A stretch of 64,000 nt of DNA from Bartonella tribocorum CIP 105476 (GTDB lineage: Bacteria; Pseudomonadota; Alphaproteobacteria; Rhizobiales; Rhizobiaceae). The notes beneath the pieces are model-generated. The model made no database searches and was not told the origin of the DNA. It was given only the letters and a program-made list of their open reading frames with translations. The stretch spans positions 1,488,001-1,552,000 of the forward strand of contig NC_010161.1 of assembly GCF_000196435.1 (NCBI RefSeq). Direction: 5' to 3'. The position numbers and the translations under genes are program-made. The first letter of the stretch is position 1, and the number at the start of each line of letters is the position of its first letter. Of this stretch, positions 1 to 64,000 are shown piece after piece.

Positions 1-1948
1 TCTCTGTGAGCTTTTCGCGGACAAAAAAACGCTTCAACCACCCCCAAAAATTAGAAAAGCTTTGTTTAACGCCCTCCCACAAACCAGCAAAGCTTTGAGA
101 AACAGAGGAAAGTCCTTGTTTAAACTTTTGCCAATGGGAAGAGAGATCAAAAGCAGCAGCAATGATATTTTTCCATTTGGTGATGGTTGCCGTATCGGCA
201 CCAAAAAAGCGCATGACGGCTTCAAAGGCTTGGCCCCAAGCCCGTGTTATCCCCCGTGCAAAACCTTTGACAAAAGAAGAAAAACGATCCCAATATTTCC
301 ACAAAGCAAAACCAGAAGCCAATATGACAGCCACAACAGCAGCAATGAGAGCCCCTATTGGGGTAAAAATCCCCCCCACAACAGAGGCAATAGCTGCCCC
401 AACCACTTCGATTACTGTCCCAATAAAGCCAAAAGAGGCAGAAAATGCCGCACCTGAAACGGCTATCCCCCGTAAAGCCCCCACAAGTAAAGTCATGGGG
501 CGAAGAAGACGCAGCGCACTCCCACCAAGCCCTGCTGCCATTAAACCCAATGAGCGCCCTGAAGCGACTAATCCGCGCCAACTTGCCTTCAGCGTGCGGC
601 TCACAACCCTCATCTTGATAAAAGAGCCCATCAATTGAAGAAGCCCAAGGCGGGTTCCCGCCATGGTAAAACGTACAACCCGCAAAGCAATATTAAAAGC
701 CATCAGGGCGGCAATGGTTTTGATGATCACACCGGTTAAAACAGGGTGTTCATTAGCCCACGCCATCAAACCATTGACAAATCCCCCAACACTTTCCATG
801 AGACTGTTGAGAGGAGGCAGGAGCACTTCACCAATGGTGATCCCTAAAGCCACAATACGGTTTTGCAACAGTTCAAATTGCCGCATGGCACCGGTTGCTT
901 GTTTATCGGCTTCTTGTTCTACAGAGCCTTTAAAGACTTGTGGATCTTTCACATAATCTAAAGCTTGCCCTAACAATTGGGGGTTCCCCACCAATTTGGC
1001 AAAATCACCGGTAAACTCCCGCCCTGCAATGGCAATCAGAGAGCGCATCCCTTGTTCAGATTTGCCCAACACATTAAAAAAGCGCACCAAGGTACCGGTG
1101 GCATCTTTCTCCAAATCTTCCATGAATTTCTGGCGTGAGAGCCCAATATTGCTAAAGGCATCTTCAATATGTTTGCCTCCTGCTTGAATGCGCGCACTCA
1201 TCGTATTAAAACCACGCGCCGCACTCTCTGGAACAATCCCAGCAGAAATCATCGCTGTACCAAATGCCGCGGTTTCGCGCGCTGTCAACTTAAACATAGT
1301 GGCTGCACCGGTGGCACGATTGGTAAAATCAGACACCTCACTGGCCTTTGCTGCCATGTGGTTAGAGAGATGGTTGATGGCATCCCCTAGATCTTCAATA
1401 CCTTCCTGATTAAGCTTAAAGACATTGCGCAATTTGGCAAAGCGTTCCCCAATCTGATCCCCTGTCATATCAAAAGCAACAGCCGCTTTGGCCGCATAAA
1501 TGCTAAAAGCCTCGAGATCTTGTTCACCAATGCCTGCTTGGCTAGCACTGGTCATCAATTCTAAGACTTCACGGGCAGCCAAAGGGATCTTTGTAGAGGT
1601 TTCCAAAGCAAAACGGCGCAATTCTTTTAAACGATCAAGGGGAGCATCCAGAACCTTTTCCAAGCCCTTCATTGATTGATCAAATTGCATGGCTTTATAA
1701 AGAGGGGCAATCAAGGTTGCGGTTTGCGCAATCGCCCCCACCATGCGCCCACGCGCATGGATAAAAGCATTTTCTGCATGGGCTGTGGCTTCCTTAAGAT
1801 GCTCAGGGTCAAACCACCCTTTAAAATGTTTTCGTGTCTGGTTTTGGAAATGCGCAACATCTAAACTAAAGGCTCTTAAGTCTCGCTTGGCAGAAGCGAT
1901 CCCCTCTTGCAGATGATTAACAAAACGCACAACAAGGGAAACATCCAT
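1..1948 (-). CDS. Phage tail tape measure protein, TP901 type (3' end outside window)
   Basis: An open frame of about 649 codons runs without a stop from an ATG at 1948 to the left edge. The N-terminal third contains the block 'MKGLEKVLDAPLDRLKELRRFA' region and repeated Ala/Gly-rich helices typical of TP901-type tape measures, followed by hydrophobic stretches (about residues 390-560, e.g. 'SVVGGIFTPIGALIAAVV') expected in tail-length rulers that contact the membrane. It corresponds to P2 gpT and sets tail length. It starts 10 nt after the E' stop with an AGGATAAG Shine-Dalgarno-like stretch. The C-terminus is missing because of the window edge, not because of a mutation. Confidence 0.88.
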   Translation of the reverse strand, partial: MDVSLVVRFVNHLQEGIASAKRDLRAFSLDVAHFQNQTRKHFKGWFDPEHLKEATAHAENAFIHARGRMVGAIAQTATLIAPLYKAMQFDQSMKGLEKVLDAPLDRLKELRRFALETSTKIPLAAREVLELMTSASQAGIGEQDLEAFSIYAAKAAVAFDMTGDQIGERFAKLRNVFKLNQEGIEDLGDAINHLSNHMAAKASEVSDFTNRATGAATMFKLTARETAAFGTAMISAGIVPESAARGFNTMSARIQAGGKHIEDAFSNIGLSRQKFMEDLEKDATGTLVRFFNVLGKSEQGMRSLIAIAGREFTGDFAKLVGNPQLLGQALDYVKDPQVFKGSVEQEADKQATGAMRQFELLQNRIVALGITIGEVLLPPLNSLMESVGGFVNGLMAWANEHPVLTGVIIKTIAALMAFNIALRVVRFTMAGTRLGLLQLMGSFIKMRVVSRTLKASWRGLVASGRSLGLMAAGLGGSALRLLRPMTLLVGALRGIAVSGAAFSASFGFIGTVIEVVGAAIASVVGGIFTPIGALIAAVVAVILASGFALWKYWDRFSSFVKGFARGITRAWGQAFEAVMRFFGADTATITKWKNIIAAAFDLSSHWQKFKQGLSSVSQSFAGLWEGVKQSFSNFWGWLKRFFVREKLTE

Positions 1949-1957
1949 GATTGCATC

Positions 1958-2499
1958 TTATCCTAACATTTGGCTTTCATATTCTTGTTGTTTAAGGCGC
2001 GCGAGTTCTTCTCGATAAGCAATCACATCAAGCCAATCCATCTGGTTAATCTCTGAAGGCGCCCAGTGATAATAAAGGGCTAGTTCTGCTCCAAATTGTC
2101 TGGCAGAGAGGATTGGCGTGTGGGAAAAAAAGCAAAAAATGCCTTCAACACTGCCATAATATCGATAACATCAAGACGATTAATGAGTTCAACAGATTCA
2201 TGAGACATATCGGCTAAAAGCACGGCTATTCCTTCCATCGCCTCATGGGTAAGCAATGCCTCACAAACTTTAAGAATGAGCACATCATTGCTCAATGTTG
2301 TTTTATCCTCTTCTAAGCCAAGCAGAACAAGCTTTGCCAACTGCGGTCCAATCAACACGGCTAATTGGCGTGCTTGCTTGAAGTTTGGGCGATAAAAGGT
2401 CAATTTGTGCCGTGTCAATTCTTTGCCATCACTCTCCTTATAAACAAGGGGAACTTGGAGCTCTACATCAAGGCTGGTTTGTAAACTTGTCATGATCAA
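1958..2499 (-). CDS. Tail assembly chaperone gpE+E' by -1 programmed frameshift
   Basis: The -1 frame entered at the seven-T tract (2125-2131) remains open to a TAA at 1958-1960. It encodes about 55 residues that include 'ALYYHWAP', 'MDWLDVIAYREEL' and a Lys/Gln-rich tail, which is the characteristic E'-type C-terminus (Tyr/Phe-His-Trp-x-Pro, then Met-x-x-x-Asp-hydrophobic, then Trp/Tyr-Arg-Glu). The fused product would be about 180 residues. In P2-like tails the ratio of E to E+E' matters for tail assembly. The segment has no convincing start codon of its own, which supports frameshifting rather than a separate gene. Frameshift efficiency cannot be read from sequence. Confidence 0.75.
2080..2499 (-). 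CDS. Tail assembly chaperone gpE-like (0-frame product)
   Basis: Encodes 139 residues in the unshifted frame; the start used here is the upstream in-frame one at 2499, with 'MTSLQTSLDVELQVPL' the likely true N-terminus a few codons later. The protein resembles the small tail assembly chaperones (P2 gpE, Mu gp41) that coat the tape measure before tube assembly. It follows the tube gene by 3 nt and precedes the tape measure. Near its end the mRNA carries a run of seven U followed by CCC, so a fraction of ribosomes should shift -1 into the E' frame, as in P2 and other long-tailed phages. Confidence 0.8.
   Translation of the reverse strand: MIMTSLQTSLDVELQVPLVYKESDGKELTRHKLTFYRPNFKQARQLAVLIGPQLAKLVLLGLEEDKTTLSNDVLILKVCEALLTHEAMEGIAVLLADMSHESVELINRLDVIDIMAVLKAFFAFFPTRQSSLPDNLEQN
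2125..2131 (-). promoter_or_regulatory. Slippery heptanucleotide for -1 frameshift
   Basis: On the minus strand the 0-frame codons read GCT TTT TTT CCC, giving a T TTT TTT slippery heptamer. Both tRNA-Phe positions can re-pair after a one-base backward slip. It lies 15 codons before the 0-frame stop and opens the E' frame. Confidence 0.7.
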
Positions 2500-2502
2500 T
2501 TC

Positions 2503-3021
2503 CTATAAATTGAGAATAGAGCGGCGCCGTTCACCAATCTCTTGTCCATTGCGCACAAGCCAACCGCCCCGTTTAAAAGAAAAGCGGTGTAAAACAGAAC
2601 CATCCCAAAATTCCGTATAGTCCCAAATATTTTTGATCTCGCAATCATAGCCTGTGGCTTTTCCTGCCGTTAAGCCTTCGCTATCCACCTTGACCAACCG
2701 CCCTGTCACATCAATGGAATGTTCATGCTCGCGTCCATCTTCTTCAGACACCACATGTTTTTTGCCGGTAAATTTATGACGAAGACCAGGAGGACCACCA
2801 AAGATACCAATCACTTCAGGGGTGTGGCTGCGGATTTTCATTTGCAAATTTAATGCTTTGACACCAAGACCGCTCACATCAATTTGCATATCAGAGCCCC
2901 CTGGTTGATAGGTTTCTGTGATTTCTTCTAACGTAGGCAATTTGAGGGTTTCAAGATCAAGATGGAGATTGACATCATCATCAACAATCAGGGTAAAACC
3001 ACGAACAATTCTTAAAGTCAT
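2503..3021 (-). CDS. Phage major tail tube protein (P2 gpFII family)
   Basis: A 172-residue protein with the beta-rich features of contractile-tail tube subunits ('GGSDMQIDVSGLGVKALNLQMKI' region, 'DVTGRLVKVDSEG', 'YDCEIKNIWDYTEFWDG'). It forms the inner tube through which DNA passes. The start overlaps the sheath stop by 4 nt (ATGA type), so sheath and tube are translationally coupled. It is normal length for the FII family. Order sheath-tube-E/E'-tape measure is that of P2. Confidence 0.9.
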   Translation of the reverse strand: MTLRIVRGFTLIVDDDVNLHLDLETLKLPTLEEITETYQPGGSDMQIDVSGLGVKALNLQMKIRSHTPEVIGIFGGPPGLRHKFTGKKHVVSEEDGREHEHSIDVTGRLVKVDSEGLTAGKATGYDCEIKNIWDYTEFWDGSVLHRFSFKRGGWLVRNGQEIGERRRSILNL

Positions 3022-4307
3022 ATGTCACTCCTTGCTGCTTTGCGATACCCCTCTAGCGTATCACCAAAAGCATATGTCATTTTCTTTTGGATATCTTGCG
3101 CCAGCCGATTAAAGTAAGCACCATTGCGCCGGCTGCCAAAGCTTAAATCTTCGAGAGGGGGCACTTCTTCTGCATCAAATTCCACCCGCAATTTGCCAAG
3201 TTGTAAATTGCTGTTTGAATTTAAATCCCGATCAAACCAAACCCGCCCACCAAGCAGTGCACCGCGTGCAATCATATCATCAAGAAAGCTGGTCAAAGAG
3301 CGGGTAATGGCAATAACATGTTGACCGGTGAGATTCTCATCATTAGCCCAAGGGCGTAAATTGTTCATGATGGTTTTTTCCAGTGCCGCACGGGTGCGCA
3401 CCACATTGACAAAACGCCAAAGCGGATCACTGGAGGTGGTATGATTGCCCCATAAAATGCGCCCATTGGAAGCTACTTCTCCCTGCCCATTTTGACTAAG
3501 GCGCGCGGGAATAAAGGTCGCAATATCGGCTTTATTGAGACGGTTTGCCTCATGATCAATTTCCCCATCAAAATAGCTAATGGGGCGTGCTGTCCCTAAA
3601 ATACCATGCACATCTTGATTGGAGGGAGACCAGAAAACACCGCCCCTTTGCTTGTCACGTTTGATAAACATGGCGGCGGCAAAAGGACTTGCGGGTTTTA
3701 TACTCACACCTCCCTCACGATTTGCCACCCGTACAAAGGGATCAATCAGATAACAAAAGCGTGAGGAAAAATCTGCACGATAGGCAAGGCTTTCTTGCGT
3801 ATTTTTACCCCCCGTATCAAACACAGCAATGGCTTGTAGCTTTTCTGCCACCTGTTCCAAAGCATCTGCCACAGGGTTTTTGCCATTATCAAGGCGCCCT
3901 GCACTATAAGCTGGTGCAAGTAAAATTCCAGGTTCCACCCCCAAATGCCCCCGCGCATGAGCCAAGGCATGCACACCGGTCAAGTGAGTATTTGATCCCA
4001 CCATTTCAGCTTGTGTCTCAGCAATGGTTGACTTTTCTTCCACCCGCACAAGGATCACTTGTGCCTCAATCCCTTGCGCGCGCACGGCATTGATAACATC
4101 AAGAGCTGTGCCCCGTGTCCCAAGCTTTTGGATTTTGTCTGTCTCATGGGTGAAGACCAACACGGGCTCGTTAAGGGGAAAAACTTGGTTGTCAGCATCA
4201 GGGGCTGTAACAACCGCCCCAAGGGCGGTTTGGCTAAACATCTCTAAGGGCCGAGAAGCTTGACCATCCTCAATGAGGCGGATACCATGATTAAATTCTA
4301 TTGCCAT
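3018..4307 (-). CDS. Phage tail sheath protein (P2 gpFI family)
   Basis: Start at 4307 ('MAIEFNHGIRLIEDG') gives 429 residues; an upstream in-frame codon at 4379 is rejected because it lies inside the late promoter and the 4307 ATG has a GGAGAG ribosome site 7 nt upstream. Sheath features include the N-terminal insertion domain start, the 'AYSAGRLDNG' and 'ALEQVAEKLQAIAVFDTGG' core, 'VWFDRDLNSNSNLQLGKLRVEFD' and the C-terminal 'ENLTGQHVIAITRSLTSFLDDMI' donor segment. It forms the contractile outer sheath. It is the first gene of the tail-terminal operon downstream of the third 25-bp late element. Confidence 0.92.
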   Translation of the reverse strand: MAIEFNHGIRLIEDGQASRPLEMFSQTALGAVVTAPDADNQVFPLNEPVLVFTHETDKIQKLGTRGTALDVINAVRAQGIEAQVILVRVEEKSTIAETQAEMVGSNTHLTGVHALAHARGHLGVEPGILLAPAYSAGRLDNGKNPVADALEQVAEKLQAIAVFDTGGKNTQESLAYRADFSSRFCYLIDPFVRVANREGGVSIKPASPFAAAMFIKRDKQRGGVFWSPSNQDVHGILGTARPISYFDGEIDHEANRLNKADIATFIPARLSQNGQGEVASNGRILWGNHTTSSDPLWRFVNVVRTRAALEKTIMNNLRPWANDENLTGQHVIAITRSLTSFLDDMIARGALLGGRVWFDRDLNSNSNLQLGKLRVEFDAEEVPPLEDLSFGSRRNGAYFNRLAQDIQKKMTYAFGDTLEGYRKAARSDI

Positions 4308-4356
4308 TTTGCTCTCCAAATCAATGGAGAGACCATAACAACAAGAGCTCCCTTTC

Positions 4357-4381
4357 ATAAGTCTGACACTGTCAGTCAAAA
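4357..4381 (-). promoter_or_regulatory. Putative Mor-dependent late promoter element, copy 3 (sheath operon)
   Basis: Minus strand reads TTTTGACTGACAGTGTCAG followed by ACTTAT. It holds the 13-bp dyad CTGACA-N-TGTCAG (4363-4375). The dyad edge is 56 nt from the sheath start. A -10-like GTTATG (4334-4339) lies about 33 nt downstream of the dyad centre, the geometry of Mor/C-activated Mu promoters. Nearly identical elements occur at 16184 and 23807. Confidence 0.72.
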
Positions 4382-4401
4382 AAGCCCTTTAAAAGGGCTT
4401 T
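4381..4401 (-). terminator. Rho-independent terminator of the fibre operon
   Basis: Perfect 10-bp inverted repeat AAAGCCCTTT / AAAGGGCTTT with one spacer base, followed on the minus strand by a T-rich run that is also the first part of the late promoter at 4357-4381. It ends the baseplate-fibre transcript exactly where the sheath operon begins. Confidence 0.75.
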
Positions 4402-4452
4402 GAAAGAGATTTTAAAAACATATCAAGCATCATTACACTATTGTTTGAGTGT

Positions 4453-4665
4453 CTAAGCTTCTTCACCTTTTTCTTGTGATTTATGCCTAGGCTCTGCCAT
4501 TGTGTCTTTATCCACCACGGGAGGAGAGAACACTCCGTCTTTGTAAGTCCAGCCGATTTGTGCTTCACTTGAGCGGATAGCTTCACCATCAAAGGCATGG
4601 ACATAATTCTCAGATGCGACAATAATATTCGTTACTACACCATTTTCAACAACTGCATATTTCAT
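4453..4665 (-). CDS. Short tail-fibre-associated protein, likely fibre assembly (P2 gpG position)
   Basis: 70 residues beginning 'MKYAVVENGVVTNIIVA', a compact N-terminal motif found in short tail-fibre assembly or fibre-tip accessory proteins, and ending in a charged tail. An AGGAG ribosome site lies upstream. It lies 9 nt after the glycine-rich fibre gene and just before the terminator, the position of P2 gpG (fibre chaperone). The function is inferred from position and the N-terminal motif. An overlapping frame at 4389-4622 was judged a shadow. Confidence 0.62.
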   Translation of the reverse strand: MKYAVVENGVVTNIIVASENYVHAFDGEAIRSSEAQIGWTYKDGVFSPPVVDKDTMAEPRHKSQEKGEEA

Positions 4666-4674
4666 GAAAAACTC

Positions 4675-5991
4675 CTATATAAAAAATCTCAACAATATTG
4701 CGCCATTTCCACCGTCACCACTGTTGTAATTTGCTGCATCCTTTCCAGGAAAATAACCGCCACCACCACCACCTGCATCAGCTTGGTTATGGCCACCTTT
4801 ACCACCTTTACCACCTTTGTCACTTTCACCACCACAGCCACCATTACCATTATTAGATCCCCCGCCGCCGCCTCCACCTCCAAAAAGAGAACTTCCACCC
4901 GAGTAGCTTCCGCCATCTCCACCATCACCGCCAGAAAAAATAAAGTTTTTAATGCTTGTGTAACCTCCTCTTCCTCCTTTTCCTACTGTTTCGGTAACTC
5001 CACTACCATTAGAGCCTATACTCCCACCATTGGCGATGAGAACCCCTTCAATAATCGTGGCACCACCATTACCATTTTTACCACCACCACCAATTTGAAT
5101 ATTTTTTGCTTTTCTAAGCTGAGATCCTTTGATTTTAACGCGTACACATTGCCCTCCACCGCCTCCACCTCCACCATAATAGGTGTATGTGATACGACCG
5201 TTATAAGTAGTTTTTAACCGGACTCCAGTCCCTCCACTGCCTCCACCTCCCCATGCCCATATTTCTACCTCTGTGTCATCAGTGACATCTGCGGGAAATG
5301 GAAGTGTACCACTTTCTGTAATGAGAATTTCAACCGGTTTTTTGACTAATGAAGCTATTAATTTATCTATTTCTGATTTCGTATAAACAACATCACCATC
5401 CACTTTAAGCGGTCCTTTCAACGTGCTTCCCGTTGTGCTTAAACTTGTCACCGTTTCACCATTATGAATAAGGCTAAACGGCGAATTATCCAAAAGTTCT
5501 AAGCCACCACTCATGGTGACTTTGCTGGTAAATTTATTGTAATTTTTCCATTCATTTGGGCTTGTGAGGCGCCCATAACTTGTTAGATCTTGATTAATCT
5601 TAGCTCTAAAATCATCAAGCCCCACGATATCTTCGGTTTTATGCTGGTGCGCGCCTAACAGGGAGACAGCACTACCAAAGGTAAAATTGTTGTTGCTTGA
5701 TTTATAGAGAACATAATTATTTGCTGCATCTTTTGCCCCCTCGATATCGCTTAAATCAGCAAATGAGAAAGTTTTATCGGCTGCCATCTTGCCATTGAGA
5801 GTGCTTTCTAGATCTGTGATTTCACTTATGGTATGCGTGTGTTGTAAAGGCGCTTTTTCGTCTATTTTTTCCTCAACAGCCACAAGCGCTTGATCAAGTT
5901 TATTGAGGTTTTCACGCAAAATAGGGAATTCAGAACTGATAAAACGCCCTTCTTGTGGCAATTCCATGTCGAGTTTTTTGGTTTTTGTCAT
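4675..5991 (-). CDS. Tail fibre with polyglycine-rich tip
   Basis: 438 residues. The N-terminal half (1-230) has fibre-like segments ('LQHTHTISEITDLESTLNGK', 'AHQHKTEDIVGLDDF') with His-rich turns seen in trimeric phage fibres. The C-terminal ~190 residues hold many runs of 3-8 glycines separated by short Asn/Ser/Tyr/Lys loops, ending 'GAILLRFFI'. Such polyglycine sandwiches form the receptor-binding tips of T-even/S16-type adhesins, where the loops between glycine helices decide host range. It likely recognises the Bartonella surface. It lies between the large DUF4815-like protein and the small accessory gene. The glycine run makes strong spurious opposite-strand frames, which are not genes. 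Confidence 0.82.
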   Translation of the reverse strand: MTKTKKLDMELPQEGRFISSEFPILRENLNKLDQALVAVEEKIDEKAPLQHTHTISEITDLESTLNGKMAADKTFSFADLSDIEGAKDAANNYVLYKSSNNNFTFGSAVSLLGAHQHKTEDIVGLDDFRAKINQDLTSYGRLTSPNEWKNYNKFTSKVTMSGGLELLDNSPFSLIHNGETVTSLSTTGSTLKGPLKVDGDVVYTKSEIDKLIASLVKKPVEILITESGTLPFPADVTDDTEVEIWAWGGGGSGGTGVRLKTTYNGRITYTYYGGGGGGGGQCVRVKIKGSQLRKAKNIQIGGGGKNGNGGATIIEGVLIANGGSIGSNGSGVTETVGKGGRGGYTSIKNFIFSGGDGGDGGSYSGGSSLFGGGGGGGGSNNGNGGCGGESDKGGKGGKGGHNQADAGGGGGGYFPGKDAANYNSGDGGNGAILLRFFI

Positions 5992-6005
5992 CTCTTATTC
6001 TCCCA

Positions 6006-9000
6006 TCATATGATGCCGGCGCCAAAATCACACACCATGGAACGCGCCGCCGGTCCACCGGTAAGGGTGAGTTTAAGGCGTGCTTGTTTGGCTGTTTTGT
6101 CACCACTAATAAATTTGCGCTCTGTCCAGAGAGGCTCCGATAACTGTTCTGTTTCATCGAGTTTCAAAGGGACAAACGCCCCATCATCCAGTTGCATCTC
6201 GAGGGTGAAAGAGGAACCGCCCGGCAAGAAGGTTTTGATATAGCTGGTCAATCTTGCCTTTTCCCCAAAGGCAAAAGCCCGCGTGATATAAGTTGCTGTT
6301 TTATGAATCTTTCCTGCAATCAACTGAACCGGGGCAAATAACACCGGAGAGAGTTTCTCTGTGCCTTTAAGAATGGCGCGAAGCTTGACCTTTTCACTGA
6401 TATATTCGCTAAGGCTTAGCAATTGAAAGGGTAGCAGTTGGTAAACCGTGCCGTTGTTGCGTTCAATTTCAAAGATGACAGAGCAATCGCTTGAAGGCAA
6501 TTCTACCGCTGCACGCACTTGCAAATCAGAACAATCCACAAGATCAAAGGTGCCTAAATCAACCATCTTTTCTGTTTGCCTGTAGCGTGCAGCCAACACC
6601 CGAAAGGCTAATGCTTCATCTTGATGGGCGCTCCAGCTTTGTGCATTGACAGAAGAAAAGCGCGGACCCGTCACATAGGGGTGGCTTGAGACATATCTTT
6701 GGCTGTCTTTATCAAAATCCCCAAGTTTAGCCAGTGATACGGAATGATCCGCATCATCGGTTTTAATGACAAAGGCGGTCAGACGGTCATCAGGGACGGT
6801 TAAGGGTACATCATAGCGTGCGCTAGCCCAGCCGGTTTTGGCACCCTTCATGGAATAAGATGTTTGGGCTTGAATATCAGCGGTCGGATAACCGTTTTCG
6901 GTGGTGACCAAATCAATCACCAGATCATGGGCTTGATTGCCTATTTTACAAAGATGGAAATCAATCCCCGTGATTTGCCGTGTTTCATCAGGGGTAAAGA
7001 CTTGGGCTTGCGGGTCTACTTGTGTCCATATTTTCACCGTGGTGGTACGTCGCATCACCTTTACATCAATCACCCCTTGACCGGTAAAAAGCCCTGTTGC
7101 AACGGTGCCCCCTCTGCCTCGTGCAATCACATTCTTTGTACCAGCCGTAATATTCGCAGGAATGCTAAAGATGCCTTCAAGGGTGCCTTTGCTATCGGCA
7201 ACAAGGCGGCTGTTGGGTAAGACATCCACACCATCAAAGGTAAGGCTTTCCAAGATTTCACCACGACCAAAGCCTTCAATCTTAAAATTCAGCTTAATTT
7301 GTCTTAAAAAATCGATTTGCTCTCGAGTCTCATTGATGAGGTCATCACGTACTTCCGTGTTACGGATAGTTCTCCCGCGATTCCATCCCATATTGAGTTG
7401 ATTGGTGACACTTGAGAGCCAATCGGTGCGCTGTTCATGCCAAAAATCTGTTGCGGGGGTAAGGGAGACAGTCCCGGGGAGAGGTGCAAAATTTTGATAG
7501 GGGTTGATCTTTTCGCAAGCCGTAGTCAATTCTTGCGCAATGATCACTTCATTGGTCCAGTCAAGTGTGACAGGGGCGTTCAGGGGGGCAGTATAAAAGG
7601 TTGGATCAATGGCAAGCTGTAAAATGCCATGACCAATAGCCCCTGTTTGGGGAAACCCTTCATCGCGATAACTGTCATCGAGAAAAGGGTCTGCAAACAT
7701 GCCTTTTTTGGCAACAGGCTCTTTAGAGTCAACATTGCTTTTAATGCGCTCTAATTGCATGAGGCGGTCAAGAGAGAGCACCCGTTGAAAATAACGCCAC
7801 ATCTCATCATAAGGGGCAACACGCGTGCCATCATTAGCCACTTGGGGGGTGCTAAGCCAATTGTTGGTAATGGTAGCAAGGGAGAGCACATCATCCGGGA
7901 CACTGGGAGCCATGGGTTGGTCTGCCGAGACGCCTTTGATATAGACAACATTGCCTCCTGTGTTGAGACCAATACGGTCAATGCGGGGGAGTTTATAAGT
8001 GTAGCTTACAATGATATCACCTCCCTCAGCCCCTCCTGAGACGGTGATTTCCTGCGCTGTTACTTTATCCGCTTTTATGCTCGCGCGGTATCGATAGGTC
8101 ACTTTATAACTACTGCCGGGGAGTGGTTCATCGCCCATGGGCGCCCAATCAATGGTGTCTCCGGTTTTTTTGAAATCCTTGCCTTCTTTAAATTCCTTGG
8201 TTCCTTGAACAATTTTGATAAAAGCGGTGATACTTTTGTCCGCCACCCCATCACGCCCGGAGGCAACTGCACCGCGAGTGATTGTCACGGTTTTTTCTTT
8301 CGTCAACAAAAGGGAATGAACAGCGGCAATGGGGGTATAATAGGTTTTAAAGGTAAAGCTTGTCTTGCCCTTTGGAGGTGCAAAAATATGGGTTTCACTA
8401 GGAACGGCACTTGTCGAAAAGTCCTCGAGTTCTTCATAGCGCAAAGCAGCCAAGCGCTTGCGTTTGAAACCATTGATATTGGCTTCTCCCTCTTGAATAC
8501 TGAACACTTGCTTTTGTCCCTCTTGCCCCAAAGCTGTGACACGGCATCCCCCCACGATATAGTGTCCATGGGAGCGATCATACGTCGCAATGGCTTGCAT
8601 AGCGGGTTCAAGTAATGAGGGGGATTTTTGATCAATCAAAACACCATCTTGCAAGATATAGACCGGAAAAAAAGTCCCTTTCTGGTCATCATCTTTGAGA
8701 GCCCAGACAAGTTTTGCGACCTCGCGTGCCGCACCTCCTTCTCCTTCTGCCAAGGACCCTGTAACTTGTCCTAACAGTTCTGGATCATCCTCATAGGTCA
8801 CCCATTTCTTTTGCAACTTTACACCGATTTCCACGCGCCCCATCATGGAAATATTCGTGAGAACAGCATTTGAGACGGGAAAGATATCGCCTGCAATATA
8901 AATCTTACCCTCCGTTAAGGTAACGGTCTTTGTGTCTTTGTTGACAAAGGCATCTGCTCGTTCAACGCGGTCTCCTTCTTGTGCCACAAGGCGCCCCAAA

Positions 9001-9149
9001 CGGTCATGACGCCCCCTGATGATGGTTTGCATTTCATTGAGTTCACCACCTTGAAGAAAAGAGCGCCTGCCATAAAACACCACGCTTTGTTGTTCATCTT
9101 TGCCGACCGATCTATCAATTGCAAAGGGTAGTCCGCTTTCATGTTTCAT
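6006..9149 (-). CDS. Large tail fibre/baseplate protein, DUF4815-like
   Basis: 1047 residues starting 'MKHESGLPFAIDRS'. The N-terminal part ('FYGRRSFLQGGELNEMQTIIRGRHDRLGRLVAQEGDRVE') matches the arrangement of DUF4815 proteins found in Mu-like and Rhizobiales phages, which occupy the P2 gpH position and likely link the baseplate to fibres. The middle and C-terminal parts are beta-rich with no enzyme motif seen. It begins 2 nt after the tail protein I gene and is the largest gene of the prophage in the window. The structural role is known for the family's position rather than shown here. Confidence 0.75.
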   Translation of the reverse strand: MKHESGLPFAIDRSVGKDEQQSVVFYGRRSFLQGGELNEMQTIIRGRHDRLGRLVAQEGDRVERADAFVNKDTKTVTLTEGKIYIAGDIFPVSNAVLTNISMMGRVEIGVKLQKKWVTYEDDPELLGQVTGSLAEGEGGAAREVAKLVWALKDDDQKGTFFPVYILQDGVLIDQKSPSLLEPAMQAIATYDRSHGHYIVGGCRVTALGQEGQKQVFSIQEGEANINGFKRKRLAALRYEELEDFSTSAVPSETHIFAPPKGKTSFTFKTYYTPIAAVHSLLLTKEKTVTITRGAVASGRDGVADKSITAFIKIVQGTKEFKEGKDFKKTGDTIDWAPMGDEPLPGSSYKVTYRYRASIKADKVTAQEITVSGGAEGGDIIVSYTYKLPRIDRIGLNTGGNVVYIKGVSADQPMAPSVPDDVLSLATITNNWLSTPQVANDGTRVAPYDEMWRYFQRVLSLDRLMQLERIKSNVDSKEPVAKKGMFADPFLDDSYRDEGFPQTGAIGHGILQLAIDPTFYTAPLNAPVTLDWTNEVIIAQELTTACEKINPYQNFAPLPGTVSLTPATDFWHEQRTDWLSSVTNQLNMGWNRGRTIRNTEVRDDLINETREQIDFLRQIKLNFKIEGFGRGEILESLTFDGVDVLPNSRLVADSKGTLEGIFSIPANITAGTKNVIARGRGGTVATGLFTGQGVIDVKVMRRTTTVKIWTQVDPQAQVFTPDETRQITGIDFHLCKIGNQAHDLVIDLVTTENGYPTADIQAQTSYSMKGAKTGWASARYDVPLTVPDDRLTAFVIKTDDADHSVSLAKLGDFDKDSQRYVSSHPYVTGPRFSSVNAQSWSAHQDEALAFRVLAARYRQTEKMVDLGTFDLVDCSDLQVRAAVELPSSDCSVIFEIERNNGTVYQLLPFQLLSLSEYISEKVKLRAILKGTEKLSPVLFAPVQLIAGKIHKTATYITRAFAFGEKARLTSYIKTFLPGGSSFTLEMQLDDGAFVPLKLDETEQLSEPLWTERKFISGDKTAKQARLKLTLTGGPAARSMVCDFGAGII

Positions 9150-9150
9150 G

Positions 9151-10260
9151 TTAAAACCTCAATAAAATCTTGAATTGTTCGCGAACATCGGCACGCAAAG
9201 GAATATTAATGGGCGTTTTGAGTATCTCGACACCGCCATTGAGTTCATCAGGCTCCAACCAAAGCTTGCCAACCGCTATGTTTTCTGCGGGGGTAGCGTG
9301 AACGAGAATGGAAACAAAAGCTGCTTGTTTCCCGTCAACATCGTGAAAGTCTGTACGGGCAGCAAGAAACAACAGAGTGCCTGTTGGGGAGGGATTAAAT
9401 CTGTTTCCGCAATGGTTGTAAACACCCTCTAAAACCTGTTCGACAGGCGCTACAGCATAGCATCTGCGATACCCAATCACACCATCTTGGCTGTCTCTTA
9501 ACACGAGATAAAGCGTGCGACCATGAAACCACTCTGCCATAAGGATATCGCGTTCATGTTTTTTAACCGAACACCAAGGAAAATTTGCCAAATCCCAAGG
9601 GTAATCGATTTGGTTCCAGCTTAATTCCTCGTCAAAGTCATCAATCCAGTTGCCAATAAGCTTGCCTTCTTGTTTTGTGAGCGTGTGATTAATTTCTGTG
9701 GTGCGTCCAAAGGAAAACAGAGTGTCACGAGCTGTTAAGCGCACGCCACTTTCAAAATCCAGCATGCTGTCATCAAGGCGTGACATATCGCCTTCTATAG
9801 CTCCCACATCATAACCATAGGTCCCACGGCGAAAATCAGAGCGAAAGCTTTTGGAAAGGTCGACAATGGCTTCAATGGCTTCAAGGCTGCTTTGTTCAGG
9901 CAATTGATCAAAATCAAGTTGAAAGGAATTCCACCATGCACGCCCTGACCATGCGGGTGTAAAGTGTGCAGAAAGCTCTAACCATTGAAGTCCCAACTCA
10001 ATGGCTGCAACAGAACCACGCAAGCGCTGCCATGCAAGCCCTTGGTCAATCAGATCATAAGAATTCGAGAAATAAGGCGTGAGTTCTTGTAAACCATATT
10101 CATCAATGAGAGAGGGCAACCAAGATGGAGGGCGCGTGATTAATTTGGCACGAGAAATATCTTCGAGTGCCCTTTTTACTTGAACATCAACAGCCATTGC
10201 ATCAGCAAGGCAGCGTTCAAACAAGCTTGAATTTGGCGGCAATAACAACGAGACCATCAA
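9151..10260 (-). CDS. Phage tail protein I (P2 gpI family)
   Basis: 369 residues; the N-terminal ~180 residues ('LLPPNSSLFERCLADAM', 'LPSLIDEYGLQELTPYF', 'LQWLELSAHFTPAWSG') follow the gpI baseplate family, which works with gpJ at the wedge. The family is often nearer 180-200 residues, so this copy has an extra C-terminal half (about 190-369) of unknown role ('YAVAPVEQVLEGVYNHCGNRFN'). The start overlaps the gpJ stop by 4 nt. Downstream spacing to the large fibre gene is 1 nt, indicating one transcript. Confidence 0.82.
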   Translation of the reverse strand: MMVSLLLPPNSSLFERCLADAMAVDVQVKRALEDISRAKLITRPPSWLPSLIDEYGLQELTPYFSNSYDLIDQGLAWQRLRGSVAAIELGLQWLELSAHFTPAWSGRAWWNSFQLDFDQLPEQSSLEAIEAIVDLSKSFRSDFRRGTYGYDVGAIEGDMSRLDDSMLDFESGVRLTARDTLFSFGRTTEINHTLTKQEGKLIGNWIDDFDEELSWNQIDYPWDLANFPWCSVKKHERDILMAEWFHGRTLYLVLRDSQDGVIGYRRCYAVAPVEQVLEGVYNHCGNRFNPSPTGTLLFLAARTDFHDVDGKQAAFVSILVHATPAENIAVGKLWLEPDELNGGVEILKTPINIPLRADVREQFKILLRF

Positions 10261-11123
10261 TAAGCGTGCCCCCGTAATGATAAGGCAATTTCCCCTAGTG
10301 CTATCGCCTCATGAGGGGCGACCAGAATATCCTTGCACGGTTGCGTTATCTCCACATGATGCACACCCTCAACCATCAGGCGACTGAGTATCCAACTTAA
10401 AGAGAGATCACGCCCTAGTCTCCATGTACGCGCCCACTCTTCTCTCAAATTCTGCTCTGCCTTTTCTAAAACAAGAAAACCTTCATGAGGCAACAACCAA
10501 AGATCAGCCGAAATATCGATCACCCGCTGCACGGCACTTTTGACCAAGAGAGTATCATTGGTCATTTTTACCTGTTCTTCATCAAGGGCTGCTTGCACCT
10601 TGGCAATCAAAGCCTCATCAGCCACCCCTGATGGGCTGTCACTAAAAAGCGCCACATGAATGAGCGGGCTTTTACCCTCACGATAAACAAAAGCATCTTT
10701 GACATGGATATCGCTGGAGAGGGCAAAATATTGGTAGCGGGGCACTGTGCCCCCTGTGGAATGCCCTTGCCTATTTAAGCGAATGCGGCGGCGAAACCGC
10801 GCATCATCTTCATCTAAAAGGCGCGTAACCCCATGAAAATCTCCCAAATGGTCTAAACTTGTCCCACGCGCAAATTCCAGTAAATTGTCTCGCGCTACTT
10901 CATTAATCCGTTGGCGCAACAGCAACTCTTCATAAGCAGCCGCTTGTAATTGTATGACCACGGGGTCATAAGCGGTCTTTTCCACATTATAGGGAATATG
11001 ATGAGCTGCAAAAACATCCACCAAACGCGCAATCTTTTGCTCTAAAATTACTTCAACACAAAGCTCTTCAATAATTTGTGGCAGAGGGAGTTGTGAAAAG
11101 GGTAAATGTTCAAGCTCTGCCAT
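10257..11123 (-). CDS. Baseplate assembly protein J (gpJ family)
   Basis: 288 residues with the gpJ pattern: N-terminal 'LPLPQIIEELCVEVILEQKI', central 'RRIRLNRQGHSTGGTVPRYQYFALSSDIHVKDAFVY' and the conserved 'HHVEITQPCKDILVAPHEAIALGEIAL' C-terminus. It is part of the baseplate wedge of contractile tails. It overlaps the W gene by 14 nt and is overlapped by gpI, consistent with a coupled V-W-J-I baseplate block. Confidence 0.9.
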   Translation of the reverse strand: MAELEHLPFSQLPLPQIIEELCVEVILEQKIARLVDVFAAHHIPYNVEKTAYDPVVIQLQAAAYEELLLRQRINEVARDNLLEFARGTSLDHLGDFHGVTRLLDEDDARFRRRIRLNRQGHSTGGTVPRYQYFALSSDIHVKDAFVYREGKSPLIHVALFSDSPSGVADEALIAKVQAALDEEQVKMTNDTLLVKSAVQRVIDISADLWLLPHEGFLVLEKAEQNLREEWARTWRLGRDLSLSWILSRLMVEGVHHVEITQPCKDILVAPHEAIALGEIALSLRGHAY

Positions 11124-11496
11124 AAAAAACCTCTAAAGGAAATTGCCTCTCTTGCCCATGGGACCAATCCCCCAAATGTCCATCGGGATAAAAAACACCC
11201 CTTAAAACAAAGTGGAATGTCCCCTCGCGCGTTGCTTTGGTCAGATCAATCCTTTGCAATGAGAACCCAGGCTCTCCGCATTCTGGATTATCGAGCGCGC
11301 AGGCAATGGCTTGATAAAGACGTAAGATTGTTGCAGGATCAGCATTGGCATCTTGGAATTCTCTGACATCACACCCATAATGGCGACGCAAAACCCGTGT
11401 TCCTATCCTTGTCATTAAACATTTATGGAGTGATTGTTGGCAATGATCCCAACCATATAAGAGAGAGCCATCCTTTTCGCTCACCCCACAACGCAT
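11110..11496 (-). CDS. Baseplate protein W (GPW/gp25 family)
   Basis: 128 residues with the lysozyme-like gp25 fold signature 'HKCLMTRIGTRVLRRHYGCDV' (T4 gp25 / P2 gpW: I-x-T-x-x-G-x-R-x-x-x-P/H-x-x-G) and 'GTFHFVLRGVFYPDGHL'. It initiates sheath assembly from the baseplate. It sits between V and J as in P2, separated from V only by a 66-residue reading frame. Confidence 0.88.
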   Translation of the reverse strand: MRCGVSEKDGSLLYGWDHCQQSLHKCLMTRIGTRVLRRHYGCDVREFQDANADPATILRLYQAIACALDNPECGEPGFSLQRIDLTKATREGTFHFVLRGVFYPDGHLGDWSHGQERQFPLEVFYGRA

Positions 11497-11499
11497 GGT

Positions 11500-11700
11500 T
11501 TAAGCCCCTTTGCTTGTCTTTGTGGTAGAAACGGTTGGGGCCGCAGCAACAACGGGGGCTGTTTTTTCAGCAATCTGACCAAGAAGCAAAGGGTATTTTG
11601 CTGCCTCACCGCTTAAACGGATTTCTTCACCCTTGCCTGGTGAACGGTTGCCTGCAACAAAATCGGCATTGGTTAAAACAACATAAGTGTTCTCATGCAT
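11500..11700 (-). CDS. Small hypothetical phage protein between V and W
   Basis: 66 residues, 'MHENTYVVLTNADFVAGNRSPGKGEEIRLSGEAAKYPLLLGQI' region then an Ala/Thr/Lys-rich tail. It is not recognised. Tight spacing on both sides (3 nt to W, 12 nt to V) and an AAAGGAG-type ribosome site make it a real gene. A minor baseplate or spike-associated protein is possible from position only. Confidence 0.65.
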   Translation of the reverse strand: MHENTYVVLTNADFVAGNRSPGKGEEIRLSGEAAKYPLLLGQIAEKTAPVVAAAPTVSTTKTSKGA

Positions 11701-11712
11701 GATAAAACTCCT

Positions 11713-12306
11713 TTAAAGGGGGGAAGAGGTTGTGGAAGGACCGATTTTGACCCCGCCGTGTTTATGGCTTGCGCCAACAGAAATTTGATTGTGCTGCAAA
11801 TCTTCTGCTTCAATCTGTACACTGCCCGTTAATGCAACACGGGTTGCTTGATGAGAAAGCACCAGACCTTGTGCACTCAAATGGATTTGGTTTTCTCCAT
11901 GGGAGAGAATAAGTTCATCTTTTGTCATCCGCAAAGCGCCCCCCGCATAACAGAGCGCAAGCTCTTGCGGCGAGCGTGCGGGGTTAGGCATATCCTCACT
12001 ATAGCTATCGCGTACAACCAGAGAGGCGGAGCCAATTTCACCATGGGGGTTCAACAACCGCACCGGATCACCAACATTGAAAGGCATATTGCTGGAAACA
12101 GCCCCCGCCGCTTCTTGTGCTTGCAGCCAAGGCGATAAAACCGCTTGTCCATTGGCACTCTCAGAGAAAAGTTTCACCCGCACCCTATGACCATCAACTT
12201 CTGCAACCCGCCCGATCATGTGTTGGTTGGCAAGACAGCGTTCAAGCGCATCAAGACGCTTCATAATTTGTCGAAAGGTATCGCTTAAGAGATGTGCATC
12301 ATTCAT
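11713..12306 (-). CDS. Baseplate spike/assembly protein V (gpV, Mu gp45 family)
   Basis: 197 residues. N-terminal OB-like segment 'MIGRVAEVDGHRVRVKL', then 'GDPVRLLNPHGEIGSASLVVRDSYSED' and a C-terminal beta-helix ('GENQIHLSAQGLVLSHQATRVALTGSVQIEAEDL') ending near a His-rich 'ASHKHGGVKIG'. This is the pattern of gpV/gp45 trimeric spikes that pierce the outer membrane; the 'HKHGG' near the tip may hold the metal found in such spikes. It overlaps the gp37-like gene by 4 nt and begins the P2-like tail block. Confidence 0.88.
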   Translation of the reverse strand: MNDAHLLSDTFRQIMKRLDALERCLANQHMIGRVAEVDGHRVRVKLFSESANGQAVLSPWLQAQEAAGAVSSNMPFNVGDPVRLLNPHGEIGSASLVVRDSYSEDMPNPARSPQELALCYAGGALRMTKDELILSHGENQIHLSAQGLVLSHQATRVALTGSVQIEAEDLQHNQISVGASHKHGGVKIGPSTTSSPL

Positions 12307-12815
12307 GCCCCCACCTCATTGTCTAAATAAATCAACCCAGCTTTGAGTTGTCCCGCATCAGCAAAAATATCCTGTCCCAAATGATATAAATCTTGGTGCC
12401 ATTCCACCACACTGATCGATACACCACGCTGCTTAATCGCCGCAGAGATAATGGGATCAATTGACACATCCCGCGGGGCACTTAAATGTGTCAATCCCCA
12501 CAATTGTCCGCTATGGCATAAAACCGCGATAGCTTCTGCCAAAAGCCAACTTTGGATATCACGCTCTTTACCCGTGGTAATAATAAAAGCCCCTAAATGG
12601 AGATCCGCACTCTGCTGTCCAGACGCCACAGAAGTTAAGCGACTTTCTAAAACCGCAACACGCACAGCTGGTGCCACAAGCATTTGTGTTTCAAGCTCTT
12701 CTAAATTAAAGCGTCCAAATTGACAGGCACAATCGCGCACATCTGGCAAAGCGCGTTTAAGGCTCTTTATCACCGCCTCACGAAACGCATTAATACGCCC
12801 TGCTTGCTTGATCAT
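12303..12815 (-). CDS. DUF1834 protein (Mu gp37-like)
   Basis: About 170 residues from the ATG at 12815 ('MIKQAGRINAFREAVIKSL'), which follows the stop of the virion morphogenesis gene by 5 nt; a start at 12845 would overlap that gene. The 'LLAEAIAVLCHSGQLWGL' helix and 'VSISVVEWHQDLYHLGQ' C-terminal block are typical of the Mu gp37/DUF1834 family, thought to act at the head-tail junction. Position after gp36 and gpG homologues supports this. Confidence 0.78.
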   Translation of the reverse strand: MIKQAGRINAFREAVIKSLKRALPDVRDCACQFGRFNLEELETQMLVAPAVRVAVLESRLTSVASGQQSADLHLGAFIITTGKERDIQSWLLAEAIAVLCHSGQLWGLTHLSAPRDVSIDPIISAAIKQRGVSISVVEWHQDLYHLGQDIFADAGQLKAGLIYLDNEVGA

Positions 12816-12820
12816 TTGAC

Positions 12821-13315
12821 TCACGAAAAGATCCTTCCCAACCAATCCTCTGCTGCTTTGACAATTTCCACTTTATTTTGCTCTGAAAGCCCCAAATAAG
12901 GGCGCGCCGGCATGGTCACTTGCGGCACACACACAAAACGCTGTGCTTTGCTGCTTTTCAGAAAAAAGCGAAGGGTTTTGCCATTTTTGGGGCGAATAAC
13001 CCCACCCAATTGATGAATCCGCGCATAAACCAACCCACTCCCCACCATCACCTTTTCTGGTGAAGCTTTCATATCAATGGAGCGTGAGAGCGCCCCACTG
13101 GCAAAAAGAATGGAGGTACGGGCATGATTGTTTTTCCACTTTTCTCCTTGGGGAGAGGTTTTTTCACTTTGAATCCGCCGCCTTGTGCTCTCTTGAATGA
13201 GGCGTCCAACCCCTTGTGCTAAAGTCCCCATCGAGCTATCAGCTCCCTTTTGTAAAAAGGATAAGGCCGCTTCAAGCCCTGTCTCTTTAATCTCAATATG
13301 GGTTGAAACAGACAT
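12821..13315 (-). CDS. Phage virion morphogenesis protein (Mu gpG / P2 gpS family)
   Basis: 164 residues with the family layout: 'GRLIQESTRRRIQSEKTSPQGEKWK', 'ILFASGALSRSIDMKASPEKVMVGSGLVYARIHQLGG' and the C-terminal 'MPARPYLGLSE'. Members help complete tails or join head and tail. In Mu this gene (gpG) lies after gp30; here it has moved between the gp36 and gp37 homologues. It starts 1 nt after the gp36-like stop. Confidence 0.85.
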   Translation of the reverse strand: MSVSTHIEIKETGLEAALSFLQKGADSSMGTLAQGVGRLIQESTRRRIQSEKTSPQGEKWKNNHARTSILFASGALSRSIDMKASPEKVMVGSGLVYARIHQLGGVIRPKNGKTLRFFLKSSKAQRFVCVPQVTMPARPYLGLSEQNKVEIVKAAEDWLGRIFS

Positions 13316-13316
13316 G

Positions 13317-13742
13317 TTACCTTCCCATCAAACGCGGTTTAGCAGTAAAAAAAGCCCCATCACGCACGGGACCATCTTCGCTCATAATTTTAGGCTCATC
13401 GCCCCCCAAACCCGCCTTGCCTTCCGCAATGCGTTTCAGCAAATCAACCGCCTGTTTGTAACGATCTTCAATGGTGGTGGTCAGTGCCGTATGGCGTATG
13501 GCTAAATTATAAACAGCAATATTGACACAAATCATGCTGAGAGCCGCCGGCTGTCCAACAATGGGGACACAGTAGCGATGAGACAAATGCACATCAATCT
13601 CACCACTTGCTTGGTTTAGAGCAAGGGCAATAGCTTGATCTAAAAGCACTGGATCAGAATTCTCATCATCAAAAGCACATAAGTCTTTTAAGAAATCATC
13701 ACCCCAGAGCTCTTCAATCAATGTTTTGCTTGCATACGCCAT
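13317..13742 (-). CDS. Head-tail connector, DUF1320 (Mu gp36-like)
   Basis: 141 residues beginning 'MAYASKTLIEELWGDDFLKDLC' with 'ALNQASGEIDVHLSHRYCVPI' and 'YKQAVDLLKRIAEGKAGLGG', all typical of DUF1320/gp36, a connector protein after the major capsid gene. A ribosome site lies within the 15-nt gap from the capsid gene. Confidence 0.88.
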   Translation of the reverse strand: MAYASKTLIEELWGDDFLKDLCAFDDENSDPVLLDQAIALALNQASGEIDVHLSHRYCVPIVGQPAALSMICVNIAVYNLAIRHTALTTTIEDRYKQAVDLLKRIAEGKAGLGGDEPKIMSEDGPVRDGAFFTAKPRLMGR

Positions 13743-13757
13743 CTTTTAAAGATTCCC

Positions 13758-14723
13758 TTAAACAACATCTTGCAGCAACACACCGGCATCTTTTGCAGCG
13801 ACCAATTCACACACCCGTTCACCCACACGCACCCGTTTACCACCCGATAAACCAATATCTGGATCAGAGATCACCCCAGAGATACGCTCACCCAATTGAG
13901 CACTAAAGCCCCAGCTAATCACCGAACCATCCGCCTGTTGCTTGGTAGGATCAATATAAAGCAGAGCAATCTTATTGCCCCAAACGCGCGCCAATTGCGC
14001 CGTACGCCCTTTGCGAGCTAAATTCACTTGCGATTCACCAATGAGTAAACGATCGGGGTGTATTTCCATCAGATCAGCAAATTGCGCTTTGGTGACAAAA
14101 CCATCAGCAGTACCACCCCCTTTAACGGCTTTGATGATTTTAGGGTGGCGTTTGAGTTTTGACCAAACAACTTTGCCCATCACAAGGGTGTTGGGCGTAT
14201 AGATGAGACTTTTATCCATGGCCTCATCTAAAACAGCATAAGGGTCTGATTTCTCATAATCACTAAACTTATCCTCGCCTTTAAGCGTCATCACCCGCTC
14301 TGGCGCATAATTTTTATTGTCTTGCACAAGCGCTGCCACCCGCACTTCACGCCCCAATTCCAGCAAATTGGCAAGTCCTTCCACAGCTGTCTTTTCGGGG
14401 TTATAACGAGAGCGCTTTTCTGCCCGTGCGCGAGCTGCTGCCTCAATATCGGAATTGGGAATGAGATCATCAAGCCCGTAATCTTTGACACTGGCTTCCC
14501 GTTCAAAGGCAGAAAATTCTACCACATTCGGGCGTCCTTTTCGCCCAACCTCAAGTTCAGGAACGGTAAAATTTTCCGCTAGAGGAAACTCACTATATTT
14601 AAACACCTCACTTAAAACAGAAACGCGGGGCAAAACTTTATCGCCAATAAGAGAACCTGCTGGATTGCGATACCCAATAGCAATGGCGGTAAGTGTTGGA
14701 TCAATGGGAAAAGGTCTATTCAT
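13758..14723 (-). CDS. Major capsid protein
   Basis: 321 residues. It contains 'IAIGYRNPAGSLIGDKVLPRV', 'PNSDIEAAARARAEKRSRYNP' and 'TLVMGKVVWSKLKRHPKIIKAV', characteristic of capsid proteins in Mu-like phages that differ from Mu gpT but share its position and HK97-type fold expectations. It follows the protease/scaffold gene and a small decoration-like gene. The assignment rests on order and the conserved 'LPRVSV...EF' N-terminal motif. Confidence 0.88.
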   Translation of the reverse strand: MNRPFPIDPTLTAIAIGYRNPAGSLIGDKVLPRVSVLSEVFKYSEFPLAENFTVPELEVGRKGRPNVVEFSAFEREASVKDYGLDDLIPNSDIEAAARARAEKRSRYNPEKTAVEGLANLLELGREVRVAALVQDNKNYAPERVMTLKGEDKFSDYEKSDPYAVLDEAMDKSLIYTPNTLVMGKVVWSKLKRHPKIIKAVKGGGTADGFVTKAQFADLMEIHPDRLLIGESQVNLARKGRTAQLARVWGNKIALLYIDPTKQQADGSVISWGFSAQLGERISGVISDPDIGLSGGKRVRVGERVCELVAAKDAGVLLQDVV

Positions 14724-14735
14724 TTTTAGCCTCGA

Positions 14736-15077
14736 TTAATTAATTTTAAAAGAAATAACATCACCAGCAGAGCCATCACTCATGGCAATACCAATGGTGC
14801 GGTCTGCTGCTTCTGCCTTTATGGCGTGCCCTTTGGGGTCAGAGGTCAAAAAATCACCAAAGGAAACATTGCCCCCACAGATCACTTCGCCCCAGCCACA
14901 TTGACCAACATCAAGCATCTCACCAGCCTTTGCACTCAAAGAGCCGGCAGTGCCTAATAATTTATCACCCTTTCCAGAAGCCGTTGCCACCATTCCCTCA
15001 GTTCGTGCTGCAACAATGCAATAAGGTGAAATTTCCCCAGCAGCGCGAAAAGATTTAATCAAAATCATCGTACTCAT
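14736..15077 (-). CDS. Capsid decoration-like protein (DUF2190-type)
   Basis: 113 residues, Gly/Ala-rich and beta-predicted ('SFRAAGEISPYCIVAARTEGMVATASGKGDKLLGTAG', 'DVGQCGWGEVICGGNVSFGDFLTSDPKGHAI'). This repeats the theme of DUF2190/gpD-like capsid-stabilising proteins, which sit between scaffold and major capsid genes. The start overlaps the protease/scaffold stop by 4 nt. Confidence 0.75.
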   Translation of the reverse strand: MSTMILIKSFRAAGEISPYCIVAARTEGMVATASGKGDKLLGTAGSLSAKAGEMLDVGQCGWGEVICGGNVSFGDFLTSDPKGHAIKAEAADRTIGIAMSDGSAGDVISFKIN

Positions 15078-15556
15078 AATGGGCGCTCCTTTTGTTCACA
15101 AATATGATCGACCGCTTGGCTAATAGTGATGTCGAAGCCTTTTTTCTTCTGCTCTTCCTGATAATGACGTGCCGCAACAGCAACCTCTTCTGGCGCAAGC
15201 TTTGGTTCTTGTGCTAAGGCACACACTTCTAGAGGGCTTGTTGAGGCAAGCGCCGGCAATTTTTCTATCAAACTTTTAAAATGCTCCATCCCCCCTTCAA
15301 GGCTACAGAGCGCACGATATTCTGCGCGGGCTGCCGGCAAAATCTTGCCCTCTTCAATGGTCTTGTCTAAAAGACTCTCAATGGCACTGTTTTTTTGCTC
15401 TTCTTGCAAAAGCGCTAAATCTTCTCGCGCTTTTTTTAATTGGGTGCAAAGTTCCACGCGTTCCTTTTCGCGCGCTTTAAGCGTTGCTAAAACCTCATCC
15501 GCTTTAGCATCTTCTGCCAACGATAGTGCACTGGCAATGGCTGTCAAATCCATCAT
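15074..15556 (-). CDS. Nested scaffold protein (Mu gpZ-like), internal start
   Basis: Within the protease/scaffold gene an in-frame ATG ATG at 15556/15553 ('MMDLTAIASAL') is preceded by GGAGAA at a good distance. Translation from here would yield a ~160-residue helical scaffold without the protease part, as the nested Z gene does in Mu. Both products would share the C-terminus. Confidence 0.6.
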   Translation of the reverse strand: MMDLTAIASALSLAEDAKADEVLATLKAREKERVELCTQLKKAREDLALLQEEQKNSAIESLLDKTIEEGKILPAARAEYRALCSLEGGMEHFKSLIEKLPALASTSPLEVCALAQEPKLAPEEVAVAARHYQEEQKKKGFDITISQAVDHICEQKERPL

Positions 15557-16123
15557 TTTCTCCGTCAAAGTTATAGGGGGTATTTTGGGCTGTTCACGGC
15601 TTAAAGCCGTCATCACAAGGGCTGGACGATTGACCAGTCCAGCACCGGCTAAATTTAAAATTTCACCTTTCTTGGAATGGCGAAACTCAGGCGAAAGATA
15701 GCGATATTCTCGAGCAATAATTTTTTTGGTAGCCATATCTGTCCATTTAACCCGTCCCCAAATCGCACCATCCCGCTCTGCTAATTCTTCAATCCAGCCG
15801 CTTGCCGGCGCTTCCAAGCCATTTCTCGCACGGTGATGTTGTCCATGCTCATAATCAATCACAAGCGGTCCTTTATTGGCTGCAAAGGCTTTTAAAATAG
15901 TTTGCGGATTATAATGCCATTGTCGTCCATCACGTGCCTTCACATGGGGCGCTTTGGGCAACAACTCTACCCACTCAGGCGCTTGGCTAATGGTGGCGTC
16001 TTCAAATGAAATGTCTTGGCATAAAACGTCTGGACAGAGATCTATTAACGCAGCATGAAATGTCTCATCATAAAATGTCTGGGCATCCCCATCTTTTTGA
16101 TCTTCGTGAAATTCCTGTTCCAT
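15074..16123 (-). CDS. Head maturation protease/scaffold (Mu gpI, gp32-like)
   Basis: 349 residues. The N-terminal ~180 residues form the protease part: 'GPLVIDYEHGQH' with the catalytic-type Asp/His pattern of Mu gp32, then 'SGWIEELAERDGAIWGRVKWT', 'YRYLSPEFRHSKKGEILNLAGAGLVNRPAL'. The rest is an alpha-helical scaffold ('KAREKERVELCTQLKKAREDLALLQEE'). It processes and shapes the prohead. It is the first gene after the second late promoter element; the dyad lies 67 nt upstream of the start. Confidence 0.9.
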   Translation of the reverse strand: MEQEFHEDQKDGDAQTFYDETFHAALIDLCPDVLCQDISFEDATISQAPEWVELLPKAPHVKARDGRQWHYNPQTILKAFAANKGPLVIDYEHGQHHRARNGLEAPASGWIEELAERDGAIWGRVKWTDMATKKIIAREYRYLSPEFRHSKKGEILNLAGAGLVNRPALVMTALSREQPKIPPITLTEKMMDLTAIASALSLAEDAKADEVLATLKAREKERVELCTQLKKAREDLALLQEEQKNSAIESLLDKTIEEGKILPAARAEYRALCSLEGGMEHFKSLIEKLPALASTSPLEVCALAQEPKLAPEEVAVAARHYQEEQKKKGFDITISQAVDHICEQKERPL

Positions 16124-16183
16124 ACATTGCCTATTGCTTTACAATTGTCATTGGCAATACAATGCATGAAACCGCTTCACCTT

Positions 16184-16208
16184 ATAAGTCTGACAGTGTC
16201 AGTCAAAA
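16184..16208 (-). promoter_or_regulatory. Putative Mor-dependent late promoter element, copy 2 (head operon)
   Basis: Minus strand reads TTTTGACTGACACTGTCAG then ACTTAT; the dyad CTGACA-N-TGTCAG is at 16190-16202. The central base differs from the other two copies, but the arms are identical. It lies 67 nt before the protease/scaffold start. Confidence 0.72.
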
Positions 16209-16385
16209 GAGCATTTCTCAAAAAAGCACTCTTTTCCCTATTATTCTCCTTGTGAGAGAAACCCCCGTGCTAAACCATCCCATAAAATCGTTTTCAAAGG
16301 CACTTCAAAGGCGATAGAGCGCCGTTGTGAAGTGAGAGGTACAAATTATCACTCCACACAACAAAGCCTCTCTCAAGCCGTTTTT

Positions 16386-16560
16386 TTTTAAAGATTGCTT
16401 TTGAACGTTGAAACTGTTAGATTACCCACGAGGCGTGAGCCAGTTTTGCCAGGACGGTTTTACCGGATCTGCGAGGAGTTGACCGCCCTCCACGCCTTCC
16501 CGTTTTCCCCATCTCGACCCTTCTCCGCAAAGCCAACATGGTTTTTCTCAAAGTGCGTTT
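16386..16560. repeat. Tandem ~175-bp repeat, copy 1, with conserved 86-bp structured core
   Basis: This stretch and the next are offset by exactly 175 bp. The core (16414-16499) differs from copy 2 at only 5 of 86 positions. It can fold into an outer GAGGCGTG/CACGCCT stem and an inner CGGT-TTT-ACCG hairpin. No gene is assigned: one plus-strand frame is open in both copies but lacks a clear start site. It fills the gene-free gap between the gp30-like and protease genes. Confidence 0.7.
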
Positions 16561-16735
16561 TTTTAAAGATTGCTTTTAAACTTTTAAACTGTTAGATTAC
16601 CCGCGAGGCGTGAGCCAGTTATACCAGGACGGCTTTGCCGGATCTGCGAGGAGTTGACCGCCCTCCACGCCTTCTCATTTTTCCTCACACACCAGTTCCT
16701 TCTTTGCAAAGCCAACAGAGCTTTACGGTGTTCTT
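16561..16735. repeat. Tandem ~175-bp repeat, copy 2
   Basis: Core at 16589-16674. Relative to copy 1 the inner hairpin changes from CGGT-TTT-ACCG to CGGC-TTT-GCCG, a compensatory pair of changes that keeps the stem. The flanking AAAGATTGCTTTT lead and GCAAAGCCAAC tail are also shared. It abuts the end of the gp30-like gene. An RNA element or small structured RNA is possible. Confidence 0.68.
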
Positions 16736-17961
16736 TACAACAACCGTTCATCCTTCTTTTCAGCCGCATCCAATAAGCGTCCAATTTCTCTAGAGCTCTT
16801 TTTATGCATGGAGGTCAACCACCATTCTTGTTTGCTTGCTACCCATTTGACCACAAAGCGCCACCATGCCCCACCACTTTCACCAAAAAACATAACACCC
16901 TGCGTATCTTTGCGTCTGATAACGCCATGGGGGCGAATGAGTGTTTGAATGGCACCACGAAAATCCTCCAAGTGAAGAGCTCGTGCTTGATGCTCTAACA
17001 AAATATGTTTTACGCTGTCTGAAGATAAGCGAATAAGAGAGTCCTCCGCTGCAAAAACATCACGCACCTTTTGGATCATGGGGGCAATGGGAATAAATCC
17101 ACGTGGCATATGTCCTTCAAACATGGCTTCCAAAAGGGGTGAGCCCACAATATCTTCAATGGCAATGCGTTTCTGATTGTCCCCCATGGCGTCAATTTTA
17201 TCACTCAAAAAATTGCTTAAATTTTGCGCACGATGTTTTCCAGGATTCAAATGCCAACCAGGATCAATCCCCTTTGGTATCTTTTCAACGCGCCCCGTCC
17301 GCTTATTGCGCCAAACCCGCGTCTCCACATGGGGTGGCGCTGCCCCCTCTTCATAGCCTAAATTGTCTGCTTCATAACGGCTTACCTGTCGCACACTGCA
17401 TTTACACCGCCAGCCATTGGGTGGATAAAGCCAATCCCAAATGGGATCATCAACAGGTGCCGTAAACCCCACCCAACTTTCATGTTCCAAACGCTTATGT
17501 TCTGAACTCGACAACGCATAGGTGAGATAAGGCAAAAATTCTTTATTATTTTGTGTGCGCTCCCACTCACCTGCCGCATGCGCACTCATGGTATTGGCCC
17601 AATAAACCGTTTCTAAGCGCCGCGGGCTGCCCAATTGCACCACACTCTTTTCACCCGTTTTCGGATCACGCGCTAATTTTTTCCCCCACCACCCTTTTTC
17701 CTGCAAAATCGGCATTAAATTTTTTTGAAACTCTTGAAAAGGAACTTGATGCTTTATCGCTTCTCCAACCGCTTGCTTAAAATCCTCTAAAATATCATAG
17801 CCTACCGATTTTGCCACCGTAAAGGAAAAGGCATGTTCTTCTGGTGCTATATCCCGCCAATCAAAACTTGGAACAAGCGCTTTGGCTTCAAAATAACGGG
17901 TCACCTCTTTAGGGGCCGTTTTAAAAAGTTCCTCATCCATGATACCCCAACCCACGTGCAA
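16735..17961 (-). CDS. Mu gpF (gp30)-like minor head protein with C-terminal PBECR-type nuclease-like domain
   Basis: 408 residues. The N-terminal 250 residues follow the SPP1 gp7/Mu gpF family, including 'AEWERTQNNKEFLPYL' and the hallmark 'PPNGWRCKCSVRQVS'. Residues ~290-400 ('DSLIRLSSDSVKHILLEHQ', 'FRGAIQTLIRPHGVIRR', 'VMFFGESGGAWWRFVVKW', 'WWLTSMHKKSS') resemble the PBECR (phage-barnase-EndoU-colicin-RelE-like) domains fused to this family in several Mu-like phages. Such domains may be injected with the DNA. The gene overlaps the portal gene by 29 nt. The nuclease-like assignment is by pattern and needs a profile search. Confidence 0.84.
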   Translation of the reverse strand: MHVGWGIMDEELFKTAPKEVTRYFEAKALVPSFDWRDIAPEEHAFSFTVAKSVGYDILEDFKQAVGEAIKHQVPFQEFQKNLMPILQEKGWWGKKLARDPKTGEKSVVQLGSPRRLETVYWANTMSAHAAGEWERTQNNKEFLPYLTYALSSSEHKRLEHESWVGFTAPVDDPIWDWLYPPNGWRCKCSVRQVSRYEADNLGYEEGAAPPHVETRVWRNKRTGRVEKIPKGIDPGWHLNPGKHRAQNLSNFLSDKIDAMGDNQKRIAIEDIVGSPLLEAMFEGHMPRGFIPIAPMIQKVRDVFAAEDSLIRLSSDSVKHILLEHQARALHLEDFRGAIQTLIRPHGVIRRKDTQGVMFFGESGGAWWRFVVKWVASKQEWWLTSMHKKSSREIGRLLDAAEKKDERLL

Positions 17962-19510
17962 TCATCTGCACCTTTGCCAAGCGTGCTGCCAAGGCATGAT
18001 GATCCATCTCACCCAACAATTCATCTAAGCCTTTAAGGATATCCTCATAACTTTTAGCCTCTCTCACAAGCTTTTTAAAAGGTTCTAAAAGGGGTTCTAA
18101 ATCCTCTTCCCAGTCGCTTAAAGCTTCTTCAGAAAGCCGATCCAATTCGTCGTGATGTTTCACGCCCTGCTCTCTTTCGCCCTGCTTTCTTGTCACAGAA
18201 ATATCAACAACACCCCCACAATCAGCACAAACATCTGCCTTTTGTTGCCCGGCATCATCAGCTGTAAGGGAAGGAGCCTTTAAAACATCCTCTCCCTTTT
18301 TGGGTTGCGAAAAGCCAATCTTATTGCGCACTTCTTGCGCCCCCACACACAATCCTAAAGGAACAAGTTTTTCCAAAGCATCACTGATGGCTTTAATATC
18401 TTCATTTTCCGAAATCGGCCAATAGACAAGCGGAGTGCGCTCTTGGGGTCCAAAATTAATCTCAACAAAGGGAACGATTAAATCACGATTAGTGGTCAAG
18501 GCTAATTGGCGTGCATCAGCTCTAGCAATATCATGGCGTACATTTTCATGAATGCGGGCTTGCGAAAAAGACGAACCATCGTCTGTCGTCATGGTTTGCC
18601 CCAATACCCCTTTAGAAATCTGCCGATCTAAATATTCAGCCTTCGCGGCAAAAACCGCATTGCCACTGCCCCCTGCTGCTTCAATAAACTCAATCTCCAT
18701 CTCTTTGGGAATAATCGCCGCCGCATCACTGGATAAATCACGTACCGCTTGAATCAGAACCCGCCGCTCCTCATGAGAAGAGCTTGCCCCATATTTACCA
18801 ACACGCAAAGGCATGCCATAAACTTCTAAAAATGCCATCCAATCTTTCAGCGTATAAGACTTGAAGAGAAAAGCCCAAGCCGCAAGACGTGCAAGTCCAG
18901 AACGAATAGGCAAACCGCTTTTAAGCTTGGGTCTGTGAATAGAAAATTTATAAGCAGGCAATTCACTTCCATACAAAGACCCCTCTTCTTTTAAACGCAA
19001 ATGAAAGCCATCCCGCCGATCCAATTGAAAAAACCGCTGGTCACGCCATTTCCAAGCAACCGGCCACCATTCCTTAGCACTCTTGTCCCACAAAGTTTCA
19101 ACAACCGCATAGCCTTTTCCCAAAGCATCTAACAAATCCGCCACATAATCATCAACAAAAGTCGGTGCACTGATCACTTCCCGCACCGCATCCGCTATCT
19201 TTTTATCCAATGCACTGTTGCTTGCGGCAATCACCCCAGGCTCCACCCCTGTGAGAGCATTTTTACGCATGCCAAGCACAGCACGATAATGCAAATCGCG
19301 CTCTTCCATATCATCAGCAAGTTGAAAAAACTGTTCTGGAGCCCCCCTTGCTGCCTGCTGCAAAATATCAGCAAGTTGCGCAGGCGTCAAACCACTCACA
19401 ACAGTTTGTGACCACACATCACGAACACCCCCAATGGTAGGGCTTGCAACTTCCCGTTCCAATCCCTTTATCTTAAGAGCCCTGCCCCATTGGTCTAAAA
19501 GTTGTACCAT
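17933..19510 (-). CDS. Portal protein, DUF935 (Mu gp29-like)
   Basis: 525 residues starting 'MVQLLDQWGRALKIKGLER'. It has the DUF935 landmarks 'MEERDLHYRAVLGMRKNAL', 'WRDQRFFQLDRRDGFHLRL', 'LARLAAWAFLFKSYTLKDWMAFLEVYGMPLRVGKYG' and 'LDRQISKGVLGQTMTTDDGSSFSQARIHENVR'. It forms the dodecameric DNA-entry vertex. It lies 12 nt after the terminase gene and overlaps the gp30-like gene. Confidence 0.92.
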   Translation of the reverse strand: MVQLLDQWGRALKIKGLEREVASPTIGGVRDVWSQTVVSGLTPAQLADILQQAARGAPEQFFQLADDMEERDLHYRAVLGMRKNALTGVEPGVIAASNSALDKKIADAVREVISAPTFVDDYVADLLDALGKGYAVVETLWDKSAKEWWPVAWKWRDQRFFQLDRRDGFHLRLKEEGSLYGSELPAYKFSIHRPKLKSGLPIRSGLARLAAWAFLFKSYTLKDWMAFLEVYGMPLRVGKYGASSSHEERRVLIQAVRDLSSDAAAIIPKEMEIEFIEAAGGSGNAVFAAKAEYLDRQISKGVLGQTMTTDDGSSFSQARIHENVRHDIARADARQLALTTNRDLIVPFVEINFGPQERTPLVYWPISENEDIKAISDALEKLVPLGLCVGAQEVRNKIGFSQPKKGEDVLKAPSLTADDAGQQKADVCADCGGVVDISVTRKQGEREQGVKHHDELDRLSEEALSDWEEDLEPLLEPFKKLVREAKSYEDILKGLDELLGEMDHHALAARLAKVQMIARGLGYHG

Positions 19511-19522
19511 TTCATCATCCCA

Positions 19523-21145
19523 TCAATAAATCTTTGATCGCATCGTTGAAACAAAAGCGGGTGAAAAGAGCGGACTTTCATCAAAACCATAAACCTCTCT
19601 CACAGGCGTATATTCGTAAATTTCCGGCGTCTGCCGGCTGGCAAAATAAGCCAAAGCGCAAGCAATCGCGCTATCACCATGACGCATAAAACCATCACTG
19701 CCTTTAAAACGATGATTGTCTGGAATTTTCACAATGCCATTGACATAAGCAAGCGCTTGATGATCCGCAACAATATCGCTATCGCGCGGCAAAACAATGG
19801 ACCCATCCCCAAAAGCTTCCAAATAAGCCGGCATTTCCTTGCCATACCAACTTTGTGACAAGGACACTTCCTTGACAAGACCCCCATAACGCTGTGCCGC
19901 TTTTTCCGCTAAATAAGCCCCATTGCCCCGCGCATCTAACGCACCACCCAACAAACGTGGCAAACCACCCACAACATAAAATAAAATCTCTCTTTGTTGA
20001 TCAAACGGCATATTGCGCAATTCCACCATAAACCGCACACGGCGCACCAAATCTTGTCCCACTTCCATCACCACAATGGAGGTGGCATCACCAGACCTAG
20101 CAAAATCAACACCAAAAACATGTTGACGCCGCCGATCAAGCCTAGAATGCAAAGGCTTGATATGCTTCTCACACCAAGAAAAAGCAACAATACTTCGTTG
20201 TTGTTCCGATTGATTTTTAAAATCATCCACACAAGCAAAACGCAACACCGCAATATCTTTCGCACAACAATTTTCAATCTGCAAACGCGTTAAAGCCGCC
20301 CCTTCTTGATCCGCCGGTATGGCATCTAACTCTTGGCGCATCGCACTCAAACGCACCCCATAAGAGGCACGAATTTGCTCTTCCCATTGTTGTTCTGCTC
20401 CCCTACTCCACACCGCCCCCTTCATGGCACAAACCCGTTTAAACAAACCATTTTTAACAGCCTCACCAAAAGGGTAACGATGCAGAGAAAAAGGAACCTT
20501 GCCTGCTTTTGCCTCACGGATCAGTTCATTGAAAGGATTAAGCACACCATTATGGGTGGAGATCACACGGATTTTACCCCCCCAAATAAGCAAAGCATTC
20601 ACCGCATCTAAAACAGCGCGCACATCTTGATGAAACGCCGCCTCATCAATCACCACAATGCCCTGTAACCCCCGAATATTTTCAGGGCGGCTTGAGAGCG
20701 CTTCAATACGAAACCCAGAAGCAAAGCGCACCCGATAAGCAGAGATATATTTCGTGGAACCATCCGCCCTTTGATCTGGAAATAAAAATTCCTCTACATC
20801 ACCACTGTGGCTTGTGATTGCCGAAGCAAAATTGCTCACATAGCCAATAAATTCACGCCCCTTATCTTTGGTGTCACCAATATAAAAAACATTATCGCCC
20901 CCAGCCTTAACGCTCGCTGCCGCAATCAGTGTATCATCCAAAGCTTCTGCAAAAGTAATGCCGGTCCGCCGCCCCTTTTCCACCAATTTTAACACAGACT
21001 TATCCTCAATCCATGCCCGTTGATGCGCCATCAAAACACCTTCCGCTAAGGGATCACTCTCTTTGGGAAAAGTGCTCCTCTGCCAAATGTCAAAGTGTGC
21101 CTGATCTTCAACAGCAGGGCTTCCACCCATCTGCCCTTCAGCCAT
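19523..21145 (-). CDS. Terminase large subunit (Mu gp28-like)
   Basis: 540 residues. ATPase features include 'KLVEKGRRTGIT' (Walker-A-like, residues 54-64) and 'GIVVIDEAAFHQDV' (Walker B), and the RNase-H-type nuclease domain begins at 'VFGVDFARSGDATSIVVM' with its first catalytic Asp, followed by 'ALDARGNGAYLAEKAAQRYG'. It pumps and cuts DNA during headful packaging. It overlaps the gp27-like gene by 8 nt. Confidence 0.93.
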   Translation of the reverse strand: MAEGQMGGSPAVEDQAHFDIWQRSTFPKESDPLAEGVLMAHQRAWIEDKSVLKLVEKGRRTGITFAEALDDTLIAAASVKAGGDNVFYIGDTKDKGREFIGYVSNFASAITSHSGDVEEFLFPDQRADGSTKYISAYRVRFASGFRIEALSSRPENIRGLQGIVVIDEAAFHQDVRAVLDAVNALLIWGGKIRVISTHNGVLNPFNELIREAKAGKVPFSLHRYPFGEAVKNGLFKRVCAMKGAVWSRGAEQQWEEQIRASYGVRLSAMRQELDAIPADQEGAALTRLQIENCCAKDIAVLRFACVDDFKNQSEQQRSIVAFSWCEKHIKPLHSRLDRRRQHVFGVDFARSGDATSIVVMEVGQDLVRRVRFMVELRNMPFDQQREILFYVVGGLPRLLGGALDARGNGAYLAEKAAQRYGGLVKEVSLSQSWYGKEMPAYLEAFGDGSIVLPRDSDIVADHQALAYVNGIVKIPDNHRFKGSDGFMRHGDSAIACALAYFASRQTPEIYEYTPVREVYGFDESPLFSPAFVSTMRSKIY

Positions 21146-21719
21146 GTTTTACCCCCAACACCTGCGCACGAATAGCCCGCGCACGCTCTTCTGAAAGCCC
21201 CGCCGCTGCCGCTGCAGCGTCAACCGCTTTGCTTGCTTTTTGGGTAAAATCCTTTTCTAATCTTTGCCGTCTGGTGGTCGACAAATGTTCAGCCGCCAAA
21301 ACCCCTTTAAGCGCATTGGCCAATTCTTGGGCTGCCTTTGGTGAAAGGCTTTTTCCACTGCTCAACGTGGAAAAAATAAGCTCTTTAATCGCGGCGGCCG
21401 TCAACAGAGTAATATTATCAGAAGCCTTGGCATCAAAGCGTTGCGAAAGGCTTGCGGCAATTTCACGGGTTTGCTCCAAGCGCCTTGACATCACAGCCAA
21501 ACGCAAAGAATAACGATTAAAACTGGAAAAGGAGGGAATAGAAAAATTGAGACCCGTTTCTTTTTTTAAAGCCTTCAAAGCCGCTTTAAATTCATCATAA
21601 ATGGCTTTTTGCGTCTTTTCACGCCCATTTAAAGCCTCAGCCGCCTCTGCAATAATTTGATCACAAGCTTGCGGCAATAAATCAATCGCCGTTAAGCGTC
21701 CACGCCCGACCTTGCGCAT
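21138..21719 (-). CDS. DUF3486 protein, Mu gp27-like terminase small subunit
   Basis: 193 residues starting 'MRKVGRGRLTAIDLLPQ'. DUF3486 proteins of this length precede gp28 and act as small terminase subunits; the helical 'RLAVMSRRLEQTREIAASLSQRF' and Ala-rich C-terminus fit. The start overlaps the preceding gene by 38 nt, so a shorter start cannot be excluded. Confidence 0.85.
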   Translation of the reverse strand: MRKVGRGRLTAIDLLPQACDQIIAEAAEALNGREKTQKAIYDEFKAALKALKKETGLNFSIPSFSSFNRYSLRLAVMSRRLEQTREIAASLSQRFDAKASDNITLLTAAAIKELIFSTLSSGKSLSPKAAQELANALKGVLAAEHLSTTRRQRLEKDFTQKASKAVDAAAAAAGLSEERARAIRAQVLGVKHG

Positions 21720-22038
21720 CTTTCACCTCGTCTTTTATTGATGAACGTTTAGGCCGCTTAATCCCCTCAATCGAAAAGCTCCGGTCTAAATGACGTGCCC
21801 CCCGTTCCGTTAAAGCCGCAAGCAAAACAGAACCCACACATTTTAACGTAACAGCCCCTTGATCTTCCATAAAAGCCAATTCATTCCGGACAAAATCACC
21901 ATCCCGCCGGATACCGTAACTATATAAAAGCCGCTCAATCATCGCACTCGATAAGGTTTCGCTCCGCTCACAAGCAAGCCCTTTTAAAATAATCAACCGC
22001 GCTTCTTCACGGATGATTTTATCCATATCTGCTTTCAT
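21682..22038 (-). CDS. Mu gp26-like protein
   Basis: 118 residues, winged-helix-like ('ARLIILKGLACERSETLSSAMIERLLYSYGIRRDGDFVRNELAFMEDQGAV'). This size and place, between DUF2730 and DUF3486 genes, are those of Mu gp26, for which the role is unknown. The start overlaps the previous stop by 4 nt. Confidence 0.75.
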   Translation of the reverse strand: MKADMDKIIREEARLIILKGLACERSETLSSAMIERLLYSYGIRRDGDFVRNELAFMEDQGAVTLKCVGSVLLAALTERGARHLDRSFSIEGIKRPKRSSIKDEVKDAQGRAWTLNGD

Positions 22039-22349
22039 TTCTTGGCATTCTCCAACAAAAATTCTTGTAAGCGCTCACCAATGGCTGCCACCGGTTGTAA
22101 TTGGGCAGAAAGCGTATTGAGGCGACCATTCAATTTCTCCATATTCACTTCCAGCCTTTGCAGCGCATCACGATCAGGCAAAAAATCCATCTCTGTCTCT
22201 AACTTTTGCACACGCTCTTTAAGCACCGTGATGTCTTTCAACATTTCCCGCGCACCAGAAGAAAAATAAGCTTTTAAAACCCCACAAATGGCAACAATGG
22301 ATAACAACAAAGACAACCAACCATTGGCCACACTAATATCTAAATTCAC
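22035..22349 (-). CDS. DUF2730 protein (Mu gp25-like)
   Basis: 104 residues with one N-terminal membrane helix ('WLSLLLSIVAICGVLKAYF') and a following coiled coil ('VLKERVQKLETEMDFLPDRDALQRLEVNMEKLNGRLNTL'), the DUF2730 layout. Its role is not known; membrane anchoring next to lysis genes suggests an envelope function. Confidence 0.82.
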   Translation of the reverse strand: MNLDISVANGWLSLLLSIVAICGVLKAYFSSGAREMLKDITVLKERVQKLETEMDFLPDRDALQRLEVNMEKLNGRLNTLSAQLQPVAAIGERLQEFLLENAKK

Positions 22350-22358
22350 GCCCCCTCC

Positions 22359-22628
22359 TCATCTCATTAAAATCGCTTTAACCGCAGCTCTTCTGCGCTG
22401 TTCGCAGACTAATAAAGCAGCCCGATCACGCCCCCAATAATGCACCACTTCTTGTTCATTCAAAGCACGTTCCGGCAACAATGAAGGCTGGTGACACGCC
22501 ATGCGAACAACAGGTGGCAATTCAGCCGATAAAAACGGATAAGAAAAGCTATCCCTTAGCTTGGGTGTTGAGCAAGCGCACACGCTCAAGCCCAAGACAA
22601 CCGCTAGGAACAGTTGGCAAAACTGCAT
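22359..22628 (-). CDS. Rz1-like outer-membrane spanin lipoprotein
   Basis: 89 residues with a lipoprotein signal ('FLAVVLGLSVCACSTP'), so the mature protein would be acylated at a Cys around residue 18-20. The gene begins inside the Rz-like gene in another frame (overlap 22549-22628) and extends past it, the overlapped spanin arrangement. With the inner-membrane partner it would fuse the membranes at the end of lysis. It is longer than many Rz1 proteins. Confidence 0.75.
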   Translation of the reverse strand: MQFCQLFLAVVLGLSVCACSTPKLRDSFSYPFLSAELPPVVRMACHQPSLLPERALNEQEVVHYWGRDRAALLVCEQRRRAAVKAILMR

Positions 22629-22902
22629 TGATCTCCTCCATTTTTGTAAGCTTTTGTTCCAAACTAGAAATCACCGCTTGTGCTTGAAGCCCTGCTTTTT
22701 GCGCAGCCTCTCTTTGCCTCTCTTGTTCAAGCCGTGCTTGTAAAGAAACCTTGGCAATCTCCAAGCGCCAATAGGCATCACGCGCCTTTTCCGCCTTTAA
22801 AACTTGCGCTTTCATAAAGCCAAAAGCCGCCAACATCACACCGCCCCAAAAAAGCAATCCCAAAGACAGTTTTGAAAGTGGGCTAAACATGGCGCTTATC
22901 AC
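22549..22902 (-). CDS. Rz-like inner-membrane spanin
   Basis: 117 residues: one N-terminal transmembrane helix ('LSLGLLFWGGVMLAAFGFM') and a long periplasmic coiled coil ('KARDAYWRLEIAKVSLQARLEQERQREAAQKAGLQAQAV'). That is the i-spanin plan. It overlaps the holin-like gene by 20 nt upstream and the Rz1-like gene downstream. Assignment rests on topology and context. Confidence 0.78.
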   Translation of the reverse strand: MISAMFSPLSKLSLGLLFWGGVMLAAFGFMKAQVLKAEKARDAYWRLEIAKVSLQARLEQERQREAAQKAGLQAQAVISSLEQKLTKMEEINAVLPTVPSGCLGLERVRLLNTQAKG

Positions 22903-23170
22903 TCCACCCCGTTATCTCCACCTCATCATAGACGCTGCTATGCTGCTTATGAGAATGTTTCCTATTGGAAAAATCCACAGAACCAAAACCGCGATGCACC
23001 CCCAAATTCCCAACGATAATCGCCACCATGGAAGGAATAGAAATCGCTGCCATATCAACAATACGTGGTGCTCCCCACAAACCACCAGCAATCAGCAAAA
23101 AAATAACCCCCCAAGCAAACCAAAAGGACCACCATAAATAACGTTTCGAACCACGATAAGAGGGTTTCAT
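22883..23170 (-). CDS. Holin-like membrane protein
   Basis: 95 residues with two hydrophobic segments ('WWSFWFAWGVIFLLIAGGLWG' and 'AISIPSMVAIIVGNLGVH') and a charged C-terminal tail, consistent with a class II holin. It overlaps the endolysin gene by 4 nt and precedes the spanin pair. No specific holin family was recognised. Confidence 0.68.
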   Translation of the reverse strand: MKPSYRGSKRYLWWSFWFAWGVIFLLIAGGLWGAPRIVDMAAISIPSMVAIIVGNLGVHRGFGSVDFSNRKHSHKQHSSVYDEVEITGWSDKRHV

Positions 23171-23748
23171 GCTTCCACCTCGCCTCCAATCCCCAAAAGC
23201 TTTTTGGCGCGGTTCAAATAGGTCAAGCGGTGCACAAGTCCATTTCTTCCCCCATTAATTGCCTTGGTAATCCCCACGACATCATCTCGATCAGCAAGCT
23301 TATTTAAGCCTTTCATCTGCCAAAACCAAACAGCCGACCAAAGGGCTGCAGGAAACTTTTCCAGCACTTCTGGAAATGCTTCACAATCAACCGCTTGTTC
23401 ATCGATTAAGCGCCAAAACTTCGTAAAACGACGGTAATTATTGCGCCCCGTCAACTGGATCAAACCACGCCCCTTAAAATGCACCCCATCACCAGGGTTG
23501 ACATTACCTAAATCACGCCGCCCCTCATAAGCGCGCCCTGAGGCATATTCACGCAGGGTAAAAAAGCCATCACTCTCATGCGCACATTGGCTTAAAAAAT
23601 GTGCAATACGCAAATGCGTCGTGAGTTCCCCATAAGATAAAGCTTTAGGCAACACGCGTGCCATTTCAACAATAATAAAATCTTGGCGCGCATGATGCGT
23701 CAGTTTAGGCGCAAGTTGATGAAGAAAAGAGGCATCTATTGAAATCAT
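23167..23748 (-). CDS. GH19-type endolysin
   Basis: 193 residues matching phage chitinase-like (GH19) lysins: 'RIAHFLSQCAHESDGFFTLREYASG' with the catalytic Glu in AHESDGF, 'YEGRRDLGNVNPGDGVHFKGRGLIQLTGRNNYRRF' and 'AALWSAVWFWQMKGLNKLADRDDVVGITKAINGG'. It degrades peptidoglycan for release. No signal peptide is seen, so it depends on the holin. It is the first gene after the first late promoter element, whose dyad lies 65 nt upstream. Confidence 0.92.
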   Translation of the reverse strand: MISIDASFLHQLAPKLTHHARQDFIIVEMARVLPKALSYGELTTHLRIAHFLSQCAHESDGFFTLREYASGRAYEGRRDLGNVNPGDGVHFKGRGLIQLTGRNNYRRFTKFWRLIDEQAVDCEAFPEVLEKFPAALWSAVWFWQMKGLNKLADRDDVVGITKAINGGRNGLVHRLTYLNRAKKLLGIGGEVEA

Positions 23749-23806
23749 AACAAACCACTCAATGAATAAAATTCATTCGCAGTTTACGAAATCTCACGCC
23801 CCCCAT

Positions 23807-23831
23807 ATAAGCCTGACACTGTCAGTCAAAA
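23807..23831 (-). promoter_or_regulatory. Putative Mor-dependent late promoter element, copy 1 (lysis operon)
   Basis: Minus strand reads TTTTGACTGACAGTGTCAG then GCTTAT, with the dyad at 23813-23825. It lies just past the mor stop and before the endolysin. A TAAACT -10-like hexamer (23781-23786) lies about 35 nt downstream of the dyad centre. Confidence 0.72.
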
Positions 23832-23834
23832 CTC

Positions 23835-24242
23835 TCAATACTCATAAAACTCTGGAAATAATAAACCTTGGGGCTCTTTTGAAGAAATTCTCTTCTTTAA
23901 GCGATAGGCTGTACGCACATGCATACCAGAAACTGCTGCTGCAGCATCTACCGACCAGCCTTTTTGCAGCGCTTGCATCATTTTTTGCCGCCGTTCAGCA
24001 TCTCTACCAAGGGGGATAAGAAGGCGCACACCCGAACCATTAAAACAAAAATGGTTGATCAATTGCTCCGCCTCTTCAAACCCAACAATTTCAATCAACC
24101 AATCCGCATTCTCAAGACGCCCAGGGATATAAACTTCTCGTCCGCCAAAAGCACGCATCATATTCCATGCTGCTTCACTGCCCGCAACATCAGCTATTTC
24201 ACGCAATAAGGCAGGAAAATCGCTATAGATTTCCTCTTGCAT
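23835..24242 (-). CDS. mor: Mor transcription activator family protein
   Basis: 135 residues. N-terminal dimerisation segment ('WNMMRAFGGREVYIPGR'), then 'FNGSGVRLLIPLGRDAERRQKMMQALQKGWSVDAAAAVSGMHVRTAYRLKKR', the Mor/C family beta-strand plus helix-turn-helix. In Mu, Mor activates middle transcription and C activates the late promoters. Only one family member is seen here, so it may serve both functions, acting at the three 25-bp dyad elements. It follows gemA by 6 nt and sits next to the first element. Confidence 0.9.
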   Translation of the reverse strand: MQEEIYSDFPALLREIADVAGSEAAWNMMRAFGGREVYIPGRLENADWLIEIVGFEEAEQLINHFCFNGSGVRLLIPLGRDAERRQKMMQALQKGWSVDAAAAVSGMHVRTAYRLKKRISSKEPQGLLFPEFYEY

Positions 24243-24248
24243 ACATGC

Positions 24249-24866
24249 TTACCCCTCGCTTTTAACACCTTTACGGATTTTCCGCCCCCAAACATTCATC
24301 ACTTCTCTAAAGTCGCCCCCACTCATCTCACCCAAAGCTTTACCACTTAACGCCATAACACTTTGATGAAAAGCCCCAAGCTCAAACATAGCATCGGGAT
24401 TCAAACACTTCCATTGGGCACACAAAATGGAAATGCTTGGTTTCTTCCTCCATGAATCTTCGCGGTTTTTCCCTCTCCAGTCAACCCCACCCTCACGCTG
24501 CAACCAACCTTTCAACGCCTCAATGGCTCTGCATGCATCATCGCTATCGCGTAAAAAACGAATATGATCAATCCCTGTCTGTCTTTTCACAAAGGCAAGC
24601 AACGCCTTATCTGAACGATCACGAATAATGCCAAGATTCCACCCAGCAATCCAGAGCGCCTGGAGCTTCTTAGCATATTTCCCCTCTAAACGCTTCCCAT
24701 TCGGCTTAAAACCAAACGCTTTCATTTCAGCGATAACCAAGTGCTTTTCTGAAAAATTCAAATCTTTCGCCGATTGCTTGCCTGTCAAGCGATAGAGCAG
24801 TGCGCGATAGGTCTCATCATCAAGACCTAACGCGCGTTTTCCCATATGAAGGACAGCTAAAGACAT
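24249..24866 (-). CDS. GemA-like regulatory protein (Mu gp16, DUF1018)
   Basis: Start at 24866 ('MSLAVLHMGKRALGLDDETYRALLYRLTGKQSAKDL') has a GGGGGGAG ribosome site; an upstream frame start at 24896 overlaps the previous gene. The protein, about 205 residues, has the DUF1018 core 'KLQALWIAGWNLGIIRDRSDKALLAFVKRQTGIDHIRFL'. Mu GemA modulates host gene expression and supercoiling. It sits before mor as in other Mu-like phages. Confidence 0.88.
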   Translation of the reverse strand: MSLAVLHMGKRALGLDDETYRALLYRLTGKQSAKDLNFSEKHLVIAEMKAFGFKPNGKRLEGKYAKKLQALWIAGWNLGIIRDRSDKALLAFVKRQTGIDHIRFLRDSDDACRAIEALKGWLQREGGVDWRGKNREDSWRKKPSISILCAQWKCLNPDAMFELGAFHQSVMALSGKALGEMSGGDFREVMNVWGRKIRKGVKSEG

Positions 24867-24876
24867 CTCTCCCCCC

Positions 24877-25500
24877 TCATGTCTTCGCCAGATCAATGGT
24901 CACAGCACGCCAAGCGCTTTCTAATGTATCGCGTTCATAAAAACGCACATATTCCTTAGATGTCGTCACACGGATCGCTTCACGAATGGCACGCATCGCC
25001 TCTTTCCAGCGTGGATCATCAATATCCAAACGCAACAGCATAAAGATCTCGCCCCGATTCACCTTGCCTTCTTTATCCGTATTAAAAGCACGCGTAATAA
25101 TCGCACGGATTTCAGGGCGTGCATCCGCAGACCATTCATTCAAACACTCATCAAGAAGGCTTTTGGCAATTTGCAATTGCGGTCCAAAATCAACACTTTC
25201 CTGAACTTGCACCTTAATACGTTGCAAACCATCAAAGCTTGTGTAAGTACAATTGCCCTTTTTGCCACGCCGCTCCACACCATATTCTTGCGCAAGCAAG
25301 CTATCAAAATCACTCAAATCCGCAATCGTATGGTTGTTAAAACGTGCAATCCTTGCCGATAATTCTTTCGCAAAACCCATAATTTTGCGCACCGTTTCAT
25401 CCTCTAACAAATCCGCAGGGCGGATCAGGTTTACCGGCACCAAAGCCCCTTTCGCATCCTTCATATAACGCGTACCTTCAAGTTCAATTTGTGGATTCAT
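24877..25500 (-). CDS. DUF3164 protein
   Basis: About 207 residues. DUF3164 hallmarks are 'FDGLQRIKVQVQESVDFGPQLQIAKSLLDECLNEWS' and 'RWKEAMRAIREAIRVTTSKEYVRFYERD'. The family is common in the early/middle region of Mu-like phages; its function is unknown and older annotations as sulfate transporter are misleading. An AGGAGG ribosome site lies 9 nt before the ATG at 25500. Confidence 0.88.
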   Translation of the reverse strand: MNPQIELEGTRYMKDAKGALVPVNLIRPADLLEDETVRKIMGFAKELSARIARFNNHTIADLSDFDSLLAQEYGVERRGKKGNCTYTSFDGLQRIKVQVQESVDFGPQLQIAKSLLDECLNEWSADARPEIRAIITRAFNTDKEGKVNRGEIFMLLRLDIDDPRWKEAMRAIREAIRVTTSKEYVRFYERDTLESAWRAVTIDLAKT

Positions 25501-25514
25501 CACCAACTTCCTCC

Positions 25515-25766
25515 TTATGTTTCTTGAAACCGGCGAAACGGCACAACTTCACCTCGATGAGGCACACATCCCGCTTTCAATTGCCAACGACACCGCAAAA
25601 GCTCATGACCTAAAATGTGGTTATAGCCCGCAAGGCGACGCAAATACTCAGTCAATTCTCGAACATCTTGTGCATGCAAAAAAATACCATTCATCTCATA
25701 CTTCAAAAAGCCAGAGCGCAAAGCAATCAAGCAATCTCTTACCATATAAGGGTTACGTTCCATCAT
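25515..25766 (-). CDS. Hypothetical early phage protein
   Basis: 83 residues ('MMERNPYMVRDCLIALRSGFLKYEMNG'). Not recognised. It starts at 25766 after GGAGG, overlapping the previous stop in an ATGATG arrangement, and ends 14 nt before DUF3164. It is Arg-rich and helical, and tight coupling makes it a real gene. Confidence 0.7.
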   Translation of the reverse strand: MMERNPYMVRDCLIALRSGFLKYEMNGIFLHAQDVRELTEYLRRLAGYNHILGHELLRCRWQLKAGCVPHRGEVVPFRRFQET

Positions 25767-26032
25767 TTGCTTCCTCCAAAATCCATATAAATCACACGAT
25801 TGCTCTTATCTTCATCTCGATCAGAGCTGTCACACTCAGCCAAAACTTCTGCAACTTGGCCTTCCAAAACCGCATCCGCTTCCCCCAAACGGTGAACACT
25901 CAACTCCAATTCAAGCAATAACGCCAAATCAACACACAATTTAAGCTTTTCTCCAATATCAAAACCGCATTGATAATCGTCATAAAGACCAACAAGCGTA
26001 TCGGATAATTCTTTGTCGCATAAAGAGATCAT
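25763..26032 (-). CDS. Hypothetical early phage protein
   Basis: 89 residues from the ATG at 26032 ('MISLCDKELSDTLVGLYDDYQCGFDIGEK'), chosen because it overlaps the MuB stop by 4 nt. It is acidic and helical ('LALLLELELSVHRLGEADAVL') and has no recognised domain. Upstream and downstream overlaps show it belongs to the MuB transcript. Confidence 0.7.
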   Translation of the reverse strand: MISLCDKELSDTLVGLYDDYQCGFDIGEKLKLCVDLALLLELELSVHRLGEADAVLEGQVAEVLAECDSSDRDEDKSNRVIYMDFGGSK

Positions 26033-27060
26033 GCCAATTCCTCCACATCGCGGTTTTTCCATGCCGCTTTGACATGTTTCAAAGTCACCTCACACCCATC
26101 TCCAAGCGCTGCCATGCGTGCTAACATCATCGTCTTATCAATCTGCCGTAAAGCCCCAGCTTTCAAACCAATCCCTGTCAAAAACTTTATTGCACCAGCA
26201 TCTTCAATTCCCCAATCGTGAATGCGCGCCGCAATATCTTCGCTATAAGGCTTGCGACGCTTTAGATGCATTGCCAAGCGGCTTTTAATTTGTGCATAAG
26301 AAGGACCATTTTGACGATGAACAAGGCGCCCTGAAATCTCATCATTCCCCACCAAAGCGAGCCCTGTGCCATTGATATCAACAAAATGACGCAACTGATT
26401 AATCGCCTCATCTGTTAAATTTTGCGCTTCATCCACAATCAGCAGTGTCCCCCCACCAACACGCTCTAATCTCTTGCCAATCGCACGCGTTAAGCGGGTG
26501 GGGTTATATTCCACCACTTCCAATTCCGCTGCCATATCATTCAAAATACCATGAACACTGCGCGTATGCGGGCTTGCTGTCACAAGGTAAACATGCGGGC
26601 GGGTTGCGCGGTAATGCCGGCAGGTTTCTGTCTTACCATTGCCCGCATCAAGCGTAATCATCACCATATCACCCGTACTTTGCGCCAGTGTTAGCGTGTC
26701 AATGATTTCACAAGCTATACGGTTCTTTTGAAACGCAGGCTTTTCGGGGATCTTCTCCAAAAATCCCGCTGTTTCTTTTAAAGCCTCAACCCATTGGTGA
26801 ACCTTCGCATTCTGTTTACCCAATTGCCCCGCATAACTGCCCGCATACCACTGCGAAAACGTCCCATCCGGCATGCCGATGCGCCGCGCCACTTCTGCTT
26901 TCGTCCAATCATTCATTTGTGCCAGAGCTCTTACCGAATCCACAAGCGTGTTCCATAAAGCAATATCATCACTATTGCGGTTTTGCGCTGCCCCATCGGG
27001 CTGCTTTTTTGGGCGCGCCCAAGGATTTTTTTCAACCGTTGCATTTATCGCGTACTTCAT
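26029..27060 (-). CDS. Mu B-like AAA+ transposition target activator
   Basis: 343 residues. It has an N-terminal HTH ('WTKAEVARRIGMPDGTFSQWYAG'), an AAA+ ATPase with Walker A 'DAGNGKTET', Walker B 'LLIVDEAQNL', sensor-type 'LALVGNDE' and a C-terminal domain ending 'MAALGDGCEVTLKHVKAAW'. In Mu, MuB-ATP coats target DNA, recruits the transpososome and gives target immunity. A strong AAGGGGA ribosome site precedes 27060. It is separated from muA by an unusual 357-nt gap with hairpins. Confidence 0.93.
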   Translation of the reverse strand: MKYAINATVEKNPWARPKKQPDGAAQNRNSDDIALWNTLVDSVRALAQMNDWTKAEVARRIGMPDGTFSQWYAGSYAGQLGKQNAKVHQWVEALKETAGFLEKIPEKPAFQKNRIACEIIDTLTLAQSTGDMVMITLDAGNGKTETCRHYRATRPHVYLVTASPHTRSVHGILNDMAAELEVVEYNPTRLTRAIGKRLERVGGGTLLIVDEAQNLTDEAINQLRHFVDINGTGLALVGNDEISGRLVHRQNGPSYAQIKSRLAMHLKRRKPYSEDIAARIHDWGIEDAGAIKFLTGIGLKAGALRQIDKTMMLARMAALGDGCEVTLKHVKAAWKNRDVEELA

Positions 27061-27132
27061 GTATATTCCCCTTTCGTATTGATTTAGATATCGAATGGGT
27101 AGGGCTCCAACCTACCCATTCATTTTGCTCCT

Positions 27133-27165
27133 CAAGCCGTACGCGATACAAAATCGGCTTCCTTG
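27133..27165. repeat. 33-bp direct repeat, copy 1
   Basis: One mismatch to copy 2 at 27318-27350. Each copy has AAGCCG...CGGCTT arms around a 15-nt centre. Confidence 0.8.
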
Positions 27166-27317
27166 AAAATCCCCCTCTCCTTTTGGGAAAGTTGAATCAC
27201 TCCATGTTCCTCACCTGGTCAGGCAAAGGCATCTGAAGATTTGCCTAAAAATTTGATCGTATTGATTGAAAGATTGAAAGGATTAAGACTCCTCCCCCCT
27301 TTCTTTAATAAACGCTT

Positions 27318-27350
27318 CAAGCCGTACGCCATACAAAATCGGCTTCCTTG
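27318..27350. repeat. 33-bp direct repeat, copy 2
   Basis: Same 33-bp unit, 185 bp from copy 1, shortly downstream of the transposase stop in transcription order. Confidence 0.8.
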
Positions 27351-27417
27351 TCCCCCCTTTCCTTCCTTCTCCCCTTTTCTTGTGAGAATTCTTGGCAAAT
27401 CCCCCCCCTTTCCTTTC

Positions 27418-29388
27418 CTATCGTTTAGGAAACTTTATCACTTCACGCCCCTCATCAGAGGCGGAAAACCGTCTTAAAGCTTTGTGCAAATGTTGACTAA
27501 ATTCTTGGGGTTCCAAAGCCTCATCATCCTGCACTTTCACGGCTAAATTCCCCGCATGGTTTGGCATCAAGCGGCTAACCTTTGGCTTAACAACAAGCTT
27601 GGATTTTGAACCATCATCCTTTTTCTCAAGGCGCCCATAAACATCAGCCAAGTGATCAGGTGCAAGCTTTGCTGCCAATTGTTTTTCTGCTTTAACAGCT
27701 CTCACATATTCTTTACGCAAACGCCCATTCAAACGCGCTGCCTGCTGGTCATAAAAGCCCACATCTGCAAGACATTCTGCCATGCAAAGCAACCGATTGT
27801 TCAAATCATAAACCCGCAAATCTTGGTGCAAATAATCCGGATCAAAGCGTACAATAACCTTCTTCCCCGCATACTCATTCAATGCCCGCGCCCAATAACG
27901 ATTGCCATAAAAATGAATCTCCCCCGTCCCCTTTTGTGTACGCAATGCCTCTGAGGTCAAAAGCCATAAAGCACGCTGTGCTGCCGTTGCCTGCCGAATA
28001 ATCGTCCCCTCTGCTGTCAAACTTTCTGCAAAAGTCTCATCAAAACTGCGCCCCGCACATGTCAGCGCCTTGCGCCCTGCTTGTGCATTATGCGCCACAA
28101 TCTGCGCACCAACATGGGCTTTAAACGCTTCAAATTCTATCGCACGTTTGCCATAATCTTCAGGCTTGGCATCCGGCTTATTGCCCGTATAAGCCCCCGC
28201 ACAAAAAGGATGCTTCGAAATCGCCTCTGCCAAATCACGCCATGCCCGCTCAATCGGTTTCGACTGCCCGCTATAAGGAGTCGTCCATTGCAATTGAATG
28301 CCCAAACTGGTCAAAAGACCCTGCGGTTCATCCGCCTTAATCTTAAAACGAAAGCGGTTTTGCACACCCCCAGAAATCCACTTGCTGGTAAAAGCACGCC
28401 CATTATCTAAGGTCATACGCTCCGGTATCCCATAAGCCTCCACCATATCACCAATCACCAAACGCACGATTTCCCAAGTCTCCGCATCCGATAGGCGCCA
28501 TGATAAAATCTTGCCTGAATAAAGATCTTGTATCGCTATCAGATAAAGCCGCACTGGCTTTAAGCTCCACGGAACACGCACAAAAACATCCAACTTATGC
28601 CCGTCCATATTCACCGCTTGCAAAGCATGCAAACTCGAGCGATCACGCCGTTGTGCCGGATAAAGCTTCTTGGCCTTCTCCTCACCCTCACGCGCCAACA
28701 CCACAACCGCTTTGGAAACTTGCGCTTTAAAACGCCGCCGTAACGCCCGCTCTGAAGGAATAGGCTCCCACCCTTTCTCACGCGCCACCAAAACCATACG
28801 TCGATAACATGCCGAAAAAGCAGGGCGGGACGAACGCAAATAATCCGAACACAAAACCTCCCATGCCTCCTCATGACACTCAGCCCATTGCGAAAAACGC
28901 TCCTCACCATAACAAGGCGCCAGCGCCGCTAACCAATCAGTGCGCTCATACCCTTCCACCATCTGCCGCCAATTAAAAAGCGACATCCGGCTCACCCCAA
29001 ACTGAACCGCGCACAAACTTGCCGCATCATGCACCCCCATACCGGCTTGAAGTAAATCCTCCATAGAACAAAGCGCCTTCAAACGCTCTTCACAGCGCCT
29101 TTTATGCACCTTTGAAAGCCCTTCATAACGCGCCCAAACACTTGTCTTTTGATCGCTTTCTTTTACACACCCCCCACCAGAGCGCACTAACAATGCCGCC
29201 CGCGCCACTTCCGGTAATAAGGAAATGTGAACCTCTACAACAGGACGAGAAACCCCTTTAACTTTACGTGTCAATTCACTTTGATGTCGCCATGTGGTTG
29301 CTAAAATCTTACGCAATCCGCCCTTACTCTTTGGCAATCCTGGCAAAGCCGCCTTGGCTAATTCGGCAATACTAAACCATTCCTTCAT
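27418..29388 (-). CDS. Mu A-like DDE transposase
   Basis: 656 residues, the normal MuA size. The N-terminus ('MKEWFSIAELAKAALPGLPKSKGGLRK') is the Mu-type winged HTH; residues ~255-390 form the RNase-H-like core with catalytic triad candidates Asp262 ('VNMDGHKLDVF'), Asp328 ('MTLDNGRAF') and Glu380 ('SKPIERAWRDL'); the C-terminal Mu-transposase barrel follows ('GNRYWARALNEYAGKKVIVRFDPDYL'). It catalyses strand transfer during integration and replicative transposition. The start overlaps the preceding gene by 4 nt. Confidence 0.95.
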   Translation of the reverse strand: MKEWFSIAELAKAALPGLPKSKGGLRKILATTWRHQSELTRKVKGVSRPVVEVHISLLPEVARAALLVRSGGGCVKESDQKTSVWARYEGLSKVHKRRCEERLKALCSMEDLLQAGMGVHDAASLCAVQFGVSRMSLFNWRQMVEGYERTDWLAALAPCYGEERFSQWAECHEEAWEVLCSDYLRSSRPAFSACYRRMVLVAREKGWEPIPSERALRRRFKAQVSKAVVVLAREGEEKAKKLYPAQRRDRSSLHALQAVNMDGHKLDVFVRVPWSLKPVRLYLIAIQDLYSGKILSWRLSDAETWEIVRLVIGDMVEAYGIPERMTLDNGRAFTSKWISGGVQNRFRFKIKADEPQGLLTSLGIQLQWTTPYSGQSKPIERAWRDLAEAISKHPFCAGAYTGNKPDAKPEDYGKRAIEFEAFKAHVGAQIVAHNAQAGRKALTCAGRSFDETFAESLTAEGTIIRQATAAQRALWLLTSEALRTQKGTGEIHFYGNRYWARALNEYAGKKVIVRFDPDYLHQDLRVYDLNNRLLCMAECLADVGFYDQQAARLNGRLRKEYVRAVKAEKQLAAKLAPDHLADVYGRLEKKDDGSKSKLVVKPKVSRLMPNHAGNLAVKVQDDEALEPQEFSQHLHKALRRFSASDEGREVIKFPKR

Positions 29389-29843
29389 GGCTGCCCCCTT
29401 TTAATGCGCACTGGTGTTGCACGCATGGCTTTCAAGCGCGCTGCAATCTCACGCTGTTCCTGCTGCAATCTTGCAATCTCTGCCAAACGCGCTTCATCCC
29501 CTTGCAACAACAGCAAACCATCTTCACTCACCACCTCATCCCAAAGCCAAAAGGCGCCCGTCGCCCGCACAAAAGCTTTAAAGCGCGGCAAGGAAATATC
29601 CACCTGCTTACTTTCCGCTACATAAGCATCCAAGCTTGCCTTACTCAAACACCCAATGCCTAAATAATGCGCCATACGCTCTGCAACCTCACTGCGCTCA
29701 TAGCGGCATTCTCTCAAAGCCCGCGCCATCGCCCGCTTAATGCGCGAGCGAAACCGCTCTAAATCAATTTGCGCCACCGGTTCACGACAAGGGAAAACCG
29801 GACGTTGAAAAAAATCAAGTTGATGAGAACCACGCGTCTTCAT
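29385..29843 (-). CDS. Hypothetical early phage protein upstream of transposase
   Basis: 152 residues, 'RFRSRIKRAMARALRECRYERSEVAERMAHYLG' followed by 'LSKASLDAYVAESKQVDISLPRFKAFVRATGAFWLWDEV' and a C-terminal coiled coil. The middle resembles an HTH plus a helical domain seen in early genes of Mu-like phages of Alphaproteobacteria. Function unknown. It overlaps both neighbours by 4 nt. Confidence 0.75.
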   Translation of the reverse strand: MKTRGSHQLDFFQRPVFPCREPVAQIDLERFRSRIKRAMARALRECRYERSEVAERMAHYLGIGCLSKASLDAYVAESKQVDISLPRFKAFVRATGAFWLWDEVVSEDGLLLLQGDEARLAEIARLQQEQREIAARLKAMRATPVRIKRGQP

Positions 29844-30856
29844 GCCTGCTCCTCCCCCGATTGCTTGTTCAAATAATCATAAAACCGCGCCCGTGTCTGC
29901 GCATCTGCTCTCTGCCACACCCCCAACAATTGAGCAAAAATCCGTTCTTGTTCATTGATTTGCGGCGGCGTATTAACCCCATTGACCAAATCAACAGCCC
30001 GCCGCAAATCCCCCTCAACCTGTTGCAAAGCAATCGCCACCCGCCGTTGCGAAACCGGCTCCATCTTGGCAAGCTTTAACAATTGCGCTTGATTATCTGC
30101 CAATGCAGTCCCACGCAAAACCGCCCGCAACTCCGGCTGTAGATGCTGAGCAATGCTGTTAAGACGTCTTACTGATTTTGAAGACAAACCAATACGGTCC
30201 GCCACATGTTCGGCAAAAGATAAAACTGTCCCTTTGCCATTTAAATCACCTTCATTTGGCAAAGGGTAAACTTTACCCTTTGCCACTTTGTCTCCTTCAC
30301 ATCCAGTTTCATGATGCTCTGAAAAGCCTTCTTTTGGCAAAGGGACAACTTGTCCCTTTGCCACTTTGTCTCCTTCACACCCAGTTTCATGATGCTCTGA
30401 AGAACCATCTTTTGGCAAAGGGTCAACTTGACCCTTTGCCACTTTGTCCTTTGTATATTGATTACCGTGGTCACCACCACGTTGAATCCCCCCGTACTTC
30501 TTTTCCCACAATTCGCGGTACGTCTGCACAAACAAAGCGCGGTCAATCACTGACAATTCATTGCGAAACAAGTTTTCTGCCACTTCTAAAAGCGCAGCAT
30601 TGTTCTTATCCGCCTGCACCACAACCGCATCAATTTCGCTATAGCCTAAAAGCTCCGCAGCCCGTAACCGGTGCGCGCCAGCAATCAGCGTGTAATTGCC
30701 TTCCTTAGCATTGGGGGTATGGCGCACAGTAATCGGATTCATCAATCCCTCCCGCGCCATGGATTGTGCAAGCGCCTTGGCATGCTCATCATCCACAGGG
30801 CGTATACGTTCGGGAACAACAATCAAATCTAAAGCAATCTCTTGAAACTGTGCCAT
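29840..30856 (-). CDS. ParB/Noc-like nuclease-domain protein with triplicated hairpin-encoded insert
   Basis: 338 residues from the ATG at 30856, which overlaps the previous stop. N-terminal ParB fold: 'DLIVVPERIRPVDDEHAKALAQSMAREGLMNPITVR', 'YTLIAGAHRLRAAELLG', 'AVVVQADKNNAALLEVAENLFRNELSVIDRALF'. A central HTH follows ('SFAEHVADRIGLSSKSVRRL'). Between them is an insert with three near copies of a 26-residue unit ('DKVAKGQVDPLPKDG', 'DKVAKGQVVPLPKEG', 'DKVAKGKVYPLPNEG'). A DNA-binding role in early regulation or segregation is likely, but no partner ParA gene is present. Confidence 0.86.
   Translation of the reverse strand: MAQFQEIALDLIVVPERIRPVDDEHAKALAQSMAREGLMNPITVRHTPNAKEGNYTLIAGAHRLRAAELLGYSEIDAVVVQADKNNAALLEVAENLFRNELSVIDRALFVQTYRELWEKKYGGIQRGGDHGNQYTKDKVAKGQVDPLPKDGSSEHHETGCEGDKVAKGQVVPLPKEGFSEHHETGCEGDKVAKGKVYPLPNEGDLNGKGTVLSFAEHVADRIGLSSKSVRRLNSIAQHLQPELRAVLRGTALADNQAQLLKLAKMEPVSQRRVAIALQQVEGDLRRAVDLVNGVNTPPQINEQERIFAQLLGVWQRADAQTRARFYDYLNKQSGEEQA
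30257..30441. repeat. 78-bp tandem repeat with three covarying 29-bp palindromes
   Basis: Three palindromes begin exactly 78 bp apart (30257-30285, 30335-30363, 30413-30441). Each has 14-bp perfectly complementary arms TGGCAAAGGG.../...CCCTTTGCCA. The inner arm bases vary between copies (TAAA, ACAA, TCAA) and the opposite arms change to match. The segment is translated within the ParB-like gene. Confidence 0.9.
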
Positions 30857-31254
30857 CACGCCGCCGCCTTTTCCATTTCTCGTAAGAACAAATCCATCGC
30901 ACGCCCAGCCCATCTTCGATAGGCTTTCGCAAAAACTGGTTCTTCCAAACGCCGATTAATCACTTGAAGTGACAGAGAAATAGAAGTCCGTTGCCGTTCT
31001 TGTATAGCGACAATACGCCGCCGCGGTACCTCAAACTGATAATGCAAAATATGAATAGCAATCTGTCGTGCTAATGCCGCATCAAATAAGCCATGCGGGG
31101 GGGCAATAATATATCGGATTGGCAAATGCCGAAATCCACCACTTACTGCCTTAAAAGAACAGGAAAGCATAATTTGTAATCGTTCAACTTCCGAATAAGG
31201 ATTAACGATATCGCGTCTGACATCTGGGGTCCATAAATTATAAGCAGCAACCAT
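30856..31254 (-). CDS. DnaA C-terminal-like DNA-binding protein
   Basis: About 132 residues. The C-terminal half 'QIAIHILHYQFEVPRRRIVAIQERQRTSISLSLQVINRRLEEPVFAKAYRRW' resembles DnaA domain IV-like helix-turn-helix proteins found in rhizobial phages and plasmids. The N-terminus is not recognised. The start may be GTG at 31260 or ATG at 31254. It overlaps a short upstream frame and is coupled to the ParB-like gene by a 4-nt overlap. Confidence 0.7.
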   Translation of the reverse strand: MVAAYNLWTPDVRRDIVNPYSEVERLQIMLSCSFKAVSGGFRHLPIRYIIAPPHGLFDAALARQIAIHILHYQFEVPRRRIVAIQERQRTSISLSLQVINRRLEEPVFAKAYRRWAGRAMDLFLREMEKAAA

Positions 31255-31375
31255 AACCACCCCCGATAAAGAAAACTTGACCAGCTAATCCTAAAAAACA
31301 ACCCATCCAATCGGCTGCTCCATGATGCAACGCTATGCAATTTATCTTGCCTATTTCGTATTGATCTTTAGACAT
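31238..31375 (-). CDS. Possible 45-residue small early protein
   Basis: An ATG at 31375 preceded by AAAAGG at 7 nt opens 45 codons ('MSKDQYEIGKINCIALHHG', then a Gly/Phe/Cys-rich hydrophobic end). It overlaps the start of the next gene by a few codons, as its neighbours do. It could be a membrane peptide. Without it the 190-nt gap before the next gene would be the only long one in this early block. Confidence 0.42.
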   Translation of the reverse strand: MSKDQYEIGKINCIALHHGAADWMGCFLGLAGQVFFIGGGYGCCL

Positions 31376-31451
31376 TGATAAACCTTTTCATCTTATGGTA
31401 ATTAAATTCATGGCAAATGCGTATGACACACGCAAAGCCGTGTAACGAAGT

Positions 31452-31745
31452 TCAAGCAGCATTACCGCGCAATGCGGACTGTGTACGCGAATCCGTATTA
31501 GCGTGTTTTGCTGCTTTAAAAATACGACGGCGGCTTTTAGGGTAGCGGTCGCTAAAAACCTGCTCGACGGGCAAGCCAATAAAATCGGCAATAGCACGTT
31601 CTGCTTTCTCATTGGGCCGTGTCCAGATGTGTTGAACACTGGATGAGGAGAGTTGATACGCTTTCGCGAGCTCCGCCAAGGTCATATTCCGGCGGCGTAG
31701 CTCGGCTAAAATACTATGGCGATCCCATTTTTGTGTGGTTGTCAT
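31452..31745 (-). CDS. Ner-like transcriptional regulator
   Basis: 97 residues from the ATG at 31745 ('MTTTQKWDRHSILAELRRRNMTLAELAKAYQLSSSSVQHIWTRPNEKAERAIADFIGLPVEQVFSDRY'), a near-textbook Ner/Nlp/SfsB pattern. The longer frame start at 31937 is rejected since an AGGAG lies just before 31745. In Mu, Ner turns down early and repressor transcription. It is the first gene of the leftward early operon and diverges from the repressor. Confidence 0.93.
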   Translation of the reverse strand: MTTTQKWDRHSILAELRRRNMTLAELAKAYQLSSSSVQHIWTRPNEKAERAIADFIGLPVEQVFSDRYPKSRRRIFKAAKHANTDSRTQSALRGNAA

Positions 31746-31763
31746 AACTTTCGCTCCTGCTTC

Positions 31764-31788
31764 AAACGGATGCTCAAACCATCCGTTT
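31764..31788. promoter_or_regulatory. Hairpin in the ner leader
   Basis: Perfect 9-bp inverted repeat AAACGGATG/CATCCGTTT with a 7-nt loop; on the plus strand it ends in six T, so it may also stop rightward transcription. It lies between the ner promoter and its ribosome site, where a repressor or Ner operator would be expected. Confidence 0.55.
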
Positions 31789-31840
31789 TTTGTGGGGTTA
31801 AATGTACAATAAACGCCCTCAGTATCGGGCTGTAATATGA

Positions 31841-31869
31841 GATATAAGCCAAATATTTGTCTTTGTAAA
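31841..31869 (-). promoter_or_regulatory. Early promoter for ner operon
   Basis: Minus strand TTTACA, 17 nt, TATATC: a good sigma70-type pair placed upstream of ner and overlapping the repressor 5' region. Confidence 0.6.
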
Positions 31870-31897
31870 CAGTTTTTTGGCATTTGGAGTAATTTTT

Positions 31898-32428
31898 TTG
31901 GCACGCCCTGAAAAAGAACCAAAAACAGAACTGGCACAACGCCTACGTGAAATAAGACGAGTCCTCGGAAACGAAGAACGTGGAGTTTTTGCGCAACGCC
32001 TTAATTTACAACGCACTACTCTGGCCAATTATGAAACCGGAGCACACGAGCCAACATCCTCAGCAATTAACGCCTATCATAGAGTCTATAACATTAATCC
32101 TCATTGGCTTGTTACGGGCGAAGGCGAAATGTTTAGCGATATGGAAAAAGCGAAAGCAGCAGGTTTTAAACCACAAACGATCCCTGCTGGATTGATGAAA
32201 AAGCTCGGTCGCATAGCTTATACAACCTATCGCGATGAAAAAATAAAACTCCCCCCTGAAAATATAGCGGAATTAGCGGCAGAGCTTTGTATAAAGTTGC
32301 AAGAGCTTGTCCAAAACATCAATGATATGGAAGAAGTCGAAGCAACTTTTCCTCTTCTTAAGATTCATTTAAAGCGTCAAATAGAAGCTGAAAAAGAACA
32401 CTCCAAAGCTACACAAAATTCGGCTTAA
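31898..32428 (+). CDS. Mu c-like phage repressor (XRE-type HTH)
   Basis: 176 residues from a TTG at 31898 ('MARPEKEPKTELAQRLREIRRVLG'), chosen because GGAG lies 8 nt before it; an earlier TTG at 31877 lacks such a site. The HTH 'RGVFAQRLNLQRTTLANYETGAHEPTSSAINAYHRVYNINPHWLVTGEGEMF' is XRE-type. The C-terminus is helical and may mediate oligomerisation; no LexA-like protease motif is seen. It is the only plus-strand phage gene and should maintain lysogeny by blocking the ner promoter. Confidence 0.88.
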   Translation: MARPEKEPKTELAQRLREIRRVLGNEERGVFAQRLNLQRTTLANYETGAHEPTSSAINAYHRVYNINPHWLVTGEGEMFSDMEKAKAAGFKPQTIPAGLMKKLGRIAYTTYRDEKIKLPPENIAELAAELCIKLQELVQNINDMEEVEATFPLLKIHLKRQIEAEKEHSKATQNSA

Positions 32429-32528
32429 TGCTCCTCTAAAATGAAAAATACAGGCGCGTTTCTCTTTACATTAAAAAATTATAATAATGCATTGTTTTTT
32501 AATAATTATATCCCATAAAAATAGAAAC

Positions 32529-32553
32529 GCGCCATATGGCGCATATCTTTTTT
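32529..32553 (+). terminator. Terminator downstream of the repressor
   Basis: Perfect palindrome GCGCCATATGGCGC (32529-32542) followed by a T-rich run. A second inverted repeat, GGCGCGTTTCT (32453-32463) with AGAAACGCGCC (32523-32533), could form an alternative long hairpin. Confidence 0.7.
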
Positions 32554-32604
32554 GCTTTTTTGGTCATTTTTGGTTGATTTTGGAGTCGATTGAACTTTTG
32601 GATT

Positions 32605-32888
32605 GATTTTTTTCAAAGGGTCTTCAAAGGCGGTTTTCTGGGCTTTCACAGACTTTTAAAAAATCTTCAAAGGATTTTCAAAGACCTTTCAAAGGCTTTT
32701 CTCATTTTTACAATGAAAACGCGCTTTTTACCATTTTTCGCATTTTTTGATCATTTTAGGTGTCAAAATCTATTTTGACAAAACGCGCATTTAATGCTAA
32801 ATTTTATGCATAAAAACAACAAATTATCACCTATTCCTAACTAATCCCACCTCTTCCCACTTAATCCAAAACCTACTGTCAAACTACA
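32605..32888. repeat. Prophage left-end sequence with helically phased TTCAAAG motifs
   Basis: The section 32654-32888 is shared with 60975-61212 at roughly 75-80% by eye, ending in ...CAAACTACA. Read inward it starts 5'-TGTAGTTTGAC, compatible with the TG/CA termini of Mu-like transposons. TTCAAAG occurs at 32612, 32623, 32666, 32677 and 32688, mostly 11 bp apart. It probably contains MuA or repressor binding sites. Confidence 0.72.
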
Positions 32889-33641
32889 TCGACGATGGCA
32901 AAAGTTTGCGGACTCGTTATCGGATTTAGTCTTCTCTTGGTTCTAGCAAAAATCGAATCATCATCCCTTCATCCTATGTTGCCACACAAAACCTTTTCTT
33001 TTTCTTCTGAAATTTTTCCTGTTTACGCGTTGATACTTGTTATGACAACAGTCGTATACAGTATGGAACTTTATTTTCCACTCTTTCTTCAAGAGCTCCA
33101 TGGGCAAGCGCCACTTATTGCTGGTTATATAGCAGCACTTATTAGCCTAGGGTGGACATGTGGTGCCCTCTCAAGTGTTGGTGTCTCCGCAAAAAAAATT
33201 CGCAACATCATCGTATACTCCCCCTTATTAAAACTGTTAGGCATTACTATTCTTTTATGGCTCATTCCAACAAAAGTTTCCACCCTTCAATATATTTTTA
33301 TTATTTGCTTAGCACTATTTTCTATTGGGATCAGTGCAGGCATAGCATGGCCCCATTTGCTCACAAGGATCTTACAATGTGCAAATGATGAAGATGCTCT
33401 TCGTGCCAGTGAATCCCTTACCTCTGTACAACTATTTTCAGCGGCTTTAAGTGCAACTCTAGCAGGAGTCATCACCAATCTTGCTGGACTCTTTAATCCT
33501 GGAGGAACAATAGGGATGATCTTAGCAGCAAAAACTCTTCTTATAGTGCTTATGGGGCTTTTATTTTGTCTTGCTATTCCACTAGCGCTACGCATTTCTT
33601 ACTGCATATTTAAAAATCCAACAGGACATTCCAATAACTAA
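32889..33641 (+). pseudogene. MFS drug-efflux-type transporter, 5' truncated by prophage insertion
   Basis: The frame is open from the prophage junction and reads 'VCGLVIGFSLLLVLAKIESSSLHPMLPHKTF', then about six membrane segments up to 'FNPGGTIGMILAAKTLLIVLMGLLFCLAI'. That is the C-terminal half of a 14-helix (DHA2/EmrB-like) MFS transporter; the N-terminal half must lie beyond the other prophage end. The ATG at 32895 is fortuitous and the product is unlikely to function. The pattern identifies the insertion target. Confidence 0.85.
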
Positions 33642-33685
33642 AAATAAATATAAAAATTCCTTCTTTATTCAAAATGAGAAAAATA

Positions 33686-34885
33686 TTAAGCATGCTTCTC
33701 CATAGACCATGAGATGCAAAAAATCATTAATCCACACAAAGTTAAAACACTCCCTAAAACCGCTGTATATTCGTAACTATAGCCCAATTTTAAAACCAAT
33801 GCTCCAGCTTCTGCACCAAGAGCATTAGCAATATTAAAAGCAGACTGCATTAATGCTCCTGCCAAAATCTGTCCCTGTAGTGCAACATCCATAATTTTTG
33901 TTTGTATAGAAGGCATAGCAGCAAAAGAAGTCCCAACAAAAAAGCACCCTATTGCTGCTGTTAACGGAGCATAGGATAAAAAGAAAAAAAGAAAAAAAAC
34001 AAATACACTCCAAAGCATAGAAAAAAATATCATCGGCGAAATGCCTATTTTAATAGCCAATTTAGGCCCCAAGAGATTTCCACCCACCATTCCCAATCCA
34101 ACTAAGGGCATAATCAACGGCACCCACTCAAGCGAAATACCAGAAATATGCATGAGTGTTGACTTAATATACGTAAAAACAGAGAATAATCCTGATGCTC
34201 CCACCGAAACCATTGCCAAAAGAAGCCACACCTGCTTTTGCTTTAATGCCCCCATTTCGCGTAAAGGGCTCGTTCTTGGCGAACTTGAATCGCAAGGTAA
34301 AAAATTCCAAATAAGCAAACAACACAATAAAGCAATCATACCCACAAGGATAAAAGCAATCTGCCAACCAATAAGTTGACCAATCCAAGTAGCCCCTGGT
34401 GCTCCCAAAACAGTTGCAATCGTTAGGCCAAGCATGACAGACCCAACAGCTTTAGAACGTTCATTCATTTCTACCATTGAAGCGGCGACCATAGCCGCAA
34501 GTCCGAAATAGATTCCATGGGGAAGACCACTAAGAAAGCGTAATGCAACTAATATGCTAAAATCAGAAAAAAAAGCACTCGCAATATTTGCTAAGGCATA
34601 AAAAAACATCAACCCTATCAAAACAGTTTTACGCGATATCTGAGCTGTTGCAACAGCTAAAAGAGGTGCTCCAATCACAACCCCTAACGCATAAGCAGAA
34701 ATATATTGACCCGCAGTAGGAATATCAACATATGAACTTCGCGCCATCTCTGGCAAGAGTCCCATTGCAACAAACTCAGCAGTCCCAATAGCAAAACTCC
34801 CCACGGCAAGAGCTAAAATTGCTAAACGCCGTATTCTCGAATCAATCCCCAATGCAAAAACGTTTTGTTTATGAAAATCCTTCAT
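33686..34885 (-). CDS. MFS transporter, AraJ/sugar-efflux-like (DHA1)
   Basis: 399 residues with about 12 transmembrane helices. 'LALAVGSFAIGTAEFVAMGLLPEMA' is the characteristic first helix of the AraJ/YdhP/SetA group, followed by 'ISAYALGVVIGAPLLA', 'LRFLSGLPHGIYFGLAAMVAASM' and 'MLGLTIATVLGAPGATWIGQLIGWQIAF' (motif C-like). It exports small molecules by proton antiport; the substrate cannot be told. It is monocistronic, convergent with the truncated MFS gene. Confidence 0.87.
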   Translation of the reverse strand: MKDFHKQNVFALGIDSRIRRLAILALAVGSFAIGTAEFVAMGLLPEMARSSYVDIPTAGQYISAYALGVVIGAPLLAVATAQISRKTVLIGLMFFYALANIASAFFSDFSILVALRFLSGLPHGIYFGLAAMVAASMVEMNERSKAVGSVMLGLTIATVLGAPGATWIGQLIGWQIAFILVGMIALLCCLLIWNFLPCDSSSPRTSPLREMGALKQKQVWLLLAMVSVGASGLFSVFTYIKSTLMHISGISLEWVPLIMPLVGLGMVGGNLLGPKLAIKIGISPMIFFSMLWSVFVFFLFFFLSYAPLTAAIGCFFVGTSFAAMPSIQTKIMDVALQGQILAGALMQSAFNIANALGAEAGALVLKLGYSYEYTAVLGSVLTLCGLMIFCISWSMEKHA

Positions 34886-36076
34886 ATCATCACTTCTGGA
34901 TAAAAATTTTAGCTGTAGATATCTGTAATACGTAAAAATAAAAATTCAAAACATTGTTACACGCACGCCAAATCGTCCCCAATAAAGTTTTAGAAACATT
35001 TTGATATATAAGCATTTTATGGAGTTTTAAGTAAAATTAATGGAAGATCTTTTAAAAACCTAACAGCTATAGGTTATAAATGTATTTAACTACTTTTATG
35101 AGGCCAGCCAGATAATAAAGTCAGATAATAAATTTTTCCTTCTCTTTTCAATAGTTTTAATTCTACACTAAAATCTTTATTTTAGAAAGATATACCACAC
35201 ACTATAAACGACTCTAAAATTTATCGAAGAATGTATTTGAAATAAATGAACAATATCTCATCATCATCTTTATACAAGTATAAAACTTCTCCACAATTTA
35301 TTGTTTCTTCGTTTTTATGATCTGAATACCCCCCTTCCAAATCGATAAGCGATGATTTCAACGAGTACGCTATCCTTATGCGTTACTGCAAAATCTTTTA
35401 AAGATTCTCATGATAATAGTGCTTGAATTCCCCATTGATTAAATAATCCTATTCTAGAGATATTGCCCCCTATCTCATCTCATAGAGGAAGAACCTAAGA
35501 TAGTTTTTTATTTAATGTATTATCTGTAAATTTGAAATATTCACATAATATATTATTATTTTTATATAAATTCTTATAACAAAATAATAAAATAATTACT
35601 TTTTGATTAAAAATATTTAATCAATATTTTATATGAGTAAAGTTATTATTTTAAATAATAAGTATATAAATTATAAATTTAAAAGATTATAATATTACTT
35701 TATTATTATTTTAATTTTTTAAGATCTTATCTGTTCTACTGCATGTAACACATTTTTTACCTTGATCGATAAAAAACACAAAAGAACTCATAAAAATACA
35801 ATTTTCATACTTCTTTAAGAGTTCGCTAACGCCTCATTAACATTGTTGCTTTAAACAGTCACCAGAAGCAGGAATAAACTGTTTTTCTCCGGATCAGGTA
35901 GCGCGTACCGGAGTAACAGTTTCTGTTTTATATGATAATTACAAAAAGAACATGTGCCCCATAAAAGTGTACCTTTACATCTTAAGATAGTGCACTTTAT
36001 ATTTGGGGAAAGTGTTTATAATTTCATTTTTGCGTAAAATTTGGAAGTAAAAAACGCACTATTAGGTGAGGAGTGT
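34886..36076. other. 1.2-kb gene-poor region with very AT-rich core and hairpins
   Basis: No credible gene was found. Bases ~35500-35720 are almost pure A/T. A long hairpin is at 35876-35922 and another imperfect one at about 35957-36008 (CCCCATAAAAGTG / CACTTTATATTTGGGG). A small RNA is possible but has no support beyond structure. Confidence 0.6.
35876..35922. promoter_or_regulatory. Long stem-loop of unknown role
   Basis: Arms AAACTGTT/AACAGTTT and CTCCGG/CCGGAG, separated by a TTT/T internal loop, with a 15-nt loop. Followed by CTGTTTTAT, so a terminator of an unseen small RNA is one reading. Confidence 0.4.
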
Positions 36077-37198
36077 TTAGCGTCCTTGTGCCCACAAAGC
36101 ACGCGTTTCAGCGCAAAAATCAGCATAACAACCTTCTTCAATGGCATCACGAATTCCTTGCATCAGTTGTTGGTAATAAAAAAGATTATTCCAAGTCAAC
36201 AACATACCACCAAGAGATTCATCAGATTTGATCAAATGATGCAAATAAGCACAACTATAATCATTTGCTGCCGGACAAAGTGACTGTGGATCAAGAGGAT
36301 GAGGATCTTCTGCATAACGTGCATTACGCAAATTAATTCTCCCAAAGCGTGTAAAAGCTAAACCATGACGCCCTGCACGCGTTGGCATAACACAATCAAA
36401 CATATCAACACCACGTGCAACACTTTGTAAAATATCATCAGGTGTTCCCACTCCCATAAGGTAGCGTGGTTTATCTTCTGGTAAGATCGGACAAGTAACA
36501 TCCAACACTGCTGTCATAACACTCTGCGGCTCACCAACTGCAAGCCCTCCAATCGCGTAGCCTTTTAAATTCATTTCTTTTAATGCTTGAGCAGAACGTT
36601 CACGCAGTTTCATATTATCACCACCTTGAACAATCCCAAACAATGCTTTATCTGGCTGATTCCCAAAAGCTGTTTTACAACGTTGTGCCCACCGCAATGA
36701 AAGTTCCATAGCCTCTTCTATCTCTTTTTCAGTTGCCGGTAATGCAATACATTGATCTAACTGCATCTGGACATCCGCATCAAGAAGTCCTTGAATTTCG
36801 ATAGAACGCTCTGGACTCATTTCATAGTAGGCTCCATTAATGTAAGAGCGAAAAATCACACCTTGCTCGGTAATTTTTCGGATGCCCGCCAATGACATAA
36901 CCTGAAAACCGCCAGAATCGGTTAAAATAGGTCCATTCCAGCGTGAAAATTCATGTAATCCCCCCAAACGTGCAACACGTTCAGCTCCTGGACGTAACAT
37001 TAAATGATAAGTATTCCCCAAAATGATATCCGCTCCAAGCTCACGTATTTGGTCCATATACATAGCCTTAACAGTTCCTGCTGTTCCAACAGGCATAAAA
37101 GCAGGTGTACGAACACATCCCCGTCCAGTAATAATTTCACCTCGACGCGCATATCCATCTTGAGCAATTTTTCTATAATGAAATGTCTTTATCATCAC
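36077..37198 (-). CDS. tgt: Queuine tRNA-ribosyltransferase (preQ1-exchanging)
   Basis: 373 residues, normal bacterial Tgt length. Landmarks are 'GTAGTVKAMYMDQIRELGADIILGNTYHLMLRPG', the nucleophile/base-binding region 'ILTDSGGFQVMSL', 'FGIVQGGDN', 'YAIGGLAVGEPQSVM' and 'RGVDMFDCVMPTRAGRHG' with the second catalytic Asp. The usual zinc site (C-x-C-x2-C...H) reads 'SLCPAANDYSC' and 'WNNLFYYQ', so most zinc ligands are absent. It replaces guanine-34 by preQ1 in GUN-anticodon tRNAs. queA, often next to it in Rhizobiales, is not in the window. Confidence 0.95.
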   Translation of the reverse strand: MMIKTFHYRKIAQDGYARRGEIITGRGCVRTPAFMPVGTAGTVKAMYMDQIRELGADIILGNTYHLMLRPGAERVARLGGLHEFSRWNGPILTDSGGFQVMSLAGIRKITEQGVIFRSYINGAYYEMSPERSIEIQGLLDADVQMQLDQCIALPATEKEIEEAMELSLRWAQRCKTAFGNQPDKALFGIVQGGDNMKLRERSAQALKEMNLKGYAIGGLAVGEPQSVMTAVLDVTCPILPEDKPRYLMGVGTPDDILQSVARGVDMFDCVMPTRAGRHGLAFTRFGRINLRNARYAEDPHPLDPQSLCPAANDYSCAYLHHLIKSDESLGGMLLTWNNLFYYQQLMQGIRDAIEEGCYADFCAETRALWAQGR

Positions 37199-38283
37199 TC
37201 TCGTCTTTTTGATTCCATCAATGCATATCTCTATAGAAAGGAAAAAATACCTTCCTTACGCGTATTGCCATAAGCATTATGAATTAATTGTTGATTCGAT
37301 CGATATTGTAACCAGCATAAAAAATTAAACGAGATAAAAGAACATTTGTTGTGAAGAAATCACCATAATAAAGAAACAATCTGACTTCAGAAAATAGCCA
37401 AAATATCATATCTCAAAATATCGACACTTAACGCACCACAGCCTTAATAGAACTATGAAATTATTATCTTCAATAATCTCATCTTTACGTACTTTCATAA
37501 GCAATAATTCTGTACGACTAGAAGAAAATTTTAATGACATTGTACAACTGCCAGTATTCTGCATTCTTATTTTGGAAAACGCCATCCTCACGCTTAACGA
37601 AAATGCAAATTAACACTATCATCATAACCGCTCTCAATATTGCTCTTAGCACTTAAGAGCGTTCATAAGAGGTATTTTTATTCCAATCATTTTTCGATAC
37701 ATCAATCCCACTTGTGGCATACAAAAAGAATGATCGTGATTAATTCACTCCCATCAATAATCATCTGATACCCCCCACGAGAAAGAGAACTACTTACAAA
37801 CCGATACACGCAGATCTCTTGTAAGATGGAGAAAAAATCAATACCAAAGAGGTTGAAATAAGAGAATCTTACAATATTTAGAGTTCTCATTTAATGTACA
37901 AGATGATAAACTATCATTATAAACCACTGCATTGATATATAATGCAACCTATCTATAAAATTATTCAGAGTTTTTTATCCCCCCTATCTTTGCTACATTT
38001 TATTTAAAAATAGAAAAGATCATATTTTTAATATCTTGCAAATACATTATATAATATAATGTTAAAAATATAGAGCTCTCCAAATGGTATATACACTCAT
38101 TATCAATATAAAAAATTTATTTATAATGATAATTCACTATTTTGTGTGTTGAGTGAGAGTCCCGAATATCGTAAAATTCTCCTATTTCAAACCTGTTTAT
38201 CTTGAATCAATCAAAACCACTCCCTTACTGGTCATAAGCGGAATGAGTATATGGATCAAAGTTTGTATAAAAAAGGAATAAAA
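37199..38283. other. Gene-poor region downstream of integrase scrap
   Basis: No intact gene. Around 37630-37685 the minus strand repeats the start of the integrase pseudogene (GGAATAAAAAT..CTTATGAACGCTCT), making a ~40-bp inverted repeat with 38277-38318. Several short frames are not convincing. Confidence 0.55.
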
Positions 38284-38920
38284 ATGGTTCTTATGAACGC
38301 TCTCAAGTACCAAGGACTGTTGTAACATTGGGGGCTGACAAAGTGTGTGATGGTACCGGCTTGCTTCTTCATAAGTATAAAGATGGAGGTAATCAATGGA
38401 TTTATCATTATATCCTTCACAGGTACCGCCATGAAATAGGCTTAAATGCCTTAAGAGATGTTTCTTTAAAAAAGCTTATGAATGTGCAACTGGATGGCGC
38501 TCTGTTCTTCGTGAGAGGCGTCCCCCATTAGAGAACGCAATAAACAAAAACGGGAGGCAATAAGCAATCTCCATTATTTCAAAGACATTGTGTTAGATGC
38601 TTTTGAAAGTCATAAAGCTGAATTAAAAGGAGATGGTAAAAATGGAGATTGGTTTTCGCCTTTACAACTTTATATTCTTCCTAAATTAGGCTATCTGCTC
38701 GTTTCAGAAATTACATAAACAGAGATACGCAATGTTCTTACTCCTATCTAGCATATAAAAGCTTCAACAGCAGAGAAAGCACTAAATCCCTTAATCTTTG
38801 TTTCAAACATGCTGCCGCATTAAGATTGGATGTTGATATACCAGGAGCAATAACAGCACATGCTTTTCAGAAAAGTAGCATTATAAAAGCATCAAGAAAC
38901 CGGCAATGAATCGGAAAGAA
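38284..38920 (+). pseudogene. Tyrosine-type phage integrase, decayed
   Basis: The remnant reads 'MNALKYQG', a break, 'GADKVCDGTGLLLHKYKDGGNQWIYHYILHRYRHEIGLNALRDVSLKK', a frameshift, then 'NLHYFKDIVLDAFESHKAELKGDGKNGDWFSPLQLYILPKLGYLLVSEIT', and 'KASTAEKALN..NLCFKHAAALRLDVDIPGAITA'. This is the N-terminal arm-binding and SAM-like core-binding half of a P4-type integrase (DUF4102 plus phage_int_SAM). The catalytic half is missing. It is clearly nonfunctional. Confidence 0.82.
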
Positions 38921-39180
38921 GTGCCGATTTTTTTTATAAAACACTTTGCAAAAGAACAATTCTAACAAAAATGGTTTGATGTTTTCTTATCCTGACAGCT
39001 GTCCTTACTAATCCTTGACATCAATTCGTGAAGATCAGATTGAAGGGAATAATGAAGAATTCTCGACTCAAGAATATGAAAGATAAGCATGATATTACAA
39101 AAGAATTTCGTATGCCTTTATTGATCAAAAAAGAGGTTTTTCTTTTAGTAATTTACAATTGAAACGCGTAATGATTGATA

Positions 39181-39693
39181 CTACTTTTCATCCGCAGCAA
39201 TAACAGCTTTGGTAATCGTATCAGGATCTGCAACAGGTTCACCACGTTTAATTTTATCAACATTTTCCATACCCTCAACGACCTGCCCCCATATGGAGTA
39301 TTGACGATCAAGCCACGGAGCATCTGCAAAACAAATAAAAAACTGAGAGTTAGCAGAATTTGGATTCTGACTCCGTGCCATAGAAACTGTACCACGCTTA
39401 TGAGAAAGATTTGAAAACTCTGCTGTTAAATTTGGTTTTTCTGAACCACCCATCCCCGCACGTGATAAATTAAACTCTTCACTATCCTTCTTGCCAAATT
39501 GCACATCACCAGTCTGCGCCATAAAACCATCAATAACACGATGAAAAATAACGTTATCATAAGCGCCTTCACGAACCAGCTCTTTAATACGTGCAACATG
39601 ACAAGGCGCTAAATCAGCAAAAAGCTCGATAACAACTCTGCCCTTCGTTGTTTCAAGGACCAAGGTATTCTCTAGATTTTTATTCTCAGCCAT
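39181..39693 (-). CDS. ppiB: Cyclophilin-type peptidyl-prolyl cis-trans isomerase, cytoplasmic
   Basis: 170 residues, no signal peptide. Cyclophilin motifs are 'YDNVIFHRVIDGFMAQTGDVQFG', 'GTVSMARSQNPNSANSQFFICFADAPWLDRQYSIWGQVVEGMENVDKI'. It catalyses proline isomerisation in protein folding. It lies 18 nt after the paralogue and is last in the gyrA-coaD-ppi-ppi run. Confidence 0.92.
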   Translation of the reverse strand: MAENKNLENTLVLETTKGRVVIELFADLAPCHVARIKELVREGAYDNVIFHRVIDGFMAQTGDVQFGKKDSEEFNLSRAGMGGSEKPNLTAEFSNLSHKRGTVSMARSQNPNSANSQFFICFADAPWLDRQYSIWGQVVEGMENVDKIKRGEPVADPDTITKAVIAADEK

Positions 39694-39711
39694 ATGAAAA
39701 ACTCCTTTGAT

Positions 39712-40314
39712 TTATCTCTCAATTTGTAAAGTAGCAGCATGAATAACATCAGGATTTGTTACAGATCCATTATTACTTGCAGTGCCTTTTTTAATTTTAT
39801 CAACAACATCCATTCCCTTTATAACCTCTCCAACAACCGTATACTGACCATTTAAAAAAGCAGCATCATCAAAACAAATGAAGAATTGAGAATTTGCGGA
39901 ATCTGGATCTTGTGAACGTGCCATCCCAACAGTACCCCGTTTAAACGGCTGCTTTGAAAATTCAGCCGGTATATTGGGATAATTTGAACCTCCCATACCA
40001 ACGCGTTTCAGATCAAAATCTCTACTGCCTTTTTTTCCAAACTTGACATCCCCAGTTTGTGCCATAAAGCCAGGAATAACGCGATGAAAGACAACATTAT
40101 TATAAGCCCCCTCCTCTGTTAGTTTTTTGATTTGTGCAACATGTTTTGGCGCCAAATCAGGACGCAAACGAATAATAACATCACCATCTTTGAGAGATAA
40201 AACAAGCAGGCTTGCATCACTTGTTGGACTTGCTGAGCTAGAATTATCAGCAACAGCGTGCAATGAAAAAAAGCAAAAAACACACATCAAAACAGCAAAA
40301 ATTCTACGATACAC
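39712..40314 (-). CDS. Cyclophilin-type peptidyl-prolyl isomerase, periplasmic
   Basis: 200 residues with a Sec signal peptide ('MYRRIFAVLMCVFCFFSLHAVADN', cleavage after about residue 22). The cyclophilin core is present: 'YNNVVFHRVIPGFMAQTGDVKFGKKG', 'GTVGMARSQDPDSANSQFFICFDDAAFLNGQYTVVGEV'. It probably folds envelope proteins. It starts 2 nt after coaD. Confidence 0.9.
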   Translation of the reverse strand: MYRRIFAVLMCVFCFFSLHAVADNSSSASPTSDASLLVLSLKDGDVIIRLRPDLAPKHVAQIKKLTEEGAYNNVVFHRVIPGFMAQTGDVKFGKKGSRDFDLKRVGMGGSNYPNIPAEFSKQPFKRGTVGMARSQDPDSANSQFFICFDDAAFLNGQYTVVGEVIKGMDVVDKIKKGTASNNGSVTNPDVIHAATLQIER

Positions 40315-40316
40315 AA

Positions 40317-40823
40317 TTACTCTCCCCTAACAGACTGAAATTTCGAATGCAAAGCTTGTGCAATATTGGACGGCACAAATGGTGTCACATCTCCTCCCAT
40401 AGAAGCAATTTGACGGACCAATGTAGACGTTATCGCACGCCCAGAAACGCTTGCCGGCAAAAAAACAGTTTGCAATTCAGGAGCCATAATGCCATTCATC
40501 CCTGCCATTTGCATTTCATAATCAAGATCAGTCCCATCACGCAACCCACGAATGAGAAATGAAGCACCAACTTCACGCGCCTTCTCAATGAGAAGATTAT
40601 TAAATGAAAGAACCTGCAACCGATTAGAATCTGCACCGAGCAAGTCTTTTCCTACCTGCGTAATGAAATCAACACGCTCTTCAAAGCTAAAAAGTGTCTT
40701 TTTATTAGCCTGTAGTCCTATAGCGACGACCACCTTATCAGCTAACACAAAACACCCTTTCAAAACATCAAGGTGACCGTTTGTAAGAGGATCAAAGGAA
40801 CCTGCATAAAAAGCAATTTTCAT
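40317..40823 (-). CDS. coaD: Phosphopantetheine adenylyltransferase
   Basis: 168 residues. '[21 protein letters not shown]' holds the T/HxGH nucleotidyltransferase motif, and '[22 protein letters not shown]' plus '[27 protein letters not shown]' complete the CoaD signature. It makes dephospho-CoA from 4'-phosphopantetheine and ATP. It follows gyrA by 24 nt. Confidence 0.96.
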
Positions 40824-40847
40824 GATTTCACTCCACCCTCTTCAAAA

Positions 40848-43631
40848 TTATTCTTCTTCACTCATATTAACGATATCAGAATGCTTCTCACCTTCATCCT
40901 CTAATGAACGCGTATCATCTTCAGGTTCAGAAATACGCTCAACCGATACAACTCTTTCACCTTCGGCTGTATTAAAAATCGTCACTCCCTTAGTTGAACG
41001 CCCAGCAGTACGAATTCCCTCAACGGGGACGCGAATAAGCTGTCCCCCATCTGATACCAACATAATTTGATCTTGCGCCTTCACCGGAAAAGCCGCTACT
41101 AATTTACCAATTTCAGCTGTTTTAGAGGGGTCTGTTGCACGAATCCCTTTTCCACCACGCCCCGAAATCCGGAATTCATAAGAAGAAGAGCGTTTACCAT
41201 AACCAAATTCACTCACCGTTAAAAGCATTTGTTCACGCGCATGAAGTTCGGCATAGCGTTCATCTGTTAAGTCTGTTTCACCTCCTCCATCTTCTTCATC
41301 AAGAGAGATAATATCTTCAACATCAGCATCTGCACCAGCAGCACGCCGTTCATTCATCACACGTTTAATATAAGCAGAACGCTCAAAGGACGTTGCCTCA
41401 ACATGTTCTAAGATTGTCATCGAAATGACTTTATCACCTTTAGCCAAATTGATACCACGAACCCCTACAGAATTACGCCCTGCAAAGACACGAACATCCA
41501 AAACTGGAAAACGGATACATTGTCCATTGGCTGTTGTGAGAACAACATCGTCATGTTCGGTACAGGTTTCAACCGAAAGAATTTCATCTTCTTCATCAAG
41601 TTTCATGGCAATTTTACCATTACGATTAACCTGAACGAAATCTGATAACTTATTACGACGCACAGTTCCACGGGTTGTTGCAAACATAATATCCAATGCG
41701 CTCCAGCTTGCTTCATCTTCCGGTAAAGGCATAATCGTTGTAATGCGTTCACCTTGTTGTAAGGGCAGCATATTAATCAAAGCTCTCCCACGCGATTGCG
41801 GCGTCCCCAACGGTAGTCTCCAAACTTTTTCCTTATAAACAATCCCACGTGATGAAAAGAAAAGAACCGGTGTATGCGTATTAGCGACAAACAACCGCGT
41901 TACAAAATCCTCATCCTTCGTGGACATACCAGAACGCCCCTTACCACCACGACGCTGTGCACGATAGGTATTAAGAGGAACGCGCTTAATATAGCCACTA
42001 TGGCTCACCGTTACCACCATATCCTCTGGAGCAATAAGATCTTCACTCTCCATCTCAGCGCTACCAAAACCAAAGACGGTACGTCGCGGCGTTGCAAATT
42101 CCTCACGAAGAGCACTCAACTCGTCCTTAACAATGTGCATAATGCGTACACGCGATGCCAAGATATCAAGATAATCAGCAATATCTACGCCAATTTTATT
42201 CAATTCATCAGCAATTTCATCACGCCCAAGGGCTGTCAAGCGTTGCAAACGCAATTCTAAAATAGCACGCGCCTGTTCTTCAGAGAGATTATAAGTACCA
42301 TCCTCATGAATAATATGACGGGGATCATCAATAAGTTTAATCAAAGGCGCAACATCCATCGCTGGCCAACGTCGCTCCATTAATTGCGCACGTGCTGTCT
42401 GTGGATCGGGCGCTTTGCGAATAAGCGCTATGATTTCATCAATATTGGCAACAGCAAGAGCAAGACCAACCAAAACATGGGCCCGCTCACGTGCTTTACG
42501 CAAAAGATATTTTGTTCGCCGGCTAACAACCTCTTCCCGAAAAGCAACAAATGCACGAAGCATATCAAGCAACGTCATTTGTTCAGGTTTTCCCCCATTT
42601 AACGCAACCATATTACAACCAAAAGAAGTTTGCAGCGGCGTATAACGATATAATTGATTTAAAACAACTTCCGCAACAACATCTTTTTTCAACTCAATAA
42701 CGACACGATATCCATCACGATCAGATTCATCACGCAAATCAGAGATTCCCTCAATGCGCTTATCACGCACCAATTCGGCCATTTTCTCAATCATTGTTGC
42801 CTTATTAACCTGATAAGGAATCTCACTGACAATAATTGCCTGTCGACCACTGCGAATTTCTTCAATATCAACTTTAGCACGCATAATGATGGAACCACGC
42901 CCTGTTTCATAAGCTGAACGGACACCAGAACGTCCGAGGATAATCCCCCCTGTAGGAAAATCTGGACCAGGAATAATTTCAATTATTTGATCAAGTGTGA
43001 TATCGGGATTATCAATCAGAGCAATACAACCATCAACAACTTCACTAAGATTATGGGGCGGAATATTGGTTGCCATTCCCACAGCAATCCCCCCTGATCC
43101 GTTAACCAAAAGATTGGGAAAACGCGCTGGTAAGACAACCGGTTCACGTTCACGCCCATCATAATTATCCTGAAAATCAACAGTATCTTTATCAATATCA
43201 GCTAAAAGCTCTTCTGAAACTTTTTCTAAACGACACTCAGTATAGCGCATTGCCGCAGGAGGATCACCATCAACGGAACCAAAATTCCCTTGGCCATCAA
43301 TCAATGGATTTCTCAAAGAGAAGTCCTGCGCCATACGCACCAAGGCATCATAAATCGAAGCATCACCATGGGGATGAAATTTTCCCATAACCTCCCCAAC
43401 AACACCAGCAGATTTACGATACGGTTTATTAAAAACAAGCCCCATCTCATTCATAGCATGAAGGATACGTCGATGAACAGGTTTAAGACCATCACGGACA
43501 TCAGGGAGTGCACGCGAAACAATTACGCTCATCGCATAATCGAGATAAGAGCGTTGCATTTCATCAATAATACTGATTGGCTCAATACCGCTCAGCACAT
43601 CACGTTCTGGCTGTGGAGTAAGATCGGTCAC
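40848..43631 (-). CDS. gyrA: DNA gyrase subunit A
   Basis: 927 residues. The N-terminal winged helix, catalytic Tyr130 ('[10 protein letters not shown]'), tower and coiled coil are followed by the beta-pinwheel CTD with GyrA-box-like '[10 protein letters not shown]' and a second 'GRGGKGIRA'. The quinolone-determining region reads '[12 protein letters not shown]' with Ala91 where E. coli has Ser83 and Asp95 where it has Asp87. Ala91 is a reported natural trait of Bartonella giving lower fluoroquinolone sensitivity. The acidic C-terminal tail is typical. Confidence 0.97.
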
Positions 43632-43871
43632 AATTTCAAAACTTTCAAAAAAGAATCATTTTACTTTGTTTATATCGATTTATATCGAAAAACACACAAA
43701 AATGCTAATTTCTCTCTCATAATAAAAAAGAAAATTAACAATATTTTTCAAGATGTTATTAATTCCTATTAGAAATTATCAATAATAATAAACAGTTTTC
43801 ACTTCGCTAAACTTCAAAAATCCGAAATAGACAAACTATAAAGAACGCGTAATAGTGTAATGTAAAGACTC

Positions 43872-44378
43872 TTAGAAAGGAACGTCATCATCTAATTTGT
43901 GAGAAAAACTTTCTCCTACTTGGCTATTATTTTGACCAAAAGTATTTCTCTGATTTGAGCTACTATCCGCAAAGCCACCACTATAACTGCCCCCTTGACC
44001 AACTCCTTGCTCCCCACTCGCTCCCCCACGCCCATCAAGCATTTGTAATTCACCACGGTATTTTTGCAAAACAATCTCTGTTGTATAACGATCATTTCCA
44101 TTTTGATCTTGCCATTTCCGTGTCTGTAACTGCCCCTCAATATAAATTTTGCTTCCCTTTTTTAAATATTGCTCTACAACTTTGACAAGGTTCTCATTAA
44201 AAATAACAATATTATGCCACTCGGTGCGTTCTTTTCGCTCATTTGTATTCCGATCACGCCAACTTTCCGAAGTAGCAATACGCAAATTTGCTACTTGATC
44301 TCCAGAATTCAAACGACGAATTTCAGGATCTGACCCGAGATTACCAATCAAAATAACTTTATTAAGGCTACCAGCCAT
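43872..44378 (-). CDS. ssb: Single-stranded DNA-binding protein
   Basis: 168 residues. OB-fold '[40 protein letters not shown]', '[40 protein letters not shown]' and a Gly/Gln/Ser-rich linker ending in the interaction tip 'DDDVPF'. It coats ssDNA in replication and repair. It diverges from uvrA, with the usual alphaproteobacterial ssb-uvrA neighbourhood. Confidence 0.96.
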
Positions 44379-44399
44379 CGCATAAACTCCAAAATTTTA

Positions 44400-44515
44400 A
44401 TCGTAAAAATAGTCTTTATATATAACAGTTATGACCATCTTGACCTTCAATTTACAGGTCTGTAATTGACCTTCAATATGGATATTGCTATCCTTTCCCA
44501 ATATTGGATCCGTAT
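44400..44515 (-). pseudogene. Fragment of a second ssb copy
   Basis: On the minus strand, bases ~44515-44400 align with the middle of ssb: 'DSNIHIEGQLQTCKLKVKMVI' corresponds to '[19 protein letters not shown]'. Start and end are missing. It looks like a leftover of a partial tandem duplication lying in the ssb-uvrA spacer. Confidence 0.65.
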
Positions 44516-44710
44516 AATTATAACAAAATATGATAACAACGCATAGTTTATTCCATCAGTAGAGAATAAAAAGCTGCTCATTTATATTTTTTTTCACAAA
44601 ACTTACACCTTCTTTCTGCGTTAAAGCAGTTAAACACATTGTAATTCTAAAAAAACAGTTTTATTCCGTCTTAAAGGCTCAATTTTTGTCACATATGCCA
44701 AGGATAAAAT

Positions 44711-47626
44711 ATGACTCATCAAAAATATATCTCCATTCGCGGTGCACGTGAACATAACCTTAAAAATATTGATCTCGATCTTCCTCGTGATAAACTCATT
44801 GTTATAACAGGACTTTCTGGATCAGGAAAATCATCTTTAGCTTTTGATACAATTTACGCTGAAGGACAACGCCGCTATGTCGAAAGCCTTTCAGCTTATG
44901 CACGCCAATTTTTGGAAGTTATGCAAAAACCTGATGTCGACCGTATCGATGGCCTTTCTCCAGCCATCTCCATTGAACAAAAAACAACCAGCCGCAATCC
45001 TCGTTCAACGGTCGGCACTGTCACTGAAATCCACGACTATATGCGTCTCCTTTTTGCACGTATTGGCATTCCTCATTCCCCTGCTACAGGACGCCCCATT
45101 GAAAGCCAAACAGTAAGTCAAATGGTGGACCAAATTATGTCCTTACCAGAAGGAACCCGAATTTTTATTATGGCTCCCTTGGTGCGAGGACGAAAGGGAG
45201 AATATAAAAAAGAACTAACAGAACTTTTAAAAAAGGGATTTCAACGCGCTAAAGTTGATGGAAAATTCTATGAAATCCCCGATATTCCAGCTCTTGATAA
45301 AAAGTATAAACATGACATCGATGTCGTTGTAGACCGCATTGTCGTACAGAAGGATATCACCTCTCGCTTGGCTGATAGTATAGAAACCTGTTTACAGCTA
45401 GCAAATGGACTTGCCATTGTTGAAATGGCAGACCAACCCTTGGCACAAAAAGAAACGGCAAAAGAATCGGCTCATAAGTCAAAAAATGACACACACAAAC
45501 GGCTTCTTTTTTCAGAAAAGTTTTCCTGCCCTGTATCGGGATTCTCTATCCCTGAAATTGAACCACGTCTTTTTTCGTTCAATAATCCTTTTGGAGCCTG
45601 TCCTCTTTGCGATGGACTAGGAATCAAAAAGGCAATGGACCCACTGAAAATTGTGCCCAATAAAAATCTTACCTTAAAAGACGGAGCCATTGCACCTTGG
45701 GCTAAATCAGATTCACTTTATTATAGCCAAACCTTAGAAGCATTAGGAAAAGCTTACGGTTTCAAACTTACAGACCAATGGTGTAAACTCTCTGATGAGG
45801 CACAACAAGCTATTCTCTACGGTACAAAAAGAAATGAAATCTCCTTTATCTACAGGAATGATTCTCGTTCGCATAAAATGACTCAACCTTTTGAAGGAAT
45901 CATCCCCAACATGGAGAGGCGCTGGAAAGAAACCGATTCTGCTTGGTCCCGTGAAGAAATTGAGCGTTATATGTCTTCTTCACCTTGCCCAGCCTGTCAC
46001 GGTTATCGTTTAAAACCAGAGGCACTTGCTGTGAAAATCCACGGGATGCATATTGGGCAAATATCAGATCTTTCTATTCTAAAAGCCGATGATTGGTTTG
46101 CCAATATCCATCAATATCTCACAGAGAAACAACGTAATATCGCGGTACGTATTTTAAAAGAAATTCGCGAACGCTTAGCCTTTTTAAATCATGTAGGATT
46201 GGAATATCTTACCTTATCTCGAAATTCAGGGACCCTTTCAGGGGGAGAAAGCCAACGTATTCGATTAGCCTCCCAGATTGGTTCTGGTCTTACAGGCGTC
46301 CTTTATATTTTAGACGAACCATCCATCGGTTTACATCAACGGGATAATGAACGTCTTTTGGAAATGCTGCGCCATTTGCGCGATCTTGGCAATACCGTCA
46401 TTGTCGTTGAACATGATGAAGATGCTATTCTCACGGCAGACCATGTTGTCGATATGGGCCCTGCTGCAGGCGTTCATGGTGGTAAAGTCATAGCGCAAGG
46501 AACACCGCAAGAAATTATAGAAAATCAAGCCTCTCTCACAGGACAATATCTTTCAGGAAAAATGGCTGTTAGAATGCCGACTGAGCGACGTAAAATATCA
46601 AAATCGAAAACCCTTAAAGTCATCGGTGCTAAAGGTAACAACCTTAAAAATATCAGTGCAAATATCCCTCTTGGAACCTTCACATGCATAACCGGTGTTT
46701 CTGGAGGAGGAAAATCAACATTTCTTATTGAAACGCTTTTCAAAGCAGCATCACATCAGATCATGGGTAGTCATCACAGCCCTGCTCGCTATGATAAAAT
46801 CGAAGGATTAGAATTTCTGGATAAAGTCATCGATATCAACCAGTCTCCCATCGGACGCACCCCACGCTCTAATCCCGCAACCTATACAGGCGCTTTTACA
46901 CCGATTCGTGACTGGTTTGCCGAGCTTCCAGAATCAAAAGCCCGTGGTTATAAAGCAGGACGTTTTTCATTTAATGTTAAAGGAGGACGTTGCGAAGCCT
47001 GTCAGGGTGATGGAGTCATCAAAATTGAAATGCACTTTTTACCAGATGTCTATGTCACTTGTGATGTCTGTAAAGGAAAACGCTACAATCGAGAAACATT
47101 AGAAATAAAATTCAAAGGGCAATCTATCGCCGATATTTTGGATATGACAATCGAAAAGGCAGAAGAATTTTTCCACGCTGTTCCCGCTATTCATAATAAA
47201 ATGGAGACCCTCATTAAAGTAGGATTGGGTTACATAAAGGTAGGACAGCAAGCGACCACGCTTTCTGGTGGAGAAGCGCAACGTATAAAACTTGCGAAAG
47301 AACTTGCGCGCAAAACAACGGGACGTACACTCTATATTTTGGATGAGCCGACAACAGGTTTACACTTTCATGATATTTCCAAGCTTCTTGAAGTGCTCCA
47401 TGAACTGGTCGAGCAAGGCAACACCGTCATCGTCATTGAACATAACCTTGACGTTATCAAGACAGCCGACTGGATTATTGATTTAGGACCAGAAGGTGGA
47501 GATCGCGGTGGTGAAATCGTTGCAGTTGGACGCCCTGAAGACATTATTAAAGTTCCCGCTTCCTATACGGGAAAATTTCTAAAAGATGTTTTACAGCGCC
47601 AATCTCTCTACAATTCAAACGCTTAA
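44711..47626 (+). CDS. uvrA: Excinuclease ABC subunit A
   Basis: 971 residues. Two ABC ATPase modules are present: Walker A '[14 protein letters not shown]' and '[14 protein letters not shown]', signatures '[19 protein letters not shown]' and '[15 protein letters not shown]', Walker B '[15 protein letters not shown]' and '[15 protein letters not shown]'. The zinc modules 'SPCPACHG' and '[10 protein letters not shown]...CDVCKGKR' are complete, while the first reads '[30 protein letters not shown]', lacking one usual Cys. It recognises DNA damage in nucleotide excision repair. No alphaproteobacterial LexA box (GTTC/GAAC direct repeat) was seen upstream. Confidence 0.97.
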
Positions 47627-47641
47627 AAAGACTTACCTTTG

Positions 47642-47674
47642 AAAATACAGTATACGAACAAAGCCTGTATTTTT
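47642..47674 (+). terminator. uvrA terminator
   Basis: Inverted repeat AAAATACAG / CTGTATTTT with a 14-nt loop and a T run, 15 nt after the uvrA stop. Confidence 0.75.
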
Positions 47675-47689
47675 ACTGTTATCTGTAAA

Positions 47690-48175
47690 TTAATCTTTCA
47701 TTCCAGTGCAGCAGCATGTTTGAAACAAGACTGAAACGATTGAGCACTTTATAAGCTGTTTCAGTTTTCGTATTGCCAAATAGGAATGCGTGCATAATTG
47801 CATATTTCTTATCTGTTTGTTTATATCTGAAATGATCAGACAACCTAATTTGGAAAGAATACAAAGTTTGAAAGGTATAAAAAAAATTTTATCTTTACCA
47901 GCTCCTTTTAATTCTCATCCTGATGACTTTCAAAAGCATCCGCAATAAGATCTTATAATAAGGATTGCATATTGCTTCACGCTTTCATTTATCGCGTTCT
48001 CTAACAAGATCACGCACCTCACGAAAAGACAAAATACCCCAAACGGAATATATTTGCGTTGCCAATTCCAGACGCTTGTTTTAGAGTAATATTTCTCAAT
48101 ACTCCCAAGCCCATTGCATGACATCTCCTGTGAATGGTATATCGATACATCCATCATTGTACATCAGCATCTTTA
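47690..48175 (-). pseudogene. Second decayed tyrosine-integrase fragment
   Basis: The minus strand repeats the middle of the 38284-38920 remnant: 'LGSIEKYYSKTSVWNWQRKYI', then in another frame 'REVRDLVRERDK' and 'KREAICNPYYK', and later 'LSKLGCLIISDIN' and 'QLIKCSIVSVLFQTC'. Several stops and frameshifts interrupt it. It lies on the opposite strand to the first copy, about 9 kb away. Confidence 0.7.
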
Positions 48176-48613
48176 TATTTAATAATGGAGCAAACCACCG
48201 CTATATGATATTAGCCAGCCCCCATCACTACCCCAAAGCCCTTACATTTGAAGTGCAGTCTATGATAGGTCTCTTTATTATTTCTCTCTTAGCCATTTTT
48301 ATCCACACACCCGCACGATTTAGGATATACAAAGATATTGTTTTGATTGATTGACGATAAAAAGACCTAAAATGAGAAAATCTCACGCTCTTAGAATTTC
48401 TTATTCAATATGAGAAAACGTATAATTATTCTTATAAATCAACGTATTATTCAAAAAAAACAAAACTCCCTTATTATATTATTTTAATTCTGTACAAAAG
48501 AAGTGTAAGATTTTTTTCCAAAACAACAATATTTCACATTAATTCTACAAAAAAAATCTCCTCCAAGAGCATAAAGTATCATTATTGTCGACTTTTTGTG
48601 CACAAAGTATCTG
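48176..48613. other. Spacer upstream of glnB
   Basis: No gene recognised. A 78-codon frame at 48118-48354 overlaps the integrase remnant and lacks a ribosome site, so it is not called. The stretch is AT-rich. Confidence 0.5.
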
Positions 48614-48641
48614 TTGGACATCTTACAGTTGTCAATATAAT
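48614..48641 (+). promoter_or_regulatory. glnB promoter
   Basis: TTGGAC, 16-nt spacer, TATAAT, 47 nt before the glnB start. A perfect -10 and a good -35 suggest constitutive sigma70 expression; no sigma54 GG-N10-GC element was noticed. Confidence 0.65.
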
Positions 48642-48645
48642 GTGA

Positions 48646-49026
<381 letters not shown>

Positions 49027-49083
49027 TAGACAACAAAAATTCACTTTTTTATCACCCTCAACGCCATATTAAGGAAATTGAAT

Positions 49084-50493
49084 ATGACAACCGCATCCGA
49101 TATTATCAAACAGATCGCAGACAACGAAATCCGTTTTGTTGATTTACGTTTTACTGATCCACGAGGAAAATTGCATCACATTACAATGGATATCGCAGAG
49201 ATCAGCGAAGATACCTTTAGTGATGGTGTTATGTTTGATGGTTCTTCAATTGCCGGTTGGAAAACAATTAATGAATCTGACATGGTTTTAATGCCTGATC
49301 CCAAAACAGCGCATATTGATCCTTTTTTTGCTCAATCTACATTAGTCATATTTTGTGACATCCTTGATCCTGTCTCTGGTGAATTTTATCGTAGGGATCC
49401 TCGTTCTATCGCCAAAAGGGCTGAGGTTTATATGAAATCTTTAGGCATTGGCGATACAATCAATATAGGTCCAGAAGCAGAATTTTTTATCTTTGATGAC
49501 GTGCGCTATAAAACGGACCCTTACAACACGGGGTTTAAACTCGATTCAAGTGAACTTCCTTCCAATGATGATACAGAATATGAAACAGGTAATCTAGGGC
49601 ATCGCCCACGAATGAAGGGAGGCTATCTTCCCGTCCCGCCGATTGATTCCTGCCAAGATATGCGTTCTGAAATGCTCACAGCACTCAAAGATATGGGCGT
49701 ACAAGTGGAAAAACACCATCACGAAGTGGCAGCGGGTCAACATGAATTGGGTATTCGTTTCGATACGCTCGTTCGCGAAGCGGATAAGATGCAAATTTTT
49801 AAATATGTCGTTCATCAAATAGCAAACAGTTATGGAAAAACAGCAACTTTCATGCCCAAACCGGTGTTTGGTGACAATGGCTCAGGTATGCACGTCCACA
49901 TGTCTATTTGGAAAGATGGTAAGCCCATTTTTGCGGGAAATGAATATGCCGGACTTTCAGAAACCTGTTTGTTTTTTATCGGTGGCGTCATTAAGCATGC
50001 AAAAGCAATCAATGCCTTTACCAACCCATCCACAAATTCCTACAAGCGGTTGGTTCCTGGTTATGAAGCGCCTGTCCTTCTTGCCTATTCGGCACGTAAT
50101 CGTTCTGCATCTTGCCGTATTCCAATGAGTTCTTCGCCAAATTCAAAACGCGTAGAAGTTCGTTTTCCAGACCCAACAGCAAATCCTTATTTAGCATTTG
50201 CAGCCCTCTTAATGGCTGGTCTTGATGGCATCAAAAACAAAATTCACCCTGGACATGCTATGGATAAAGATCTTTATGATCTTCCCTTAAAAGAACGCAA
50301 AGAAATCCCTACCGTTTCAGGAAGTCTGCGTGAAGCACTTGAAGCGCTCGACAAAGATCGTGGCTTTCTTAAAGCTGGTGATGTTTTTGATGATGATCAG
50401 ATTAATTCCTTCATTCAAGTAAAGATGCAAGAAGTCTTGCGTTACGAAACAACGCCCCATCCTGTTGAATTTGATATGTACTATTCTGTTTAA
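49084..50493 (+). CDS. glnA: Glutamine synthetase type I
   Basis: 469 residues from the ATG at 49084, with AAGGA upstream; an in-frame TTG at 49078 is rejected. Motifs are '[10 protein letters not shown]', 'AEFFIFDD', '[15 protein letters not shown]', '[20 protein letters not shown]', '[17 protein letters not shown]' and the adenylylation Tyr in '[10 protein letters not shown]'. It makes glutamine from glutamate and ammonia as a dodecamer. PII-dependent adenylylation is likely given the site and the glnB neighbour. Confidence 0.97.
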
Positions 50494-50520
50494 ACAATCA
50501 TACCCATTTTTTTGATTTTT

Positions 50521-50547
50521 AAAATGGAGGTAAAAGCCTCCATTTTT
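50521..50547 (+). terminator. glnA terminator
   Basis: AAAATGGAGG / CCTCCATTTT with a 6-nt loop and T run, 27 nt after the glnA stop. Confidence 0.85.
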
Positions 50548-50657
50548 GTGGATATTCTTCTCGTACAAGAGAGCAAATAGTGCAAAAGGCTTTTTACTTA
50601 TCTACTTTTCCTTTATAATCATTCTGAATCTCTTCAAATGAATTAACAAGGTTTCTA

Positions 50658-51203
50658 ATGGCGCGAATTTGTTTTCTCGTTTGCACTTTTTTATGCATTG
50701 TCCTTATCTCATCAAAAACTCAAGCACATGCAATTACAAATCAAAAACTCACAGCCCTTGAAAACGCAACTTCTTTTTATAGCAAAGCGCTTAAAAATGC
50801 CGATGCGAATGCCATCTTAAATGCTATCCCTCCCGAAATCATTAACAGTTTAACCGCTAAAAAAAATCTTAGTCAATCGCAATTTCGGCAAATTATGAAA
50901 AGCCAAATCGAACAGTTGTCAGAAAATTATAAGATTGAAAGTATCCACATTGACCAAAAACAAAAACGTGAAGGTACACTTGATAATGGCATTCCTTATT
51001 TTGTTATACCCGTTGAGCTTGTAACCACAACAAATTCTGGAAAAAAATGCTCTATTCAAACTGAAATTATTGCCCTATTTCATAATAATCAATGGTATTT
51101 TATCCGAGGGAATGACGAAGCAATCTTAAGTATAACCAATGAAGTATTTCCTGGACTTGAAAAAGTAAAAATCAATCCGCAAAAAATCACAAAAATACTA
51201 TAG
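50658..51203 (+). CDS. Exported protein of unknown function
   Basis: 181 residues with a Sec signal peptide ('MARICFLVCTFLCIVLISSKTQAHA', cleavage near residue 25). The mature part has an N-terminal helix bundle and a C-terminal sheet ('GIPYFVIPVELVTTTNSGKKCSIQTEIIALFHNNQWYFIRGND') that suggests an NTF2/SnoaL-like fold, a guess from pattern. It lies 165 nt after glnA behind a terminator and converges on the ATP12 gene. Confidence 0.8.
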   Translation: MARICFLVCTFLCIVLISSKTQAHAITNQKLTALENATSFYSKALKNADANAILNAIPPEIINSLTAKKNLSQSQFRQIMKSQIEQLSENYKIESIHIDQKQKREGTLDNGIPYFVIPVELVTTTNSGKKCSIQTEIIALFHNNQWYFIRGNDEAILSITNEVFPGLEKVKINPQKITKIL

Positions 51204-51213
51204 TAAAAAAAAC

Positions 51214-51996
51214 TTATAAACAAGCTATGACAATTGTAGCAGCAGCCTTAAACTCAGCTTTTTTGTGAGCACGGTGTGCCATTGTCTCTTTATCTTTTCC
51301 CCATTGTTCCATCATCCAATCTTCATCTAAATGGGCAATAGACCAAGCATGATCCGCATCAATTTTTCCCGCAGCAACAGCAAGAGCAATAAGAGCAGAT
51401 CCCGTTAAGGTTGTCATCATATGAAGTGCAGCAAGCATATAAGGAGACTCAACGCTACGCAAATAATGACTCACAGCTTGAAGTGCCTCTGGTGATTGTT
51501 CCACATGCATCAGCCCTTCTGTCAAATAAAACCGTGCACCCAGTTTTTCTTCTGCCCAATCTAATAAAGGATCCCATTGCTCAGATTGTTTTTGCACCAA
51601 CTCTTTAGGTGTTTGTGCACGATAAAAGATCATATCACAGGCAACGAAACGCAATAAATCTTCAAAAACAACCTGCATATCATCAGCGATACCATCAATA
51701 ACAGTATTCACCAGACGCGTCATTGGCATTTTTGTTGGATCAACAACGTGCTTTTGGCTCTCAAATTCCTGAGCAATGAACTCAGCAAACACTTCCGTTG
51801 GCACAAGAAAAGGGCGCTTTGCAGGCGTTTTAACGGGACGTTCATCCAATAAAATTGTAAAATCGCCCTCCTCACAAGCAATTTTCACTTGCTTATAAAA
51901 CCGTTTGGGGTGTGATTGGCATGAAACATTTTGAGTATTCTGAACAGAACTATTTTTATTTAAGGGTCTATCAAAATGATTCAAAATTTCACGCAT
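51214..51996 (-). CDS. ATP12 family F1-ATPase assembly chaperone
   Basis: 260 residues. It contains 'RFYKQVKIACEEGDFTILLDERPVKTPAKRPFLVPT', 'FAEFIAQEFESQKHVVDPTKMPMTRLVNTVIDGI', 'VACDMIFYRAQTPKELVQKQSEQWDPLLDWAEEKLGARFYLTEGLMHVEQ' and 'LTGSALIALAVAAG', all diagnostic of ATP12. The protein binds the F1 alpha subunit during ATP synthase assembly in mitochondria and Alphaproteobacteria. It is convergent with the exported-protein gene, 10 nt apart. Confidence 0.92.
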   Translation of the reverse strand: MREILNHFDRPLNKNSSVQNTQNVSCQSHPKRFYKQVKIACEEGDFTILLDERPVKTPAKRPFLVPTEVFAEFIAQEFESQKHVVDPTKMPMTRLVNTVIDGIADDMQVVFEDLLRFVACDMIFYRAQTPKELVQKQSEQWDPLLDWAEEKLGARFYLTEGLMHVEQSPEALQAVSHYLRSVESPYMLAALHMMTTLTGSALIALAVAAGKIDADHAWSIAHLDEDWMMEQWGKDKETMAHRAHKKAEFKAAATIVIACL

Positions 51997-52746
51997 ATTA
52001 CTTCACCTCTGATATTTCAAAAAACGATTGATTTTCAAATCCCTATATATCTTATTTAAGATTTAAAGTGACTTCTTTCCCTATCCTAAATGAACGAAAA
52101 ATCTTACCAATTCTAATCTGATTTTAAATATATCCTTTATTTAACGAACAAGACAATGATCTTGTCTATATATTCTAAAAACAGTTGTTAGAATAATTTT
52201 TGAAAAAGTTCTATCTTACTTAAAAAACTGAATGCATTAAATTTACTGATGAAAATGCGTTCATCACCTTCAAGTTATCCATCTACAAGAGCGGCTTCCA
52301 CACACATTTCAGTCTTTTAAATGCTTTTCACAAAATTTTAAAGCAGAAAAACGTACATCCTTCAAAATATGGAGAAGTGTATTTTACTCATCAGTATACC
52401 TTTCAGCTGCAAAGGCACCCCAATTATTCGTCTCATATAGTTACCCATGCGTAAAGTTTTTCCTGCCTAATATCACAACCCTAAAAAGAAGTATTTGATA
52501 GTGTAATAGGATAACCATCATTGCCTCAAAATAGCTAAATTAGAATTATTCTTTGCACAATAAAACAATTTATTATTTAATTTTGTAGCATATTTTTATT
52601 AATATTGTTTAATAATATTTGTAACAATACGGTATTAACTCGTAAATTTGTATTAAAATATATTAAAAAATCTAAATTAAATTATAATTAACTAATTATT
52701 CTTAATATATTTCAGTAATTTATTTATATAATTAAAAGAATAGATC
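51997..52746. other. Spacer with diverged ~360-bp repeat and AT-rich promoter region
   Basis: No gene seen. Bases 52098-52470 resemble 56968-57327. The last ~200 bases before the metabolite operon are extremely AT-rich, which fits a promoter of horizontally acquired genes. Confidence 0.6.
52098..52470. repeat. Diverged ~360-bp direct repeat, copy 1
   Basis: Shares ordered blocks with 56968-57327, the longest being AGACAATGATCTTGT preceded by TATTTAAC, then GCTAGAATAAT-like, AAAAACTG, CATTTAC-GCATCAT-like and TTCCTGCCT. Confidence 0.7.
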
Positions 52747-53303
52747 ATGCAATCTGAAAATAATCCTTTTATCTATACACTTGGCCCTGCAGATACTAAC
52801 TGTGCAGCTGCAGCACAATGGTGGCTTGACAATCACAATCAAAATATTTCATCCACTCACTCAAGATCTCGTATTATCTTATACGCAACTCTTGAAGAAG
52901 CATTTAATGAACTTGTTCAAAAAAAGATGGTTATCTCCTAAGCTGTGCTGCTTACCCTGATTTGCACACACTCATATTTACCCGTTTAGGTGACATGCAA
53001 TTATTTGACAGCTTTATCATGCCTACTCACTCTATGGTTTTAGCTAAACGCAACAACGCTGATGAAATTAAAACCGTAGCGACTCATCCTGCCCCTCAAT
53101 CTTTGGCTCATCAATACGACAAAATATTTGCCAACAGCAATGCTGATGCAGCCGTTCTTTGTAATGCTGAAAAAGCAGATGCTTGTATCACAACGTCAGT
53201 TGCGGCAAATCGCTATAAGCTAAGGATTATCGAAAATTTTGGACAAGTGCCAATGGCTTTTTTGCTCCATTCGTTAAAGTCAGCGCATCATGAAAAAATC
53301 TGA
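52747..53303 (+). pseudogene. BacA-like prephenate decarboxylase-family gene, frameshifted at an A7 tract
   Basis: The first frame (52747-52941) reads 'FIYTLGPADTNCAAAAQWWLDNH' and stops; the -1 frame continues from the A7 tract (52919-52925) as 'KDGYLLSCAAYPDLHTLIFTRLGDMQLFDSFIMPTHSMVLAKR' to 'RYKLRIIENFGQVPMAFLLHS'. Order and motifs parallel Bacillus BacA ('TLGPEGT', a Pro-x-Tyr core, 'KYGL..V..F..IPMSW'), which decarboxylates prephenate without aromatisation in bacilysin synthesis. An A8 tract would restore one ~186-residue frame. It may be dead or rescued by slippage. The next gene starts within its end. Confidence 0.68.
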
Positions 53304-54495
53304 AGCACTTCTTTCCATTGTTAACTTGGTTGACAAATTCCGTATGCGCCAAGAACGAGATGGGAGTATTAAGGAACCAACTCTAGCAGATAATAATATG
53401 ATCAGTGAATTGATCACTCTGCTGAATCACCATGCCAATATTCTGGACGGACTATCTCCAAAACTTTTAGCGATCACTTCTGAGGATCTTCATCAGTGGA
53501 TGCTCAGTGGTTTCACTACTCCTCCTAAATTTGATAACACTTTAGCTGCTTTCAAAGCACCATTACCAGATGCTCCCTTGTTTTTCTTGGCTCCCATGCG
53601 TGCAACGAACGGTCCTGATCCAGAAGGATTCCGGCTGGAATTAGTTACAGGATATCGTCATGAAACGACCTATCTTGCTGATGCCTCAAAATATACCAAT
53701 AATTATGTATCACCATTTCAATGTATAAAAATGGGAATAGCATCAAAGGGGTTTTTAGAAGGCAATTGCATTGTTCTATTCCCAGAATCTGTGGCAACCG
53801 CTAAAAAAATTGATAAGCAAGCATTTGCTTTGTTTTTTTTCAGCAAATTCTTTGATATTTACAACAAGCAGACAATTGTGGAAGCTGAACGTTTACTCGG
53901 TCGCGATAGTAAATTTCTGTTCGGTCAATTGTATAGTCGTAACTTATCTAAAGAGGACATTTATGATATTCGCTGTTTGTGGGGCTATTATCATGACTAT
54001 GCACATCATACCGGACCGCGGCCATTGGATAAAAATCTATATATAAAATTAAATTGGTTTACAGGTCTTCTAGAAGAAATTAAAGTTGATTTAATTACAG
54101 TGCGTATGATGCTACAAAATCATCCAAAATTTTGGAAAGAAATAACTGAGTTTGTCCTCTTAGAACGCATATTCCGTTATCCAAAAGGTTCTGATCAACA
54201 TATGACATTCGATGCTGGTACAGGAATCTTACTTTTTGAAATATTGATGCGTAACAAAGCATTGATTGAAACGGATCGGGGGTATCTTCAATTTGATTTG
54301 GAGCGTCTTGAAGCAGTAATAGTATTGATGATAGCAGATATAGAAGCACTTGAAACATTAGATGATGATGCTTATTTGGCAGGCGCTAAAGATTATATCC
54401 AAAATAATCTTGGAAAACCGCAAACTTCACAGTCAAGATTTAATTTTTCAACTTCATCTTATGCACAGCGCGTTATTGGGGGATTAAGTCATTGA
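53290..54495 (+). CDS. Uncharacterised ~400-residue protein, possibly DUF6421-type
   Basis: 401 residues, mainly helical. Noticeable segments are 'KFRMRQERDGSI', 'APMRATNGPDPEGFRLELVTGYRHET', 'IRCLWGYYHDYAHHTGPRPLDKNLYIKLNWFTGLLEEIKVDLITVRMM' and 'FRYPKGSDQHMTFDAGTGILLFEILM'. The HDYAHH cluster with 'EEIKVD' could bind a metal, as in diiron or HD-like proteins; this is inference. The resemblance to DUF6421 is from memory of the motif. It overlaps the BacA-like gene by 14 nt and the exporter by 4 nt, so it should act in the same pathway. Confidence 0.75.
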   Translation: MKKSEALLSIVNLVDKFRMRQERDGSIKEPTLADNNMISELITLLNHHANILDGLSPKLLAITSEDLHQWMLSGFTTPPKFDNTLAAFKAPLPDAPLFFLAPMRATNGPDPEGFRLELVTGYRHETTYLADASKYTNNYVSPFQCIKMGIASKGFLEGNCIVLFPESVATAKKIDKQAFALFFFSKFFDIYNKQTIVEAERLLGRDSKFLFGQLYSRNLSKEDIYDIRCLWGYYHDYAHHTGPRPLDKNLYIKLNWFTGLLEEIKVDLITVRMMLQNHPKFWKEITEFVLLERIFRYPKGSDQHMTFDAGTGILLFEILMRNKALIETDRGYLQFDLERLEAVIVLMIADIEALETLDDDAYLAGAKDYIQNNLGKPQTSQSRFNFSTSSYAQRVIGGLSH

Positions 54496-55439
54496 GTTTC
54501 TTAAAAGGACGGTTATTCTTATTTACTTTTGCCATTCTCGCATTGTTTTCCATAAGTTGGTTATTATCTAAGAATTTGGTGAGCAATATACCAGTCATGC
54601 ATGCGGTTGGACTGAGGTTGTTTGCTACTGCCGCCGCCTTATGGTTGATTGCACTATTGCGTGAGAAAGCTGTTTTCAGATCCCTACCATTACTTTCCAT
54701 GATCCCTCCTTTTTTCATTCTATCAGTGTTAGGATTCTCGCTGTACTTTGTATGCAGCTTTGGTGCATTAAAATCGCTCAAAGCCAGTGATTTAACCATG
54801 GTTCTCGCCACTATTCCAGGAATTACCTATATATTGGGGATATTGACGAATAGCCTTATGTTTTCATGGTTCAAGCTTATCGGTATGATCATTGTCAGTA
54901 TAGCTGCTATAGCATTCAATATAAACAGTGTAGAGGGGGAATATTACAGCCTCATAGGAATAGCTCTTGCTTTAACAGCAGCGCTTTCTTACTCTGCTTA
55001 TGGCTTATTGTCTAAACGTTATCTTAAAAATTTACCTTTGCTCACCTCACTGGCTTGGATCACGACAATTTCTGCAGCGTCATTTATGCCGTTATTCATT
55101 TTTGATCCTGCTCCAATCTTATATCTTAATTTAGAAGATATATTTAAGATTTTGATTTTAGGAACTATTTGCTCAGCACCAGTTTACGTTTTGTACCAAA
55201 AAGTTTTAGCTGAGGGAGGTGTATTATACGCCAACACTATTGGTGTATTATCTCCTTTTGCAGTCGTTGCATGTGAATGGATAATTGGCTCGAGCACCTC
55301 TCTCAATATTATCAAAATAATTGCTATGATGATGGCTGTTATAGGAATGACACTCTTATTTATAGATGCATCAAAGGTATCTGAATGGCAACAGAAACGT
55401 CGTGCTCAAAATTCCAAATTTAATGAGGAAACACAATGA
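54492..55439 (+). CDS. EamA/DMT-family exporter
   Basis: 315 residues with about ten transmembrane helices in two EamA repeats ('LFLFTFAILALFSISWLLSKNLVSNIPVMHAVGLRLFATAAALWLIALL', 'YSLIGIALALTAALSYSAYGLLSKRYLKNLPLLTSLAWITTISA'). It starts at a TTG that overlaps the previous stop by 4 nt, and overlaps the ligase gene by 4 nt. It probably exports the operon product or gives self-protection. Confidence 0.86.
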   Translation: MSFLKGRLFLFTFAILALFSISWLLSKNLVSNIPVMHAVGLRLFATAAALWLIALLREKAVFRSLPLLSMIPPFFILSVLGFSLYFVCSFGALKSLKASDLTMVLATIPGITYILGILTNSLMFSWFKLIGMIIVSIAAIAFNINSVEGEYYSLIGIALALTAALSYSAYGLLSKRYLKNLPLLTSLAWITTISAASFMPLFIFDPAPILYLNLEDIFKILILGTICSAPVYVLYQKVLAEGGVLYANTIGVLSPFAVVACEWIIGSSTSLNIIKIIAMMMAVIGMTLLFIDASKVSEWQQKRRAQNSKFNEETQ

Positions 55440-56701
55440 AAAAACTCGCGTTAGTTTGCCAACGCAATGCAAAACTACCATTTATATTTGAAGCTGCCAA
55501 GGCAGCTAATATCGAATTAGTAATGATCTATGATACCGCTGAAAGCGCTCCTACTCAACTCCCCGCAGCAGTAACTTCAACTTGGCAACTTCCTGTTTTT
55601 GATAAACCAGAAGCAGCTCTAGACACTTTTGCAATGGGAGTAAAAGAACGCAATATTGCTGGGGTTATGACCCTTCGTGAAGAAGCAATTCTATGGACAG
55701 CTTTGGCTTCAAAAAAAATCAACACTCCAAGTATTGAACCAGAAGTAGCAGCATTAACCAGAAACAAATATCTCATGCGTCAAGCTTTTTCTAAAGCAGG
55801 CTTAAGAACACCAAGATTTCTTTATATAGACAATCCAGAAGATCTATCACAAACACATGGCTTGGATTATCCGCTCGTTATTAAACCCGTCTCTGGATGG
55901 GCGAGTACAGGCGTAATGTTAGCTAAAAATTCCGCTGAACTTCCTGGCCTCATTAAAGCCGTATGGAATGTTCAGCATAAAGACATGGCACGTTTTAATG
56001 ATAAAAATAAACCTATAGGTTTAGTCGTAGAACAGTATTTGCCAGGAAAAGAATTTGTCGTAGAATGTTTTGTTGATACAGCAGGTGTGCATGTTTTAGC
56101 CGTTGGCGACAAAGGACAACCTGAAGGACCATGGTTTGAGGAAACAATTTATCGTCAACGCTGTGATAGAGATGATCCTTTAATTATTGCTTTATGTGAG
56201 GTTGCATGCTCGGGCGTTAAAGCTCTTGGTATAAACATGGGTGCTGCCCATGTAGAGCTACGTCTCGATGCTCATAATTTACCTTATATCATTGAGATCG
56301 GCGCTCGTATAGGTGGATCAGGTGTCTCCCATTTTATTGTGGAACAAGGAACAGGAGTTTCATTTGCAAAACTCTGTATGAAAGCAGCTTTAGCGGAACA
56401 AACCCCAGACCTTCCTGATATACTCCCAGCTAAAAAAGTGGCTGCAAATTACATTATTCCTCTTCATGGTTATGGACGCTTCTGCGGATTTTTAGGTTTA
56501 GAGAAGGTTGTACAGCATCCTCAAACCACCAAAACTATAATTTTCTTTGAACCTGATCATATTTCACCACCTCCACCAGCATTTGGTGGATATCCTGGTT
56601 TTATTTTCTCTGTTCATGCCTCAGATCAAGAAGCGCGCGATTACCATAAATGGCTTGATAATACCTTAAGCATCCTATGGAAACACCATGTTGATCAATA
56701 A
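55436..56701 (+). CDS. ATP-grasp ligase, BacD/L-amino-acid ligase-like
   Basis: 421 residues. N-terminal pre-ATP-grasp domain ('KKLALVCQRNAKLPFIFEAAKAANIELVMIYD'), then 'NKYLMRQAFSKAGLRTPRFLYI', 'YPLVIKPVSGWASTGVMLAKN' (ATP-binding Lys), 'LVVEQYLPGKEFVVECFVD' and the metal site 'AAHVELRLDAHNLPYIIEIGARIGGSGVSHF'. These match carboxylate-amine ligases that form dipeptides, such as BacD, rather than carbamoyl-phosphate or biotin carboxylases. It probably joins an amino acid to the product of the BacA-like step. It is last in the coupled operon. Confidence 0.86.
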   Translation: MKKLALVCQRNAKLPFIFEAAKAANIELVMIYDTAESAPTQLPAAVTSTWQLPVFDKPEAALDTFAMGVKERNIAGVMTLREEAILWTALASKKINTPSIEPEVAALTRNKYLMRQAFSKAGLRTPRFLYIDNPEDLSQTHGLDYPLVIKPVSGWASTGVMLAKNSAELPGLIKAVWNVQHKDMARFNDKNKPIGLVVEQYLPGKEFVVECFVDTAGVHVLAVGDKGQPEGPWFEETIYRQRCDRDDPLIIALCEVACSGVKALGINMGAAHVELRLDAHNLPYIIEIGARIGGSGVSHFIVEQGTGVSFAKLCMKAALAEQTPDLPDILPAKKVAANYIIPLHGYGRFCGFLGLEKVVQHPQTTKTIIFFEPDHISPPPPAFGGYPGFIFSVHASDQEARDYHKWLDNTLSILWKHHVDQ

Positions 56702-57562
56702 CCCTATAAAGATTCCACTCAATCTAAATTTTTATATAAATTTCATCGATACAGGAAAAATCACAAGGCGATTTCCTAAAATTTCGCAAACACCTTTTTA
56801 TTAAAGATGCATATTTCAAAAACAAAAGATTGAAAAAACTATAACCTATTTTTACAGCGCATTTTAATAGAAACTCTTCAATATTTCTATATTCGAAATA
56901 ATGACGACCTATAATCGATTTTTTCGACATAATCACCCTCTTATCTCCACATCTCAAAAGAGAAAAAAGACCTTACCAACCCCACTCTGATTTAAGAATT
57001 ATATTTTCATATCTATTTAACAGACAAGACAATGATCTTGTTCATATATTCGACAACAGCTGCTAGAATAATCTTTTTAAGAATTTATCTCGATTTAAAA
57101 ACTGGAAATGTTGAATTTGATAGTGATAATTCACCCACAACCCTGCACACTTTCCATCTAAAAAGAGAGGCATATACTCTCACATATTTTTAAGATATTC
57201 CTCACAGAATATAACGCAAAGCAGAAAAGTGCACTTCACAAAAAATACGAAATGGTGCATTTACGCATCATCCATCTTTGCTTAACAGCAAACGCCCTCA
57301 ATTAAAAATCAATACCTTCCTGCCTTTCTTAATGCCCCCGTCAAACGACGGTATTTTACAGTATATAGGACAACAATGCTGCTATTAAAAAACTGACGAC
57401 GAATGCATCTCATATCTTGGTAAAACAACACAAACAGATTTAGAGTTTCACTGACACATTCTTTTCAAAGCATTTGAGTCCCTTATCAATGAAACAAAAA
57501 ATTCAAAACAACGTGATCCTTTTATATTTATCAAAACACATGGATTATTTTAAAAAAAATTA
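56702..57562. other. Spacer with second copy of ~360-bp repeat
   Basis: No firm gene. A 77-codon minus-strand frame at 56724-56957 (inner start 'MSKKSIIGRHYFEYRNIEEF') has no clear ribosome site and is left uncalled. Repeat copy 2 is at 56968-57327. Confidence 0.55.
56968..57327. repeat. Diverged ~360-bp direct repeat, copy 2
   Basis: Same ordered blocks as 52098-52470, in the same orientation. Together the copies bracket the four-gene operon. Confidence 0.7.
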
Positions 57563-60316
57563 TTAAAAATGATAACGTAATCCACCAGAAAAACGCACGC
57601 CAGAAAAACCTGCCTTGGTTAGCTTATGCTGATAGCTAAGATCACTGTAAAGTGTAACTTTAGAGGAAAATTGTGCATTAATACCCAAACCTGTTTCTAA
57701 AGAAGAACCAAAAGCACCTAACTGGAAAACATCTTTTAGATGAACAAATTGTTTTTCACCAAAACGATGTGCAAAATGAATATTGCCCTTAAAGAAAATG
57801 ATATGATCCTTTTCAGATGCTGTAAATATTTTACTTAAATATCCTCCAATACGCATCAACCACTGATCCCCTTTTTTCATCTCAACATCAAATCCATCAA
57901 TATCACGAAACTTATCAAATTGAAGGTGTTGATAAATAAGCTGAATCTGCGGATCAAAAATAAGACCTTCATGTCCTGTCATAAACGCTTTACCAGCAGA
58001 CAACGAAACATTCAGAGGATTTGCTTTTAATGTCGCCGTCTTACCCCAAGCATACGTAAGCACATCACCTTTCAAAAAACCATAAGATAAAAGACCGTCT
58101 ACATAAAAACCAGTATTGTGTTCCACACTACCGTATGCCGTAAATAACCATTTATTAAACGGACTCTTTTGACTTTGTTTTACGTTACGAGGTTGTAAGG
58201 AAAGCTTCCCATAACTTCCCATCATTCCAAAAGATATCGTACTATATGCCCTCTCTATCGTTTTGAGTAAGATGTCTGTTTCTATAGCGTTATAATCAAC
58301 ATGACCATCGTAGCCATATTCAAGAGCAGAAAGATCTGAAACATACCGAGAACTCCCACCATAACCATAAACAGATAAAGCAAAATTTCCTTCAACTTTT
58401 AATAATTTACGAGAAATAGACCGCGTCGTTTGCAACTTCTTTTGTTGATTATTAATATCCATAATCCCCACATGAAACAAAGCATTTTGTAACAGAAGAT
58501 AGGTCGGAACTTGTGGGACAACTTCCCTAATCTTTAGCTCAGAATGAGGAATAACAGACATCCCTAAAGCAGGCTGAATATACTTACTTTCAAGGCGAAA
58601 ATCCCAAAAATCTCCCTCTCCTTCAACCAATCTTTGAGAAGTTTTTGCTGGTCCAAGAGAAGAAGCTGGACCATAGCCATTAAGATAATATTGGTAAGGC
58701 AAACCCTCTAAGGCAATATAAGCACGATTTAACTGAAAAGAATCCTCTGCCGCTTTTCCAGAAACCTGAATAAGTGAAATACTATGAGCATTTTCATCCG
58801 TTGCTATCTCCTCCTGTTTTCCTACAACAAATTGCACATAAACTGTCGTTTTTCCAGAAACATTACCGTGTATCAAAAGTCGATCAGTCTTTTTATTATC
58901 GAGCAAACCATCACTCTTGAGATGTGTATTGAGATAAATATCCGCCTTATCTTGCGCATTATAAACTTCTTTTTCTCCCTTCCCAATATAAAGTGTCTGA
59001 TACTCGTGAAACATTGGGGAGGCAAAAGCAATAAAACTATCAGAAAGTTTTACAAATGAAATAAACGAACTTGTCCGATTTGCAGCGTGCGAATCTGTTT
59101 TTCTTCTTCCTGTCAAAAACCACTTTGATCCTTTTGTCAAATAAAGCTCAGCAATAGAATTATCATCAACACGAGTCCCCCCTATCAATGAAGAAGAATC
59201 TGCCAAAATCGCTACAGTCCCCCCTTTTTCAGCTGTTAACAATAAATCACCGGAAATTTTTGTGCCTTCTGTTACTCCAATATAACTCCGACTGTTATGA
59301 CTATGAATAGCTGTTCCAGCTGGAACCTCAAAAACGGTCCTTTTCAAAAAAACAAGTCCCTGTTCGAACGCATTATTCTCTCCTCCCATTTCAAAATGCA
59401 TACCATGCTTGTTTCCTATTGCCTTAATGGTTGAATCTTCAATATTAACCCGCGAAATTAAAATATTTCCTTTCCAACCGTCCCCAGATTGTGTGTTAAA
59501 ATCTTGTCCAACAGTTAAAACATGAACATCCGTAGAAATAATATTCGTATTTTTTAAATAAATAGAACCCTGCTGTTTTACATTGAAAACTGTATGTGCA
59601 ATTTTTTCATTTGTATTTTCTCTATCTTCTGTTTTTTGATGTTTTGAAGTAATGGTAACATTATCTAAAGTTGCACGCCCCCCTCTCCCCACATAAAGAG
59701 CAGCGGCATCATTCACATCAATAAATCCTCCTTTCATCTGAATATCCGCATCAGCACTAACGAAAAGAGCACTCTCTTGACCAAGACCCTGCCCCTCCAC
59801 TTTAACTTTTGTATTCGTTAACGTAACAGATGCTCCTACTTTCTCTGCATAAGCAGCGACCTGAGACGCTTCAATCGTTCCACGATTGACCTCAATCATT
59901 CCACGATCAGCTTTAAGACCTATTGATACATTTTTAAAAGCTGAATCGCTCAAGACAATTTTTCCCCCTTGCGATACAACAGCACCATAAAGATCCTCTA
60001 TACCCGCAATACCTTCAACCTCTATACGCATTGCCTGAATAACTGTATTTGGCTTCTGCACTCCTATAGCAGCAAGCAAAGTGAGAGAACTCCCCTTTTC
60101 ATTCTTTGGTTTAACAGGTGTCGTGAACTTATATATTTTATCACTAATTGTATGCTTTGTACCATCACTGCATTCATAAGGTAATTTTTTTTCATCACAT
60201 GACAGTGATACAAATGAGCGAGAATGCGCCTCAATATTTATGTTTAACAAAAAAGAAAAAATAGCTGCTGTAAAAACGCACGAGTACAAGCGATTATTAG
60301 ATATCTTGATTACCAT
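57563..60316 (-). CDS. Autotransporter of the Iba/Cfa-like type
   Basis: 917 residues. Signal peptide ('MVIKISNNRLYSCVFTAAIFSFLLNINIEAHS'), a passenger (to ~620) built of parallel-beta-helix turns ('GAVVSQGGKIVLSDSAFKNVSIGLKADRGMIEVNRGTIEASQ'), a linker ('QPALGMSVIPHSELKIREVVPQVPTYLLLQNALFHVGIMD') and a C-terminal beta-barrel (~640-917) ending 'GVRFSGGLRYHF', the required terminal Phe. Classical type V secretion places the passenger on the cell surface. Bartonella has arrays of inducible autotransporters with this plan. The substrate or receptor is unknown. Confidence 0.9.
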   Translation of the reverse strand: MVIKISNNRLYSCVFTAAIFSFLLNINIEAHSRSFVSLSCDEKKLPYECSDGTKHTISDKIYKFTTPVKPKNEKGSSLTLLAAIGVQKPNTVIQAMRIEVEGIAGIEDLYGAVVSQGGKIVLSDSAFKNVSIGLKADRGMIEVNRGTIEASQVAAYAEKVGASVTLTNTKVKVEGQGLGQESALFVSADADIQMKGGFIDVNDAAALYVGRGGRATLDNVTITSKHQKTEDRENTNEKIAHTVFNVKQQGSIYLKNTNIISTDVHVLTVGQDFNTQSGDGWKGNILISRVNIEDSTIKAIGNKHGMHFEMGGENNAFEQGLVFLKRTVFEVPAGTAIHSHNSRSYIGVTEGTKISGDLLLTAEKGGTVAILADSSSLIGGTRVDDNSIAELYLTKGSKWFLTGRRKTDSHAANRTSSFISFVKLSDSFIAFASPMFHEYQTLYIGKGEKEVYNAQDKADIYLNTHLKSDGLLDNKKTDRLLIHGNVSGKTTVYVQFVVGKQEEIATDENAHSISLIQVSGKAAEDSFQLNRAYIALEGLPYQYYLNGYGPASSLGPAKTSQRLVEGEGDFWDFRLESKYIQPALGMSVIPHSELKIREVVPQVPTYLLLQNALFHVGIMDINNQQKKLQTTRSISRKLLKVEGNFALSVYGYGGSSRYVSDLSALEYGYDGHVDYNAIETDILLKTIERAYSTISFGMMGSYGKLSLQPRNVKQSQKSPFNKWLFTAYGSVEHNTGFYVDGLLSYGFLKGDVLTYAWGKTATLKANPLNVSLSAGKAFMTGHEGLIFDPQIQLIYQHLQFDKFRDIDGFDVEMKKGDQWLMRIGGYLSKIFTASEKDHIIFFKGNIHFAHRFGEKQFVHLKDVFQLGAFGSSLETGLGINAQFSSKVTLYSDLSYQHKLTKAGFSGVRFSGGLRYHF

Positions 60317-61621
60317 TGCTTTTCAAAACTTTCTTTTTTCAACAAAAACAAAAAATGCTGGCAAAACAATAAACTGCAAAATTAAATACAATAAGAATAA
60401 AATAAAAAGCTATTTTATTATTTTTCTGACAAATGACAGCACTTCATAATAGGTTTTGTATTTTATGTAAAGAAAGAACAAAAAATTTAAAAATATCATT
60501 GAGGATGACGATCCCTTTAAAGATTCATCCCCTAAAACGCTGAGAGTTATAGCACAAAGCGCTAGAAAACCAATCCCTCCAAAAATGCGAAAAAATGTGA
60601 ATTTTGAGGAGATATAATATTCAACTTATCTCATTTCTCAAAAATAAAAATAAAACAAAATGATAATAATTTTAAAGATTCAAATGATCAAAATATGTTA
60701 ATAAAAATATCATACAATGAGATACAGTAAAATCTATAACCACATCATTTCTTCAACCACAACAAAAAACCAAAGAAACGCTCACTGGGATATAAGCGAA
60801 TGTACACAATTTCTAAATTAAAGTTGCCAGTTATCTAGCACAAAATTGAATAAACAAACAAAACTTCTTTTAATACCTATCATCAATGATGTGAATGAAT
60901 CAATTGCAGCTTTGTCATCAGGTTTTGCATAATTTGATAGCAGGTTTTGCATCAATTTATTTTTTTTGAAGGGTTTTAAAAGGGGTTCTCAAAGGATTTT
61001 CAAAGATCTTTCAAAGCCTTTTCTCATTTTTTCTACAAAATCGCAATTTTTACCATTTTCCGCGTTTTTTTTTCCAATTTTAGGTATCAAAATCTATTTT
61101 GATAAAACGTGCATTTAATGGTAAAAATTGTACATAAAAACAAAAAATTACCACCTATTCCTAACTAATCCTACCTATTCCCACTTAATGCCAAACCTAC
61201 AGTCAAACTACATCAATGAAATACTTTAGAAGATATCATCTAAAAACAGATCATAAAATGAAAAGCTATTTACATCAAAACCACTTGCATGACATTTTGA
61301 ATTTTCAGATAAAAACTAAAATACAGTGAAACACTCACTATCCTGAAATTGAAAAGCATCAAAATAAAATTTCATAAAAATCTGTTCTATGAAAGCAATC
61401 TGCTTCTTATCGTTAAAGCAGATACTTTAGTTAAGCTATTTGGATCCCCTTTTTACATTGAATAAATCTCTAAACATTCCCCAATATCATCATCTGGCAA
61501 TAACATCACTAGCACTCTCAGAACTGATAGATATCACTATACCAGGAGGGAAAAGAACTATATTTCTCTCCCTTTCCTCCATAATATTTTTCATTCAATT
61601 ATTGCTTTCAAGATGAATATT
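60317..61621. other. 1.3-kb gene-free region with orphan prophage end
   Basis: No gene seen. It holds the orphan left-end-like sequence at 60975-61212, and a short direct repeat CAGGTTTTGCAT (about 60917 and 60945). The rest is AT-rich and unexplained. Confidence 0.6.
60975..61212. repeat. Orphan Mu-like prophage end
   Basis: Aligned with 32654-32888 along its length, same orientation, ending in ...CAAACTACA. TCAAAG motifs at 60989, 61000 and 61011 keep the exact 11-bp phasing. No phage gene lies next to it, so it looks like the scar of a lost or deleted relative. Confidence 0.75.
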
Positions 61622-62071
61622 TCATTTTTTCAAAGCTTTTTTTATTTTCTGGCGTTTTCTATCATTCTCAAGACGTAACATCAAATCTCGCTCTTGTTTG
61701 GTCGAATTGGTTACACCAAAAGTATCATTGTCCATAACCTGCTGATACCCTGCTACCATTAAGTTGACTAAAAATGAATCACTTCGTGGCGCTAATGAAA
61801 AATAGATTCCCTTTGAATCTTGTAATTTGTACCTATAACCTGCTTGAGTCATGCATTCATAAACTGCTGCAAACTCACTTACACGCGAATCCATACTTTC
61901 AGAAGAAGCATAGATCGGTTTCCAGCCACATTTTGACAGTGCTTGTTGGACCACAGACTTATCAACACCAGGCTTTTCCCATAATTCCAAGGTCGATGGG
62001 GGAGGTTTGCTAATACACCCAGCAGAGCTTAATAAAATGATAGAACTCAATAATTTCAATATTCTTTGCAT
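61622..62071 (-). CDS. Chimeric lipoprotein: immunity-like N-terminus joined to an exoprotein fragment
   Basis: 149 residues from the ATG at 62071, preceded by GGAGG. Lipoprotein signal 'LKLLSSIILLSSAGC', then the shared motif 'LELWEKPGVDKSVVQQALSKCGW' and 'YECMTQAGYRYK'. From about residue 90, 'YFSLAPRSDSFLVNLMVAGYQQVMDNDTFGVTNSTKQERDLMLR' matches the exoprotein end at 63390-64000 ('ISELLVAGYQKFLENNFWGLTNSTQEAKDLMSR'), then a Lys-rich end. It appears to be a fusion made by recombination between toxin-like and lipoprotein genes. Whether it is functional is unknown. Confidence 0.78.
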   Translation of the reverse strand: MQRILKLLSSIILLSSAGCISKPPPSTLELWEKPGVDKSVVQQALSKCGWKPIYASSESMDSRVSEFAAVYECMTQAGYRYKLQDSKGIYFSLAPRSDSFLVNLMVAGYQQVMDNDTFGVTNSTKQERDLMLRLENDRKRQKIKKALKK

Positions 62072-62217
62072 CTCCCCCTCCTTCAATATCTACGATAGAA
62101 AGACTGATAAGTCCTCTCACATGCAAGATAACCCTCGTTAGCACATAGACATCGAAGAAACAATCCCCCCTGCAAAAACAAGAATGTAAGGATTTTTGAT
62201 TACAGCAGCTTCAACAC

Positions 62218-62619
62218 CTAAGGCTGACATTCAGGTTGTTCTTTGTGCTCTTCACAATGAGGACTATTCAAGCGCCTCTCTACATTTCGCTGAGGAATAA
62301 CAGCATCAGGCTGACAAATCGGAAGATTCTCATATTTCTCACACCACTTCACCCTTCCCAATTTATCCTGAAAACCTGCTTGTATCATGCATGTATTCAC
62401 AGACTCCTCTGCATTGAATTTCTCATCTGTACTTTTTTCTGTATCAAGACGACCATCAAGATGTTGCATTCCGCATTCCAACAGAGCTTTTTTGACCTCA
62501 AGTTGATCCGCACCGGACTTTTCCCATGTATCTACAGCTGTTCGAGAAGGCTGCTCTGGGTAACATCCAGCAATAACAAATAGGGCTATCCCGCTTAATA
62601 ATTTTAAAATCTGCTTCAT
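62218..62619 (-). CDS. Small lipoprotein, candidate immunity protein, paralogue 2
   Basis: 133 residues from the ATG at 62619 with an AGGA site. Lipobox 'IALFVIAGC', then 'DTWEKSGADQLEVKKALLECGM', 'VNTCMIQAGFQDK' and the Cys-rich C-terminus 'LPICQPDAVIPQRNVERRLNSPHCEEHKEQPEC'. Its close relative is the neighbouring gene at 62986. The flanking 3' sequences are also alike, so the unit seems tandemly duplicated. Its cognate exoprotein fragment is absent, making it an orphan. Confidence 0.8.
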   Translation of the reverse strand: MKQILKLLSGIALFVIAGCYPEQPSRTAVDTWEKSGADQLEVKKALLECGMQHLDGRLDTEKSTDEKFNAEESVNTCMIQAGFQDKLGRVKWCEKYENLPICQPDAVIPQRNVERRLNSPHCEEHKEQPECQP

Positions 62620-62985
62620 TTTCCTATCCTTAAATAATTTTGATAACACGAAACAATCTATAAATTATTTTACATGCTGTTTTTTCATTTCCAAAACAAT
62701 GATGGACATTATCAATCTTTATATCATTTATCTTTTTCCGATGATTATGCCATTTGGTACTGTATCAAAAATACAGCAAAATTACTACTAAAATCATATT
62801 CTATCAATGTTATGCTTATAATTATTCTCAATATTTTGATTACAATTGAAATAGATATTTTTATAAATTTTTGCGCCTACATTGCCCCATAGATAAATAG
62901 CGTTGAGATAATTGGATGAAGAAAACAATCCCCCACAGGCATGAAAACACATGAATGTGGGGATTGTTTCCATCAACAGTAAAAT
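62620..62985. other. Spacer between lipoprotein genes with strong hairpin
   Basis: Only the hairpin at 62921-62970 is recognised. The corresponding place after the next gene (near 62150) has a decayed version of it (GAAACAATCCCCCC). Confidence 0.6.
62921..62970 (-). terminator. Terminator-like hairpin after lipoprotein gene
   Basis: GAAAACAATCCCCCACA pairs with TGTGGGGATTGTTTC across an 18-nt loop. It ends the exoprotein-lipoprotein transcript 16 nt after the stop. Confidence 0.7.
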
Positions 62986-63393
62986 TTAAGGATAGCATTC
63001 ATATTGTTCTGGATGCTTTTTACAAAAAGGGCTGTTTAAGCGCTTCTTGACACTTCTCTGTGGAACAACAGCCCCTGGTCGACAAATCGGAAGGTTTTCG
63101 GCTTTATGATTTACACACCAAGTCCCCCCTCCCACATCATATTTATCATGAAAACCAGCTTGAATCATACAAGCTTCTATGGTTGCCCATGCATTGTTGC
63201 TTAAATTTCTGTTTTCTGGAAATACATCATAAGGAGCTGGCATGCCACATTCTAACAAGGCTTTTTTTACCTCAAGCCGATCTGCTCCTGTTTTCTCCCA
63301 CACAGTGAAGTATCCTGCAGGAGGTTTATTAAACTGGCATCCCATTATAACTAATAAAGCTATGCAACTCAATAATTTAAAGATGTGTTTCAT
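62986..63393 (-). CDS. Small lipoprotein, candidate cognate immunity protein
   Basis: 135 residues from the ATG at 63393, with AAGGAGG 6 nt upstream. The ATG overlaps the exoprotein stop (ATGA), so the two are translationally coupled. Lipobox 'LLVIMGC', then 'FTVWEKTGADRLEVKKALLECGM', 'IEACMIQAGFHDK' and 'LPICRPGAVVPQRSVKKRLNSPFCKKHPEQYEC'. Position right after a variable toxin-like C-terminus fits an immunity role at the membrane. This is inference from the layout; the family has no known function to my knowledge. Confidence 0.82.
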   Translation of the reverse strand: MKHIFKLLSCIALLVIMGCQFNKPPAGYFTVWEKTGADRLEVKKALLECGMPAPYDVFPENRNLSNNAWATIEACMIQAGFHDKYDVGGGTWCVNHKAENLPICRPGAVVPQRSVKKRLNSPFCKKHPEQYECYP

Positions 63394-64000
63394 TTTTTCC
63401 TCCTTAAAGGGACTTGTACTCGATGGGAAAGTCCATATATATCTTGGCATTTTGGACCCGCATCTCCAAGGCAAGTATGGGGATTGTAAGGATTTGTGAA
63501 CATATTCCATGTTTCTTTCCACATATTACTGCCAGCAGGTATTGTCTCGTAAGTATAGCCATTGCCGCCAATAATTCTGCTGACAAAATCGTATCTATGA
63601 CCATCAAAACCTATCGTAGTTTGTTTGCCATCACTCACATAACCTAACAGACCGGATGCAACTAAAACATTAAAGGCTGGCCCATAGAGATTAATATTTG
63701 TGTTTCCGTTAGCTATCCCGTGCACACCTTCTTGTTTGAAAGAATACAGCATATTCCCCAATGTCATCGTCCCGCGACTATGGCCATAAAGTTCTAATCC
63801 TGTAAGACCATAGCGAGACATCAAATCTTTTGCTTCTTGTGTTGAATTGGTCAAACCCCAAAAGTTATTTTCCAGAAACTTCTGGTATCCCGCGACCAGA
63901 AGTTCTGAGATAGCAGAATCGGCTTGAGGGAACACAACAAAATAAAGCGGATTATTTTTATCCTTCGCATGTTGCTCTGCATAAACAGCGGCTTCCTCTG
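63390..64000 (-). CDS. C-terminus of a large haemagglutinin/CdiA-like exoprotein with GHSRG motif (5' part outside window)
   Basis: About 203 residues are visible, open to the right edge: 'AVYAEQHAKDKNNPLYFVVFPQADSAISELLVAGYQKFLENNFWGLTNSTQEAKDLMSRYGLTGLELYGHSRGTMTLGNMLYSF', then 'NINLYGPAFNVLVASGLLGY' and 'GFDGHRYDFVSRIIGGNGYTYETIPAGSNMWKETW'. GHSRG is a G-x-S-x-G elbow as in alpha/beta-hydrolases. Similar ends occur in filamentous-haemagglutinin family proteins of Pasteurellaceae and Bartonella, recalled from memory. A lipase/esterase-like toxin tip is possible. The N-terminal part decides the family and is not seen. Confidence 0.65.
   Translation of the reverse strand, partial: EEAAVYAEQHAKDKNNPLYFVVFPQADSAISELLVAGYQKFLENNFWGLTNSTQEAKDLMSRYGLTGLELYGHSRGTMTLGNMLYSFKQEGVHGIANGNTNINLYGPAFNVLVASGLLGYVSDGKQTTIGFDGHRYDFVSRIIGGNGYTYETIPAGSNMWKETWNMFTNPYNPHTCLGDAGPKCQDIYGLSHRVQVPLRRKK

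Follow-up and report, generated by a model that had tools for sequence, protein, structure and literature searches.

Four consecutive genes in Bartonella tribocorum CIP 105476 recall the bacilysin (bac) operon of Bacillus, and they raise the question of what compound such genes might make and whether this genome still makes it. We analyzed them within a 64,000-nt stretch of contig NC_010161.1 (hereafter, the window), in which no tRNA and no Rfam family at gathering score was found. An earlier note, made from the letters alone, had read the locus as an intact operon of four overlapping genes for a BacA-like protein, a protein with an HDYAHH cluster, an EamA exporter, and a BacD-like ATP-grasp ligase. 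The family assignments (prephenate dehydratase, PDT; DUF6421; EamA; and ATP-grasp) were confirmed by Pfam. Genes 2 to 4 and the successive overlaps of 14, 4, and 4 nt were found among the open reading frames of the window as described, but gene 1 is split over two frames, which had gone unnoticed, and the operon is thus not intact in this genome. The features are as follows.

52747–52941, + strand: first piece of gene 1, encoding the N-terminal region of a PDT-like (BacA-like) protein and ending at a stop after an A-run
52911–53303, + strand: gene 1, second piece; rest of the PDT-like protein in another frame, overlapping gene 2 by 14 nt
53290–54495, + strand: gene 2; DUF6421 protein, by homology a PolE-type Fe/pterin-dependent amino acid oxidase (401 aa)
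54492–55439, + strand: gene 3; EamA/DMT-family transporter, probable exporter (315 aa; PF00892, 81.4 bits)
55436–56701, + strand: gene 4; putative ATP-grasp L-amino acid ligase (421 aa; PF13535, 68.3 bits)

Gene 1 belongs to the PDT family by profile and fold. The Pfam search gave PF00800 a score of 28.7 bits on 52962–53300, and a profile comparison matched the gene-1 family to canonical PDTs with 94.5% probability. The structure of the unbroken Pseudomonas cichorii homologue was predicted with a pLDDT of 88; its top four matches in the Protein Data Bank were to prephenate dehydratase (6vh5, TM ~0.6), with GqqA and periplasmic-binding domains at lower ranks, and a PDB sequence search with the homologue returned only weak matches to other folds. 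The predicted structure thus agrees with the earlier placement of the gene inside the prephenate decarboxylase/dehydratase fold. The PDT motifs TRF and EN[ST]xxG, present in all four canonical PDTs used as controls (three of them from Bartonella), occurred in none of 151 gene-1-like rows, and the column aligned with the Thr of TRF contained Met in 147 rows, Ile in 1, and a gap in 3. The rows comprised 144 proteins chosen by likeness to gene 1, drawn from two listings (59, and the best 120 of 683), and 7 plasmid loci, and they included partial and closely related rows. A PDT fold lacking the PDT motifs is what a BacA-like enzyme might show, and BacA itself is not known to carry TRF. Among the matches listed, the proteins labelled BacA are from Streptomyces and showed 42–50% identity, the label being the one given at source. 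The PF00800 match could also mark an ordinary prephenate dehydratase for phenylalanine, a reading to which we give next to no credence: both motifs are missing in all 151 rows, the canonical protein has 287 aa, and its C-terminal half would not fit into the 186-aa homologue; and the genome already encodes a separate canonical PDT. As a chorismate mutase is encoded there too, along with an Aminotran_4 protein, prephenate is made and gene 1 is a second copy.

The frame of gene 1 opening at ATG 52747 stops at 52941, and the remainder of the protein is read in another frame from 52911 to 53303; the first piece is 52% identical to residues 1–60 and the second piece 76% identical to residues 59–185 of the unbroken P. 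cichorii homologue (L080). Given the break, the full pathway is probably not running in this genome. The window's A-tract was matched in none of 18 other Bartonella loci at the site (12 genomes, with several loci from the same contig). An error of this assembly would fit the position of the break in a homopolymer, and an otherwise near-identical unbroken protein of 185 aa exists (P0052), one residue different from the two window pieces when compared by eye. We nevertheless doubt this explanation, since 6 other genomes also have a disrupted gene 1 (broken in 5, interrupted by a stop in 1) and the searched region lacks the gene in 14 of 24, which indicates that decay is common in the genus. Expression of gene 1 despite the break, through ribosomal slippage or a change in A-tract length (phase variation), would fit the variation of the tract length between close relatives and the sequence A AAA AAG, in register for a –1 slip, a motif known from dnaX. 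It appears improbable, however, as the frame is kept without the tract in relatives: gene 1 is open in L071, L074, and L076, and unbroken copies of gene 1 (P0052 and P0053) occur in other strains.

Gene 2, the HDYAHH protein, had been considered a possible new tailoring enzyme. The bac operon contains nothing equivalent, and the protein is a DUF6421 member (PF19985, 65.6 bits against a cut-off of 25), a family the earlier note had proposed for comparison; it does not represent a new enzyme family and groups with PolE. The single paper naming DUF6421 in the literature searched is from October 2025. PolE (DUF6421) of the polyoxin pathway is an Fe/pterin-dependent L-Ile 3,4-desaturase, with trace activity toward Val and Leu and none toward other proteinogenic amino acids, and its metal motif is HE/DXXHX(21-23)E (PMC12614342). 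The gene 2 protein contains this motif as H235, D236, and H239, followed by E262 and E263 (X22 and X23), with the residues invariant in 25 of 25 aligned sequences; it has D where the PolE motif has E. The fold is that of PolE, at 17–19% identity by structure, and fold and motif together place gene 2 in the PolE family. GTP cyclohydrolase I is present in the genome for pterin supply. Two Tyr residues mutated by the PolE depositors align with Phe in gene 2, which hints at a substrate other than that of PolE, and, in contrast to the polyoxin pathway, there is no PolF-like gene among the four. In an even sample of 369 genomes of the class to which the Pseudomonas genome belongs, DUF6421 was found in one, the centre genome itself.

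Gene 3 is an EamA protein by Pfam, consistent with the earlier reading as an exporter, although export itself is predicted. The best solved relative of gene 4 is the L-amino acid ligase BL00235 (3vot), matching residues 2–418 of 421 with an E-value of 4.8e-84, and this match identifies the gene 4 product as an amino acid ligase. BL00235 comes from Bacillus licheniformis and prefers Met and Leu; unlike it, gene 4 shares its operon with genes that putatively make an amino acid. The ligase part of the BacD-like reading therefore stood, whereas the BacD part did not: against a cut-off of 850 bits, the alanine-anticapsin ligase model NF053745 scored 32 bits for gene 4 and 41 bits for its P. cichorii homologue.

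The genes had been thought to serve one pathway, and they do belong together, as the set recurs in other bacteria. In all four Pseudomonas loci, the four genes were open and accompanied by an IlvE-type aminotransferase, the only addition to the four genes in this conserved set; gene 2 of these loci is ~70% identical to that of the window, and genes 1 and 2 overlap by 14 nt in all four, as they do here. Clusters were also found on plasmids of Pantoea, Staphylococcus xylosus, Pseudoalteromonas, and Serpentinimonas. Among seven plasmid records with DUF6421, the PDT-like gene adjoins it in five; an ATP-grasp gene accompanies the pair in four of the five, and an EamA/DMT gene in three of those four. 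The record from Proteus carries no annotation. When the plasmids were searched again with a Streptomyces protein, no further genus came up. The Pseudomonas and plasmid clusters contain the same core of PDT-like and DUF6421 genes as the Bartonella operon, with a ligase in all but Serpentinimonas. They differ in how the genes are ordered, in the type of transporter, and in their additional enzymes. The P. cichorii and Pseudoalteromonas clusters hold a class IV (Aminotran_4) aminotransferase, and the latter also holds a DAHP synthase–chorismate mutase fusion; a match to the Pseudomonas aminotransferase was found in none of 24 Bartonella regions.

Like bac of Bacillus, the locus combines an ATP-grasp dipeptide ligase and a transporter with a PDT-fold protein whose presumed substrate is prephenate, and the fuller clusters share with bac the inclusion of an aminotransferase. 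The likeness to bacilysin is nevertheless partial. BacB, BacC, and BacG are absent from the four genes at 52747–56701, a class IV (IlvE-type) aminotransferase replaces the fold-type I enzyme BacF, EamA replaces BacE, the ligase is nearer to BL00235, and an Fe/pterin-type oxidase missing from bac is present.

We consider it probable, with some reserve, that the operon once encoded, and in part still encodes, the synthesis and export of a dipeptide or similar compound containing a prephenate-derived nonproteinogenic amino acid, and that it was probably acquired by horizontal transfer and has since partly decayed. In the presumed order of reactions, the BacA-like PDT homologue encoded by gene 1 would remove CO2 from prephenate with the aromatic ring not formed, and an IlvE-type aminotransferase, encoded within the Pseudomonas cluster and perhaps by the chromosomal gene in Bartonella, would aminate the resulting keto acid. 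The PolE-like Fe/pterin oxidase of gene 2 would then oxidise or desaturate the amino acid, the gene 4 ligase would couple it to a second amino acid, and the EamA protein of gene 3 would export the product. Some observations count against this pathway. The plasmid sets are distant: at E 1e-3, gene 3 matched none of the transporters in them, and identity to the queries was only 26% for the aminotransferase and 28% for the ligase of Pseudoalteromonas. A Phaeobacter region contains a PDT-like gene without DUF6421, and the whole four-gene set is open in 0 of 24 Bartonella genomes, although other strains have unbroken copies of gene 1 (P0052 and P0053) and of gene 2 (P0001–P0005). Furthermore, the assayed PolE acts on L-Ile, and an IlvE-type aminotransferase also suits branched-chain substrates.

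A branched-chain product would account for the last point: like PolE, gene 2 would desaturate L-Ile or a related amino acid, with the aminotransferase serving Ile, Leu, or Val and the PDT-like protein having another role. The specificity of PolE for L-Ile, the IlvE-type aminotransferase of the Pseudomonas clusters, and BL00235 as the nearest solved ligase are all in line with such a product. We think it unlikely, as the PDT-like gene adjoins DUF6421 in all four Pseudomonas loci and in those five plasmid records, the Pseudoalteromonas fusion enzyme suits prephenate and not Ile, and the replacement of the two PolE Tyr by Phe hints at a different substrate. The prephenate-derived dipeptide remains our preferred reading.

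The fate of the operon within Bartonella differs among the genes. In the 24 genomes, surveyed at one region around gene 4 per genome (a short contig in the case of L078), gene 4 was open in 18, counting three in which a stop falls only at the extreme 3' end. Gene 3 was open in 15, gene 2 in 5, and gene 1 in 3. One alignable deletion junction is common to nine genomes, which represent one ancestry and not nine independent losses. Pooled over the nine, dN/dS was 0.205 for gene 3 and 0.193 for gene 4 against 0.707 for the gene-2 remnant of ~88 codons, the estimates coming from nonindependent pairs and the remnant value being probably lowered by the skipping of stops and the separate reading of frameshifted pieces. 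In the four of the nine with genes 3 and 4 both open, the values were 0.178 and 0.181, compared with 0.639 for the remnant. The ligase and transporter, still under selection without genes 1 and 2 in some Bartonella, thus seem to serve a separate function. The surviving pair could be a protection or scavenging unit that builds a dipeptide from an amino acid that is toxic or comes from the host and then exports it, with genes 1 and 2 unneeded. The selection difference despite the common deletion, the more frequent survival of genes 3 and 4, and the lack of a DUF6421 match in the four deletion genomes searched (G017, G019, G032, and G035) favor this reading. Yet gene 3 is open in four and gene 4 in seven of the nine, so the pair is itself decaying, and the single ancestry and nonindependent pairs reduce the weight of the dN/dS values; we regard it as a tentative possibility, and one compatible with the proposed dipeptide pathway for the intact set elsewhere.

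In the literature searched, with few subscription journals within reach, we found no description of this gene combination. If the proposed pathway holds, unrelated bacteria would export small peptides of a family not yet described, whose key step would be performed by a PolE-family Fe/pterin oxidase beside a BacA-like enzyme. Bartonella provides a natural experiment: with one deletion, nine descendants, and genes 3 and 4 still under selection, the role of the ligase and transporter alone is directly testable. A bolder and quite unlikely extension is that rodent Bartonella are present or recent chemical rivals within the hosts and fleas they share. Strains in which the operon is complete would export a dipeptide with an oxidised cyclohexadienyl amino acid, the product of a BacA-like decarboxylase and a PolE-like Fe/pterin oxidase that would form an undescribed enzyme pair; species without genes 1 and 2 would keep the ligase and EamA protein as an immunity pair while others would be sensitive; and the enzyme pair would move on plasmids between Bacillota and Proteobacteria.

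The arrangement of the genes also differs in one of the surveyed genomes, G024 (L075), where genes 1 and 2 and the start of gene 3 lie ~40 kb away in broken form (L004 and L012).

The genome that holds the window (2.64 Mb, two contigs) has it at G000:C2:1488001-1552000, and four plus-strand genes lie there between two minus-strand neighbours. The open frames and overlaps of genes 2-4 agree with the description in an earlier note, which had also taken gene 1 for a single intact frame; gene 1 is in fact broken in two, and the site of the break is an A-run.

51214-51996, minus strand: upstream neighbour of the operon, presumably ATP12-like
52747 (ATG) to stop at 52941, plus strand: gene 1, first piece by frame analysis
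52911-53303, plus strand: gene 1, second piece by frame analysis, in a different frame
57563-60316, minus strand: downstream neighbour, an autotransporter with AC_1 and Autotransporter domains

A conserved programmed frameshift was ruled out, because the window's tract is absent from all 18 other Bartonella loci compared there (12 genomes). The protein P0052 is unbroken at 185 aa and differs from the two window pieces by a single residue, and therefore intact copies of gene 1 exist; an assembly error behind the window's break is possible. The A-tract (window 52919-52925; loci L008 and L019) varies in length between close relatives, and this might give rise to phase variation.

The second piece of gene 1 matched the prephenate dehydratase (PDT) family PF00800 with 28.7 bits, and the unbroken Pseudomonas cichorii homologue (186 aa) scored 22.8 bits, slightly below the cut-off of 25.2. 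The predicted structure of this homologue (pLDDT 88) had chains of the prephenate dehydratase 6vh5 as its top four PDB matches, followed by 3mwb and 2qmx, with GqqA and periplasmic-binding domains interspersed. We aligned 151 gene 1-like rows, 144 homologues among the matches listed and 7 plasmid loci, with four canonical PDTs as controls. The TRF motif of PDTs is catalytic; all four controls carry TRF and EN[ST]xxG, and none of the 151 rows, among the matches listed, has either the TR or EN[ST]xxG. Within the same rows, the Thr column of TRF holds Met in 147 and HP[AS]P is present in 147. Together, the PDB matches and the missing motifs show a family with a PDT fold that lacks the PDT motifs tested. 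Besides gene 1, the window's genome encodes a canonical PDT, of which gene 1 is then a second, divergent copy, and also a chorismate mutase and one Aminotran_4 protein; prephenate is therefore available. The nearest described chemistry is that of BacA, which according to PMC9147277 decarboxylates prephenate and leaves it non-aromatic; gene 1 may work like BacA, an analogy rather than proven kinship. Among Phaeobacter plasmids, 58 records match gene 1, annotated "prephenate dehydratase" among the matches listed; the one read (L106, Phaeobacter inhibens) has no TR motif and no DUF6421 nearby, and its annotation may for these reasons be wrong.

Gene 3 is an EamA transporter. Residues 2-418 of gene 4 aligned to the L-amino acid ligase BL00235 at E 4.8e-84; the match to BacD was E 1.4e-7 or weaker, and the BacD equivalog model scored 32 bits where 850 are required, which speaks against the BacD-like ligase proposed earlier. 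The operon follows bacilysin logic, but it departs from the bac operon in defining parts of the latter: the BacD model, BacB/C/G in the operon and the BacF type were tested and none was found. A literature search found no description of a set of BacA-like protein, DUF6421, ligase and transporter.

Our search for related loci gave 19, of which 15 were from Bartonella and 4 from Pseudomonas (salomonii, edaphica, cichorii and batumici). All four Pseudomonas loci have the four genes open and in the same order, with a conserved aminotransferase gene, of IlvE type in P. cichorii (NF009897, 477.6 bits); no match to this aminotransferase was found in the 24 Bartonella regions. In the gene 2 tree, the six Bartonella rows (support 100/100) fall in one group with rows from Pseudomonas and metagenomes (16 rows, 95/94), and this grouping, with the patchy occurrence, suggests horizontal transfer. 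Of 72,556 plasmid records, 7 contain DUF6421, in five of them next to a PDT-like gene; the other two, Tsukamurella and Burkholderia, gave no gene 1 match in the region.

Gene sets of the five plasmids
Pantoea SS70: EamA, ATP-grasp, PDT-like, DUF6421
Pantoea X85: EamA, ATP-grasp, PDT-like, DUF6421 (split across two frames)
S. xylosus: DMT, ATP-grasp, PDT-like, DUF6421 (spanning the start of the record)
Pseudoalteromonas: aminotransferase, PDT-like, DUF6421, two ATP-grasp, luciferase-like oxidoreductase, FMN reductase, DAHP synthase-chorismate mutase fusion
Serpentinimonas: PDT-like, DUF6421, NTF2-like, LysE

Judged by sequence, these sets are distant from the Bartonella operon, since gene 3 had no match among their transporters at E 1e-3 and their DUF6421 proteins fall outside the Bartonella-Pseudomonas branch of the gene 2 tree. 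The Pseudoalteromonas fusion places the route to prephenate within one cluster and is the strongest hint to the substrate. In the proposed pathway, gene 1 would decarboxylate prephenate, an IlvE-type enzyme would aminate the product, gene 2 would oxidise or desaturate it, gene 4 would ligate it to a second amino acid and gene 3 would export the result. Families, folds and recurrence of the set are observations; every reaction is one that we infer. The first step is probably missing in the window's strain.

Copies of gene 4 with at least 83% identity occur in 24 of 71 Bartonella genomes (31 if weak ATP-grasp matches are counted). We scored one region in each of the 24 and counted 3 open copies of gene 1, 5 of gene 2, 15 of gene 3 and 18 of gene 4, the last including three copies whose stop lies right at the end; all four genes were open in none. 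Locus L070 comes closest, its gene 1 being interrupted by a stop at residue 167, and an unbroken gene 1 (46 member sequences for P0053, from B. grahamii) or gene 2 (P0001-P0005) occurs in other strains. Nine genomes lack gene 1 together with the greater part of gene 2, and the loss is most simply read as one deletion because a single junction can be aligned across all nine.

Several observations concern the surroundings. A direct repeat of ~150 bp (73% identity) flanks the operon at 52097-52244 and 56966-57118 and may be left from an insertion or from the deletion that removed genes 1 and 2; similar sequence, by eye, precedes the gene 2 remnant in the deletion genomes. An autotransporter homologue (cf. 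57563-60316) follows the operon or remnant in 8 of 15 Bartonella loci, some of which stop short of the site. In another Bartonella group (L071, L073, L074, L075, L076) the ATP12-like gene is found on the other side of the operon, downstream instead of upstream, and a local rearrangement thus separates the groups. In genome G024 (L004/L012, L075) the operon is split: ~40 kb separates genes 1-2 and the first part of gene 3 from gene 4 and the remainder of gene 3, and its frames are broken.

Of the nine deletion genomes, 4 retain an open gene 3 and 7 an open gene 4. Pooled pairwise dN/dS in these nine was 0.707 for the remnant of gene 2, compared with 0.205 (gene 3) and 0.193 (gene 4); the corresponding values in the four with genes 3 and 4 both open were 0.639, 0.178 and 0.181, and the remnant's piece gave 0.257 in five other genomes with an open gene 2. 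From this contrast, purifying selection on the transporter and ligase persisted past the loss of the amino-acid-making end, yet breakage has already begun in them too. The two alone could make a simpler dipeptide or protect from an amino-acid antimetabolite, two candidate uses.
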